A DNA stretch of 64,000 nt from NCBI RefSeq assembly GCF_014066305.1, contig NW_023501052.1:62001-126000 (forward strand), written 5' to 3'. How positions within the stretch are numbered: position 1 is the stretch's first letter; each line of letters opens with the position of its first letter. The notes under the pieces were generated by a model, which was given only the letters and a program-made list of their open reading frames with translations, searched no databases and was not told the DNA's origin. Made by a program: the position numbers and the translations under genes. The DNA is from Letharia columbiana. Taxonomy: Eukaryota > Ascomycota > Lecanoromycetes > Lecanorales > Parmeliaceae. This document shows positions 1-64,000 of this stretch, piece by piece.

Positions 1-1359
1 GCGTTGTGGGGAATCGTTTGGATGAGTGGGAGCGAGGTCCGAGCGGCGGCAGTTGGACTCGGAGACGAGAGGACCAAAAGGCTATTTCTCAGTGAAAGAG
101 AAAATGTGACCAAAGAGGAGTAACGTAGATAACGCAGATAATTTTCGGTGTGGGGAGTTTTTAAGCTTGAATGGATCACGGAGTGCGCAGCTTGGAGGCC
201 TACGTCAGAGAAAGGTACTTATGAGCAATCCCACTAGCTGGAGTGACGAAAATCGGTACAAGTACCAGTGACTTTTACACTTACCTTTCGTATGTGTCGA
301 TGAGACGCTGATCTCATTCACCAGCCATTGTGCAATGTATTGCATTACCGTTTTCTTGTTTTGGCCAGCTTTCACCATGCTACACGCAAAGCAAAGCACA
401 TCTGTTGGTGGTCTCTGATTTGTTATATTTCCATTTGCTTGAATCGCAGGCTGGGTTCTGATAAGAACCAACTTAGCTGACCAACCATACCCACGTTCCA
501 CCTTCAACCATCAAGTCGCTTGTATGTCTCTCGCCACTGCGATTTCAGATATCCGATCTCCCCGCTGTGTGAAAAGGTCCATCCAATCATATGAGCCAGT
601 CAGTTATCGTATGGGGACGTGGGAAACACTGCGGAATTGTGCCGCTGTCTGAGTTTCTTCAAGATCAATGATGCCATTGCTGCGGTTTCTATGAGTCCGT
701 CGATGTTGTCATCTCGGGTCCATCTCTACCCTCACTCCTTGTAAGTCCGTCCTCAAGCCCCCCACATGTGGACTACCTTGGGCCCAGGTGCCAAATGATT
801 AACTGTTTGCTCAATACACTATTGACTCTGCAGTCAGAGCAGGAGATCATTTCTTTATTGAATCTATTGTAAAATGGAGAAAGTGGGGTTTACTCGGAAA
901 GATGCTCTCCATGTGATGTGCCACGTCAGCACTGAACCGGCTCGGCATTCATGCATGAGTCTCAATGGAAAATGCTGTTGGTATGCTATCTCTACAAGGT
1001 GGAAAATTTCGACACAAGGACCGGTACAGCTGAGTACGGAACCAAGCTCTCGGCGCCCACTGTCGATCGTGTGTAGCAATTTGAGTGATGCTTTGGCCAA
1101 AGCAATCAAGCAAGATTTCGTCATGTTGCAAGTCATGCTCTAATCATACTGCGTATGAGCCATGCTTCTGAGCTCATCTTATCTCTTTGGGCGCCTGCCA
1201 GATTGGAAGGATTGGGAATCTTCCTAGATATAAGAAGAACCTTCCTTGCCCACAATTTCCAGAATCATCAACAGTCCTTGGGGGTTTCACAAAGACTCAG
1301 TACCCTCCATCTTTACACTCTAGGCCCTGACTATCTCAGTGAATCAACAACATCTCATC
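1..1359. other. 5' stretch without a supported gene
   Basis: No family-like coding sequence is visible. A 100-codon frame on the minus strand (205-507) and overlapping frames on both strands at 860-1140 have no recognisable domain and no homologue known to me. The last ~150 bases are probably the promoter and 5' leader of the RiPP precursor gene; no TATA box stands out. Confidence 0.4.
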
Positions 1360-1882
1360 ATGCATTTCCAGAAACTCCTTCTTGTGCTTCCTGCACTTGC
1401 CGCTTCTGGAATCCTGGCGGCTCCTATGGCAAACAGTGGCATGGAATCTCGTCATCTGTTGCCCAGTTTCTACCGCTAACATGAGGCTAGATGTCATATC
1501 ATCAAACGAGCTGGCCAAGCGTCAGGATTCTGATGCCGTACATGATCATGGCCATGGCGAGCGTCTGGACTCTGATGCTATATATGACCATGCCAAACGC
1601 CAGGACTTTGATGCCGTATATGATCATGACCATGGCGAGCATCTGGACTCTGATGCTATATATGACCATGCCAAACGCCAGGACTTTGATGCCGTATATG
1701 ATCATGACCATGGCCAGCATCTGGACTCTGATGCTATATATGACCATGCCAAACGCCAGGACTCTGATGCCGTATATGATCATGACCATGGCGAGCGTCT
1801 GGACTCTGATGCTATATATGACCATGCCAAACGCCAGGAGAACGCTGATGCCTCGTACGATCATGCCGCTTCCCCCAAATAA
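1360..1882 (+). CDS. Kex2-processed repeat precursor, probable dikaritin-type RiPP precursor peptide
   Basis: I read two exons, 1360-1435 and 1491-1882 (155 aa), joined over a 55-nt intron with a CTAAC branch site and a CTAG acceptor. The ATG at 1360 opens a strong secretion signal (MHFQKLLLVLPALAASGILA). The rest is four 26-residue repeats and a short fifth, each full repeat ending in DHAKR, a Lys-Arg kexin site. Each repeat holds two copies of a D-x-D-A-(V/I)-Y-D-H motif, the first with Val (Tyr replaced by His in unit 1) and the second with Ile-Tyr. Secreted precursor, tandem Lys-Arg repeats and one Tyr per core is the pattern of ustiloxin, phomopsin and asperipin precursors. Two UstYa-family genes follow within 3.5 kb. 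The intron donor (GTGGCA) is weak, but phase and signal peptide support it. The core boundaries and the product are not known. A plain Kex2-processed secreted repeat protein is the alternative. Confidence 0.8.
1523..1882 (+). repeat. 78-bp in-frame tandem repeat in the RiPP precursor
   Basis: Four complete 78-bp units start at 1523, 1601, 1679 and 1757, with a partial unit from 1835. Units differ at a few positions that change single residues (Ser/Phe after QD, Gly/Asp, Glu/Gln, Arg/His). The Lys-Arg codons and the second Tyr core are constant, as expected if the repeats are under selection as peptide cores. Confidence 0.95.
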
Positions 1883-2580
1883 TCGCCACCAACGAGAAGG
1901 CTCCATTGCAAGTTTAGGAAGCAAGGGGGTTCTTGATGCAGTAGGACGCGCTTTTCTCGTTCTGTATAAGCAAGCTAGATTGTTTGGAATTGGCAAGTGA
2001 CGGAATGGGTTTATACTTCTTGGAGGAAACACCCTTACGGTCATGTACGGGATGATAATTTGGTCTGACAAGTTGTTTCAATTCACGAGATGTTACTATA
2101 ATAGCTCCATAGTAACTTGGAAACGATAAAGTACAGGGCTTGATGTGTTGGGTGCTGCCCTTATCCATATTGGTTGTGATGTCCTTTTTCATATGTCGAG
2201 GCTTTCACAGTAGGTTCGATGTGATTACATACTGCAAGCTTTTTTTCGCCTTTTCACTGTGTCATCCTCGGTGTTCACGTAACGTTTCGCCCACAACACT
2301 GCTTGTATGTCTAGGTTGTGCAAATGCATACGGACGCCACAGGCGGAGGCGGAAAGCAAGAAGACCATCTACTTAATTGTAAACATGTATATGCTTACGA
2401 GTGGTGGCTTTGACTGGCCCTGTTTGTTTTATAAAGAATGTTGTTAAGTATTCAGCGTCAAGGGGCAGGCATAGCATGAGATTGATAAAACATATTCTCA
2501 ATACGTAAGCTGTGATACATCGATGCATCAGGCCATTGTTTCACACATTAGCAGAAACCACAATAAACCCTGACCCTCCC
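1883..2580. other. Intergenic between precursor and first UstYa-type gene
   Basis: This is the shared 3' side of two convergent genes. Short frames on both strands have no recognisable content. No other feature seen. Confidence 0.5.
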
Positions 2581-3595
2581 TCAGTCCCCATGATGCACCT
2601 GCCCAATCTTATTTTCGAAACTTTCGCCAACCACCACCCCAAACTTCGGATGTTTCAAATACCCGGGCTCCATGACCTCCCTCACAGATCTCTCTCTCGC
2701 CCACCCGTTTATACTGGCCCAATTCACACACTCATGCGGACTGGACCAATTACCCAGCGGTATCGGCTGCGTCTCGCCCCACCGCATCGTCACAGGCGTG
2801 GTATCCCCATGACACATGACGCTTTGGCGCAGCATGTCGATACAGTGTTCATTGTGGTAGCGATTATCCTCCGTCTCTTGATCGGAAAGGTCGGGGAAGT
2901 AGTAGGAAGGGTACATGTAGCGATGGAGGCGTTTCTAATCAGTTGAATTAGTGGGGTTGTCGTTTTGCTTGGGAGGGATCAGAAGTGTCTTATATTTCTC
3001 CCTTACAAGGCAGTGGAGCTCATGGAAGACGGTCAGTGTGCCGAAAAAGCCCCCGTCTGGCAGTGCGACGGCTTGCTTCTTTCGCTCGGGATCGATGGCT
3101 GTCATTTCGGCTGGAGAGATTCGTATGTTTGAATCTTTTGAGCTTAGTATGGATTTTCTGTCTGGCCGGGGCTGAGAGGGAACGACTTGCATTGAAGGAG
3201 ATCGTGCCATGCGGCGTCAAGGCTTTGGCTAGGTAAGCCGGCGTACAGGCTTGTTGTTTGGTTGGAATTAAAATGCTGGATTTTGAAATTTATAGCCTTC
3301 CGAGCCGGCGCTGCTTAGGGATTAGGCAGGACTCATTGGTGCCCCTTCGCGGAAGTTGCTTACAATAGACTAGACCAGGCCCATGCGATGTCGAAGGCGA
3401 AAGTGAGTATATCATCGTTGTGGCAACTGCTGTATATAAGAGTATGAGGCCCAAATGTAGACCGAAAAGCAATGGCCATTGACGCAGAAAAGAACGTCGT
3501 TGATATAGAGGTACGGGCGGGGTTTCAGTCATATTGTCGAACGACTCATCGCCCTGGAACAGCTTTTCCTCAAAGGAATCGTCAGAGGAGCTCAT
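2581..3595 (-). CDS. UstYa-family (DUF3328) oxidase
   Basis: I read four exons on the minus strand: 3595-3364, 3310-3187, 3142-3007 and 2934-2581 (281 aa). Introns are 53, 44 and 72 nt and all phases agree; the 44-nt intron has an unusual TACTAAG acceptor. After a charged N-terminus there is one membrane helix (about residues 38-60, LLFGLHLGLILLYTAVA). Then come the family landmarks: SPA, LDAAWHDLL, FHELHCL and, after the last intron, HNEHCIDMLRQSVMC. The two HxxHC motifs are the putative metal-binding signature of the family. Family members oxidatively cross-link or cyclise fungal RiPP cores (ustiloxin, asperipin, cyclochlorotine) in the secretory pathway. It lies 0.7 kb from the repeat precursor, so cross-linking of its Tyr cores is the likely role. 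The exact reaction cannot be read from sequence. Confidence 0.88.
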
Positions 3596-4549
3596 CTTTT
3601 CAGCGGCATTGATGTTGAAACAACAACGAGTTACGAGCGCTGACTTGTGAAGGGAGTCAAAACCTGGAAAAGCGGAGGAAGACCGACAAGAGCAGGTATG
3701 AGACCGATTTGGCTAGGATGTTGGAGGAGAGAGAAATGAACTGAAGAGAATGGCAAACATGAGATCAATGCAGGGCCTTCGAAAATCATGTTCGGGAGTA
3801 GTGTTCAGGAGAGGAAGGTCATAGAGACACTCGGATAAGACATTTTGCTTCCATTGGCGTGAATGGAATGCCATGAGTGTGAGTTAATTCTTTTGGGCAG
3901 AGTGGCAAAACTTCGATGTCTACTCAGAAGTTGAGGGACATCGGTAAAGTAGGTGCTATAGATTCCGGCAAGTTCCGCCAGCCGCCAACGGATGAGGCAA
4001 AAGTCACTGTACATATGATCAATTAACCAATGACTGCTATGTCTCGAGATATCCTCGTTCCGGCCCTTCCGCCCTAATATCCCTGATCTGCAGCTGAGCG
4101 CTGCACATTGACCTGGTTATGCGTTCCAACACCTTTAGCAAACATAATGTCGCTTAGCGTACATCTTCATTGGCATTCATCTGCCGTTTCAATAAATGCC
4201 CATCATGGCGGTACGTCTTGGCCATGTAGGCATGTTATAAGCTTCTCATGAAGTACAAGATTGCGTGATCAACCTCAATGATCACATCAGCAAATGCGTG
4301 ATCCATGTAGACACCTCATCATCTTTGAAGCCTGATCTGCATATCTTCTTCTCTGGGTTGTCTGCTACGGATCCTTTCCGCGCATAGTAGGGCACTGTGA
4401 GGATCAAGCCTCTCTTGATTTCGTAAGTAAGCATCTTCTATGCGATTCGCATCATCTTGTGTTGTTCTTTGATTATCACTTGTTTCCAACCGTTGAATCA
4501 ACTCGAAGCCTAAGAAAGCTCTCGACGACCTCGGACACCAACACCAACG
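3596..4549. other. Divergent promoter region between the two UstYa-type genes
   Basis: The two oxidase genes are transcribed away from each other across about 950 bases, so this region could hold a shared promoter. No open frame here has recognisable content and no binding site could be assigned. Confidence 0.45.
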
Positions 4550-5266
4550 ATGAAGTCGCTCTGCTCAGGCGCAATGGCTTTGGTGACCTGCGTTATTGTT
4601 CTTGCTGTCATGATATCCATCACCACGTTTGCGTACACAGCTAACCCCAAGTACTGGTGGTCTACAACCGGACTCCAGCAAGTTTGCGGCAACGACCCTC
4701 TCCCCGAGACCATGGTATTCACCGAGCACCACCAATTCATGAATTTGTCGCATGACGCCGATGTCTACTGGGGCAAGCTCACGACGCCTAATGGCGGCTT
4801 CGTCAGGCAGCCAGACACAGAGGGTGTCGTGAGGAAACATGGAATCAGCATGTTTCATCAGCTACATTGCTTGCAAATGATAAGGGCGGAAATTCAACGA
4901 TTGATGCATTTGAAACATTATCATGACGCTCAAGCACCGGGAGAAGATAAGAACATCGAAGAGATATTGAACGATGAGGCACACTGGACGCATTGTCTGG
5001 ATTATATACGCCAGGTCAGTGCTCTCTCGTTGCTATCGTCTGAGGCGGGGTGTAAAGACTGCTTGTCTGACATGGAGGAAACAGGGCATCCTTTGCGCTG
5101 CAGACGGTACAGTGGAGAGTCCTAAAAAAATCCGAGTGAGAAAGACATCATCAGTGGTGACATGGTGACCCATAAGTGTCGCAGCTCGAGATTGTTGTAC
5201 GAGCTTTCCGAGGAATCAGGGGGTCGGTCACCGTCTCATCACCATCATCATCACGACGACAAATGA
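4550..5266 (+). CDS. Second UstYa-family (DUF3328) oxidase, reading frame broken at an A7 run
   Basis: Exon 1 is 4550-5014. A 70-nt intron (5015-5084, GTCAGT...CAG) follows, then exon 2 from 5085. A membrane helix lies at about residues 9-30. The first metal motif is MFHQLHCLQMIR and the second is HWTHCLDYIRQ, which runs over the splice site into GILCAADGTVE, exactly as in the family. The frame then closes at 5166-5168. The expected family C-terminus (VTHKCRSSRLLYELSEES) lies in another frame just downstream, ending at 5264-5266 after a His-rich tail. The frame changes at or just after the run of seven A at 5124-5130. This is either a sequencing or assembly indel or a genuine late disruption; a small unusual intron is less likely. 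The catalytic motifs precede the break. It may act with the other oxidase on the precursor at 1.4 kb. Confidence 0.82.
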
Positions 5267-7214
5267 TGGCATTCTATGTTAGCGCACAACGTGGCGAATC
5301 TGAATGTTTGGATACAAGACCTGCCTTACCTACTGTCAGTGAGTACCCTGTGCCCAGCAGTTGCTGTCAGCCGTCCCTCGTACAATCGAGCGGATCACGG
5401 GATGCACGAGCCCCGGAAGAAGTTGCAGTCTACAGATTCCAGAAGACTAGCGAAGGAGATGGCTGTTCTCTGGTGACATTGTATTTCAGATCTGCTACTC
5501 TAGCGGCAAACTTTTGACAAGCTGGATATCTCTATGGCTTCCACACTTTATATGTTGCGGTGATGCCTTCGTAGCCCATCCACGCCTCCCACTGTGCGCC
5601 CCAAGCCCAGCCGATACTAGCCCATTACTTAATGTCTGTGGCACATTCAACGGCGACTGTAAGGCTTATCAGAGCGATGAGACTATTACCAATAGTCGTG
5701 TTAGCGCGTACCTGTGAAAGAGAATGTGAAATATCTCCCAGCCAGATAGCCGGTTGGGGTGCTTTACACACCAGTGGTACTACTATAGTACATATCCAAG
5801 TCCCCCCACCTCAGGCTTACCGGTTAGCTCCCATCCATCCCAGTCAACGACACTCAGAAATTTATGAGTGACGGGACTGGGGCCAAGATGGTGGAAAATC
5901 CAGCCAGTGTGGGGTGAGGCTTTCCATTGGACAAGATGCTCAGCGGGTCATGGTCATTGAAGACGAGCGTAATTGATTCCAACGTGTCTAACACAATAGC
6001 AGAGGCCGTTCCTTGGGATAGTTGAACAATGCGTTGTCTTTGGCGTCCAAACGGCTTTTGATGAAGGTTCAGTTATGAGGGTGCCTTCGTCTGGGCAATG
6101 AGGTCGCACCTCGTCAGCGAGTCGATGGCCGTGAGTTCTTGCAGATACTGACCAAAATGGAGGCGTGCTGATCCCAATTGCTATCTGACGTCTTCTCTTG
6201 CATTGAACCAATGGTCGGGCGTGCTCCTCCTCAGGTCTACCCCGCAGACATTGGTCTCGCCACCTTGCACACTAAGTGTCCAGTATCCTCATCTGCTTCG
6301 ATGACACCCATTGTAATCCAAAGCAAGCGCTTTAACCCTCAGCCCCTCTTCCGCAGTGGAGATGTCCTAACTTTTCCTGATACCATCTCTTTCAAAGCCG
6401 TCCTCCTGGTCTTGTCCTCCAAGTCTTTCTCTCGGACAATCTCAATTCGTAGTCCACATTCTTACCTTCTTCAGCCATCGTATCCTTGTGCCCAACTCTA
6501 AAACCAATATCTGGAACTCGAGGCTCTGCGATACCAGGATGACTGCCACGTGACAGGGGAGCGTCTCCGCTGGGGTGAGATGGAAGAAGAAGTGTACACG
6601 CACACGCAGGAGCAGCGTTGGATCATCGCAGACCTTGGCGTCTTGAGGTTTCCAACAAGGCTTCGCGGCCTAGGTGCTGCTGTTCGTGCTAGTTCTGCTC
6701 GAAGCGGGTGGCACGGAGGTTCCACGGTGACGGGTGTCGCAGAGGCAGTCATTGAGGCAGCTTTGTTTCCAGTGAGCTCCAAACTGATAAGTGAGGGATT
6801 TGTTGAGCTGTCGAGCATATGCTCTTGTAGTCGCCTGGTGTCTGTGACAGGTTTATGAAGCCTGGGGGTGGTGGGGGTCTTGACACCTGTAGATCGCCTT
6901 GTAGGGCTGCACTAGTGGACCAAGGGAATTGCTCATGTGCCCATTGTCTCTTTTAGCCCTTCGGAAGCTCTCACAACACTCGGTACTACCACTGCTGATC
7001 ACAGCACTCCGACGCTGTATCCAACATGCCCTTCACTTCTATGGCAAGCCCTCAGCACTGGATCCTTTGACAGGCTCCGAAAGACCAACAAGCTTCAGAG
7101 TCGACTAAATCCACAGAAGTGCGGAAAAAGTGAGAGCCTCTATGTAGGGGGACGATAGCCAGAGTTTTGGACTGACCCTTCTTCCAGGCGCCCGAACCTT
7201 TTTTACGACTCACC
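5267..7214. other. Gene-free stretch
   Basis: Several overlapping frames of about 100 codons lie on both strands at 6180-6860. None has a domain, splice logic or composition that convinces me. The last few hundred bases should contain the F-box gene promoter. Confidence 0.4.
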
Positions 7215-8540
7215 ATGACCGGATTTGATGATCTTCCGAATGAGATTATCCTGGAGCTGTGGCACCACGTCCTCCCTCCACATGACATCGCAAGCTTTGC
7301 TCTGGTCTCAAAACGAATCTTCGCCTTTGCTAAACCGTCTTTGAAAGAGCACCATCGCTTGAAATCGGAATATTCTATCATTGAAAATGACCGAAGCTGC
7401 GATGGTAGCATGTTGGCGCATCTACTGAAAGACGTTCTACTCAATCCTCACATTGCTTTCTACATCGAGAAAGTCTGTATCTGTGACTGGCGCACATGCT
7501 GGGAAGATCCAAATCGTGGTGTTCCCTGTCGTCTGGATCTGGAGGTAGATGACGTGCAGAATTACGTCTGGCATGTACCGTATCCTGAGCGGGACATGGA
7601 ATTATTCAGGAATGGCATTCGAAAAGCGAAACATGTGCTCCCTAGTGAGATCGACGTTTGGATCAAACTCCTTGAGAGTGGGCACGAGGATCCAACCCTG
7701 GCCCTCTTGCTAAGTCTTCTCCCAAACCTCTGCACGCTTTCGCTCGAAGACCCCCCCAAACGAACTCTCTTATTCACTAGCATTCGCCGGATGGCCCAGA
7801 ATGCCCCTTCAACATCATTTCTCAAACTGAGGAGCTTCCACCTGGCCGACAGCGTTTCTGAGCGAAACGAGGGCATATCTCTCGTAAAGCTATTTGCACT
7901 GCAACCTTCCATGGAGAAGATATCATGTTTCGATGTCGACAATGTTCGTCAAAGACGTGGTATTCCCGACTGCCTCATAGCTCCTCAAAGTTCTAATGTG
8001 ACCGAATTGGTCTTTGACTCATGTGGCGCGATTGGGAAGCACATTCCTGTACTTCTCGAAGGAATCAAAAGGCTGAAGAGGTTTACATACGTCGCGCTCG
8101 GTAAGACAGTCGATGCCTTCAGGATAAGATCCGCCCTTCTCAATCATTGCCGACACTCTCTAGAGTATTTGAAGATGAGCTACCATGACGGAGAAGGAAA
8201 TTACATGGGCAATCTGCGCTTGTTTGAGAACTTGAAAGTGCTCCATATTACACACAGCCTCTTAGTGGATCCAGATGCCGGTGACGACTTGAACATGGCA
8301 GACTTGTTGCCTATCTCCATTGAGACTATTGATACGACTGGCCAATCCCGTCGGATAGTCAGCCACATTCGCCCATTCATCAGAAGTCTAGTGAATGCCA
8401 AACGCACACGACTGTCGAATCTGAAAACACTAAAGTATCGGTTCTACGATCTCTTCGACTCCGGCAATCGCATGCATCTCATCTTCACCGATATGTGTCG
8501 GTTATGTCAGGCGAATGGTGTTCAATTACAATTTGAGTGA
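7215..8540 (+). CDS. F-box domain protein
   Basis: Single-exon frame of 441 aa. The first ~45 residues form an F-box: DLPNEIILELWHHVLPPHDI then SFALVSKRIFAFA, with the LP near the start and the hydrophobic/Ser-Lys spacing that binds Skp1. The rest is Leu-rich with irregular repeat-like strands (for example LRSFHLADS, LKVLHITHS, LKTLKYRFYD), as in the degenerate leucine-rich part of fungal F-box proteins. The inferred role is a substrate adaptor for an SCF ubiquitin ligase; the substrate is unknown. The coding frame is intact, in contrast to many neighbours. It is not obviously linked to the RiPP genes. Confidence 0.85.
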   Translation: MTGFDDLPNEIILELWHHVLPPHDIASFALVSKRIFAFAKPSLKEHHRLKSEYSIIENDRSCDGSMLAHLLKDVLLNPHIAFYIEKVCICDWRTCWEDPNRGVPCRLDLEVDDVQNYVWHVPYPERDMELFRNGIRKAKHVLPSEIDVWIKLLESGHEDPTLALLLSLLPNLCTLSLEDPPKRTLLFTSIRRMAQNAPSTSFLKLRSFHLADSVSERNEGISLVKLFALQPSMEKISCFDVDNVRQRRGIPDCLIAPQSSNVTELVFDSCGAIGKHIPVLLEGIKRLKRFTYVALGKTVDAFRIRSALLNHCRHSLEYLKMSYHDGEGNYMGNLRLFENLKVLHITHSLLVDPDAGDDLNMADLLPISIETIDTTGQSRRIVSHIRPFIRSLVNAKRTRLSNLKTLKYRFYDLFDSGNRMHLIFTDMCRLCQANGVQLQFE

Positions 8541-11464
8541 CTCATCCGCGAGTCCGAGCCTTTGGTCGAATACGAAAAGCCTTCTTGATATTCTCAAAGC
8601 GACGCCTATCTAAAAACTCGCATCCAGCCTTGCAAGACTGTGCATGGCCTTAGTCTAGAAGGACGAATCCGGGATGAGATGATTAATTGCAGCGTTCAGC
8701 GAATCAGCTTTTATCCCCATCTCGCACCTCACCAGATCAGACAAGACCATGACCGAAACCCCGCCACAGTTCAGCCCAACACTAGGCCTTTGCTTCACGA
8801 GCACGCGCAGATCTGGGGAAGACATGATGCATGCATCTGTGGTTCTTTCGCTTGTTCATGATTGTGTTCAACAATCACGTCTGTCTTGAATCCAATGCTC
8901 CAGTCCATTTCTAAGAAGAGACGCATACCGAAAGAAACAATCAGCTAGTGCTAAGCTTACACATTCAAATCCATGCGCGTTGTGATACCAAATTCACAAG
9001 CATTCAAAATTGCGATCGTAGAAGAAGAGCGCAAATTCAATCGCAGGAGTAGATACATTGTTCAACAGCCGTTCCAGCGTTCATCAAAATGTTCACTAAT
9101 CCAGTCGCACCGAATTAGGGTATCATCATATCTTTCACCTACTCGTAAGCCAAAATTGGCCTGACCCTCTGCACTCCGGATTTCCCTCTTCCCACGTTCC
9201 CACACCTGCCCGCACCAGCGATCTTTTCGAATTCCCAAAGCCCCCATTGCATACAAGGGCAAATAGCATGCCTGCGTTCTCCGTTCTCAACTCCATAAAC
9301 GCGCCGACTCGAGAATCTTGGGGCACTGCACATGCCGGAACGGCACACCACAGCCTTCACATAATTCTTCGAGCCTTTGATTTGAACCAAAGCTCCTCAG
9401 CAATGATGGGTATAATTCCAGAGATCTTACTAAGAACTTTAAAAGTATACGATCACGAACATGACTTGAGCTACAGGGACAATACCCACAGGTGGCGAAA
9501 CTGTTATCGTTGGAACGTGCTCCCGACAGAGTAGAATTAACCCAAGCCCACGGATGGTGGCACGGTGAGAATCTGCGGCTACATCGTGTCACAGCTAACG
9601 CCATCTGCTCCCACAATGATGCTGCAAAATGGTGATTCCCAGTAGTTGCGGCGGGCGCTCGAGCTTCGAGGGGCGAGATTTCCTAAGGGCGTATGATCTT
9701 AGCGACCCTTTGCCATCCGTTCTTCTATTCAACAGTTGGGTCTTTTAATTTAACTAAGGAAGCTCCTCGGTAGGAACTTCTGTCTTTGAATGTAAGGATC
9801 GCGGCTTACCATAGATCGTATTGTCAAGGTGGTAAGGCAGGCTTTGCTTTACATCCTATCTTTGCGGCCTGAAGTTCTTTCGGTCGCGGGGCTTGAAGAC
9901 CTACATTGGATGCTTTATCAAAAAAGGGAGAGTGCGAAATTAAGCGGATGAGGCCGTTACTTGAAAAGTTCGACCCGCCTGACATTTGTTGAGCAAAGGT
10001 TCTTGACCCCTCACTGACTCATCTACGCAAGTGTCGTTCCACAAACAAGATGAGAAGCCCCGAACCCCTGACAGAGCAGCATGAACAAGGAATCTATTTT
10101 GCTTGTCTAACGCACTTTCTAGGACAACTTTGGTCATGAAACGAATGGTTCCACGCTGAATCTCAGATTCGAGAAAATACCCACAACTTTAGCGACCCAA
10201 AATGCCTTTGTGGTAGCTCGCCTGGTGTCCAAAAGCTTACAACATTCGAGGGTCATTCCTGATATTCCGATCGACAGGTCATTTGGTTTGAAGACCTTTT
10301 CCCGCGTCATGACTAGGGCTCGGACTGCCAGCTTGGTCTCTAAGATACGCAAGACGGCCCTAATTCGCCCCCATTGGTCCGAGACCCAAGTTGTGACTGG
10401 TTTCCCCACCAACAAGGGTAGTGTAAGAGCTTGAACCATAGCCATAGCCCATTGCCTTGGAGAACCTACTAACGATCCACAGCCTCGTCTTCCTGCTCCC
10501 AATTCTCATCTTCTGAATTATCCGAATACTGACACTTTTTTCGTATTTTTATTGCCACAACAAAGGTTCCCAACACAGTCAGTTCCTCATCGTACTAGGC
10601 CCAGTGGATTGCTATCACGCATTGAAGAACGATCAAACAAGCAGATTGCGGCAAGCTGGGTAAAATGACCAACTTGGGCCCCAACGCTAGGAAAGTTGGC
10701 CATTTTCTTTTGAACTCTACTCATGATGTTACCCTACCTTGTAAACATCCGCTACCACTACTCAGAAGTTGAAACCTCGCTTGCCTTCGCTTAGCGCTTA
10801 GCGTGATGAGTAAGGGTTTCATTCTTCGCTATCGCAAGCGAAGAACCTTGATTTCGAGACCTGTACCTGACTACTGCTGAAAGACGCCGTAGACAATGCA
10901 GAGATAAAAGAAGATGGTATCCAGTAGCGTTGCTGCGGTACCTTAGCCCTCACTGCGCTGCGGCGACTTTTGTGGAAACCGATGGTTATTCTCAATGTTA
11001 ATCTTGTTTAACGTCCATTGTCTGGTATGTGTGAGGGAAATGGACGAAACCGTTCTTGCTGTATATCTCCGTTTTTAAAACCGTGGCAGACACTGGGGGC
11101 TGTGAGAATCGCTTCAGTATCAGAGGTGTTGGAATGAATGTCAGCACTGGTTTTCGTCAGTGTGGTACCGGCGAGCTCATGGCTCTCGACGTGCTTGTCA
11201 TGATTTACGATCCGATGGCTAGGTCTGAATATTCCAGAAATGCTATAAAGTCTACGATGTCCTCAACCGCAGAAACATGTTACCAATTCAGCAGCACTTC
11301 GGTTGATCAGGAGAGTCTCCTGCATTTGACACAGTCACTAGCAGAAACCTACATCCTCATAATTCCCGACCATTCCCATTACACATCCTCTTCGCCCCAG
11401 TATCACCACTGTTATACCTTTGCTCGCCGCAACTCCTCCCCAACCGCCTCTAAAAAGGCCCACC
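8541..11464. other. Gene-free stretch with two small inverted repeats
   Basis: No convincing gene. Frames such as 9247-9534 (+) and 10134-10502 (-) lack recognisable content. Two short perfect or near-perfect inverted repeats lie near 10.66-10.71 kb and 10.83-10.86 kb. The region from about 11.2 kb probably contains the promoter of the small secreted protein. Confidence 0.4.
10664..10856. repeat. Two short hairpin-forming inverted repeats
   Basis: The first pairs AAAATGACCAACTT with AAGTTGGCCATTTT (one mismatch) around a ~17-nt loop. The second pairs TTCTTCGCT with AGCGAAGAA around six bases near 10.84 kb. They lie in a gene-free region. Function unknown; they may be terminator-like structures or remnants of a small mobile element. 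Confidence 0.5.
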
Positions 11465-11918
11465 ATGCACTTCACCACCACAACCCTCCTCTCCCTCCTC
11501 CCTCTCCTCACCAGAGCCACCCCCCCTCATGTCCCGTCAAGTCGGCGGCACAGGCCAGTGCGGCGGGTTTCAAAACGCCATCGACCATACCGCCGCCTCC
11601 GACTACGCCCTCCAGCTCTCGAACGGCCAAAACGCCGGCCTCTGCCAGGGCTTCCTCGACAACCTACACGGCACCTGCGGCCTCGGCATCATCAACTGGA
11701 AATGTGCCAACAACAATGGGGTGACGGGCATCTCGTTCACGGCTCCGACGACTTGTTTGGGCAGTCAGATTCAGAATACCGTTTGGGTGGCCACGCTGCC
11801 GCATATCCCAGACGTCGTATGCTCGTGGGGGCGTTACGATGATGATGATGGGCCTGATGGGAATGGGTGGTGGGATGCGGTTTTTCAATTTATCGTGGAG
11901 TTTGGTGGGGATTCTTAG
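11465..11918 (+). CDS. Small Cys-containing secreted protein, frame interrupted at a C7 run
   Basis: The ATG at 11465 opens a classic signal peptide (MHFTTTTLLSLLPLLTRATP). About 20 codons in, the frame meets a run of seven C near 11519-11526. The protein-like sequence then continues in the next frame from about 11529 to the stop at 11918. That part holds six Cys (GGTGQCGGFQN, GLCQGF, GTCGLG, WKCANNNG, TTCLG, VVCSWG) and an acidic tail. I recognise no family. A signal peptide, roughly 150 aa and evenly spaced cysteines suggest an apoplastic effector-like or cell-surface protein. The two halves fit together only with a one-base change in the C run, so this is an assembly indel or a recent pseudogene. 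Translation from an internal ATG at 11529 would give a leaderless protein. Confidence 0.55.
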
Positions 11919-12449
11919 GTGGTGGGTGTGTGAGAGTGGCGGTGGGGTTGTGGCTGGAGGCAAGGGGAGATTGATGGGACGAGGATAGAGGGGGTAGTCT
12001 AGGCCTTCTCTGGATTTTTTTCTTACCACTTGTAAATGTATCATCCTCTAATAGTTTATGAATCATCTTATTGTAGGCGATATCGCGTTTAGGTATATTA
12101 GCACCGGTTCTTTTGCGCGATGTCGGTCAAAGCGTGATTGTCCGTTCACTGCGCCTTTGGGAAGAGTCTTGTAGCTTTCCTTTGATAATGAGAGGCATAC
12201 CGACAGCAAGCATCGGCGATACGGGAAATTGCTCATGAAAAGAATATGTGTGACTATCATGGCTGCGACCGGATTTACATGCCATCTCAAAGGAACCTCT
12301 GTCCGCTTTCAGAAGTAGGCCAGTGTACTGTGAACTTTTGCCCCACCTATCTCCCTTACACCCAACAACAGCTACAGGTCAAGCTGATCCTTTTCAACGT
12401 CGCCAGCAGCCTAAGCTCCCGCACCACGCCCATCTCCACACGTGCAGCG
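11919..12449. other. Intergenic
   Basis: 3' flanks of two convergent genes. The frames present are short and unremarkable. Nothing else seen. Confidence 0.5.
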
Positions 12450-12830
12450 CTAATCCCCCAGCAGCGATTCCACCAACTCCCCCGTCTGCTTACGAATCTC
12501 GTCCAACATCTTCTTCTGCAGCTGAAAGTTTTTCAAAGCATTCTCCACCGCGAAGTGTCCAAGGGCCGTGACTTTGGGAAGGTTCCCCTCCGAGAGAAAC
12601 TTGTCAAGAGCTGTGGATCGAATGACTTCAGGGTCTAGCTCTTTACTGCCGTAGGCCTTCTTCATTTCCTGGAGCTGTATTTGTACGCCGTCGAAATATT
12701 TGTGGAAGTTGACGTGTTCGGCGCTCATTTCTCTCATGGCGGTTTGCATCTCCCGGAGGGCAGTGATGGCTTTGGAATTTGCCTGGTTGTAGTGGGAGCT
12801 TGCTTGAGGGAAACGCTTGTATGTGCTCAT
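12450..12830 (-). CDS. Small helical hypothetical protein
   Basis: 126-aa single-exon frame. I do not recognise the family. It is predicted almost entirely helical, rich in Gln, Lys, Glu and Met (AITALREMQTAMREMSAEHV, LQEMKKAYG, KNFQLQKKMLDEIRK), with heptad-like hydrophobic spacing suggesting coiled coil. No signal peptide or membrane segment. It looks like a soluble or complex-associated protein. The C-terminus (GELVESLLGD) ends cleanly, and the opposite-strand frames look like shadows. Confidence 0.6.
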   Translation of the reverse strand: MSTYKRFPQASSHYNQANSKAITALREMQTAMREMSAEHVNFHKYFDGVQIQLQEMKKAYGSKELDPEVIRSTALDKFLSEGNLPKVTALGHFAVENALKNFQLQKKMLDEIRKQTGELVESLLGD

Positions 12831-13924
12831 GGCTGCGGGTCCTGCGTGGTTTTGGGAGGAGGATACCCTTAATCGTTAGAGGTAGCAGCTCAGGAAGGGT
12901 TCAATGAATCCACCACTGCTACAAGTGTTAGTATGAGAAGGTCCAGCACTGGCTTGAATTTCGAGTTACCTTCTTGTGGTATGGTTCAGGGTGATGTTTC
13001 CTCAGCACAGATGTAAAGCGAAGGTTCCGATTTGTCTCTTTGGTATGGTGGTACGACTGCGGAGCAAATTTTGAACGAGCCTCAAGATCGGCTTATAAGT
13101 TGCGCAGCACCTTGTAAGAGCAGATTCATCTGAAACATGCCCAGGGGCGAACAAGGCAAGCAAACAAACATTCTGAGTACTTCTGCGGCAAGCGACATGA
13201 TTTCTTTCCCGTTTGAAAAATCTTTGACAAAGTACATGGACAGCAGCAGGGTTTAATGAATACAGGACCTATTCTGTAATGCATGGGTTGCCTGCTGAGC
13301 AATCCATGTGTGCCCACATCGTACCGTATGACCTTGCTAAACAGGTTTTTATTTATCTGGAACTCCTTGAAACCTGATTTTGTACGCCCATCATCAAGCG
13401 ACGCGTCTTACAGCAGACCGGATGTACTTTATGCAGGCCCTCGCGTCGTTTTTCATATCGCTGTATCTTAAAATGAAGATAACACGGTCCTGGCATCTGG
13501 TCACCCTATTGAATTTTCATCATGAGCTTACATAGATGAGCGCGTCAAATCTACATTTGGGTTTGTGTGAAAATTGGCATCTTGAGATTGGCTGGTTTCT
13601 CTAATCGACCAGCATGCATAAAGCATGCATGAAATCTGCATAATTGATGCATAAAAACACCTCTCCGCTTGGGCGCTTCCACGACCTCACTTTCACTTAC
13701 AACTGCCTCCGTATAAGCCATATTGTTATACGCACGGTAGTGTCTATCGGCATGGCCTGATAGCTCTACCCCAAGAATTCTTGTCTCCGAAGCCCGCTCC
13801 TCGGAGCTCGTACATTGGTCCCAGACTAGGAGTCTAGGACGCAACGCCTTCAGAATACGCTACCTTCTATAAAGGAGAGCATCACGATTGTCTCCACAGA
13901 TTTTCTCCCTTCTACGACTAAACC
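12831..13924. other. Intergenic
   Basis: No supported gene. The right end (about 13860-13924) looks like a promoter for the next gene: a CTATAAA box at about 13867, about 58 bases before the ATG, followed by a pyrimidine-rich leader. Confidence 0.45.
13866..13875 (+). promoter_or_regulatory. TATA-like box upstream of the secreted-protein ORF
   Basis: CTATAAAGG lies about 58 bases upstream of the ATG at 13925 and is followed by a CT-rich leader, a usual spacing for fungal genes. It suggests that the interrupted frame downstream was once, or still is, transcribed. Confidence 0.4.
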
Positions 13925-14662
13925 ATGAAGATCTCAGGGCTATCATTAGCGCTGAACTTCTTTTCAGGCGTGCCACGGACCCATGCGGAGAACAACCGGC
14001 CGGCAGCTGAAAGTTTTTATGCGACCACTCTCAAGGTCACGACAACGAGCAGACTGGTGGACAACGATTGAACTCATTGGCGAAGCATCCTTCCAAATGC
14101 CATAGCGACACATTGCAATACCACCCTCGCGCATCCTCGCTATCAAACGCTATACCTCAATGCCTTCCATCGTGACTCTCTCTGGTACGAACGCCGCAAG
14201 CTCGTCTTCTCCTGCCATCCCTGGCCATTTTATCTGCTCTTGAGTGCGTACCAAGTGCAAGCAGACATCAATCAGAAAGAGCTCGAGGACACATACTCAT
14301 CGCCTTGGTCTCTAATGGGCACACCAGGCTGCACGCCTCTGGCGTCCTTGCAATCAGCCTACAGCCGCCTCTACATGATCTTCAGTGATACAAGAGAGCG
14401 CAAGGTCGAAGACATGGCCGATTACTTCGGCATTGAGCGTGGGCCATTCTTGGGTATGGTGCTTCCGGCTATACTAGGAGTGACCTTCTGAGCGAACCTG
14501 CTCTGGATTCTGGGTCGGCCAGCGTGGAGATTGAAGGTTGAGGGGACAGGAGTGGGGAAGACAGAAAGAAGTGAAGAAAGGTGGGAGCGTCTTGCTTTAT
14601 TGCTGGCTGAGGACGGGATGCCGGAGGAAGAAGTGGAAGACGAGGACGTACGAACGTATTGA
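13925..14662 (+). pseudogene. Secreted/membrane protein ORF interrupted by two in-frame TGA codons
   Basis: One frame runs from the ATG at 13925 to a TGA at 14660 and is protein-like throughout, but is cut by TGA at 14069-14071 and 14489-14491. It begins with a signal-like segment (MKISGLSLALNFFSGVPRTH). The middle has Cys and aromatic-rich sequence (WYERRKLVFSCHPWPFYLLL) and a regulated-looking helix (RERKVEDMADYFGI). The second TGA falls inside a hydrophobic segment (GMVLPAILGVTF then ANLLWILGR) that would otherwise make one membrane helix. An acidic tail follows. I do not recognise the family. The first TGA could lie in a short intron. The second is harder to explain and suggests a pseudogene, perhaps from a TGG or CGA codon by a G-to-A or C-to-T change. 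Confidence 0.5.
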
Positions 14663-15073
14663 AATGCCGTTGCCAGTCAGGACGAGGATGATTATGGAAG
14701 ATCGTAGGGAAGACGTGGACAACAGTGGCGAGAAGAGAGAAAGCTACGAGGAGCTTTCCGGCACGTTTGAACACAAAACTGGGGACATTGTGTCAAGTTG
14801 TTGGTCTAAGGGCCGCGGTTCTTGTTAGGCGAAAGGACAATCTGAATTATACATCTACAGTATCCAATTCCTGTTGACTCGACCTGATACCGTCCATGCC
14901 ACCAGCCTACTTCAACATGCATCATTGTAGATGCAAGAGTGTAGCACTATTAGGCAACAGCAACCACGCATTGTCTAATACCCCTAATTTGCTCATTCTT
15001 TCGTCTCCTATTTGCCATCTCTTCCTTTCTGAGATAGAGCACCGTCACTCTGCATTATTGGTCATTGAGCAAG
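14663..15073. other. Intergenic
   Basis: A 101-codon minus-strand frame (14469-14774) begins with a hydrophobic stretch but overlaps the interrupted ORF and has no other support. Nothing else seen. Confidence 0.35.
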
Positions 15074-15103
15074 ATGCATATCAAGAACGTCGCCCTCGTT
15101 GGG
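15074..15103 (+). pseudogene. Orphan first exon of an NmrA-like gene
   Basis: Ten codons reading MHIKNVALVG, followed directly by a GTAAGG donor. This is the usual first beta-strand exon of NmrA/isoflavone-reductase-like oxidoreductases. No matching second exon follows for more than 1 kb. A near-identical segment stands at 16256, in front of the rest of an NmrA-like gene but with ACG in place of the ATG. The intervening 1.2 kb carries a STAND-type fragment, so this exon looks separated from its gene by a duplication or insertion. Splicing from here to the exon at about 16.34 kb remains possible. Confidence 0.55.
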
Positions 15104-15777
15104 GTAAGGGCCCAAAGCAGGCTTTTTAGGCAAGGGGAAGGATCCTTGACGTGTGGCTGATGAGGGCGGCTGATGGGAGCGGGCTTGTTGGTGATGGAGG
15201 GGGAGGAGGGTGAGTAAGGAGGGTAGCTCGTCCTTTCACACAAAGGCGGCCGAACTTGCTAACGAATTCGGGAGAGAAGGAGCGGCAGGCTTGCCGGTGT
15301 TGGTGTTTGGAGGACGAGAATGTCTAGTCAGCTGAACGTGCACGGAGAGCAAACAAAGAGCGAAGACATCTCCTACATTGCCCTATTCGATCATGGGTGC
15401 GCATGATTCTGTCATTGCGAAGTGAGTGAGTGACAAAGGTACAGTAGTTGCTCGTCAGTGCTATGCATACATGCCGTCCCGTGAAAATCTTGGCTGAATG
15501 GTCAAGCTCTATCTATCGGTAGTGTCAAACTCTTTGTTCCGTGAAACTCAAACAAAACACTCTCGGCTCGTTGAATGAGATGGAGTAGATTCAAAGATGC
15601 TTGAATTGACTCTATCACCGCATGATAGGCACCTGCGTCGAGCAACAAGGCTACCGCAACAACTAAGACGTATGCAATCTGTGGACTCTGTTCCCAACGA
15701 GCTACTAAATCGATCGCTAGGGCTTGTAAGGTTAAACATCATTGCTTTTGTACAGGCCTCTTATATACATACCTGAA
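15104..15777. other. Stretch between orphan exon and STAND fragment
   Basis: No coding sequence recognised. The minus-strand frame 15548-15742 has no domain. If the orphan exon still splices to 16.34 kb, this would be intron. Confidence 0.35.
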
Positions 15778-16212
15778 ATGAGTTTCGGCTATGGAATCGA
15801 CGATTTCGTCGCCGTGGGTCAGCTCTGCTGGAAAGTCTACAAGAAGTGCAAAGACTCGCCCGGAAATTACACAGAGCTTTCCAGCGAAGTCGGCGCTTTG
15901 CACAATGTCATAAAGGAGACAGAAGAGCTGTTCTCTCAACAAAGTCTGGCGACGGAGCAGGAAGTCAAGCTGGTCACATGCCGGCAAGGCTGTGAAGACG
16001 TGCTGAAGGACCTGGATGGACCCATTTTAGTCAAATTCGAGAGCCTGGGAACGAATTCTCGAAGAAGAACATTCGATAGAATGGGTTTTGGGATGCAAGA
16101 TATGAATGGCATACGACTGAGGTTGATTTCGAATGTGTCGATGCTTGATGCTTTCAATAATGCGTGCATAGAATCCGCTCCACTACATGCTATTTCTCTC
16201 CATCTGACCTAG
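15778..16212 (+). pseudogene. N-terminal fragment of a fungal STAND/NLR-type protein
   Basis: The frame starts at ATG 15778 with MSFGYGIDDFVAVGQLCWKV, the conserved opening of a helical N-terminal domain found in many fungal NACHT/ankyrin and kinase-type signalling proteins. It continues through SSEVGALHNVIKETEE and ends after about 125 matching residues. The last ~20 residues (from IESAPLHA) leave the family pattern and then stop. No nucleotide-binding or repeat domain follows, so this is a truncated relic or a very short stand-alone protein. The upstream codons from 15742 are in frame but not family-like, so I chose the internal Met. Confidence 0.65.
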
Positions 16213-16255
16213 ACTATCAATTTCTAGTCATCGTTACTATCAGTGTTTGAGAAAG

Positions 16256-17350
16256 ACGCATATCAAAAATGTCGCCACCGTTGCGGTAAGACTCCGAGCT
16301 ATACTCTCACCATTAAACAGCCGGTAATAATTGAACAGCATAGCCGCATGTGAATGTGGGCTCCGCTACCATTGCCGCCCTTTTGAAGGAATGCGACCGC
16401 TTTCAAATCACCGCTCTCACCCGCCCGACTTCCAGCTATTCGCCGCCAAATGACAGCATCAACGTCATTACCACCGACTTCGACTCCTCGGGCTCCCTTA
16501 TTAGTACCCTCCGCAACCAAGACACTCTCCTCTGCTGCGTCCTAGGCGGCCAGACTAAGGTCGCTGCTCAAAAATTGCTCATCGATGCGGCGATCGAAGC
16601 AGGGGTGAAGCTGACCTTTGCTAGCGACTATGTGGCCAACATTTTTGAGTTCACACTACCAGACTTTCCCGATGGAATTCGTGGGTGACAAGGTCAAGAT
16701 ACGAGGGTATCTGGAAAAGAGAGCAAAGACGGGCAAAATTGCCTGGACTGCTCTGAATGGAGGGTCTTTCTTCGATATGTATACGTCCAACGCTTTTTGA
16801 CACTTGTCTAGATTTTCATAAGCATGTCATCTCTTGACTACGCGGCGAGTTAACTTGAAACCTAGGGCTCGAACTCGGTGTCGCCGGCTTCGACATTCCC
16901 GCCCGCCGCGCCACAATCTACGGCACCGGCAACAACCTCGCCTGCTGGATGTCCCTCCCGGTCATCCCCACCGCCGTAGTCAACATGCTGCTTCACCCAG
17001 CCGCCATAGTAAACCGCAGCATTTTAATCTCCGGCGTGCTGAACTCAACACACAAAAAAATTCTCGCTGCTCTGGAAACCGAGACAGGGGAGGAATTGAG
17101 CGTTGAACAAGGTGATGTGAAACAGATCAAGAGTGGTGCAATGGAGAAGCTGGAGAAAGGGGAACTGAAGGCTGCGACGAGAGAGTTGACGATTAGTGCG
17201 CAGTCCAATGACGAGGAGGGGTCGGCGGATTTTTGGGATTTGGTGGAGGACGAAGCTGTGGGGGTGCAGGCTGTGGATGTGAGGGAAGCGGTAAGCGAGT
17301 ATTTGCTAGAGCAGAAGCTAAAGTTGGACAAAGTCGTTTGTCTGAGATGA
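16256..17350 (+). pseudogene. NmrA-like NAD(P)-binding oxidoreductase, degenerate copy
   Basis: Pieces of one NmrA/isoflavone-reductase-like protein lie in order: HIKNVATVA (16259-16285, GTAAGA donor), NVGSATIAALLKECDRFQIT (from about 16350), LTFASDYVANIF, then GDKVKIRGYLEKRAKTGKIA and WTALNGGSFFDM. After an intron come LELGVAGFDIPARRATIYG and the C-terminal helical part to 17350. Lesions are visible. The first codon is ACG where the copy at 15074 has ATG. A one-base shift lies near 16665-16675, between the DYVANIF and GDKVKIR blocks. The phase of the last intron (donor at 16777-16780, acceptor near 16866) does not join cleanly. It is probably a pseudogene, though a few of these could be sequence errors. 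The family binds NAD(P) and serves as a redox sensor or reductase. Confidence 0.7.
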
Positions 17351-19974
17351 AGGTTACTTCTTTGCACAAGATATCTTTATGAAATCTCCTTATGGTAGGC
17401 TTTGAGAGCCAATGAATGACCAAAGAAGCAAATGAGAAGGATTTCAATTGGGGCAGGTGAAGGGAAGCATCATCTTTGAAAGGCCCATTTGGCTGGTGAG
17501 ACTTGAAGACCGAAAATTGTGTGACCCTCGAATCTGTGAAAGTGACAATCTGTGAGGATTGTAAGAATCCTCGGAGGGAAGATAGAATGGATCTCGGAAA
17601 TGAATGTCTAGTATAATGAAGGTTGAGACTCCTAGGAAAGAAAACTCATCCGGGTCAAGAGACATTCAAGCACAACGACGCAATCATCATTCACATTAGC
17701 GGTGACCTGAGGGGATTCACCTACTTGTGGAAACAAGGAAGCATCCATCTGTGAATGTCAAAGGCGTGTTGACCAATGATCATCGAACAACGAGCTGTGA
17801 ATGCCAGAGATGAAGAGAATAGCCGCGCAAAGGTGAACACAGGAACATGTGAATTCCACCTATTCACACGTTACGAAGGCAAAACGCCTGAAATGTCACA
17901 TTAGGTAACAAAAATGCTTTTTATGTGTGGTGAATAGCCAAATAGACGCCACAAGCTAACAGTAGCGCTTCCGATAGCCGAGGGGATTTCTCAGGTATTT
18001 AAACCCCAGCTCAGAGAATCTTCTCGGTAACATACAACAGCTTCTAGGTGGTACCTTGCAAGGGTGGCTTCCTCCAAGTAGCTTTTCGCTTGCAAGTGGT
18101 ATAACATACATATATAACCATCGTGAGTCTATTTCTTCGATGGTACTCCCTTCTGGCTGCTTCAAGAAGACACCATTGTGATGTTGAAAGAAGATCAGGG
18201 AAGCCTGGTCTCCCCCTCGGATCTTCCTCTTCGGAATCGGGTTCAACATCTTCATGGGTTCCTTGCTAATATCTTTCAGTTCTACAGCATAGACAAAGAG
18301 CTTCTGGAAATGGACAACGAACTGTGCTGCAGATGTGTGTGAAGCGGGTGGTGTTGCGACCTAATGGATAGGTCTAGTTCAGTAGAATGGTGAAGGAAAG
18401 GTGATGCGCCAATTCTGGAGCTCAACAGCAAACTTGAGTGACTTGAGAAACGTTGCCGGTGTCGGTTTTAAAAGGACTAATGTTGACAACACTGAGTTTC
18501 AACAACAACATCTCAAGCTCAGCCGCAACCTCTGGACCCGACTGCCATCGCTCGAAGACATCGTTCTTTACATCTTGCCTCTTCGAAGAGCGATGCTCAG
18601 GCGACTCAGCTTCTCTTTGCCATTCCTCTTCTATCTTCCAAATTCACGACTTGCCTTCGAAACCTACTTGGAAGAGGATACATAAATGCTCCTCGTTATG
18701 CTGGTCGTCTTCGCTTTGGAGAGCTCCGGCAGAAAGGCATCAACCCCAATCATTGTCACACATTCCTTCCTGGTGGCAATCGCGTCGAAGACTTCCAACA
18801 ACTTCTGCAGAGCCTGGGTAATGGTCGTTGAATTTTGTGAGTGTAAAATGTTGCTGGTCCCAAAGCGCGTGCAAGTACTGACAAGGATACAGGTGTGCAC
18901 TCCCCATTGAGTCAGCCGTTGACAGAAGAATGCCTATCTTTGCAAGACATCACGACGGACGGTTGGGCCAAGAACTTGCTAGAAGACTGCAACCTCAGAT
19001 CCAATAACCACAATCTTGTCCTGCGTTCATGTCTCGACGGGTCCTTCAACTCGACTCGCCAGAATCGCAAGCATGCTCCGTATAAATATAATACCTTATA
19101 CATGCCGACCCAAGCCCCCAGGCGCTAATACAGCTTATTGGAACCAATTAACCTGGTTATATATAAATCAGTATGGTAGCCAGAATGACCCTTGGCGGAG
19201 TTATAGCAAAGCCATACGTAAGCGAACACAGTCTGTTCTCGCGGTAAGTATCAAAACCGCCCTTGAATGTAACCAGCAGTGCTAAATGATACCAGCTACA
19301 GCAGAGATCAACGTGTTGAAGACAATGTGCACTTGGCCACCATAGGGTTCGAGCCTGTGAAAAAGAGTGATGAGGCACTGTTTCTGTGGAAATCCTATCT
19401 AGGGGCCCACAACTTGGCACCAGTGAATGCCGTCAGCACTGGCCTGTCAAACACTCTTCGTCACTGGTGAGGTGCCACACAAGGGATTGTTTCTGTGGCT
19501 GTGACGGCTCTTGATCGTTCTGTGACGGTAGGACCTCCAGCAGTGGCCGCCACGGTAGGGGTTCCACAAGCGGCAGGTGGACCACCTTTCAAAAGACAGC
19601 AGGCGGGTTGACCGGGAGCGATAGGTCAACGGGACTCATGATGCTGTGATCGGGCTGGCATGAGCAGGTTGGGTTTTAAACACGGCTCTTGACTGGTGGG
19701 ACGGCTGGGAGCGGTAATGTTGGCTTTGGGCTGTAAGTCGGATAGGGTATGCTGCACCGGCAGTCCGATTCTAACCATTTCTAACATCCGTCCAGGCAAC
19801 AATTCTACCCTTTTCCCACAACGTCTACAGTCCACTGCTACAAGGGTCCCTTCTCAGGCTCCATTGCATTCAATGAACTTGAGTCGCACCTCGAAAACCC
19901 GGAGGACGTTGCGCTGCTCTTCAACTCGATTCCCAAAAAGCCGTGAACGTTCTGACGAACCTGCGTCACAAGTC

Positions 19975-20286
19975 ATTTTGGGGTTTGCAATAGCAAAGAG
20001 GGAAATTCCCACGAAGGATTGGCGTGCACAGGAGGTAGCCAGAAACCGTCAAGTCAAGCCGGGGGAGGAGGCCTTGCCATTTCGCAAGAGACTGTTGGCG
20101 AAGTTGCGAAGAAAGTACGGAGTTTAGGTGTCACGTTTGAAGCATTTAGACCAGGCCTGAGTCCTCCAATCGACCATCCCTACATCCTAAACCAGCGCGT
20201 TCCACGAGCCATTTCGGGGTCTGCGATGGCAAGAGGAGAAGAACCCGCGCAGGATTGGCGTGTGCAGAGGAGGCAGCCAAGATCGA
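19975..20286 (+). repeat. Diverged direct repeat, one copy transition-rich
   Basis: The segments 19975-20050 and 20211-20286 align along their length (both contain GGATTGGCGTG). Many differences are C/T or G/A transitions, for example GTCTGCGATGGCAAG in the right copy against GTTTGCAATAGCAAA in the left. This would fit repeat-induced point mutation of one copy, or simple ageing of a duplication. Confidence 0.6.
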
Positions 20287-20329
20287 GGTAGTACGAGCAA
20301 GACAATCAAATACAGATGAGAAGGAGTAG

Positions 20330-20382
20330 GGGAAGGAGAAGGAGAAGGAGAAGGAGATGGAGAAGGAGAAGAAGGAGCTTCC
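20330..20382 (+). repeat. GGAGAA microsatellite
   Basis: Purine-only run made mainly of GGAGAA hexamers. Simple repeat with no coding role assigned. Confidence 0.8.
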
Positions 20383-20686
20383 GCAATCAAGCAGATCTTG
20401 GAGTTTCACATTATCCAAAAAATGTTAGCAGTTATAGCATTTCACATATCATCAGTACAACTCGTTGACCACGTTTTTTGCAAAAGATTTCTGCACTACT
20501 GTAGGACTGAGAAGTAATTCCACTAGTCATATGGATTATTCAGGTTTTAAAGAGAAAATGAACCACATGTACCCGCTCATACTCCTGGGTTTAATCTTCA
20601 GAAACTCGCAGATTGCTAAGCGATGCGACACTTTTCCAGGCGTATTCGAACCCCTCCGAGATTGATACGAAATCAATTGTTGCTTT

Positions 20687-21363
20687 TTATGCATCCCTGA
20701 CGTAAAGCACGTTACAGCCTAGCCCTACTCCCTCGCCCTGATCATAGCCCACTAACACAACACGATCTTGGAACCTCGTCGCTGCCAATTCTGATGCGTG
20801 GCGAGGTGGGAGAGGGCGAAGCCGTCGTCCCCGTAGACGGGATCGAACATCTCGCGCCTTCCTGCCGCCAAAGTGGCGCTCCGACCCTGCACGCGAGGTG
20901 GGATGAGTTGGTGTCGCGGCGGGCGAAGAACAGTGCCGGCGGTCGCGACTGAATGTGGTAACCTCACCAAGACCCATCAGCTCTACGAACCCTCATCTCG
21001 CAGTAAGCGGTGAACGAGATTGAGCATCTAGTTTCAGTCCTGCCTCCTCACATGCGTCCTGGGTATTCGCCGCCCACAAATCGCGACCATTTGCCTGACA
21101 CTACAGTCCTCATCGCTCGGCATTTCAGCGACCGTGACCAAATGAACGCCTGTCGTCGCAATGGCTTTATTATTAGCAATAATCAGGTGGCGGTGATGGT
21201 ATTGGTCAACTGGACACAGGGATACGTGAGTGAAGCAGTTGGGCTGCTGTAGGCCGGATAACAGAGCGGCGAACGTGATGCCGGTTATGGCGCCGAGGTC
21301 TGAGACGGAGGTTGGGCGGATGGTCGAAGTGGCTGGTGAGGGGATTGGGAGCGTGGAAGTCAC
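20687..21363 (-). pseudogene. GNAT-family acetyltransferase-like relic
   Basis: Blocks typical of a GNAT N-acetyltransferase lie in order on the minus strand but in different frames. The N-terminal strand-helix is TSTIRPTSVSDLGAITGITF (21350-21290). The motif A region is ALSHLATHQNWQRRGSK (about 20815-20765), the usual 'L.THP.WQRRG' acetyl-CoA loop. A C-terminal block GYDQGEGVGLGCNV follows in yet another frame. Splicing could explain part of this, but the shift inside the motif A/C-terminal region has no clear intron, so I call it degenerate. Substrate unknown. Confidence 0.5.
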
Positions 21364-21578
21364 GGTGGATTATAGCAAACGGTGTGGAGGTTGGAGGGAG
21401 GGGCGGTAAGCAGGGCACCGAGACGAATCGTGAGAGACGAGTAGGGAGGCCGAGCCCTTCCATGCCGAAAATAGACGGTGTAAGGCAAGCGATTGATAGG
21501 AGTAGAACTTTAAGTACCGAGGATAGTATGGTTCTTTATTTCCATCAGGATACGCTGATATCGCGGGCATATTGTTGC

Positions 21579-22559
21579 TCAATTAGCCTGATCACTTGTA
21601 CTCGTAGACGATACAGGTGATATAGCGAGCAACTTACCTCTCAAAACTCTAGCATATTCTGCCCTCTCTGCCATGGTCCAGTGACCCTCCCGTTCCAGGT
21701 AAGCGGACCGAAGCTGCCGTAGCCCATTCCGATTCCAATTTTGTGAACCAGATGAGTCAATATCCAGGACAACGACCGCGACGTTTCGGAGTGAGGAGCG
21801 GCGGAAGTGGATGAGGTCTTTTCTCCACAAAGGTAGCGATTCCTCCTGCAGTGTTTCCAGAAAGGTCCTAAAGTCTCCTCGACAGCTTTGCTCGATAGTT
21901 AGATAAAGATCCTGAAGACCGGGAAGTAACGCAAGTGTGTTGCGAAGATCATCACTTTTACAGCTCCAGGTGTCACTCTTAGCATCGAGAATGATATCCA
22001 AATGCATACTCCTCACCGCGGACCGCTGCAGCGAGGTCAGGTATCAGTGGAAACCTCGTCAAAGTATGCACGATTTTGAACGAGACGGTAGTGGTGGCGT
22101 AGAAATGGCGCTAGCTTCTTGGTAGACGGTTGTGGATGCTTGGAGGAGAGGCATGCAATTGTTTCTTTTGACAGAGACGGTCTTGAAAAGTCCACGCAAC
22201 ACAATCCTACCCAGCGGAAATATCTGCCAGCCCCTCGCGCATCGAGTGTGTCGTCTGCAGTCTCGGAATCTAGCCACTGCTACCCCCAGCATTGTACCGA
22301 GTAGACTATTCAGATCCAGATTTTGCGAGATATGATAGACTTCTTGCTCGGTTTTCGTCTCGACGTATCTCTCAGAGCACAGAATGTCAATATAGACTGG
22401 CTCGTTGTTGCCAAGGTGGGTGGTGCTACGTGCTCCTTTGATAGTCGCCTCTCAAGGGGCTGAGATTTCCTCAGAGACCGAATGCACCATTCGTGAGCCT
22501 AATATGAGCTTGTAGGTTTCATCCCGTAGCTCCCTAGGGAGTTGGAGCAGACTCGACAT
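21579..22559 (-). pseudogene. DUF7730/F-box-like fungal protein relic
   Basis: From the ATG at 22559 the minus strand reads MSSLLQLPRELRDETYKLIL, the common opening of a large fungal family of unknown function. It then meets an in-frame TGA at 22454-22452, but stays open for more than 100 codons through NCMPLLQASTTVYQEA, the 'L..C...Y.EA' segment of the family. It continues as RHFYATTTVSFKIVHTL one frame over, and as SMHLDIILDAKSDTW after a second shift near 22017. The final block (to 21579) is intact. One stop and two shifts without good splice sites suggest a pseudogene. Confidence 0.55.
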
Positions 22560-25500
22560 TTCAAGGAGCTTTTTAGCTGAACGTCTCATTCGGCGATTCA
22601 AATACTGCCCCTAGAAACAGGCACGTATTACAATAGAATACATACACGAAGGAGAACTGAGGTGTTGGACTGAGAATGCTTCTTGAGCTTTGTATAGCGC
22701 GACCTCGATTGATCTTGGTAAGGGCGCAAGAAAACCAATGTAGATTATGTAAGGACTAATCGAGACCTAGCCGTATTTTTACATTGCGCTAGTTTAGTAC
22801 GTACTACGATCCTTTGCCCAGGGCGGGACGATGTTGGCCGAGACTCGTACTGAGCGCGCGGTACCAGACCAATGAAAACAATGTTCTGCCGACATCGAAC
22901 CATATAGCAGTGCCCACCTCAACTCTCTAAAAACGTATCCCCAGAGCATCCGACCGTCATGCATTCTAGTGGTCGTGGACATTGGGGGTGAGCTAGGAGG
23001 GTGTCTGGTGGACCCCAAGCCCGAATCTGAGGATGGTGAGGGTCATTCAATCTAGAGATGGAGTCGGCATAGATCTCAGAGCCAAAAATACGCCCGTAAT
23101 ATACTCGAAGGCGGGACACTCAGTGGCGAAATAGCGACTCCGGTTTGAAAGAGGTACATTGAAGGGTTCACAGTGTCTTACATTTGCTCAAAGGTTAAGA
23201 GTCAACGTACGTTACTAACACCGTTCGAATAGGCTCCAGCCCTGAATTAGAATCGGCAAATCTACAGAGTAGGAATAATCGACCACCGGTCCAGAGAACT
23301 TGCCTGAAGTAATTCCCATACCTATTGATTAAGCTATTGGCGTACTCCAGTCAGTCACATGTCAAGGGTCGTGCGACAACAGTTTAAAGACATTTCAGAC
23401 TTTGAAATCATGTCTAAAACGGTATTTTGCCATCAATTTTATATGCTTTGAAACCCCGCTTCCCTGCTCTGAAGCCCCTACGGCAAGGATGGGCCCCAGT
23501 TTGCTCATTGGGCGAAACGACTTGGTGTTTCCTTCCAAGACACCAAATCTGCAAGCCGTGCCACTATAGTCAAGACTTCCAAGGATGACCTGTGTGCTCA
23601 AGTCTTTTCGCGTTTTCGGTCCACGTCTCCGCCGATCCGGGACCTTGCCAAAAGACGCGCGGCAGAGTCTGCAGAGCGCCAGGGGCCCATATGCTAGGGT
23701 AGCCGAGCCGTGAATCTAGTGCTTTACCAAACTATCGATCGAGCTTGGCGAGAGTGTCAGGACTGCAGAAGACCCACATAAAGCTGCAGAGTCGTGATGG
23801 CAAGAATAGATCGAGAGCGCTGAGTCGCACTCTTAAGCGATCACGAGATCCGCCGACCTTCATCGGAACACCACTATTCAGGACGATTGCCCAAGCTACT
23901 CCAAGCAGCGATGATCTTTGAAAGACGTATTGGGCAAGAGATCGGCGAAACAGATGCTGCATTAGTCCACGCAGCTGCAGTGCAGATCACAGTACCCTAC
24001 CGCACAACCTGCAGCTAACGGAGAGAAATTTTGAGTCTGGACCGATAGTATCCGACCCCAAAAATATCCTGTCCAAAAACACCAAACCACATTCGGAAAT
24101 TCAGGAGGGCTTCCCAGTTCTCCATCAGGAGGATTTGCAGTCAAATCACCGGGACTTAGATTCCCCTTGTTTACGCATACAACCCCTTTATCATGTAATG
24201 CTCCATATGCATCTCGCAATCGACCCGCATCATGCGGGCTTCCTCTAATGTTTTCTCCGAACAACAAGCGGAAGATCGTCTAACCCGAATAACTCCTATT
24301 ATTACACAATTGACCACGTTGGAACTCGAAACGAACTACGAAATTTTCGATCTTCATTACATCCATACTGCATTCAGGTGACCGAGACTTGCGTTTTCTT
24401 GACCATGCAGTACTTTATAACATATGCACCTCACGAACGACTCCCATCATGCAAAACTACGTGCTAAAACTCGCCGAAAAAGAAAAAAAGATGAAAGGTC
24501 CTCCGAATATATCTGATCAAAACACACCTCATCAAGCTCGAAACCTCGGACTTACTTCCCAGTTTCCGATCACATTGCCCGCGGTCAGATCACACCGAAT
24601 TACGCTCCCCTTGGTGCATATGCACCTAGCAGCATAACCCACACCATGCAGGCACCCGCATGAACTCCCCGAGGCCCCTGATCGCCACCCTGCATTTGAC
24701 CGAAGGCTTGCGGTGTAAGGCCGAGACTAAGGAGGTGCTAATGGCCACTCCACTAAGAATGAATTCCCGATGTCAACAGCGGTCGCAACGAGTGGCTTGC
24801 ATTAGCATAAAAACCCTGCTTGATTAATGAGTCAAAACTACTACGGTAGCCCGAGTGGGATTTTGAGTTCTGACGTCCTCGGTGACTTTTTCGCACGTGC
24901 AGTTCGGCATGCAAGACAAACCCAAAAAGCAAGCAGACTTATCGAATTTTGTGGGTGAACCGGATTTTCCTGGCCAAGGAGATCGATCGCTAGAAAGTGT
25001 GTGTCCGTGCAACCACAGTCCCAGATGTTGTGTCAAACTCTCCTGTTCACGTGTGCGTCCAAAGGTGATTGCAATGCTATTTTGAGTGCGGAAATCCCAT
25101 GTCACTGTCCATCTGCTATCATACCACATGCTGGAATTCAAAGAGGCCAATTCTACACATCATGCTATGGAGCCCTTGTCACCCATGCAGATGCTTCTCC
25201 TGACTCATGCAACTGTGGTTGTAAGCGATGACAAACCATACGTTGATTACTACCACGATGGATCTGTTACAGAGAGATGGACTGTCATCAAAACGCTACA
25301 GGTCGCAGATAAGCTGCGGTCTGAGCTGCTTGATCCTAGAGGAAATAAGCTCGTTGCAGAACATTCAAAGGCAAAGAGATCAAGAGGCAGGAAGAGAGAA
25401 AGGACAAGGAGGCCAGGAAGGCTGCTTTTCGAATGATATATGGGCACCGCAGGAAGGTTTGGGGAGTTGAGCAACAGAGTAGTGCAGAGGTGATCTGCGT

Positions 25501-26728
25501 TCTATGGAGTGGAGGCAGTCAATTGGACAGTGGATTTCGTGAGCGGGTTTAGCTTCTTAGGGTTTCAACACTGATGGACTTTGCGAGATGTTGCCGGTTC
25601 CGCGACGTGGATAGGAAGAGGAATCATCTTACATGTCTCTTCTCCGGAGCCAGGGACGCCGACAACGCCGACAACGCCCAGAAACTGGACCTACGCCACG
25701 AACAAGCTGGGTTGAAGACAAGCCAAGTAATCTACGATTGTCTTTCGCATAAGAGCTAATGTACAAAAACAGTTCTTTCGATGCTTCAGTGGCATTCTTT
25801 CGATTGGTGACGAGGAGTACGTGTCGATCACGACAGAACAGATCTTATCATTGATTCAAAATTGTTGGTCCTGCTTGAGACCTAGAGCCATAGGCTATGT
25901 GGACTCGCCTTCATCTTACTCTTGTGGCCAGAGATTCATGAGTAACGAGTGCACGAGGAAGCACACCTCATATGCGAGTATCCCTTCTCATATCGAAGTG
26001 TGTGAGAGATGCGTAACGAAACATCTCAGCTACGCTCAGTCTCAATTACTCTTCTCGAGGTACCCTTGTCAAGCTTTCCTCATGTGCGATTTCAAGCTGC
26101 GGTTACGTCCTCGGTCATCTCCGTTCGAGACTTAGCTACGAACGTGATGCTTCTCGTACATCAGAAAGAATGCTTGGCGTGGCGTCGGAGAATGGCCTGG
26201 TCAAGCACATCCCATATCTGTAGGCTGTGAAAAGTAAGGATCCAATTCCTTACGCCTCTACACTGTCCAGAACTCTCCTTGGATGCTTTGAGACCCTGTA
26301 AGTCTGACATTCTGGAACGTCGACGTCAGGACTATCGCCATCAAGTCTTCGAATTCAATGGTGAATTTAAAGGTATTTTAAACCCTGGAAGGGCACAACT
26401 CAGAAATACAACAAAGATCACGTCTTAACCAGAACCTTTCTCTAAAGATCTGCCAAGAGGCGCCACATTGCTCCAGTAGATGAGAGGTTATTCCTAGATA
26501 CGCCGTCGAAGCAAATGCGGCTTCTCCTCGATCCGATGTGACTCTCGCGCAGCGCCATGACTTGCCGACGGTGACATTAGGACCTCGCACGCATTCCTCG
26601 AACGACTGCTCATGCAAAGTGATAATGGAATATTCTAGACTTCAGGTACAAAAGACATATGAAAGACGCTTCCACCTTCGCAGCATGTATCTCGAGTTTG
26701 ACATTCAACCAGATTTGACAACCTTTGA
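22560..26728. other. Gene-free stretch
   Basis: About 4 kb with only short frames on both strands, none with a domain I recognise. A Lys/Arg-rich frame end near 25.35-25.44 kb (KAKRSRGRKRERTRRPGRL) resembles basic tails of transposases, but nothing upstream supports that. Confidence 0.35.
25492..25645 (+). repeat. Diverged direct repeat, copy 1 (partner at 28127-28289)
   Basis: The core 25531-25645 aligns with 28177-28289. Matching anchors in order include GTGGATT(T)C(T)GTGAGCG, TTTAGCTTCTT/TTTGGCTTCTT, GCGAGATG/GCGAAATG and TGTCTCTTCTCCG/TGTCTCTTTTCCG. The two copies lie 2.6 kb apart in the same orientation. Origin unknown; an old mobile element or segmental duplication is possible. Confidence 0.55.
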
Positions 26729-27679
26729 GTGAATTATCTCGGAATGCAGTTGGAATTGTTGTCTGATACCGTCGGCATCACACTCCATATCGTGAGCATC
26801 GTTGCACTACCGATTGCTGGTAAGTCAAGCCTCAATCTCATTCACCTACACGTGCTTTTCGAATCGCAAGAAGCTGATTTCGGACCAGGATCGATTGACT
26901 TTGAGATCATCACGCATCCGAATAAACATGATCTTGAAGGCATCTCTGCATGGTCCCCGGATGACGTAGTGGCTGTCGAACACTGCAAAAGGGCTCTCGG
27001 TGCTGCATCTATCTTCGACGAAGTTCTCTACCGCCGTTACGGCGGAGATGGCGAGGGTGAAGAGGAGAATGGAGCTGACGAAGGACGCAGCGGAGATGGC
27101 GGCGATGACGGCACCAGCGGCAATGACAACGATGACGGAGATGCTGACGATACCCAAATCGCTTCCAACTCCCCACGACAAGACTGCATCTAAACGCAGA
27201 TGGAATTGTTCCCAATGCCAAATCTTGGCCTCTGCACGTCTCTTCCAGATACACCTCCAACACCAACTCCTGCTCCTCGCGTCACTCCAATACCGGCTCC
27301 TATTACACCGCGACTGGCATCCGTACCGGCACCTGCACGTGTCAATGCTAATGGTCCCGCGAGACTGACACCCAAGCGGGTAGTTCGGGCTCGTAATTTG
27401 GAAGGAGTCTTGGCTCGGAGTCCAGACCGCGGTGACGAGGATCTAGCTTGCAAGGAATTCAAACGCTCTTTAGACTCGACATCCTCTGCAGAGATCGGAA
27501 GCCGCGGTGGAGGAGGCGCAGATGATGACGGTGAAGATGACGGTGTGGATGGAGATTGGGATGAAGGTGGGGATGGAGACGGGGTTGAAGGCGGAGAGAA
27601 AGGTGGAGAGGAAGGTGGAGAAGAAGGTGGAGATGAGGATGAAGGCGGAGGTGAGGGCAGAAATGGCGGGGAAAGGTGA
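26729..27679 (+). CDS. Acidic Gly-rich low-complexity ORFs, uncertain
   Basis: Two adjoining plus-strand frames, 26729-27193 and 27200-27679, end in Gly/Glu/Asp-rich sequence (EEENGADEGRSGDGGDDGTS; EGGEKGGEEGGEEGGDEDEG). Upstream of the second acidic part is a Pro-rich block (LPDTPPTPTPAPRVTPIPAP). They could be exons of one disordered protein, since a short intron near 27.19 kb would join them, or simply frames through a GA-rich repeat. No domain is recognised. Confidence 0.3.
27500..27670 (+). repeat. GGA/GGT-rich low-complexity tract
   Basis: Purine-rich imperfect triplet and hexamer repeats (GGTGGAGA-like) underlie the acidic Gly-rich frame. All frames on both strands stay open here because of composition. 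Confidence 0.7.
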
Positions 27680-28126
27680 TATTGGTGACACTGATAAGGA
27701 AGGCAGCAGCGAAAGCTGGTTCTTGAATGTTAGAAGCTTCACGCAATGATGTTTCTACAAGCAATCTTTGCGATACCTGTGTTTAGTACGTCCACCGCGG
27801 TCCAGGACTTGAGAAACAGCTTGACAAGCCCTCTCTTGCCGCTTCTCTGTTGCATTGATAACATCTCAATGCTCGTAAATTTAGCTGCTCAAGCAGCTGG
27901 TTTTATGAGCCTTGCTGCGTGAAACCGGATGGAAACACAAGCCCAGAAAATGGGACTTGTGTCTGTGGTGTTAGTGGACGGAATTAAAATGCACTTGAAG
28001 AGCAGAGATTGATCATAAATAGAGACGGGAATATCTTCGGTTTGACTTCTGTTTTGCTGACGCTCTTTTTAATCCAATGGTCGTTCTGAACAGGGGAGCC
28101 GAGGCATAAGTTAGTGAAGGGGGCAC

Positions 28127-28289
28127 CTGCGCTCTATTGAGTGTAGGGTAGACATGAAGAATGAAAAAACAGGTAGTGGATTCTGTGAGCGAGTTTGGCT
28201 TCTTCGGGCTTCAGTGTGGATAGCCTGCGAAATGCTCCCAGTCCCACGAGGTGGGCAGGAAGAAGATTCATTCAACTGTCTCTTTTCCG
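28127..28289 (+). repeat. Diverged direct repeat, copy 2 (partner at 25492-25645)
   Basis: Second copy of the repeat described at 25492. The left shoulder (CTGCGCTCTATTGAGTG) also matches the left shoulder of copy 1 (CTGCGTTCTATGGAGTG), so the repeat extends at least 150 bases with a small length difference inside. Confidence 0.5.
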
Positions 28290-28508
28290 ACAGTATTGAT
28301 GTAGCGATCCTGGAACTTGTTCGACAGAACGCATATGTAGGGTATCATGCCACCATCTGATATCTCGAATAGCACCTTGCTCTTTCCGCTGAGCCATGTC
28401 AGGAGCCCCAGTCTTGACAATCCCCCAGATCATTCCGCATTCCGTGAAGAATCCCTCAACCCTTGGCCGAGAAAAGTCGTGTCTCATTCCCTACCTCACG
28501 ACCCTATG

Positions 28509-28797
28509 TCACCTTGCCTCAAATTGCACCATCCTGAAAACCGTAGCCCGTCAGCCCACCATAGCTCCATGCCCATCAACAGAGCAGGAGCCAAACGTAC
28601 CTCTTCGTCCTCTCCTTGTACAGCACCCTGTGTCCACATTCCTTGCATCGTATCGCGTCTCCTTTCTTCAGCTGCACTTTGGCGTTGCACTCGCCGCAGA
28701 GGTACTGTGTTGAGGATCCTAAGATGTCTGTGCTGGTGGTATTGAAGTTGGAGCTTGAGGGCTGGAGGGTAGGAGGAGCATAGGCTTCGCGAGACAT
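28509..28797 (-). CDS. RPB12: DNA-directed RNA polymerases I, II and III subunit RPABC4 (Rpb12)
   Basis: Two exons: 28797-28601 and 28533-28509, with a 67-nt intron (GTACGT...TTTCAG), giving 73 aa. The protein carries the zinc ribbon YLCGECNAKVQLKKG followed by AIRCKECGHRVLYKERTKR, with four zinc-binding Cys as CxxC...CxxC. It ends in the nearly invariant MVQFEAR, which is encoded by the tiny second exon. Rpb12 is a small structural subunit shared by all three nuclear RNA polymerases. Its length fits the family (about 70 aa). An upstream in-frame Met at 28887 would add 30 basic residues not seen in the family, so I chose 28797. This is the clearest housekeeping gene in the window. Confidence 0.95.
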
Positions 28798-29262
28798 AGT
28801 AAGGGATTGTTTGGGGTACTGGATTTTGCGTAAAGATTTGCGAATAGTTTTTCGAGAGGTGGGCGCTGGGGAGAAAGAGTGGTGCAAGTCGAAGTCGGTG
28901 CGGAATCTTTCCGTTTGGCGCTAGTCCTTAACGCAATGCTTGGTATGAATAAATAAATACCTACCCCTGAGGAGTTCATCCTCTGGTCTGTCTCATAAAA
29001 TTGTAAAAACAGTATCGTCAATACTTTGAGAAGCGAGATCATTAAGTCTCGTTTCTGCCAGCTACTCTGACCCCACGGCATCTGTAATGGCGATTTCCAG
29101 CAGAATATTTTCTCAATAGCAGTCTATTCAACGCGGTTCTCTTACCTTGATTGCGTGTGTTTCCTTGTGATTAAGAAGAGCCAGAATTTAGAAGACAGGA
29201 TTGACTCTCTATTTTTGAATTGAAAAATCGCCCTACAAAGTCTCCATCTATACTTCTCAACT
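28798..29262. other. Divergent promoter region between RPB12 and the PI-PLC-like gene
   Basis: About 465 bases separate the two start codons. The region is moderately AT-rich with no other gene seen. Confidence 0.5.
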
Positions 29263-30681
29263 ATGGCATCCCCGCTCCTAACGGTTCGCAATCTCACATC
29301 AACCCCGATAAATCTCAAGCACTACGAGATACAGGACTTGAAACACACGCTAGGCGGTGGAGGGTACATTTCAAAGATCACCAGCGTGTGGAGTACACCT
29401 GTAAATGCTAAGCAACCGGTCACCAATTTGCAGGATGTCTCATTGCTCCTCGAGCCTTCCACATTACGCAAAGCGGATATCAGACCTGCTAATATCCCTC
29501 ATGAAACCTTGTGCTTGTTTTTCGAGATCGAAGGGGAAATGTACCAGACCAACATAATCCATCCGACATGTCATTCCCAGCTCTTGATGCCAATAACTAC
29601 CAATCCGCACTTCAGCCATACCACTGTCTACCATCCCGAATATCATCACCTCGCAATTTTTTATCGCAGCAATCTTCCCACTTGGATGAAGACCCTTGAG
29701 AGTGAAACGCCGCTTTCCGCTCTTTCTATCCCAGGCACCCATAACTCTCCTACGTACCATCGCGCTCTGCCATCTGTTCGCTGCCAGGTAGCGCCAGTCC
29801 GCGAACAGTTACAACAAGGAGTGCGCTTTCTTGATATCCGCGTTCAGCCTGACGGTCCTCTTGACCCAAGCAATGATAAACTCAACCTGGTTCATGGCGT
29901 TTTCCCCATCTCCTTGAGTGGCCCAAAGCACTTTCGGACTATGTTGAACGAAGTCCTTGCTTTCTTAGCCCAAAATCCGAGCGAGACGGTCATAATGTCC
30001 GTCAAGCGTGAAGGTCCTGGTAACGCCACCGATTCTCAGCTCAGTCGTATCTTGCGAGACCACTACGCAGGAGACGTCAACCGCTGGTTCACGGCTCCTC
30101 GCGTTCCCACTCTGGGCGAAGCAAGAGGCAAGATCGTGCTGATTCGCCGATTCACGCTCGAAGAGAGGCTGAAGAATGAATGGGGTGGGGCTGGCTGGTG
30201 CATCAACGGCGATACATGGGCAGACAACACTCCGAATTCCCTCTGCCCCAGTGGCGATCTCTGCATTCAAGATTTCTATGAGGTGCTGGAGAGCGAGAAC
30301 ATCGGAAAGAAGATTCAATACTCCATTGACCATCTGAGAAGGGCATCAGAATGCGTCTGCCCTTCACCAGGCTCAGACGCCAAGCTGCCGTTTTACATCA
30401 ACTTTCTCACAGCAAGTAATTTCTGGAAAGTCGGCTGCTGGCCTGATAGGATTGCGGCAAAGTTGAATCCTGCGATTGTCGATTATCTGTGTACGAAACA
30501 CAATGTATCGGACGGCTCGGAGGAGAAGCCTGTTGGAGATGGAAGTACTGGCATTGTAGTATGCGACTGGGTTGGACAGGATGGAAATTGGGATATTGTG
30601 AGGTGCATCGTGGGCATGAATGCCAGATTTGAAGCCAAAGGGCAACCCGTAAGGCAGGAGCATGGTCATGATGAGCTTTGA
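29263..30681 (+). CDS. PI-PLC X-domain phosphodiesterase-like protein
   Basis: Single-exon frame of 472 aa. Residues 1 to about 140 form a beta-rich N-terminal region. The PI-PLC X domain follows from about residue 148 (LSALSIPGTHNSPTYHRAL). The first catalytic His is His160 in GTHNS and the second is His211 in LVHGVF, with the strand QQGVRFLDIRV between them and SETVIMSVKREG after. This matches the single-domain, bacterial-type PI-specific phospholipase C fold, which cleaves phosphatidylinositol or GPI head groups without calcium. There is no signal peptide or C2/PH domain, so it is probably cytosolic. The end is a clean TGA. Substrate is inferred only from the fold. Confidence 0.88.
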   Translation: MASPLLTVRNLTSTPINLKHYEIQDLKHTLGGGGYISKITSVWSTPVNAKQPVTNLQDVSLLLEPSTLRKADIRPANIPHETLCLFFEIEGEMYQTNIIHPTCHSQLLMPITTNPHFSHTTVYHPEYHHLAIFYRSNLPTWMKTLESETPLSALSIPGTHNSPTYHRALPSVRCQVAPVREQLQQGVRFLDIRVQPDGPLDPSNDKLNLVHGVFPISLSGPKHFRTMLNEVLAFLAQNPSETVIMSVKREGPGNATDSQLSRILRDHYAGDVNRWFTAPRVPTLGEARGKIVLIRRFTLEERLKNEWGGAGWCINGDTWADNTPNSLCPSGDLCIQDFYEVLESENIGKKIQYSIDHLRRASECVCPSPGSDAKLPFYINFLTASNFWKVGCWPDRIAAKLNPAIVDYLCTKHNVSDGSEEKPVGDGSTGIVVCDWVGQDGNWDIVRCIVGMNARFEAKGQPVRQEHGHDEL

Positions 30682-30990
30682 AGGGAAAGCTTTTGATGGA
30701 TATTATGCTCTGTCAGTATTATAGCTCCCCTGTCTACCGGCAGATGATTCGGCTTGAAGCTCGAATATATACAAACATGGAGCTTAGTGATGCTCCGAAA
30801 ACCCTTTTCCCCAGCGTATAGGCCTCATCTATCAAATTTCACGCACGCTCACCACTCTATCTCGTCCAAAGAACGAGTCCGACACAAGTAGACCGAAGCC
30901 ATCTCCTGGAGAAGAACCCCAAAGGCGTTTTCGTAAAAATCAAAGCCCGCCGCCGTTATCACCGTCATACATATCCCAACCAAACACCGC

Positions 30991-31593
30991 TCACACAGTA
31001 TTCCTCCGCTTAATCTTCCGCCCATCCTCCATCACAACAGCAATGGCATTCGACGTCTTCACAATCCTCACCTCCGGAAACTTCATCTTGAGCTGACTGT
31101 TGAACAACTTCTCCACCACCCCCATCTGCTTCGCCTTCATATTCCCAAAGTATATCGAAGGCGACACATCCGAACTCTCATATCCCGCATAGCACGTCTC
31201 GAACAGCGGACGCTCGTGGTCCCCTTTTCCTCCAGCCACCTTCTCGCGGTAGCTGCGCAGGAGATCCGTAACGTAGGCGGCGAGCTCGGCGAGGATGCTG
31301 TTCTGCGGGTAGCGGTGGCAGCGGAATTCAGAGGAGGAGGAGGAGGACGACGACGACGACGACGGCCTTATTTTCTTGAGCGCGTTGGAGAGGGAGAACT
31401 TGTTGGGGCCGCGGTCGGATCCGGATCCGGATCCGAGGTCGCTGGATGAGTCGAAGCTGTTTACTGAGGATGGGGGGGTCAGGGGCGGTGAGATTGCGAC
31501 GGCTTGTTGGTTCTGTGGAGGGAAGACGGGACGGGCGGTTGTCGCGAGGGGGAGGGCCTCGAGGAGGAGGAGGAGGAAGATGAAGAGCTTCAT
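30991..31593 (-). CDS. Secreted Ser-rich hypothetical protein
   Basis: 200 aa, single exon. It opens with a strong signal peptide (MKLFIFLLLLLEALPLATTA). A disordered Ser/Gly/Pro region follows, including a run of eleven Ser encoded by GTC/TCC-type triplets and GGATCC repeats at DNA level. The folded-looking C-terminal half (ELAAYVTDLLRSYREKV, then ETCYAGYESSDVSPSIYFGN and KFPEVRIVKTSNAIAVVMED) ends in basic residues (GRKIKRRNTV). No family recognised. It is a secreted protein of unknown role; the Ser tract may be O-glycosylated or variable in length. Confidence 0.6.
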   Translation of the reverse strand: MKLFIFLLLLLEALPLATTARPVFPPQNQQAVAISPPLTPPSSVNSFDSSSDLGSGSGSDRGPNKFSLSNALKKIRPSSSSSSSSSSSEFRCHRYPQNSILAELAAYVTDLLRSYREKVAGGKGDHERPLFETCYAGYESSDVSPSIYFGNMKAKQMGVVEKLFNSQLKMKFPEVRIVKTSNAIAVVMEDGRKIKRRNTV

Positions 31594-32060
31594 GGTGATG
31601 GGGTGGTTAAGGAGGATGTGGATAGGACGATGCTCACATCTCCACTACCTTATGTACAAGCTCGTCCACGGGAGGTGTTTCTAAGTTGGGGTGGTGCGCT
31701 GAGGTTGTCCGAGGGGTCAGGGTGGCTGTGTTTTGCTCCGCGCCGCAATTATTATTAGTCAATCCCAGCAATCAAGTCCGTCTCACCAACTCCTAATAGG
31801 ACTCCCTCACATCGTTTAGCTGCGTATAGATGGGCTAGCCTAAAAGTCCAGATTGTATTATGTCGTAGGATCTATCTTTGGCACGGAGTGGAGACCTGAG
31901 AATATATTGATTGATTCGGCAGCGAAACGTTCGTCAGAGAGACCCGGGTGAGCAGTACGCAGTCTTCGGGCTGCTCATCAGCGTCTCAGCCGTGAAGGAT
32001 ACTGAATCATCGAGGGGGTAGGGCTTCAAGAACAGTACCAAGTGTTTCCTCGAACGTGTG
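31594..32060. other. Divergent intergenic region
   Basis: Lies between the start codons of the Ser-rich secreted protein gene and the tail-anchored protein gene. No other gene seen. Confidence 0.45.
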
Positions 32061-33191
32061 ATGGCAGACACCATAGAGAAGGAAGCATATGACGAAGCCA
32101 AGTCAGCTCTGCAATGCTATTTGTTGTCCCAACCTCTTCAGTCGCTGTCCTCGCGGTACTACTTTCTCTCCAATGTGTTTGACCTCCAGCCTTTTGAACT
32201 TCACTTGTCGACCATTCAAGCTACAGATAATGCATATGAGTCTTTCTTTACTCGATATGCTTATTTGTGCAAACTAGCTGCCAACAAGGACAGGGAGATT
32301 GAGAGGGTGACGCACTGGCACTTGGTTGAAATCATCGCGCTGTTGAAGGACCACGGCTCGACCCGAGAGGAAATCGCCGCCATGATCACGCAGGACCCAG
32401 TCATTGCACATTCCGGGAGTCTAGCTAGGACTTTGGTCGATTTAGCTGCTGGTCTATGGCTGATGCTTTTGATTAGCAAGTATCCAGGCGATATCTCGTA
32501 TGACGAGCCAATAATTTGGAGGGACAACGAGAAACTAGGGGAGGAACGACACGAGCTGAACGAAGGATTTATCAACAAAAACTTCTCTTGTCGCTACAAC
32601 TCGACTGATCTGGTCAAATTACCGCAGGCCTTCACGGCCGCCCATTTGGAACAAATTGGTGGGATCAAAGTGGAATGGACAAGCAATCTCGCAGACCACC
32701 TTCTACTCAAGGACGACGATACTAAGCTTATGCTATTCCATCAAGTCTCTATTTTGCAACTTCACAAGAAGTCTCCAACCACTCTCTTGCCCAAGGTTCT
32801 TGTGGACGAGACAATCCGGTCCATATCCCTTCTCATACCACCAGTACTGGGGGAGCCAAACCCATGGTTCCAGCAGCAGCGGAAGAAATGGCTGATCGAT
32901 GCACAATCTGGCGTGTGTCATCGACTCAACAGCTCTGAGCGGCAGATCGAGAAGTTTGTGTATTGGAGAGAGCGGCTAGTACTGCTGAAGCGGACGTTTG
33001 ATGACGCGGAGCCTAGGAATATTTCGCAGCTGTGGTGGGATGATCGGAAGAAGACGCAGTGGTTCACCTTTTGGGTTGCCGTGTTGGTCTTCATTATGAC
33101 CGTCTTCTTTGGCGTAGTGCAGTCGGTGGCGGGGATTGTGCAGGCTTGGGCGTCGGTGCAGAGTCTGAAGGCGCAGAAAGCGCAGAGTTAG
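32061..33191 (+). CDS. Fungal hypothetical protein with C-terminal membrane helix
   Basis: 376 aa from ATG 32061 (a GTG lies just before it). Mostly helical and soluble, ending with a conserved-looking segment: WWDDRKKTQWFTFWVAVLVF, then a membrane helix (about residues 332-352, FWVAVLVFIMTVFFGVVQSV) and a short amphipathic tail. This 'KKxQWxTFWVA' plus helix ending is common in uncharacterised fungal proteins, some near incompatibility genes. The topology suggests a tail-anchored or single-pass protein. No catalytic motif seen. The TAG at 33189 is followed by over 100 further open codons in the same frame. Confidence 0.75.
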   Translation: MADTIEKEAYDEAKSALQCYLLSQPLQSLSSRYYFLSNVFDLQPFELHLSTIQATDNAYESFFTRYAYLCKLAANKDREIERVTHWHLVEIIALLKDHGSTREEIAAMITQDPVIAHSGSLARTLVDLAAGLWLMLLISKYPGDISYDEPIIWRDNEKLGEERHELNEGFINKNFSCRYNSTDLVKLPQAFTAAHLEQIGGIKVEWTSNLADHLLLKDDDTKLMLFHQVSILQLHKKSPTTLLPKVLVDETIRSISLLIPPVLGEPNPWFQQQRKKWLIDAQSGVCHRLNSSERQIEKFVYWRERLVLLKRTFDDAEPRNISQLWWDDRKKTQWFTFWVAVLVFIMTVFFGVVQSVAGIVQAWASVQSLKAQKAQS

Positions 33192-33509
33192 GGCCCATCA
33201 GAAAGCCTCAGCAGTGCAGAGGATATCATCCCTTCTTGCAGATTCGCCACCAACAAGGCCCTGTGGCGTCTGTGGTCTGTAGGAACGGAACAGCGGACTT
33301 GCGCACAATGTGGGCACCTCGCTTCCTGTCCAGAAGATGTTGTTCGCTGGACTTCCCGGAGATTCGATATCATCAACCGGGTTTGGTCTAGGCAACTCGG
33401 CTTAGAGAACGCTCTTACGCCCTCCATCTTCTCAGCAATACATACGGAGGCATTCGCTAAGTTCGCCAGCGCCGAAGAGACCGCTCGAAGGAAGAGGAGA
33501 GGTGGTTAA
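33192..33509 (+). other. In-frame extension after the TAG of the preceding gene
   Basis: The frame of the upstream gene stays open for 105 codons beyond its TAG, to a TAA at 33507-33509, with no ATG near the start. It reads protein-like: RFATNKALWRLWSVGTEQRT, then CAQCGHLASC with two CxxC-like pairs, and a basic end (ARRKRRGG). It could be a readthrough extension, a second exon of a longer isoform that skips the stop, or the remains of a formerly longer protein. Confidence 0.4.
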
Positions 33510-36500
33510 CACCATGCACTAAATCTTACGTTCTGAGGCCTCTTGGAATTCCTTTACTGATCTTCTAAGGATAATACTCTTTCAACTCTTCTTCCGCGGC
33601 CGTTTCCCTTGAGTGTTTGGGCCTTCTTAAGTTCTCATTCTTACCAGCGGTGCAGGGACCCCTGATGCCCCAAGTGCCCAGTCGAAACGTGACACTTAGC
33701 CTAGACGTCTACATTCTGCTTTGATTTTCCGAAAACGTCGGAGAATTCTGGTCTTGCTCGTGTCTGTGACGAAACCTCTACCATATCGATTTTAGCTGCT
33801 TCTAGCGTGTGTCCATCATTTGCTTGCTCTGTGCTTGCTCTGCGGGACTTGGCGTTTCCAAGTCGACTACGCATAAGGGTTTCCGGATCGCTTTCTCAGC
33901 AGACCTATCTTGTCTTCGGGATGCCAACCCGTACCCTAGGGCCATCTTCAATGATGAACCTATCAGAACAACAATTATGCAGATGCAACGGGCGTCTCGG
34001 GCCGTAGCTAAAACAAGGGTAATAAAGTCTGGATGGCATCGATCTCTTCCTACCCGCTACACGCGACTATCCCCAGTTCGCAACGAAAGGCATCAATAGG
34101 CACGGCCCCCTCCGAGAACATCAACTGATGAGATGAATCTTTTATGCAAGACTGATGCACTTTTATACATGTATGAAAGTAAAGAGGCGCGAAAGGCTGC
34201 CTTTCACCCAAATACGCTTTCAAATACCTCAGGCAATCAACACCCACTATTTGTATTCATTCCTGACCACCAGGGTGACAAGTTACCTATATACATTTAC
34301 AGAAACCACGGACTCCTTTCTGAATAGTGATATGTCTGGTGACGACAAGACCGAACCCTAAGTCTGGCCGCTGGAAACCTATCACCTTCCCACCTGCATG
34401 ATGCAGATACGGTCTGCTGCGTTCTCGGCTAATTCATCAATCATTTCGCAGCGCAGTTACGATCCTCACATCATCAGTACAGCGCCCTCCAAAGTCATCG
34501 ACCTTGCGAAAGAGCTTTTTGTGCTCGAATAGTGCACATTTTATACACTCATGCATGCTTCCAGCTCCTACGCCCTACTTTGCAGATACTATGTGTTCTA
34601 ACGCATGGGCGGAGGAGGATCAACCTATCACAACCCAGATTTATCCTCGGAAGCCTTGACCAACCGAGCCTCCAGCCAACAGCCAGACTAGAAGTGAGGG
34701 ATGGTGGAGGAAGTTACGCACTGTGTTCACAGCTTCCTTGGCGATCTTCGACCGATGCCTCTGAAGGAGCGAAAACCGGGGAGTCTCGGAGCGTGGAGGC
34801 CGAGACCGAACCTGACCAGGCTTTTCCACGCAGGAGTCTAGTACCAGATACCTCTCAGGCTCATGGCAGTGTGATAGGCCGGCTTCTCCTCCTCGCCATC
34901 GGTTGACCCTAATTATCTCCCATGAAGCAAAAGTGAGCAGAAACTAAGAAAGAACATTGAGATTTTCTGAAAAGCTTTTTGTTTTGCTCTGAACCTGAAC
35001 GCGCCATGTGAAGCGAACATGATCATGAAGCAGTACCATGAATTAAAGCACGAGATCCAACATTCAGTTCCTCCAATATCACTCGATTCGACGGACTACT
35101 CATTGGACGACCTGTGCATCATCTTCCAAAAATGCAGTATCCTTTGGACTCCGCGTTACCTCCTCGCAAGCCTTCAGCTGCGCCTTGCTTGACCACTCTG
35201 TCCCGGTCTCCTTGCCAACTTGATTCCAAATCTTGTTGTACGACCTCGGGCTATGCCAGTATTGTAGCGTCTGTCACAGATCTGTTGGAGGTCTCCCTCT
35301 ACCTCCTACACTCCCGAGTAAAACCTAACAATCATGGCGCCGTCGCCCGGCCTCGATAGCTTGATTAGCTGCTTCATTGCACTCACCTGCGTGTCCTGAT
35401 CCCACTGATGAAGAACCCCATGACGGGAATGACATCAATAGTGCCCTCTAGAGCCTGTAGTGCTGCATTGGGACGAATTATGTCAGTCTCCATCAAATGT
35501 GCTGAAACCCTGTCGCGGTCGCGGAACATCTCCTACCCTAGATCTCAATGGTTGACTACATCCACCGCATCAAGACGGTCCGAAGGAGCTCCGTCTACCA
35601 CCATCCGCCAAAGGTCTTGTCCTAAAAAGTACCCTACGTCGAGAAAAGACTCGCCGTGTTGAAGTTGTCAGATCATGCTTTCGTAAGCTGGACCTTGGTT
35701 ATCATAGGATTCTGGAAAAAGCCCAGGCTGGTGCACCGATAAAAGGGAATAGCCCAGGCTTTATCACGCTAGTCTTGGTTATTGGTGGCACCTGGGAATA
35801 TCTCAACTCTGCGAAGGACGTACTGTGGTTCTCGCGTGTTGCAAGACATTGTCGTGATCTACCTTGCTTTACTTCTCGAGCAAGTCCCGAAATCTACATG
35901 GCCATGAGCTATTATTCAAAGACTATAAAAAAGACATCAACGGCACAGCGGACTCACGTCACTAGTGACCTTAGGACCTATTTCATGATCACCCCAGGCC
36001 ACATCTTGGCTGCCTTGTTACGGTGTTGACCAATTCGGTTCTGAGATCTCTTCCTGATTAGAGTCCGATGATATAACAGAGATTGGAGCCTTTTGTGGAG
36101 CCAGTGCTTAAGATGGGCTTTGGGACGATGACTGAAGTCTCACAAGGAGGAATGTGGGGGGAAGTGAAGAGGGTATTCTTATGCTGGAGCCCATCATGCT
36201 GACAAGTAAACTCGGAATCCTGATCCCATCGCTAGCTGAACCTAACCTTCTTAACAGGTCTAGCGATGAATCTACCGTATCTCCTCCCGAACATGAGTCT
36301 CTACCCTTGTTAACTCACACATGCTCCCCAGTGACTGTCAGCCCATTCTGTATGACACTGCCGTCTGCAGGAATATCGATGGTCCCATCGCAGTCCCCAA
36401 TTACGTGTGTTTCAACAGACGGTTGAATCGAGTCAATATGCATACAAGGATCATATGGTGGGTAAATAGGCCGCCACAAATGCACTTGCTGCTACCTGAC

Positions 36501-39500
36501 TCCAGACGACGACATTTGTTGAGGAGGCTTTTCATCGTGAGCACGGCATGCGCCAGAACAAAAGGCGAACATGTACCTTTCACGTTGTGGTAGCCGGTTG
36601 TCATGTCTAGTCTAGATATGGGCAGTGCCTGCCCTTGTGGATAGATCCAGTCTGGTAACGACTTACCATACATGTGGGTCACAACGTTTACCATTCTCGT
36701 AATGCCGGCTGCCAAGGACCTAGAGGATGTGTCGGTACCTTATCTTATATCTCAGTAGGCTGAGTTCCGTTCGTCTGGCAAGACTGAGAAATGAAATGCG
36801 GCCAAGATTTACTAGGATAGCGGCTAGAGATTGTATTAAGAAGTCCAAGGTACCTACAATCAGTCAAAGGAGAAAGAAACCGGATAAAGCCGCTTCCTGT
36901 GAAGCGGACATATGGAACTTGTTAAATGTTGGTAGAGCAACGATAAGGACCATCCCATCAGTAATAATTGTGATGCCCAATGCGGGTTCCAGCGTCCTAG
37001 TCTCATCACAGTAACGAAGGATAATCGAGTCGCTCGTCTCTCCAAAAAATCATCTACGCCGTCGAAGCCTACCAAACAACACGTTGCCTTGTATGTAGAC
37101 TCTAGTTCTCTGCTATTTGATTTGGTGGGCCGAGACCGAATGTGCAGGGACTCGGATAAGTTGAATAAGTGGGCGACGGAATGTACGGCTTACTACGAGA
37201 ACTACACTCCGCCTCAGGGAACAACTCGACGTGGTAAATGTGATGGTGGTTCAGATGGTCTTCCAAGAGGGTCATTGTTGGGAAATGGATTGAAGACGTT
37301 ATGAAAGATACAGATGTCCGGGAGTTTCAATCAAATAGCAGGGAGATACATAGTGGTCAGCAAAAGATCCACTTTTCGAAAGCCAAAGTCCAATCGAAGA
37401 GCGCGAAGGCTACAGTCAGGAGTAGCTTTGCAAACGGCCATTTCCTACACGGAACATGAGTCGTACAGTCTCAGGATCCGCCTGCATTCCACTGAAGAAG
37501 AGAGATTTCCAGGCGATCGTAGACATGTTCAAGGACGCAAGATCCGTCAGCCGCCGCCCAACGCCGGGAAGTGAGGCATCATAGCCCTTGCGGCATCGCA
37601 CGGAACGGCGTCTCACAAGAAAGAATGTCAACTACAGTCAACAGAGGCGAATGCAACATGGGGAGCAAGAGGCACAGGAACTCGAGAGGTTTAGCAAACG
37701 GAAGGCGAGTGAGAATCAACAGATACGGTGCTCCCAAGGCGCCGATCGTTCCTGTCATCTGCTGCATCATTCTGTTCTCGAATGCACAGCAGCGCAGAAC
37801 CGTCAGGGTAGATGAGTAATGAAAAGGAAAACGACATGCCGTCCACGAAGACGTCCTTCCGTAACTCTTTCCATGTCGCTTCGACCGCAGCAAGTGACGC
37901 TTTCGCGCCGCTTTCCTGTCCCCCGACAGCGAAAATGGTTCGCGACCGGATGGCTTGCTGGGTGGATAGAAAGTCGGGAAACCTACCCTTCTGCTGCGCA
38001 GCTAACATCGCGTAGGGTTGGTCGAGACATTGTTTTTGCGTTCCGTCCGGGGCTGTTGCGGACGTGCCTTGGTGTTGGACGAGGCTACGGAGGTTGACAC
38101 CGAGAGCCCTGGGCGCCAAGGTTTTCTGTGCCAAGATCTCGGATACCGCTCGGCCTGAAAGGGTTGCCCAGACACTGCTGTGCGCTTAACCTAAAAAGAT
38201 GCTTCGGAAATGTACCTGGCCTAAAGTAAAGTATGCGCTTCAAGGCGCTGCCTTCCGAAGGTAGGGTTAGGGCTGTGACTAACTGTTATCCAGGACTTTT
38301 GGTTGTCAACCTCCGTAGGGAGGACGGCAGACATTGCAAAATTCCTAACGATGATTCTTCATGTAGCTACGAACATACCCATTGGCCCGCTCAGTCGAGT
38401 CACTCGGATGTACATCACCTCCCTGGCAACCCTTTTGTTGGCATGCTCAAGTCTTTCGGTGCCGACCTCCGTAAGACTCTCCCGACATTGGATTTGGAGG
38501 CTTATAATTAAACTTTTTTCGGTCTCTGTTAGCGCCCGAGCTGATATTCTAAGTGTAAAGCTTGATGTTGTAGTGCCTGACCATCGATATCAAGCCATGG
38601 TACAGTACCCAACTTCACCTGGGCGAGCCCGTCCGCTTAGTTGGGTGGGAGACCTGCATAGATACTGACGACCACATCTCCCTGTGGAGATTGATTAATG
38701 TAAAAGTGGGTCATCAGTCTTCATGCATGCACTCATCCCGTGTCTGCACGAGTCGATCAAAGCGTAGGAGATCTGCCAGAGAACTGTACGGGACCTCTTC
38801 TCTAAAGGAAGCCTGACACCCTGCCGGCAGTTGAAGAGCTCGGGACTGTTCCATCAAAGCCCAGAAGCCGGAGGATCAAGAGAGCCGTCAGAAGATCATA
38901 CGGTACCCAGAGGCTTTTACGATCACTAGGGTACTCTTCAGCGCGGCAAATGTTGGCTACCCTAGTCGGACGGGGTGTGCCGTTATTGCCGAGGAACATG
39001 TTGCCGGCACGCCGGCAATGTCATGTTTAATCCATTTCCAAACTTTTAGCGAGACGGGCAAATACAAAAAGACGCGTAGATTACGTCAAAGCGCGGATGG
39101 TCAATTTGCTTTACTGGCTAAGGAGTCCGGTTCTCTGAAGCCTCATTTTAAGCTTTAATGCACCTTCACGGGCAACCGCCAATCACATACCTGGTTACAT
39201 GTACGATAAAGAGGACATGATTAATGTGCTTTGATGGCCAGGCCAGAAGATTTCCATGGTGTCGCAAGTGTATTCATCATCCCACGATAGGGGAAGAGGA
39301 GTCCCTATCTACTCGGCCGCCTTAGCGAGAAGCTCTTGAGGAAGAATTGGGCTTAAAGCCGCCAATATTGTGAAGATCCATATGGAAGGATGGTCTGCAT
39401 GGAAATCCCAAGCTGCGGAAAGGCGATCAATGGGCCCACTTGGAATTAGGGCCCAGATCGCAACTTGCTCACACTGCATGTCGACAGATGCACGGTTGTA

Positions 39501-39505
39501 GCAGA
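33510..39505. other. Six-kilobase gene-poor stretch
   Basis: Many short overlapping frames occur on both strands (for example 37691-38134 on minus, 38303-38668 on plus) without domains, signal peptides or convincing splice logic. Short local duplications occur (AGCCCAGGCT twice near 35.73-35.76 kb). Composition is not strongly AT-biased, so this is not a classic RIP desert. It may be degenerated repeat sequence. Confidence 0.35.
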
Positions 39506-39739
39506 CTACTGCGCGATGATCGGAGGAGATTTTCTTTTGGGGGAGGGGGATCCGGGTTGGGTATGAATGTGAAGAGGGAGGCTGATTGCAAGAACTGCGT
39601 AGCCGACGGAGGTCGCAAATGTGGCGATTTTTTCGAGGGGTCCAGGATTGACACATGTTACTGGTAGCATTGGATCCTGGACGGTGGTATTGTGCCCGCA
39701 GGTAATGCACGGTGTGAGAATGTTGAGAAGATCCGTCAT
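39506..39739 (-). CDS. Small membrane-type hypothetical protein, uncertain
   Basis: 77-codon frame from ATG 39739: MTDLLNILTPCITCGHNTTV with a CxxC pair, then a hydrophobic segment (IATFATSVGYAVLAISLPLHI). A second hydrophobic block (PSIWIFTILAALSPILPQEL) lies 300 bases downstream in another frame to 39309, so a two-exon, two-helix protein is possible. It lies next to the polyketide cluster and could belong to it. No family recognised. Confidence 0.35.
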   Translation of the reverse strand: MTDLLNILTPCITCGHNTTVQDPMLPVTCVNPGPLEKIATFATSVGYAVLAISLPLHIHTQPGSPSPKRKSPPIIAQ

Positions 39740-40178
39740 TGTTGTTCTCAGCGTAGCACAGCAGTGGTGAGGCCATCAGCTATCATGTAGCTGATGGAGA
39801 ACAAAGCACTGCTATCTATGGCTAACTACTCTACATGAAAGGAACAATGATGGAATATGCATGGAAGGATGTAGAAGGGACGCATGCATAGAAGGAACTA
39901 GACACGCTGACAGTTGTGTCACCTGAGGATGCATATGTCTGTTACTTGTTTTTCATGCGAGAAAGGTCAGTGGCAGATCTTGGAGTACGGTAGATCTTTC
40001 TATCTCTACTGCTTCGAATTGCCACGTTGCTGTGAAAGGAGCCAGCCTGATGGGTTCGAGAGGACTGCTAGCAATGAAACTTCTATAGTCCGAAGGACTA
40101 TGCAAGAAAAATACCGCTGGCGAAGTCTAGTATCGCCATATTAGATCTTGGGCTGTCCCAAGCGTGCGATGCTCTCTC

Positions 40179-41733
40179 TCAACTGCATCTCCACTCCGCG
40201 AAGCGATTGAAAAGCTCATTCTCCCTCAGCATCTTCATGTAGTTGCTTCTAATGCTGATAATGACCTCCAAACCAGCAGCTTCCTCGTTTCCTTTGCAAC
40301 CCTTCAGTTCAGGCAGTACGAGACAGAAATCCTCAAACTGTGGCTTATGTATCCTGACTCGCTCGCACCTTCCACCCACCAGTGTGCCCCAGTCAAGATC
40401 GTACAGATCCTGAGTCGCCCAGGAATTGACCACAAGGTATCGCCCCTCAAATCCCATACTGTCGAGTCTCACTCTGCTGACGTCAGGGACAGATTTAATG
40501 GCTCCAATCAAGTGTGGGAGATAGGTGTCGTCGTATTGGTTGATCTTACGCCGCAGAGTGTGAGCGCACTCGGTCACGCCTTTGGCCGTAGGAATGACAG
40601 TGCTGAAGGGTTTGATGATGTTTCCCCAGATGAGAACATTGCCGATGAAGCGTGCAGGCAAGGGCGGTCTTGCGAACCGTCTTGCATCGATGACGAAGCA
40701 GAGCCCGGTCTCGTCTTTGATCGATTCGGAATGATTTTGAATCTTGGTCTTGTGGGCGGCGGTGACACAACACCACATCAAAGAAGCGAGGGCATCATTG
40801 GTAGAGATCCAACTCGTCTCGTCACCTTCTAGTCTTGATGCCATTTCCTTCAATTCTCGAAGCTTTGCTTTGGAGAAAAAGAACATTTCTCCTGCCAATG
40901 GGTTGGACTCAGACCGTGACGTCTCGTTCGCTGGTCCGACACGAAGAACCGCTCGTAAATTGTGCATTGCATTCAATCTGAAGTCGAGAAGTGAACGAGA
41001 AAAAAGAACGATCCACAAGCGCAGATTTTTAAACATTCGAGAGAGAAAGCCTTGCGCCCGAGCCGGACCTTTTGGTTCAGGGTGGTATTTATATTCTCTG
41101 ATGTCTTCGAGTCTTGCGCTCTCATCACCCTCTATGAGCCGGGTTCTATCAACGCAATCAGGGCTGACAAGCTGCGACCCATCTTCACCCCGACAGTAAG
41201 CAGCCCACACTCTGGCGACAGTAAAGGACCCGGCGCCGTCGGTGAAAGCGTGGTCGAGGATGAATCCCAAGACCATGCCACCTTTGATCAAATTTATCTG
41301 TGCTAGCAGGACCGGTCTCTCGCCTACCTCGAGCCTTTCGACCTTCGGTATAAGCATCTGTTGTCGTGTTGGCACCAGTATACTGTAGTTGATGTCGACC
41401 ATAGGGAATTGTTTCGAGCGCAAGGCCTCATAACTAGGATAGTCCGTCCTTCTCAGGTCTTTCACTATGAGTGCATCTTCGGCGGTCCTCCAGGGAGCTG
41501 TGACTGCCAGTCTCCCTCTCTGTGGAGCGTCTGGAAGAAGCGTGACCGTGCCCGCGAGAAGTGGGATCGCGTTGAACGTCTGAGCGAGGGCAGATGTCAT
41601 ATTCTGCACCAGTAACGAGACATCTGAGCCGGAATCGGGAAAGAACAAAGCCTTGTGAACGTAGGGGGCACCGATGACGTTATCGAGAGGGAGTCAAACA
41701 GAAAGGGGCAGACTCTGGCGATGATGAGGCCAT
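40179..41733 (-). CDS. BAHD/trichothecene-acetyltransferase-like acyltransferase, frame shift near the N-terminus
   Basis: About 515 aa including the N-terminal part. The acyl-transfer motif HxxxDG is present as DHAFTDGAG, and the structural motif as LDWGTLVGG, spaced as in the fungal transferase family (PF02458). Such enzymes pass an acyl group from CoA to a hydroxyl or amine of a secondary metabolite. The main frame has no upstream ATG. The ATG at 41733 opens MASSSPESAPFCLTP in another frame, and the family-like LDNVIGAPYVHKALFFPDSG follows one frame over. The switch lies at about 41684-41694 with no room for an intron, so there is one surplus or missing base. The gene is divergent from the PKS and on the same strand as the FSH1 hydrolase, so esterification of the polyketide is the likely job. 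Confidence 0.82.
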
Positions 41734-42783
41734 GTTGACTTGTGCAGTCCAGTGAGGTGGTCAGCGATGAGCTAGAGATTGAAGAAAGAAAAGGACTGAG
41801 GACAAGTTCAAACGGCAAGAACTCAGTTTCTCTTCTCCGCTGCCAGTGATATCCCGCATGGTCTTTGCAAAAAGATCATTGCACGGGTAGGGGCCCTGGC
41901 GATGACGAGGCAAGATGATTGAGAAAAGTAATAGCCGCGGCTCACTTCACTATCATTGCAAGCCACCTTGGATACCGATGAAATCCACATCATCATCGAA
42001 TTTCTAAGAAATTCATATACCGTCGTAAAGATACCGTAACGACACGAGAGCAGACAATAGATCGTCAAAACTTTCCGGTAAATAATAAATCAGGCGCGCC
42101 CGAAGGCCCGACGGGCTGACCCTGGTCGAACTAGTTGCTCATATACTTTAGCCGCATAATGTAACTTTTCGTCTTCTCAGCCCTGCATCTGTGGCGGCTA
42201 CCGTATCTTCGGTCGAGCGCGCCGAGCCTTCCTTCCTGATCGAGCTAAGCGGTGCAAATTTGAATTCGCACATCAACCCCTTCCCGCCATCATCGTCGTC
42301 CTTGCTTCTAACACACCACCTTTCCTGATGTTGGCAAACCGTGAAACCCGTTTTCGCCTGGCCTAGAGTTGTGACAATGACAGCCTCTGATGGTGGCGAG
42401 TCGCCTGTAGCATGTGTTTACCTCTACGTAACGTCACCTCCTCAGGTCCACCCAGCGAGGCGTAAAGTTCTAGTCTACTCTTGCTAGATGTGGATCCCTC
42501 TTCACTTCTGTTGTAATACACCCATGCCTGAGGGAAACCCATTGGCTATTCTGTTTGGCCATGTGTCCGAGCTTCGCTTTGACTTCATTCATTAGATTGT
42601 TCTATTCTGGAACCCGAGCCCTTTGACCCACAAGATCAATACGACTCGATACTAGTATGATGGTCTCGGACTACGTACACTTCAAAAACATTGGCGAACT
42701 CGATCTCAATGACCCCCACGTTAGCCTTGTGATGCGGTGCGAAGGCCAAGTCCAGGCCCACAGCGAACGCCATGGTATAGCAG
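41734..42783. other. Intergenic within the polyketide cluster
   Basis: About 1 kb between two genes on the same strand, so it should contain the acyltransferase promoter and the hydrolase 3' end. A GC-rich patch (GGCGCGCCCGAAGGCCCGAC, about 42093-42112) stands out. No gene seen. Confidence 0.4.
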
Positions 42784-43653
42784 TCAACCTGGAGAAGAGC
42801 TTGTTGCCCGTACGATCAAGTCGCGGATTCCCTTGACCATGAGTTTAGAAGACTTCGGATCCCGGGGCACCAAGTGTCCTTTACCGTGGTCTACAATAGT
42901 TGCAGACGCTTGATCGCAAAGATGGTAGAGAGCAACTGCACTATCTATCAACGAATCGTTGTACGCAATGATATGGCATGTCGGCATGGTAATGATTTGA
43001 CCGTGCTCGTCAGCGAGGAAAACCCCCGTGCCATCCGGGAAAGAGGGTGGACCGCCACTCATGAACACCGCACATTTCAATGAGTTCTGAATTTCCTTCC
43101 GTGCACACCTTGTCAAGTAGTTGACAACGAACATAGCAGCCACGGATGCGCCTTCCGAATTTCCGATGATTCCGTCGAAAGGCCCGTCGTGGTCGAGAAC
43201 GCGATAGAGGCGGTCGAGGATCGTTTGAACGTCGTTGGTACTCTCGGGACGTAGAGACTGCACCATTTCACGGTACTTTTGCTCTGGCGTCAACCGATGC
43301 GGCGCACTCCAGAGTGCATTAAAAAACTCATAATCTGCTCTACCGCTACAGTATTGTTTGAGGAAGCGACGGTGAGGAGGTGAGCCGTAAAACTCCTTGA
43401 ATTCGTTGGGAGGAGGTGATTCGATGTCGCCATGAATGAAGTGGAAAGACGCGGTGCCGTCCTGCTCAAGGTCTTGGACGATTGGCACTGTGTCCTGTCA
43501 GCAGGGTACCGATGAGAGATAAGGTTGTACGTACAGATCTGCACTCGAAAGGTCTGTTCATCGTGTCAGCGCCAGTCGGACGAGGTGTCACAGAGCATTC
43601 CCGTGTCTCACCTCTGCGTTCGTGCCAGCGCCTGCTAGACATAAAAACCTCAT
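42784..43653 (-). CDS. FSH1-family serine hydrolase, LovG-like
   Basis: I read three exons: 43653-43612, 43553-43535 and 43487-42784 (254 aa), with introns of 58 and 47 nt and consistent phase. The start MRFLCLAGAGTNAE matches the family's 'MRFLCLHGxGTN', with Ala in place of the usual His. The nucleophile elbow is IGNSEGASVA and the catalytic His lies in DHGKGHLVPRD. A candidate Asp is in the IIAYNDSLID loop. The LovG-type members act as trans thioesterases that release products from highly reducing PKSs. The PKS beside it ends at its ACP with no release domain. The two genes diverge from one 728-bp region. Confidence 0.9.
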
Positions 43654-44381
43654 CCTTTCCACCGTTTCACCCGTCTCTGTAGTCTTGTGTAGTTAAGAGG
43701 AATGAACAATTAATGAGAAACTGGAAGTAGGTCAAGTGTTTTGGAAGCGTTTTTCTGGACAATGGAGCGACGGACAGCAACGATACCCGATACGGTAAAT
43801 GTCCATTATCGTCGACTAGCGTCTCTCGTGCTTGATATCCTGCAGTCTGTCCTAATTATAGCCATGATATCACGACTACAAAGCCTAGGTAATAAAGCCC
43901 GGTTGAGAGAGCTGCGACGCCTTCTCTCGGACACTAACTGATTGGCTGCATCTATACGCTGGTTGCCAGATGCAGTACAAGTCCGTCTTATCAACCAATG
44001 CCAGTACCACGCGTCCAATTCGGTGGCCATCATCGGTCCGACTCCGCTATGATACGCGAACGCCACTATGATATGCATTATTCACCAACTGTCTTGGCAA
44101 CATTGCTTTGTTCGCTGACGACGAAGATTTTGCATAAAAAACCTTGGCAAGAAGTGCGGTCTTCTCGGCTTCACGGAAGGTGTGGAAGCTCTACCGCTTG
44201 GCCAGACTCAAAGGAATATATCATGCACATGCTAAAACAGAAGGATCTCTTTATTTTCAGGCATTGCATCGGCATATATTTTGGACAGACTCTCGGGGTT
44301 CTTTATGGGAAATTCTAGGTTATTTTTTCACGTTTGCCCTGGAGTCTACAGCTGTTTTTCTCTGACTTCAACGCTACCGAT
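43654..44381. promoter_or_regulatory. Bidirectional promoter region of the hydrolase and PKS genes
   Basis: 728 bases between divergent start codons. Shared control is likely from the arrangement. No transcription factor site could be assigned by eye, and no cluster regulator gene is visible nearby. Confidence 0.45.
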
Positions 44382-47300
44382 ATGGAGCCCACACTGGGCC
44401 CGGACAGCCAGGAAGCGTTGTTCTCGAAGTTATATGGAGAACACGAACCAGTGGCGATAATTGGTATGGCGTGTCGACTTCCTGCTGGAGCGACCAATGT
44501 AGAGAACCTGTGGAACTCGCTTGCAAGTGGCCAAAGTGGTTGGACTCTTCATCCAGAAAATCGACACACGCCCAACTTCCACTATCACCCTAATCCCGAC
44601 AAGAGAGGATGCTACAATACCAAGGGAGGACACTATGTAGAGGAAAACATTGCTCGATTCGACGCGCAATTCTTCAGTTTGACACCAGCCGAGGCAACGG
44701 TGAGTTTTCATGGCTTTATGGTCCGCTTTCGAGGGTATAGTGTCAGCTGACCAAGCACTTGCAACAGGTAATGGATCCTCAACAGCGTCATTTGCTGGAA
44801 GTCAGCTATGAAGCGCTCGAAAATGCCGGCATCACACTGTCCAGTGTCGCAGGCACTAACATGGGGGTATTCATCGGCAGTTCCTATTCTGAATATCGCA
44901 CTCACATGTGGAAAGACCTCGACAATCTTCCAATGTTTGAGGTGACCGGCAATGCGGAATCGCTTTTGAGCAATCGGATCTCCTACGGATTTGATCTTCG
45001 GGGTCCGAGTATGACTATTGATACAGCTTGTTCCTCGAGCCTTGTTGCCTTGAATGCCGCATTCAAGAGTCTGCAGGCCGGGGAGTCATCCGCGGCCATT
45101 GTTGGCGGTTCGCACCTGAATGTTCTGGCAGAATCGTCGGTGTCGTTATCGACTACAAGGTAGAGCGCTTATCAAGTACGAAAGCCAAAGCTAACATGAA
45201 AAGGCTACTCTCTTCTGATGGAAGATGCTATGCTTTTGATGATCGGGCTATCAGTGGATATGGACGTGGCGAGGGTACGGGGTGCATCATCCTCAAGCCT
45301 TTGAAAGCTGCATTAAAGGCCGGTGACTCAATACGAGCAATCGTTCGAAACATAGGAACGAATCAAGACGGCAGAACAGCTGGTATCACATTGCCCAACA
45401 ACAAAGCGCAGACGGCGCTCATTCGAGAGGTGTACAGCTCAGCAGGTTTAGATCCCCTGGAGACAGACTTTATTGAAGCCCATGGGACCGGCACCGCCGC
45501 CGGTGATCCTATCGAAGCCGCGGCACTTTCGGAAGTTTTCGGACGTGCATCCGAGTCGCGCAAAGTTCTTATTGGTTCACTGAAGTCGAACATTGGTCAC
45601 TTGGAAGGGGCTAGTGGGATCTGCTCGGTAATCAAGGCTGCTCTGATGCTGGAACGCAAGTTTCTGCTGCCCAATTGCGATCTGCAGACGCCAAATCGCA
45701 AGATACCTTTCGAGAAAAGCAACATGAAGGTAAGCAAACTCCCTGAGAATTCCATTCATTGAACGCAGGGGATATTAGCGTATCGCGTTCATAGGTCAAT
45801 GGGTGGTTGGGATAGGTTCACTGATAGTTTTTGCAGGTCTCTGACAAGTACGTACCATGGGATAGTTCAAGTATGCGGCGGGTATCTGTGAACAATTTTG
45901 GCTTCGGAGGTGCGAACGCGGTAGGCATGAACCGATCTGAGAGGCGGAAACCGCATTGACTTTTGATGAAATAGCACGCTGTATTGGAAGAATCCTCCTT
46001 CCCGGGCAAGACAAAATCTTACGTTGCTACCCCGCTAGACACTCGGAATAGATCTAATGATCGGGATCCCTCCACCAAATCGAGTACGAAACAGCACCTT
46101 TACGTCTTCTCTGCCAATGACCGAGAATCGCTTGAGCGTCAGATCTCTCTGGTCGCGGAGTACGCGAAAGAACGCCCGGTCACCATGTACCCGGAGCTTA
46201 TGAGGTCCTTAGCTTTCACACTCGGCCAGAGAAGATCAATCCTTGCGTGGAAGTTCGCCGTCCTGGCTTCAAATCCTGACCAATTGGTTTACGACCTAAA
46301 AGATACAGCACTCGCTCCCGTCAGGTCAGGAGAGCATCCCAATATTGGGTTCATCTTCACTGGTCAAGGCTCGCAATGGCCTACGATGGGGAAATCCCTG
46401 TACCATACATATCCTGCTTACGCGCTCACAGTGCGCGAGGCTGATCGAATTTTGACTGAACTCGGAGCTTCATGGTCCCTCATTGACGAGTTGGAGAAGC
46501 CTCAAGAAACCTCAATTATCAACAGCGCTCACATCAGCCAGCCTGCATGTACGGCCCTGCAGATCGCCTTGGTGGATTTGCTTTCGTCTTGGGCTGTTGT
46601 TCCCCATAGTGTCACTGGGCACTCTAGCGGAGAGATTGCTGCAGCATATGCTGCAGGTATACTTCGCCTCGAAGCATGTATGGCGATCGCTTACTACAGG
46701 GGACTTGTCGCGAGAACGCTGACGGAGGACTTCAAGGATATCTCCGGAGGCATGTTGGCTGTCGGAGCCAGTGAAAAGGATACTCAGGCTCTGATAGATG
46801 ATAGCGCGCACGGTCAAGCGATCATCGCCTGCGTCAACAGCCCCAATAGTATGACAGTGTCTGGTGACGCCGACCAGATATCACAGACAGGAAGATTGGC
46901 TGATACGCGATCGATCTGGAACAGAAGACTGAGAGTCGACGTCGCATATCACTCTCATCACATGAGATACGTTGCCGACAAGTACAAATCACTTCTAGGA
47001 AAGGTGGAACCCAGTTCTCAAACCACGGTCGAATTCCATTCATCACTGAAGGGAGCTCGAGTTGCGCCATCAACGCTGACAGCTACTTATTGGGTGGAAA
47101 ACCTCACTTCGCCGGTGCTTTTCTCACAGGCAACTCGAAGCATGTGTGGGATAAGCGGGGACTTGACTGAAAGGAATGTCGATATCCTCGTGGAGATCGG
47201 CCCTCACTCGGCATTGCAAGGTCCCGTGCGCCAGATCTTGCAATCAGTCGAGGGCAGCTTCCGTAAAATCCAATACATGCCCTCTCTTATTCGTAACGAA

Positions 47301-50300
47301 GACAGTGTCTCAGGTATGCTGCTATTGTCGGCCCGTCTTTTCACGAGTGGGTGTCGGATGCAGCTGGGAAATATCAACTTTCCCAAAGGGGAGTTACCGA
47401 ATATCTTGACAGATCTACCCCCTTACCAGTGGAACCATGGGAAAGAGTACTGGCACGTGAGCAGAACCAGCCAAGAAATGCAGACATATTCTTCGCAACG
47501 GCATGACCTCTTGGGGAACCGTGTGCCAGATTGCAGTGTTTTAGAGCCGCAATGGAGAAACGTAATCATGGCAGATGACGTTCCCTGGCTCCGTGACCAC
47601 AAGGTCCAAGGCCTTACTGTCTTTCCTCTTGCAGCATATCTCTGCATGGCGATGGAAGCTTGCCGGCAAAAAGCAAGCTGGAAGGGGATCAAGTTCAATT
47701 CTATTGGGTTTCGGGAGGTCTCCGTCCATCAAGCTCTAGCCATTCCAGACTCGACGTCCGTTGAGCTCAGGTTGTCTCTGACGCCGTTCCATGAAGGCCC
47801 TCGGTCATCATCAGATCGTTGGAGCCAATTCAGAGTGTTTTCCTGGAGTTTGGAGAGAGGCTGGTTGGAGCACTGCCGTGGCCTTGTAGAGCCTAGAAGT
47901 GCGGACGCGACGAATCCAATCGAGAACGAAGTGGCAATACGAAGCCGTCTCCAGAGCTACGCAGAAGACCTTTCGCGAGGAACAAGCCTCTGCACCCGCC
48001 CAGTCGAGGCTAAAGGGGTTTATCAGGCGGTAGCCGACGCAGGCTTCGATTATGGGCCCATGTTTCGGCAGATGGAGCAGGTAATGAGCGGGCCATCGTG
48101 TGCGATGCACAACGCCATCGTCCCGGACACTCCTGCTTGCATGCCGGTCAACTACGAGTCAGACTACATAATACACCCAATAACCCTGGACGTTATCTTC
48201 CACGGAGCTGCAGCGTTGTTGGTAAAAAGCGGTCTATTCTCCAAGGCGCCTTACATGCCCGTTGCAATTCGAGAGATGACAGTGTCACTTGAGTTGTCAA
48301 AGCAGCCTGGAGCGGTGTTCGAAGTTTATACGCGGACCCAAGAGCCTGACACATTCTCTAGGAGACAGATATTCGATATGGATGTCAAGGACGTGCGGAA
48401 TCCATCGTATGGATGCGGGGTTTCGATCAGAGGTTTCACCGAAGTTCCTGTGCAGCAGTCCCAGACCAACCAAGATGTCGGAAGAGCTCGATGTCTGCGA
48501 ACGCAATGGGAACCTTGCATGACTTACCTGCCGCAATCACAGGGCAGTAAAGGTCTCCCCGTGAGCGCGCTTGGGTCAATTGATGGTAACGACTACCAGC
48601 AATGCTATGGGTTTGCGGCGAAGCTCGTTGGAAAGTTGGCCCATCAGAACCCGGGACTTCGGATTCTAGAGATTTCCGCAGGCACCACCAGTGCGACAGT
48701 CCCAATACTAGAATTACTGGGAGGTGCTGCTGAGGAACCCGCCAGGTTTGTGCAGTACGACTTCACAGATACGTCTCCGGACACCCTGGAGACTGTAAGG
48801 GCAAAGCTGGCTCCTTGGGGGAAGCTTGTCAACTGCAAAACGTTAGACATTGAGCTTCTACCACAAGACCAAGGTTTTGAATCCCAGTCTTACGATGCTG
48901 TTGTTGTTACTGCATCCAACCATCTTCTCGATACGGCCTTTACGCAAAAAGCAATAACACACATCCGGTCCCTGCTTCAACCTGGAGGCAAATTAATCAT
49001 TGTCGAGGACACGAACCTCGAGAAATCTCTAAGGTCGTCCCCGAGCTGGTCGCTCGACGGCCAACAAAGCACTGATAGCCATCTTATGAACGGTAGTAAT
49101 CATCTTCTGAATGGTAACAGTCATCGTGTGAATGGTAACAATCATCATGTGAATGGTATGCGCAGACCTTTTCCCTCCCTCACATGGTGAGGTCGTGGCT
49201 AATTGACAATCGCAAAACAGGCAACACACCCCAGAAAGACTGCACCACGACCAGTCAAGCCCGAACAAAAGCTCTTTTCGAAGCAAACGGGTTCTCTGAG
49301 CTTGATTTTATTCCGCAACACTACTCCGAGGATGCACAACATGCTGTCAGTGTCGCATTCGCTACCGCCGCTCCGATAGGCACTACGCCTGATGAGACTG
49401 TAGTTGATTTAATCGTCGTCGCACAAGGGCTCCCCGAAGGGGCTTCTAAAGCTGACTTTGAGAACGTTCTGAACGTCTGGGGTCCAAGGACTGTGGTATG
49501 GGTGCAATTTGCTGAACTGGCGGTTACAAACCTCAGTGGAAAGCATTGTATTGTCATTGACGACCCAAGATGCCCGCACTTGACCACTATGACTGCTGAC
49601 TCTTTTAGAGGATTGAAGGCCTTGTCTCAAGCGGCTGGGGTCCTTTGGATTACAGGCGGCGTGACGTCTCCGGATGCCGGAACTGTGAGAGGATTGACGA
49701 GGACCCTCCGCTCAGAATCACAGATCACCAACCTCGTGACCCTGGCAATCGACGACTGGGGGTTCCCGTCCAGCAATATTGTTGACCTCGTTGGTCAAAT
49801 CTTTGAGCGCTCATTCTTCTGCTCCTTCGCGCAGACTGAGTACGACACCGAACTTGCTGTGAGAGATGGTGTTGTTTACATTCCTCGACTCGTTCATGAC
49901 AATGCCCTGGACCAACACCTGAACCGAGAGACTCATAAAGGCTTCAGGGACCTTCAGCCTTTTGTACAAGAAGGGCGACCACTGAAACTGACCGTTGCCA
50001 GTCCTGGATTTCTCGATACTCTATGCTTTGTGGAAGACAAGCAGGCAACGAAACCTCTGCTCGACGACGAGATCGAGATCGACGTCAAATCTGCGGGCTT
50101 GAACTTCAAAGATGTCATTCTGGCTCTCGGACAACTGGCCGGCAATCATCTCGGACAAGAATGCTCTGGCGTGGTCACTAGAGTCGGACTCGACGTTCGT
50201 GCAATCAGACGAGGTGATCGAGTCTGTGCCGTATCAGGAAGTACTATTGCCAATCTCGCCCGATGTAAAGCCGATTGTGCCGTGTTGCTACCTGATTCTA

Positions 50301-52329
50301 TATCGTATCCGCAAGGGGCTTCGATTCCAATCATCTATTGTACCGCCCAGTACTGCCTCGCCCACGTGGCTCGTCTTCGCCCCGATGAGACTGTTCTAAT
50401 CCATGCAGCCGCGGGCGGTGTCGGTCAAGCCGCCATAATGCTAGCTCAAGCGACAAAGGCTCGAGTCCTTGCGACTGTTGGGAGCCCAGAGAAGAAAGAA
50501 TTCTTGATGCAAAAATACAATGTCCCTGAGGAATGCATTTTCTACAGTCGCAACACTTCCTTTGCGAAAGGAGTCATGGAGGCTACGTGCGGTAGGGGTG
50601 TCGATGTCGCCCTGAACTCTCTTGCCGGGGAGCAATTAAGCGCTACGTGGGAGTGTATGGCTCCGTTCGGAAGATTCGTTGAAATTGGCAAGCGAGACAT
50701 CACCGGCAATACGAACTTGGAGATGGCCCGATTCGAACAGAACGTCAGCTTCACAGCTGTGGATTTGACGGCATTGGTCCAGTACAAGCCTAGAGTGCTG
50801 CAAGAAGTCTTCAAAGAGGTCATGGACTTGTTCCGTCAAGACATCGTCGCGCCTGTCAGTCCAATTCACGAGTTTGCCGTGTCGGAGGCCGAGACGGCCT
50901 TTCGGTCGTTGCAAAGCGGCAAGCTGATGGGAAAATTGGTCATAGTGCCCAAGGCAAATGACACAGTGATGGTAAGTCGATACATTGAGAGCAGATATCA
51001 GGCCTTCTGATACCATGTGACTTTTTGCGCCCCAGTGGTTTTACCCAGATCGCTGAGTAAAAGTCAAAGCTGACAAACATTCTAGGCAACCCGGTCTTTA
51101 CTCGAACCAGATATACTTCGCGCTGATGTCTCGTATTTGATCACTGGCGGCACCGGCGGAATAGGACGTGCCATATGCCGGTGGATGGCGCAACGTGGAG
51201 CGAAGAACATCATCCTAGCTTCTCGAAGCGGCAAGACTCAAACCGTGGCACAGAATTTGGTGGACGAACTAAGCTCGATCGGCATCAAAGTCGAAATTCG
51301 CAAGTGTGATGCCAGTATCGAGGCCGACATGCGTCTTCTCATCTCAGAATGCGCAAAGATAATGCCACCCATTGGGGGTGTTATCCATGGCGCATATGTC
51401 AACAAGGTCTGTTTTCACGAAGGCTTTTGGAACATTAGGTCAAGATACTGATCGGATTAATATAGGATGTCCTTTTCGAACAAGCAGTATTCAGCGACTG
51501 GACGGACGTGATCCGGCCGAAAGTCGACGGCGCCAGGAACCTCCACGAAACGCTGCTCGACCACAAACTCGACTTCTTCATCATGCTCTCCTCCATCAGT
51601 GGCGTTATTGGTAACCGCGGCCAAGCAGCTTACGCGGCCGCCAACAGTTTCCTCGACGAGTTCGCCCACTACAGGGTGTCCAAAGGCCTTCCAGCTACAT
51701 CCATCGATCTGGGCGTGGTCAAAGAAATCGGCTTCGTGGCCGAGAGGCCCGAGCTCCAAGCCGGCCTCGAATCTCTCAGCGGCGACGCCACCCTCAACGA
51801 GGCGGACGTCCTTGCATTGATCAAGTTGGCCGTGACCGGTCAGATCGACAAACATGCCGATCACCAATGCACGATCGGCCTCGACTTTGACAACTACAAC
51901 CCGAAGCACGCCGCGTTCTTCTGGGCCACCGACGCCCGCTTCTCGCACCTTCGCCGCGCGGCCGGTACCGCCGGGGGATCGGACGGCGAGGGATCCGGCA
52001 TGACGCCGAGGAAGGCTTTGAAGCAGGCCCGCAGCCTGGAAGACGCCACGCGCGCCGCCTCGGACGGCCTGATCGGCAAGCTCTCCGGCGTGCTCATCAT
52101 CCCCGCCGACGAGATCAGCACCCAGAAGCCCGTCGTCGCCTTGGGGCTTGACTCGCTGATCGCGATCGAGGTGAGGAGCTGGATCACCCGGGAGATGGAG
52201 GCGACGATGAGCACGTTGGAGTTGATGACTAGCTCGAGCATCAAGGGGCTGGCGGAGATGATCGTGGCGCGGTCGAAGCTGTGTGAGGGGTTGAGGAAGG
52301 AGGGGGCGGATGACGCTGGGTCGGGGTGA
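44382..52329 (+). CDS. Highly reducing type I polyketide synthase
   Basis: I read eight exons: 44382-44699, 44768-45159, 45204-45729, 45837-45920, 45975-49155, 49221-50971, 51086-51406 and 51466-52329. All phases agree (2478 aa, normal for the class). Domain order: KS (active Cys194 in DTACSSSL, then EAHGTGT and KSNIGHLEG), AT (GQGSQW, nucleophile GHSSGE near residue 654), DH (DHKVQGLTVFP near 978, and LDVIFH), MT (LEISAGTT near 1337), a His/Asn/Gly-rich linker (about 1475-1500), ER (GLNFKDV near 1793; AAGGVGQA), KR (TGGTGGIG near 2100; MLSSISG; YAAANSF) and ACP (LGLDSL near 2417). It would build a reduced chain iteratively from malonyl-CoA. The MT glycine motif is degenerate, so methylation may be lost. 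No release domain is present. The product cannot be predicted. Confidence 0.95.
49086..49157 (+). repeat. 24-bp imperfect repeat in the PKS MT-ER linker
   Basis: Three units related to (C/G)TG AATGGTAACA(G/A)TCATC encode Asn-Gly-Asn-x-His peptides (MNGSNHLLNGNSHRVNGNNH), just before the 65-nt intron 49156-49220. It is a flexible, likely length-variable linker. Confidence 0.75.
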
Positions 52330-53389
52330 GGCTTAGATTGTGACTACCTTCCTTACGGGGGTGTGTAACCGTGTTTTTTTTGCAAACCTATGTATTAATC
52401 TTCCCTTTCCTAATAACACAATACATCGACTCTGATACCCATGCTTTCCGCAACTCGGCCAGGGCTTCGACGACGGTCACGCCAGGTTCCTCAGCCCAGT
52501 TTGGCTCGTAGCTGTCGCGCTGTACGGCACGAGCCTCTCCGTCGTAACGATCTATGTTGGTTCGGTCAACGTACCAACCTCCTCGCGCGCACACGCATCC
52601 AGACGATCTGTCAACGGTGGTGATTGAGAGGTGCGTGATCGGCGTTATCAAGGCTGGTCTCATGCGTAAAGAGAAGGGGAAGGAATGGGACACTTACATG
52701 TACGAAGTGTGAAGCACCTCGGACTATCTTTTGGAGTTTTAGACGTCACGCAATGCACTCGTAACCTTCCAATCGGCCCAATCGATATGCTCCACTCGAG
52801 TCATCTGTCCCCGTCATCTTCCCAACTAACTCCCTCCCTCACGGCCGCAACAATCACACCAGCCCGGCAAATCGGCCCGCCCGCGCCGTACGCCACCGTC
52901 CCATCTGTCCCCTCGACACCATTCAGTCTTCACACTCCATCGTCCACATTCGTAAAATTCACTCAACCTACTTACCTGCCGCCAGCGAAACAGCGGCCCC
53001 GGCCCCAAGGGCCGCGGGAGCTTTCTCGAACCTCGCTTCCGTGTGGGAAGATGCGGCTTTGAGCTTCTTAAATCGTAGCGTGCGAGGGTGTGTGTTGGGG
53101 TGGAAGGAGTGGTGGGGAAGGTGCGCGTATGTGTAGATCCTTGTTGGGTCTTTTGTGAGGTGGAGGAGGTTATTCCTGCTCCTGCTGAGAGAGGGGGGGG
53201 GGGGACTGGTGATTGTGATGGTCTGAATAAAGGACAGGGAACGTTGATGTTATTATAGACCTATATGGGGGGGGGCGAAAACACCCCGGTCAGGTTCTTT
53301 ATGCTGGCCCAACATGATCTATACCATTATACCACGTTCCAGAGTATCAATCTTCCATGAAGCGATTGCTGACTCGGCCCGACGGGCGT
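52330..53389. other. 3' flank of the PKS with a possible terminal exon on the minus strand
   Basis: A minus-strand segment, about 52606-52388, reads like a last exon (RYDGEARAVQRDSYEPNWAE, then GVTVVEALAELRKAWVSE), with a GTAAGT donor and CAG acceptor just upstream. No family is recognised and the 5' exons (towards 53.06 kb) could not be joined. Poly-G runs of 12 and 9 lie near 53.20 and 53.27 kb and are hot spots for assembly error. Confidence 0.35.
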
Positions 53390-54763
53390 TCACATAGCGT
53401 TGTATATGCTCTCCATATCTTCATCCCTTCCGGCGGGTTTCCCGGCTAGCTCGTCCTCTGTCCTTGGGTCTGCTTTCGGTCTCACCGAAACGTGCGTTGT
53501 CCCATCCTTACCCACCTGCATCTCATACCACGACCGATCCGGCGATGGAATATGCTCTCCTGACGAATACTTCTTGGACGATGCTGTAAATATGTGACTT
53601 ATACGCATAATGATAGGGATGCTGCCAGATGCGGAGGGTTTGTTTGTGTCTGACCCGCGCTTGGGGAGTGAGACCCGAAGTCTCTTGGTTATCGGTTTCA
53701 GGATCGGCAAGCAGGCACTTATGATACCCAGGAGCGTCTCGAGAGAGGTCAGGAGCGCGATGAGAGCGTATTTCTCTTGCGAAGATGGGTTGCTCGGATT
53801 GTCATTGGTGGCGGTTACCTGGATGCGGTAGACGGTCACAGCACAGATTCTGCATCGCAAAGGTATCAGCAAGTAAGTTACATGTCTCTGCGAAACAAGC
53901 AGTAGCAACCACGGGAGCCGGGAGCCCTACAGGATGCCCATCCCGAACATGCCGGTCAGCGCCGCTTTCCTGCTCACGGCCATTTGCAAATTCCAAAGTA
54001 TAGGCATAGGCAATACCACGACAATGACGTCTTGTAGGAAGTTAACAATCGCGATGAAGAGACCGAGCTTTGTTTCGTCTCCGCATGAGGCTCCCTTGAT
54101 AGCGAAATCCCACCTGTACCTTATAGGTCGACAGATTAAGCAGTCCGCAAGAATCGTGGCCGTCAGGAAGGTCATGTTGAGAAGTAATGCCCCATAGCAA
54201 GCGATGCGAAAGGGGCGGGTTGGGAAGACATGAATGTATAGGAAAATTATCGAAGCACGAATGATTGTGACAGCGACCACCCAGATAATCGGCGATAAGA
54301 ATATGAGCTGGGCACGCTGCTTTTAGACTGACTCTCCTTGGAGGCAAGTATTTCATACCTGAAGAGCCAGTGTTCTGTCTGCAGATTGAGTGGAACTCTT
54401 CCATTGAGGAGGAAAGCAACAGCCTAGCAAATGTAAGCAAGGATACTTGCTCAAGACATATTTCATAGTGGCAAAGGAGAGTCACCGTAGGCATTGACGC
54501 CAGTCTCACCAAAAGCAAAGATCTGCGACAGTCAAACGGTGGAATGGACTTGGCTTTCGTTGCCGGCTGCTCACCAGACCCAGAACTATCAAATAATCAT
54601 TGAGTGCGAGAGCTTGCTTCTGTATACGTCGAGCCCAAAACCTGAGTGCGACTGCAACGGTTGCAAGAAATGTGAACACCAAAAGAGTGACGACGTGAGC
54701 GACTTCGTAAGAAGTCGGCACGACTGGGTAACCGACACCCACGCCGTTCTGATGCCTCGACAT
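53390..54763 (-). CDS. SAT4/PTH11-type rhodopsin-fold integral membrane protein
   Basis: Multi-exon minus-strand gene. The start at ATG 54763 (MSRHQNGVGVGYPVVPTSYE) precedes a first helix (VVTLLVFTFLATVAVALRFW) with the family's 'RxWARR' loop. Short exons carry FAFGETGVNAYG and AVAFLLNGRVPLNLQTEHWL. The large middle exon (to about 53.93 kb) has several helices, including IIRASIIFLYIHVFPTRPFR, the Cys-containing loop (LICRPIRYRWD) and NFLQDVIVVVLPMPILWNLQ. The last exon adds the seventh helix (YALIALLTSLETLLGIISAC, then LPILKP) and a cytoplasmic tail. The order matches the seven-helix fungal rhodopsin-like domain (PF20684) of putative PTH11-related receptors. Ligand unknown. It lies downstream of the PKS and need not be part of that cluster. 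Confidence 0.85.
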
Positions 54764-56015
54764 TGTTGGCCGCCAGTCAGCGCCTTTTGACGGCAGCACG
54801 TATGCTGTCCGATAGCTGCTTGGACGTTCGGAACGTCAAAGCCGTAATGAGCAGTAGAGTCGAGCAGAGAAGATAGAGAAACAAGGACCGCGGAAGAAGA
54901 GGCCTCAGCAGGCTGGGCTTTTATCATGCATGGACCAAAGAGAAGCAGCTGGTGCTATACTAAGTAACATCCAGCCCCAAAAGACATGCAATGCAGGCCT
55001 TGCCAAAAACCTCGCTTTCCCTGCCTATCGAATTTCACTATGGTGGTGGTTGTTCGCGTTCCGAGCACGCAAAGACCAATGGGTGGTGTGCATTTTAAGC
55101 GTAGTTTCCGTGTAGAGGGTACTTGCAATGACGGTCTAAAACATTTGATTGGAACGATGGGCAAGTAGGTAGTGGCGCAGCAGGAACGAGTGCTTGGTCC
55201 TTTGAGAGGGGCACACAATCGAGAAATGTTTCGCGATTCGAGTCTCGATATTATTCCAGGCCGCTCCGCCGCATTGCGCAAGGGTTTCCTCATCAGGATA
55301 AGTGGCCCAGTCTTCGGGGGGGGTTCTTTTTTCTTCTTTTTTTCGGCAGGCAATGGGTAGCGGAAATCTTACATGCATCGGAAAGCAGTTTCGACTTATC
55401 AGGGATTTCGACCAATGGTGTGTGAAGTAATTGATGGACCACCACTTTTCATATGTAGTACTCTGTAGGATCTACCTTACCCCTAAGTCTCTCCGCATGG
55501 TGAAACCTGTGAAGAGGTGGGGCTTGGGATTCTCGAATGTCAGAAGGCCGCGTGCATCAACTGTAGCTTATCATTATTGTTAGAACTGTGTTGGGTGAGA
55601 TTCTGAATGGCGAAGGTGGTCAGACTTCTGCCGCACCCTTTTGCCATTGATGTCCGTGCCACCTCCATACCCTCTCTGCATGCTGGCCGAGGTGAATGGT
55701 TGGAATAAAGAGGTAGAAAACATCTTGAAAGAGAGGGAGGCACGCAGTCACGGTCCAAGAGGTAGTGGGAATCAATCTAGGTCTTCAATCTTCATCCTTT
55801 TCTAGCTTTTCCCCGTTCGGGAACTTACGGTCACTGCCGCTCTCAGTCTGGGGTACCTTATTTCTTGGGTGAGACAGGACTGCAAAGCTTCTTACCCGCT
55901 TGCTCGCTGAACAATCCAAGAACTTCTTTCTCAACCTGTCTCTGCTTCATTCCACCCTTGCCATCCGAAGTATTAGCCTCTGACTTGTACCTTTACTAAT
56001 ACCTCGCTCGGCGAG
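54764..56015. other. Intergenic
   Basis: Frames at 54930-55360 on both strands lack recognisable content; one runs through a poly-Lys tract caused by a T/G-run. Nothing else supported. Confidence 0.4.
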
Positions 56016-56330
56016 ACTGGTCGACTCGTAATCAAAGGTGAATTCGAATATCTCAAAGCCATCCGCACCATCGCTCCAGGATGTGCATCAGGATCATTTG
56101 CTTGGGGGAAATTCAAGGACGAGCCGGAACCTTATCTCTTGCTCGTACTAGGGCTGGGCATTCGATTCACAGGAGCAATGCGCCGAATGAGAATCCATCT
56201 TTCATGCCACGACCTATGATGGAAAAGATTCCGGTCACGAATTGCTGGGAAGCATCATTGACGCCGTTCGTTAACACCTTGGGATGCTGTATCGTCGTAG
56301 CACTTGCCACGTTTTTCACGTAGTAGATTG
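56016..56330 (+). pseudogene. Fructosamine/ketosamine-3-kinase fragment
   Basis: The plus strand from 56016 reads RLVIKGEFEYLKAIRTIAPG, then SGSFAWGKF and EPEPYLLLV, which match the N-lobe of protein-ribulosamine/fructosamine 3-kinases (PF03881). After one or more frame changes come HRSNAPNEN and SFHATTYDGK (compare family 'LH..S.SPNGKFGFHVTTY.G'). The N-terminus and the whole C-lobe are missing, and the fragment runs straight into the AATAATAGT array. It is a relic of a protein-deglycation gene. Confidence 0.6.
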
Positions 56331-56337
56331 CCTAGTT

Positions 56338-57035
56338 GGAGAATAATAGTAATAATAGTAATAATAGTAATAATAGTAATAATAGTAATAATAGTAATAA
56401 TAGTAATAATAGTAATAATAGTTAATAATAGTAATAATAGTAATAATAGTAATAATAGTAATAATAGTAATAATAGTAATAATAGTAATAATAGTAATAA
56501 TAGTAATAATAGTAATAATATAGAGGTCTATATTAAAAGTTCTATATATGCGCTAGTGCAGCCCTAATCCTACTTTCGGAAAGCGGCCTTATAGAGAAAA
56601 AGTTTAGAAATATCTTCTCACAGCGTATAGATAAGATTTTAGATACTTCTTTTAGCTTAATAGAGGTATTAAGCCTCGAAACCTAACTAGAATTAGATGC
56701 GATTTCGAAGAACTCCAGACGTATTATCTAGATAGCCCTTTAGGTGAGGCGTTATTCGAAGTCTAAGCGTAAGAGTCTTAACGGTATAAGACTTTCGATA
56801 TAGACCTCTATAGTAATAATAGTAATAATAGTAATAATAGTAATAATAGTAATAATAGTAATAATAGTAATAATAGTAATAATAGTAATAATAGTAATAA
56901 TAGTAATAATAGTAATAATAGTAATAATAGTAATAATAGTAATAATAGTAATAATAGTAATAATAGTAATAATAGTAATAATAGTAATAATAGTAATAAT
57001 AGTAATAATAGTAATAATAGTAATAATAGTAAATA
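56338..57035 (+). repeat. AATAATAGT minisatellite, two arrays split by an inserted element
   Basis: A perfect 9-bp unit (AATAATAGT) runs from about 56341 to 56520, with one two-base interruption near 56420, and again from about 56813 to 57030, in the same orientation and register family. The arrays end in AAATAAATAAAT. The intervening ~295 bases are a distinct AT-rich element with inverted ends. Confidence 0.95.
56518..56812. mobile_element. MITE-like element with terminal inverted repeats inside the minisatellite
   Basis: The left end ATATAGAGGTCTATAT (56518-56533) is the reverse complement of the right end ATATAGACCTCTATA (56798-56812). The 295-bp interior is AT-rich, has no long frame and does not resemble the flanking array. 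Size, inverted ends and a clean position in a repeat fit a non-autonomous DNA element. TA may be the target duplication, though the flanking TA-rich repeat makes this impossible to prove. Confidence 0.6.
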
Positions 57036-57091
57036 GTATTAAATAAATAAATAAATTTTATAGTATTCGACTAAATGTTAATCGTTACGAA

Positions 57092-57172
57092 TACGCTGCG
57101 TAACGGGGTAGGGTTCGGGGCGGGGTTTGACCCCTCGAAGCAAACCCCGCCTCGCCCCCGTTGCGCAGCGTA
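57092..57172. repeat. GC-rich foldback (imperfect inverted repeat)
   Basis: TACGCTGCGTAACGGGG...GGGGCGGGGTTTG is followed, after about 11 bases, by CAAACCCCGCC...CCCCCGTTGCGCAGCGTA. The arms are about 32-38 bases with a few differences. The sharp GC island sits in an AT-rich setting. It may be a foldback element or the solo end of a mobile element. Confidence 0.65.
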
Positions 57173-57329
57173 GAACTCACGAATTAATGCACTCACTGGT
57201 GATTGGCTTAAACTTCTTAGTCAGCAACTTATTCAAATCCTTTGTGTTTGCACGAATAATATCTTGTCTCACCGCCACAACTTGGAAGAAAGTAGGAATA
57301 TAGTCAACATACTATCACGCCGCTGAAGT

Positions 57330-60075
57330 ATGAGTTCCTGGGACAAGGTTGCCGTTTACGCCGAACTACCATTCAAGCAACTATTCGAGGAAAGCAGATA
57401 TCGTAGCAATGACTGGTCATACCACTCTGAGGTTCCTCCACCGACCCGTCCCAAGGCCGAACGCAGGCCCATTCGCACAAACTCCCCTCTTTGCGACGTA
57501 TGCAGAAGCGCGTTGGAATACTTTGCGTACGTTGTGGGAGCATGTAAAGCGTGGCGGACTTCCGCCAAAGATCTCGAACTCTCTGAAGTTGTCTCCCATC
57601 ATCGTGAGCTGTACTCACTGTTCGATGAGGCGTTTTCCTACTCTTGTCATCTTTGCATATTTCTTGCCTCGTATATGAGAGGCCCGGAGGGTGAAGCTGG
57701 AATGTGGAGACATGTTGCGCGGGACACCAAGGTCGAAATGTCTTTTCATGTCGACTTCACAAGGCATGAGACTCTGAAATACTGTCGTCTTCACTTCTCA
57801 ACGACCAATCCAAAGCGGGACAGAAACGAAGATAACTACTGGAATTTCCTCAGATTGCAAATTTGGCCCACCGAGGACTTTGCCCACCTTTCTGACGCAG
57901 CCTCAGATTTAGATGTTTCTCAAGCCAGGTCACATAGCTCAAGCAGCAACGTCAGCGATTATGGTCAGATAATAGACATCGTGGAAGACGCTTTGCCCCG
58001 GTCTCTGATTTCGGGAGGCACAGACAGCGGTAGTGATGAGTCCGCGCCATCCACAGAACGTCACGGAGGTCCGCTGAGTCGAAGTAGCTCAGCTGATATC
58101 CCTGAAAATAATGGTCGATATCGTCCCCGTCCATGTTCACGCGATAGTGACAGCGATGAAGATATTTCGGCCATTCCAGAAGAAGATAGTACAGGATCTA
58201 TTTCATCCCAAAGACTGGCAAAAGAATGGCTTGATCGCTGTCAGAAGAATGAAGATGGACAACATGTGGATTGCGATTCGTCAGAGGGCACATGGCTTCC
58301 AACTCGGCTCCTAGATGTTAGACATGCATCAAAGACCTCAGTATTGCGGCTGGAATCATCAAGGGAGGTTTCCGATGCTTTCCCCAAGGAAAAGAGGTAT
58401 ATTACACTGAGTCATTGTTGGGGGAAGTGGGGCTCAAAAGAGATGCCCGTCCTGACATCTGCGAACGAGCGGGATAGACATGAGATAGGCATCAGTATCG
58501 AGAAAATACCGCAGACATTCCGAGATGCTATCACAGTCGCCCAATGGTTTCAAGGTAACCTCCCAATACCCAAGCAGTCTTCAAACTCATTCATGCTTTC
58601 ATGTAGTTCGATGGCTTTGGATAGACTCTCTGTGTATCATCCAGGACAGCGATGCCGATTGGCGACGCGAGGCTTCGCTGATGGATCGAGTCTATAAGCA
58701 AGGGTACTTCAACATTTCCGCAGACTGGAATGCTGATGCTCGGGATGGACTCTTCAACCCCCGCTCCCCGATGAGGGTTCAGCCTCTAACAATAGAATTG
58801 CCAGAGATAAGACAGACTATCCAATTGACCGTTGATGAGCGTGATATGTTTGACTGGGTCAACACTGCCCCCTTATCCCAGAGAGCTTGGGTGTTCCAAG
58901 AAAGACATCTCGCACGACGGATTTTTCACTTTACCGAGCGGGAGATGTTTTGGGAGTGCTGCTCCAAAGCACCATACTTTGCAAGTGAAACATTCCCAAA
59001 TGGCGCACCACGCTTCTATAACAAGCGTAACATGCTGTTGAAGGATTCCACGATCACACCACTGCGACCGGCAATCGAAATACATGAACTTTGGGGTGAC
59101 CTTTGCGAAATGTACTCGGAAAAGAAGCTAAGCAACCCGACTGATAAGTTGGTAGCTATTTCAGGACTAGCAAAGGAGTTCCAAAAGCTCCTACCTGATG
59201 ACATCTACTTTTCAGGCATGTGGTGGTCTACTTTCCCTCTGTGTCTTGGCTGGAAATCCCGAGGTCGTCCTATTCAGGAAGAGCTCTTAGAGGCCCCTTC
59301 ATGGTCCTGGGCCTCGATTGACGGCGAGGTCAAACTAAATACAAGGGTTTTTCCAGAGAGCTCAAGTTCTCCACCATCAAACTTGGAACGACATCAATAT
59401 TATCGTGGAGTCATCAACATACAAAATGGTCCCCTCTCTGGGGAACTACTCGATGGTAAACAGACCAACGAGCTCGTCATCTCCGGCTTCCTCAGAAGGA
59501 TAACGCTTGTCATCTCTGGCACCCTCAAGATGCTGAAATATTGGAACAAAAACAAGTTGATACCCATGATGTATGACAAAAAAACGAACCTATTCTTACA
59601 CGACGGCAACCAGCAATACGAGCACGAGGCTGCTGACGTTGAAAGCGATCTCGACACGGGAGAAATTTGTGAGACCATAGACGGTTACATCTTATTCATT
59701 GGCGCTTATCATGGAGAGAAGCGGGCAGAAATCGACGGCTTACTACTAGAAAAGCGAAGCACTGAGCCCAACACGTTCCGACGAAAGGGAACCATCTCCG
59801 TCTCGGGATATGCTGCGATTGCTTTGAGATACAAGGTCAAACCGGGTGTCTCGAACCAGCAAGAAGTATGGAAATCTTTCAAGGACGCTCTGGGACTACA
59901 ATCTGATGAGCAGGGATGGGATCACGGACTCGCTGACGAGATGGACGGCCAATCTGAACACAACAACCCAAGTGTGAGGAAGCGCAGGGGTAAAGGGCCG
60001 CTTTATGACCATTGCTGGGAGTTTGACGATAGTCAGCTTGAGCGATTGACGCCGCAGACAGTCAAGCTCGTTTGA
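57330..60075 (+). CDS. HET-domain (heterokaryon incompatibility) protein
   Basis: Two exons, 57330-58554 and 58607-60075, around a 52-nt intron; 897 aa. The HET domain (PF06985) begins at about residue 352 with YITLSHCWGKWG, continues through IEKIPQTFRDAITVAQWFQ and, across the splice site, RWLWIDSLCIIQDSDADW, then LSQRAWVFQERHLARRIFHF. These are the three conserved blocks of the domain. A long acidic/Ser-rich insert (about 190-330) precedes it, and a C-terminal half of unknown fold ends in basic then acidic sequence. HET proteins trigger growth arrest or cell death when unlike fungal cells fuse or when activated by partner NLRs; recent work links the fold to TIR-type NADase activity. The last 43 bases overlap the convergent kinase gene. 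Confidence 0.93.
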
Positions 60076-61356
60076 GCAGCAGAGACAGTCATCTCGGTGT
60101 GCCGATGTCCGTTGTTTTGTAGGAAGGTATCCATTTCAAGGATGCATTTCCCTCGAAGTACGGTAACCATCTCAAGGAAGACGACACCCAATGACCAAAT
60201 GTCTGATGAGCGGTGAAATTCGCTTGAAGTAGCAACTTCCGGACTCTGATATCGCGGTGTTCGGTGATCCCCAACATTGCTCCGGGTCATACTTTGACCT
60301 GTCTTCGACCAATCAAAAGCTGTCCCAAAGTCTGTCAAGATGAGATGACCATCCTTAATCAATATGTTCTCCGGTTTGATGTCTTTGTGCAGTGTTTGGA
60401 TGGATGAATCATGCAGGAACAGAATCGTGTGAGCCAGACAACCAAAATACGTCCGGAACCTGCTCTGCTCTACCGTGGAAGTCAACGGTCCTTTATTCAT
60501 GTACTGTTTTAGGTTACCATCGGCCACAGGCTCCAAGAGCATGACTAGATACTTCTTGTCGGTATATGTCCCCCTCACTTTAATGAGATGATCATTCTCA
60601 GCAACTTTGGAGAGAACTTTGATTTCATTTTCATATGTCTTCTGCGCTTGTCTGTCGTGACCAAAAAGCTTCGCACGATTGATGCGTTTTCGAGCGTACA
60701 CTTTTCCGGTCGCTTTGCTGACCACTTTGTCCACGACTGAGGAACTGTTGCCGTGGTTAGTGCCGTCCACAAAATAGGGAAAATATCGAACCCAGCAGAG
60801 GAAATCGGAAAGCATTGCCCAGATCACTCTGTGCAAGAAGCATGAAAATCTGGAAGGTGCAACCCAAAAGTAGGACAGTCTTGGAAAGGTTCTCTCACCC
60901 TTGGCTACCAACACCTAACCTCGGCCGGCTGCTTTCGAAAAGCACATCTCCATTCGGAATCCAAACGTGCTTGCCTTGTTCCAAAGACAGTACGTCGCTG
61001 ATTACTAAATCTTGCCATTTCAAGAAGTCATTGGCTTCAAAGAAATTGAGAGTTTCCGGCAGTGAGTTTCGACCCTTGTATGGTAGAGAGGTATCATTGA
61101 GACCTTGATTGATGAACGCTTCCATAGCATCAAGGCGTTTGATTTGGTTCAGAATGAACCAGGTTCTTGGCCGATTGGTCCATTCTCTCTTCTGCACTTC
61201 CGCCTCTAATCTCGTTGAGATCTCGTTGAAAACTGACTGCGGTAGGGGTTTGACGGAAGCGTCTGTAGCCTCGTTCGGCTGATACGTATAATCAAAATTT
61301 GCGGGTCTTGATGGCGCTTCGCCCGCTCGATAGGAGGAGGCGTGTGCAGAATCCAT
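60033..61356 (-). CDS. Protein kinase with truncated C-lobe
   Basis: Two exons, 61356-60899 and 60744-60033, with a 154-nt intron that splits the glycine loop (LGVGSQG, then GSSVVDKVV); 389 aa. An N-terminal helical region (about 1-150) is of a kind common to fungal signalling kinases. Kinase motifs are intact: VYARKRI (ATP Lys), LHKDIKPENILI (catalytic Asp), LTDFGTAFDW (DFG), YQSPEV (APE-like) and SDIWSLGVVFLEM. The protein ends about 45 residues after that, so the rest of the C-lobe is missing compared with ordinary kinases. Its 3' end lies in, and overlaps, the convergent HET gene. It may therefore have been shortened by rearrangement, or may still fold partly. It could work with the HET or HeLo neighbours. 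Confidence 0.8.
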
Positions 61357-62220
61357 GAGACGATGGGAAAAGTTTTGAAAGAGCTGCAGAGGATGACCAA
61401 TTCATGAAGAGGTGGGTAGCGAGAAAAAATGCAACTGTCAGCCTAGCGCACCCGCGTATTCCTTCTGAGCCGGGATGTGCGAGCATAGCGGGCTGCATAC
61501 TAGTGCAATGTGAGTGGACGACAGCCGCCTGATTAACATGCGAAAGAGGGGCGGAGAACCCCCACAGCCTCATGATACTTAACAAGGCGGAGTAAAACTC
61601 GAGGTCTGCTTTTGAGCATTAAATTTACCCAATATAATTTTACAATTATACCCATCTTACATTTTCAACCCTACCAAAAATGGTATAATTATAAGTTATC
61701 TTTGTTATTTATAAGTTATTATTTTTGGGTTAAAATATAAGTATTATTAACATATTGCGTGCCTTATGGCCCTCGCGTCCTCCTCGGGGCCCTATTTAGA
61801 TAATAGATTTGCTATAGGGATACCTAATTAAGTTTTTCTGTTGATATATTTATATTATAATTATTAGGTATTTTAGAGTTTTAGTTATTTATTCTAATTA
61901 TTTATAACTTGGTTACGCTAAGGATTAAATAGAGATATTTATACTTCGCTATACCTCTCGCGAAAATAATTTTATATTACCCGCCCTATTATTATAATAT
62001 CCCTATAAATAATATTTTAAATCTCCTTATGTTATTATTATTTTTTTTTTTGCTTTTGACGACTTCGACTGCCCCATGCCGATACAGTGGTATGACTACC
62101 TCCAGTCGGTTTGATGATGGTTTGCAAAGCTAATAAACAGCCTACGAAGATACTCGAGTAGGACAGAAATACGCGAATCCTAAACAAGATCTTAGTGGCG
62201 CTAGGACACCGGGACTCATA
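61357..62220. other. AT-rich tract between kinase and HeLo genes
   Basis: From about 61611 to 62050 the sequence is very AT-rich (TATTATAATTATTAGG-like, many TA dinucleotides), with no open frame and a run of about 11 T. It contrasts with the neighbouring genes and resembles RIP-mutated repeat remains. The right ~170 bases should contain the HeLo gene promoter. Confidence 0.6.
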
Positions 62221-64000
62221 TGGCCGGCATTGGAGAAGCTGCTTCTATCGCCAGCTTCATATCCTTGAGCTTCCAATTGTTCGATGGGTGCATCAAAGGA
62301 TTTGTGCTACTTTCTACTGCTCAGGAGCTTGGAAGTAGAGGCGATGTGCTTGCATGTCAGCTAGAATGGGAGCACTACTGCCTCCACAAATGGGCGAGAA
62401 CCGTGGGTTTATTTAAAGATCCACCGGAATTGAATGTCTCCAATCCCATGCTCGTTCACAAAACCCTTGCGAATCTTGAACAGCTCCTGACCAACGCAGC
62501 GGAACTCAAGGAGAACTATGGGCTTGATATCACCGTCACAGAGGAAGAGATCAGAGAGTTACAAACCCCGAACCGTCGCTTTGGATTTTTCTTAAAGAAG
62601 ACAAAACCCCAATTCATCAATGACACCGCGAAAGTGTACGCAAGACGGAACAATGCTTGGAAAAAGGTCAAGTGGGGCGCGATCGACTCGGACAGACTCA
62701 GAGTACTCCTGAAGGACATCCGCTACTTCAACGAACAGCTTCTAAGTGTGCTGCACCCATTAGACCAGGAATCAAATTATAATGATGGAAATACAGTGCT
62801 GCGATCGATTGTGGCTCAGAGCCCAGACAGAGCATTGTTGGATGCCATGAGCGGACCCCTGGACATGGTTGATGGGGCTGTTGCTGCGGCTGCCAGACTA
62901 AGACACAAAGGACTCCTACTGGAGTTGATTGGATTGCCGAGCTGTGGGCCATCTGGTACTTCTCAGCGTGCTAGATCGACAACGATGATGTCCACCACAC
63001 ATCATAGAAGCTCGCTGCTGAAAGGGGCTAAGGACTTGCAGCATAGCTCCGATCTGCTTCTGCTCTGTCAGGGCCACGTCTCCGCGACGGTGTCTCGAGA
63101 AGTTGCACAATATGATGGGAATACCGTCATCGTCGAATGGAAGGATGTGGCAAGTGCTGTCGAGTCCAAACTGAAATATCGCATCAAGAAAGTCGCAGCG
63201 TTTCTAACAGAAATGACAAACCCCGCCTTCCACTCTTTGACGTGTTTTGGCTTCCTCAAAGCACCCAAGTCAGGCCGGTACGCCTATTTGTTTAGTCCTC
63301 CAAAAGCTTTGGGTACCGCCTTTTCCATGTGGTCGTTAAAGGAACTCCTGTACCTAGCCTCTCAACGTCCGAGCCTCAACAACCGCTTAGGCATTGCCAT
63401 TGTGTTGGCGGAAACGGTCCTTCAGCTCCACACAGCCGGCTGGCTGCACAAAGGCATACGAGCAGACAATATCCTGATCTTTAAATCTGGCACGGAGCAA
63501 TGGAGCAGTAAGGACGACCTGTCATCAGCTTATCTTGGCGGCTACGAGTACGCAAGAGCAGACAATCCACTCGAAACTACGGAGGCCCCCTCGTCACAGC
63601 CGCATTCGGAGTTGTATCGGCATCCTAGATCGCTGGGCCACGGGAGGGCTTCCTTTAACAAGAAATTCGACTTGTACAGCCTTGGCTGCGTCCTGCTTGA
63701 ATTGGCTTTCTGGTTGCCTTTGCCGACAATCTTGCTGCAACAATTAAGAAGTCAATCGGATGAGAAAGACGCTACCTCACCTGCGGCGTCTTCTTTAGCC
63801 ATACTGGCGCCTAAGGATGCCACGGAGTATTACTCAATGGTCAAAGAGAAACAGAGACTGTTGGAAGAGCGAGGAAGCTGCAGCATTAGGGCTGATCTTG
63901 AATTCCAAATGGGTAAGGTTTACAGCAAGCTCGTGATGGATTGCTTAAATGCAGAGCCCAATCCCAGCAACTCAGGAGATGAGGAGTACGACGATTCACT
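62221..64000 (+). CDS. HeLo-domain protein with pseudokinase-like C-terminal half (3' end outside the window)
   Basis: Open from ATG 62221 to the window end (593 codons, no stop, no intron needed). The first ~210 residues open MAGIGEAASIASFISLSFQL and match the HeLo/prion-inhibition-and-propagation domain (PF14479), the membrane-attacking bundle of HET-S-type cell-death proteins. From about residue 300 a kinase-like fold follows: VIVEWKDV..., LGIAIVLAETVLQLHTAGW, LHKGIRADNILIF and FDLYSLGCVLLELAFW. The catalytic loop has HKG in place of HRD, and the DFG position reads LGGYEY, so catalysis is unlikely. HeLo plus pseudokinase recalls the layout of animal and plant MLKL. The likely role is a regulated cell-death executor in self/non-self recognition. 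Confidence 0.85.

Follow-up and report, generated by a model that had tools for sequence, protein, structure and literature searches.

A three-gene repeat precursor and UstYa-family oxidase locus of Letharia columbiana, probably a minimal dikaritin-type RiPP pathway

Gene anatomy of the locus

The locus lies near the left end of the window, the 64,000-nucleotide stretch of a Letharia columbiana contig analysed here, and comprises a precursor gene and two UstYa-family oxidase genes, both no more than 3.3 kb from where the precursor gene ends. The precursor, on the forward strand, has 155 residues and is predicted to be secreted. Its first exon (1360-1435; translation and splice test) encodes MHFQKLLLVLPALAASGILAAPMAN, judged from its sequence to be a signal peptide; its second (1491-1882; TRF and translation) encodes a Lys-Arg site, four 26-residue units and a short fifth unit (QENADASYDHAASPK). 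The splice test found two introns that join the exons in frame with GT-AG ends, 1436-1490 (55 nt, donor GTGGCA) and 1451-1490 (40 nt). Each has a weak donor, a CTAAC branch site and TAG as its end. The longer intron is the one proposed in the preliminary description.

Each of the four 26-residue units holds two near-identical DxDAxYDH-type cores and ends in Lys-Arg. TRF finds the underlying 78-bp repeat in 4.2 copies at 95%; the Lys-Arg-ended array of the preliminary description is indeed present. Nine DxDAxYDH-like octapeptides can be recognized, eight of them with Tyr. The site in the middle of the unit reads ER, EH or QH, and the unit thus has no dibasic Kex2 site inside it; three of the four peptides to be released would therefore contain two Tyr, amid acidic, His-rich residues. 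The proposed frame has the lowest pN/pS, 0.25 over the nine cores, with values of 0.38 to 1.28 for the five alternative frames; over the five distinct core sequences it is 0.32 versus 0.37 to 1.27, and because 0.32 lies so near 0.37 the frame evidence is modest, the nearest other frame not being clearly excluded.

One protein search, with a query one Asn short of the final model, gave no precursor homologue at E ≤ 0.01 among 2,691 candidates, and a search of the precursor's own genome returned only its two exons and one antisense match (E 0.16). A Pfam hint of Pcf11_C was below cut-off and was discarded. Six core strings led to one unrelated paper in the open full-text literature, a search that covered article text and no supplementary tables of the large surveys; within that protein search and that literature, the locus does appear undescribed, as had been suggested. 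The translated precursor contains no Cys. This lack and the two adjacent UstYa genes rule against an alpha-type pheromone precursor; leotiomycete pheromones have two Cys, according to PMC6339444.

The first oxidase gene, UstYa-A (2581-3595, reverse strand; PF11807, 7e-57), encodes 277 residues with one membrane segment, as judged from the sequence, and is interrupted by three introns: 3363-3311, 3190-3135 (GC-AG) and 3006-2935. The second, UstYb, is on the forward strand, with a 155-residue exon 1 (4550-5014; translation, alignment and model), an intron GTCAGT...ACAG (5015-5084) and an exon 2 that, as written, runs GILCAADGTVESPKK... up to an in-frame stop (5085-5168), giving a model of 182 residues (Pfam UstYa, 1.6e-15). 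Both proteins score above the Pfam cut-off for UstYa, and each has the two HxxHC motifs that had been reported for it: HELHC and HNEHC in UstYa-A, HQLHC and HWTHC in UstYb. In both motifs the His pair and the Cys show no variation across 11 of 11 aligned sequences for UstYa-A (the query and 10 of its 19 matches) and across 12 of 12 for UstYb (the query and 11 of its 38 matches). UstYa-A had no sequence match to solved structures at E ≤ 1. A predicted model of UstYb exon 1 shows a membrane helix and two helices bearing the motifs (mean pLDDT 72.6, pTM 0.45); compared with PDB folds it gave no match at E ≤ 0.001, and 89 at E ≤ 10.

The preliminary description was thus right that both are UstYa genes, but the end it gave for UstYb, 5266, is out of frame with exon 2, which stops at 5168. 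A conserved tail with a six-His run (5144-5266; alignment and profile score) is open in another frame, and an open piece at 5126-5263 reaches 17.8 bits with the UstYb profile. The frame is therefore lost between exon 2 and this His-rich tail, and UstYb may be damaged or misassembled. No UstYb paralogue was found in its own genome at E 1e-3 in the flanks examined.

The divergent oxidase genes are separated by a 954-bp spacer (3596-4549, from coordinates), possibly a promoter shared by both. It has no 10-mer in common with the region upstream of the precursor (601-1359), versus 1.4 expected in shuffles; scattered CGG-N-CCG pairs number six, as a raw count. Neither a tyrosinase nor an S41 peptidase was found on the contig of the locus; the genome has three tyrosinase matches, on C38 and C62 only, and one weak S41 match, on C130. 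As far as these two enzymes go, the locus is as compact as first described. Outside the window, some 3.6 kb to the left of the precursor, a methyltransferase-domain reading frame overlaps a DUF3419 reading frame and presumably resembles a membrane-lipid enzyme. The single P_proprotein (proprotein-convertase) match in the genome is at C4.

Precursor-oxidase linkage elsewhere

A Lys-Arg repeat array lies within 10 kb of a UstYa gene at six of the 11 loci whose flanks were read in this genome, the present locus included. The other five arrays are at C33 (DPDGDLYEYKKAKR), C65 (EDEISGRYGDPKIKR), C47 (QDADAAYGVYEKR, decayed), C32 (DPAKDYIYPFKTYPEEEKR) and C4 (ADDEPGAPSIWSVEKR, with Trp replacing Tyr). 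A peptide scan yielded ten rows, of which those in the window and at C33, C65 and C47 were kept as Kex2 arrays; the other six, basic-rich or antisense to an array, were not retained. Tandem-repeat rows supplied the C32 array, and the C4 array was recognized in a lower-score rescan in which 36 tandem arrays were considered and a basic stretch at C2 (L034), present in two copies, was rejected. The splice test of the C33 precursor left 12 options.

The two oxidases have their best named relatives in Hymenoscyphus fraxineus, HYFRA_00010332 and HYFRA_00010330, which share a 658,816-base contig; we found no paper treating UstYa together with Hymenoscyphus. Because six of 11 loci are linked and the best named relatives lie on one contig, we do not regard the linkage of precursor and oxidases as chance. 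Acidic lead-ins are also seen in other precursors of this genome and may be a recognition sequence or flank. Because of this recurrence, the earlier suggestion of an unusually acidic and perhaps metal-binding product is not supported.

Known systems and alternative readings

We use dikaritin-type RiPP for a Kex2-repeat precursor that UstYa homologues cyclise, the sense found in PMC10512285. The locus has four features of the type: a Kex2-repeat precursor with an ER signal peptide, nearby UstYa genes, two HxxHC motifs per oxidase and a core Tyr; a cyclised product would be the fifth. The closest parallel is the asperipin-2a cluster (aprA, aprY, aprT, aprR), which is likewise small, with a Tyr-core repeat precursor and a UstYa-family oxidase; none of its four genes is a tyrosinase (PMC6514808), an enzyme not found on the present contig either. 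It differs in its core (FYYTGY versus DA[VI]YDH here), in having one UstYa gene rather than two, and in its reductase and transporter, neither of which was seen among the reading frames scanned around our locus, which cover part of the flanks. The ustiloxin B and phomopsin clusters share a signal peptide, Kex2 repeats, at least two UstYa-family genes and acidic residues ahead of the core Tyr (EDYXI; PMC6339444). Their cores, YXI(G/P), are unlike ours, and they hold a tyrosinase, an S41 peptidase and a methyltransferase, the first two not found on our contig. The ustiloxin/phomopsin type, as the five-part set of Ding et al. quoted in PMC12048977, includes a tyrosinase, a peptidase or transporter, and a methyltransferase; because no tyrosinase was found on the contig, we do not file the locus there. 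It has the same architecture as the Kex2-repeat/DUF3328 pairs of a survey of 1,461 genomes (Umemura 2020; PMC7329392), in which 1,758 of 7,878 Kex2-repeat proteins had a DUF3328 gene near, that is, among the 15 nearest genes. The cyclochlorotine hydroxylase CctR, a DUF3328 protein shown to be a binuclear-copper enzyme, has the same HxxHC(x)nHxxHC pattern, single membrane helix and lumenal helical domain (PMC12435403), the comparison here being with the UstYb model; its substrate differs, being a non-ribosomal peptide, which it hydroxylates.

A possible objection is that the cluster is now defunct in this strain, UstYb having lost its tail by a frame change and the rest being a relic. In favour of this, the frame differs between exon 2, which stops at 5168, and the tail at 5144-5266. 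The decayed precursor at C47 points the same way, as it shows that loci of this sort can decay in this genome. However, the UstYb motifs, the precursor repeats and UstYa-A are all open, and an assembly error in UstYb would give the same picture; we consider a relic unlikely. It could also be argued that the precursor yields a linear, unmodified Kex2 peptide, whether hormone- or pheromone-like or a secreted metal binder, and that its nearness to the oxidases is coincidental, given that 78% of surveyed Kex2-repeat proteins have no nearby DUF3328 gene (PMC7329392). Against coincidence, the six of 11 UstYa loci with an array within 10 kb compare with about 0.02 expected at random, by rough arithmetic from the average of 5.25 such genes published for ascomycete genomes and about 220 kb read of 52.2 Mb; with Tyr in eight of the nine cores as well, we think a linear peptide very unlikely.

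The oxidases might instead serve another product, for instance that of the polyketide-synthase-like reading frames (judged from translations) at about 44.3-52.3 kb, some 39 kb from them; polyketide and NRPS clusters also contain UstYa proteins, according to PMC12048977. Yet the window reading frames scanned between the two include one F-box-like and one PI-PLC-like, with no tailoring enzyme beside the oxidases. The oxidase pair itself adjoins the repeat precursor, and in H. fraxineus the relatives of the pair are on a single contig; we consider such a role highly improbable. The Tyr-core Kex2-repeat precursor, the paired HxxHC motifs, the linkage elsewhere in the genome and the single H. fraxineus contig support well the dikaritin-type reading of the preliminary description. 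Points on the other side are the precursor search that gave no homologue, the lack of tyrosinase and S41 matches on the contig, the frame loss in UstYb, the weak splice donor of the precursor, the closeness of one other frame in the pN/pS comparison, the Trp in one of the six linked arrays and the part played by UstYa proteins in non-RiPP pathways. On balance we put the probability that the three genes form a minimal dikaritin-type RiPP pathway at about 0.8.

Proposed pathway and its meaning

The predicted product is probably a small cross-linked secreted peptide. We infer that the locus is expressed and that its product has a biological role. The precursor would enter the secretory pathway, where Kex2 would cleave behind every AKR. 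This would yield four peptides of 26 residues, three of them with two Tyr and the other with a single Tyr, plus a short peptide from the C-terminus. Both oxidases, anchored in the membrane, would face the lumen and, by analogy with CctR, would depend on two copper ions bound through their paired HxxHC motifs; they would oxidise and cross-link the Tyr-centred core DA[VI]YDH. General peptidases would then trim the flanks and the peptide would be secreted. The doubled core in each Kex2 unit might mean that one oxidase acts on each half, giving a peptide some 24 residues long with two rings or an internal Tyr-to-Tyr link, able to bind copper or some other metal; we hold this to be speculative and improbable, and if true it would be a dikaritin with two joined cores.

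Among fungal peptide pathways the class is widespread, and the locus is probably a new but ordinary case of it. Few products of the class are known, five in a 2022 review (PMC10512285) versus 1,758 counted Kex2-repeat proteins that have a UstYa-family gene nearby (PMC7329392). With its three genes, two of them for copper-type oxidases, and its double-core repeat unit, the locus is a small, testable case of enzyme recognition; moreover, this one genome has six different repeat cores beside paralogous oxidases, so that cores and enzymes can be compared directly.

The repeat precursor and its two oxidases

The secreted repeat precursor proposed in the preliminary description proves to be real, as seen from its exons, signal peptide and repeat units. 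Exon 1 (1360-1435, plus strand) encodes the signal peptide, and in exon 2 (1491-1882, plus strand) a short stretch to the first AKR precedes four 26-residue units and a short fifth unit. By TRF the repeat has a period of 78 bp, with 4.2 copies and 95% matches. In a splice test the exons could be joined in frame by either of two GT-AG introns (1436-1490 or 1451-1490), both with a CTAAC branch site, a TAG end and a weak donor. From the translation, the peptides produced by cleavage after KR are QDSDAVHDHGHGERLDSDAIYDHAKR, QDFDAVYDHDHGEHLDSDAIYDHAKR, QDFDAVYDHDHGQHLDSDAIYDHAKR, QDSDAVYDHDHGERLDSDAIYDHAKR and QENADASYDHAASPK. Each Lys-Arg unit holds two cores, with ER, EH or QH at the middle site. 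The core, a DxDAxYDH-like octapeptide, occurs nine times, with Tyr in eight; pN/pS among the nine is 0.25 in the proposed frame versus 0.38 to 1.28 in the other five. Over the five distinct octapeptide sequences alone the values are 0.32 versus 0.37 to 1.27, and because one other frame then nearly equals the proposed one, the frame evidence is modest.

To the right lie two UstYa/DUF3328 (PF11807) oxidase genes. UstYa-A (3595 to 2581, minus strand; introns 3363-3311, 3190-3135, which is GC-AG, and 3006-2935) encodes 277 aa (Pfam UstYa 7e-57); among its named relatives the best is HYFRA_00010332, from Hymenoscyphus fraxineus (50% over 98%). UstYb (plus strand, start 4550; Pfam UstYa 1.6e-15) diverges from it across a 954-bp spacer, and its best named relative is HYFRA_00010330 of the same fungus (54% over 74%). 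Both HYFRA genes are recorded on a 658,816-b contig, their tags separated by a single number, and the pair is therefore probably kept together. Nearer oxidase relatives (P0001 and P0020, 71%) come from ENA contigs whose recorded lengths differ, and are thus uninformative on pairing. Judged by these hits alone, the fungus would probably be a leotiomycete.

UstYb had been described as one gene spanning 4550-5266, which does not hold: as written it stops at 5168, and its conserved tail (5144-5266) lies open in a different frame, the UstYb profile giving the open piece 5126-5263 a score of 17.8 bits. Thus either the gene has suffered damage in its tail or the assembly misreads it. The motif-bearing part is intact; both HxxHC motifs fall within exon 1, exon 2 beginning at 5085, and the exon 1 model consists of a membrane helix and two motif-bearing helices (mean pLDDT 72.6, pTM 0.45), with no match among solved structures at E <= 0.001. 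We regard UstYb as an oxidase of doubtful integrity. At its end the tail piece (5144-5266) has SPSHHHHHHDDK, a natural run of six His, and the tail of P0026, its H. fraxineus relative, is likewise His-rich, with GGHYQHGHDGHHH at that place.

Extent of the cluster

To the left are a reading frame without a Pfam match that we judge F-box-like and a methyltransferase ORF that overlaps a DUF3419 ORF; to the right is an F-box-like gene (7176-8540) with a Pfam score below cut-off (22.2 versus 24.3 bits). Pfam found no UstYa, tyrosinase, peptidase, methyltransferase or transporter family in ten further window ORFs (of 84); genome-wide, tyrosinase matches occur only on contigs C38 and C62, and the sole S41 match is on C130. 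The proprotein-convertase domain, as in Kex2, occurs once in the genome, on C4. As these ORF scans and tyrosinase and S41 searches yielded no further members, the cluster comprises three genes as far as tested, and is compact as had been claimed.

Elsewhere in the window, at about 44.3-52.3 kb, are reading frames that look PKS-like from their translations; with them are an FSH1-type serine hydrolase at 42787-43497 and, at 40182-41693, a trichothecene-acetyltransferase-like gene, both on the minus strand. A 9-bp repeat (AATAATAGT / ATAGTAATA) forms two runs, of about 20 and 25 copies, at 56342-57032.

Linkage of repeat arrays and UstYa genes

The window corresponds to C17:62001-126000. Across the genome (52,243,142 bases, 161 contigs) PF11807 gave 35 exon-level matches, which we grouped into about 16 places. 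At 11 of these, about 7 to 10 kb of flanking sequence was examined (on C4, the left side only), and six had a Lys-Arg repeat array nearby: the window locus; C33 (array about 531.6-532.0 kb, oxidase 528.5-529.4 kb); C65 (178.5-179.1 kb, oxidase from about 185.2 kb); C47 (from 109.2 kb, oxidase 107.5-108.3 kb); C32 (545.4-545.7 kb, oxidase 542.4-543.1 kb); and C4 (1130.8-1131.0 kb, L035:7914-8071, minus; oxidase from 1132.7 kb, about 1.7 kb off). By rough arithmetic about 0.02 linked arrays would be expected by chance, taking about 220 kb of 52.2 Mb and 5.25 Kex2-repeat proteins per genome, the ascomycete average given in PMC7329392. Scans found no Lys-Arg array at the other five places (C5, C62, the second C17 place, C7 and C2), nor in the rest of the window or the 40 kb to its left. 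Three of the six arrays near UstYa genes, at L027:2030-2633 (minus), L026:2612-2968 and L021:2745-2980, have cores around GRYGDPK, GDLYEYK and DYIYPFK.

The C47 array is decayed (Tyr to Cys, frame lost); this precursor, QDADAAYGVYEKR (L030:2159-2485; G000:C47 near 109.2 kb), lies beside UstYa exons and has a lead-in resembling the window core (KRQDxDAxY). Within this genome, the sequences most like UstYa-A include the C47 oxidase (44% over 71 residues; C7, 42% over 76). The C4 array has three units ending WSAEKR or WSVEKR, with Trp replacing Tyr and a signal-peptide-like stretch upstream, and is a possible UstYa substrate without Tyr (ADDEPGAPSIWSVEKR). On C62 (G000:C62:42204-53243; L018, L019) a tyrosinase match adjoins two UstYa places, a set resembling ustiloxin/phomopsin clusters.

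Proposed pathway and cores

The precursor would enter the ER, be cleaved by Kex2 in the Golgi and meet the membrane-bound oxidases, their catalytic part being lumenal. In CctR, according to PMC12435403, DUF3328 forms a copper-dependent dimer in which HxxHC(x)nHxxHC is a two-copper site. Tyr is the likely cross-link partner in the core, since Tyr-containing repeats are commoner near DUF3328 genes (65.6% versus 38.2% elsewhere; PMC7329392).

The preliminary description proposed that the acidic, His-rich cores would give a product unlike the described dikaritins. Acidic residues precede the aromatic residue in other arrays of this genome too (EDPDGDLYEYKKAKR-like, QDADAAYGVYEKR, SDPAKDYIYPFKTYPEEEKR, EDEISGRYGDPKIKR, ADDEPGAPSIWSVEKR), and EDYXI is common to ustiloxin/phomopsin precursors (PMC6339444); for these reasons the acidic part of the core may be a recognition sequence that is cut away from the product. 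Repeats with His near DUF3328 genes are on record as well (types G-3 and G-8, PMC7329392). As for the cluster being undescribed, a protein search returned no precursor relative at E <= 0.01, and the open texts that we searched do not contain the core. The locus is probably a Kex2-repeat/UstYa pathway of a kind already known. Its uncommon feature is the doubled core within each Lys-Arg unit of the precursor.
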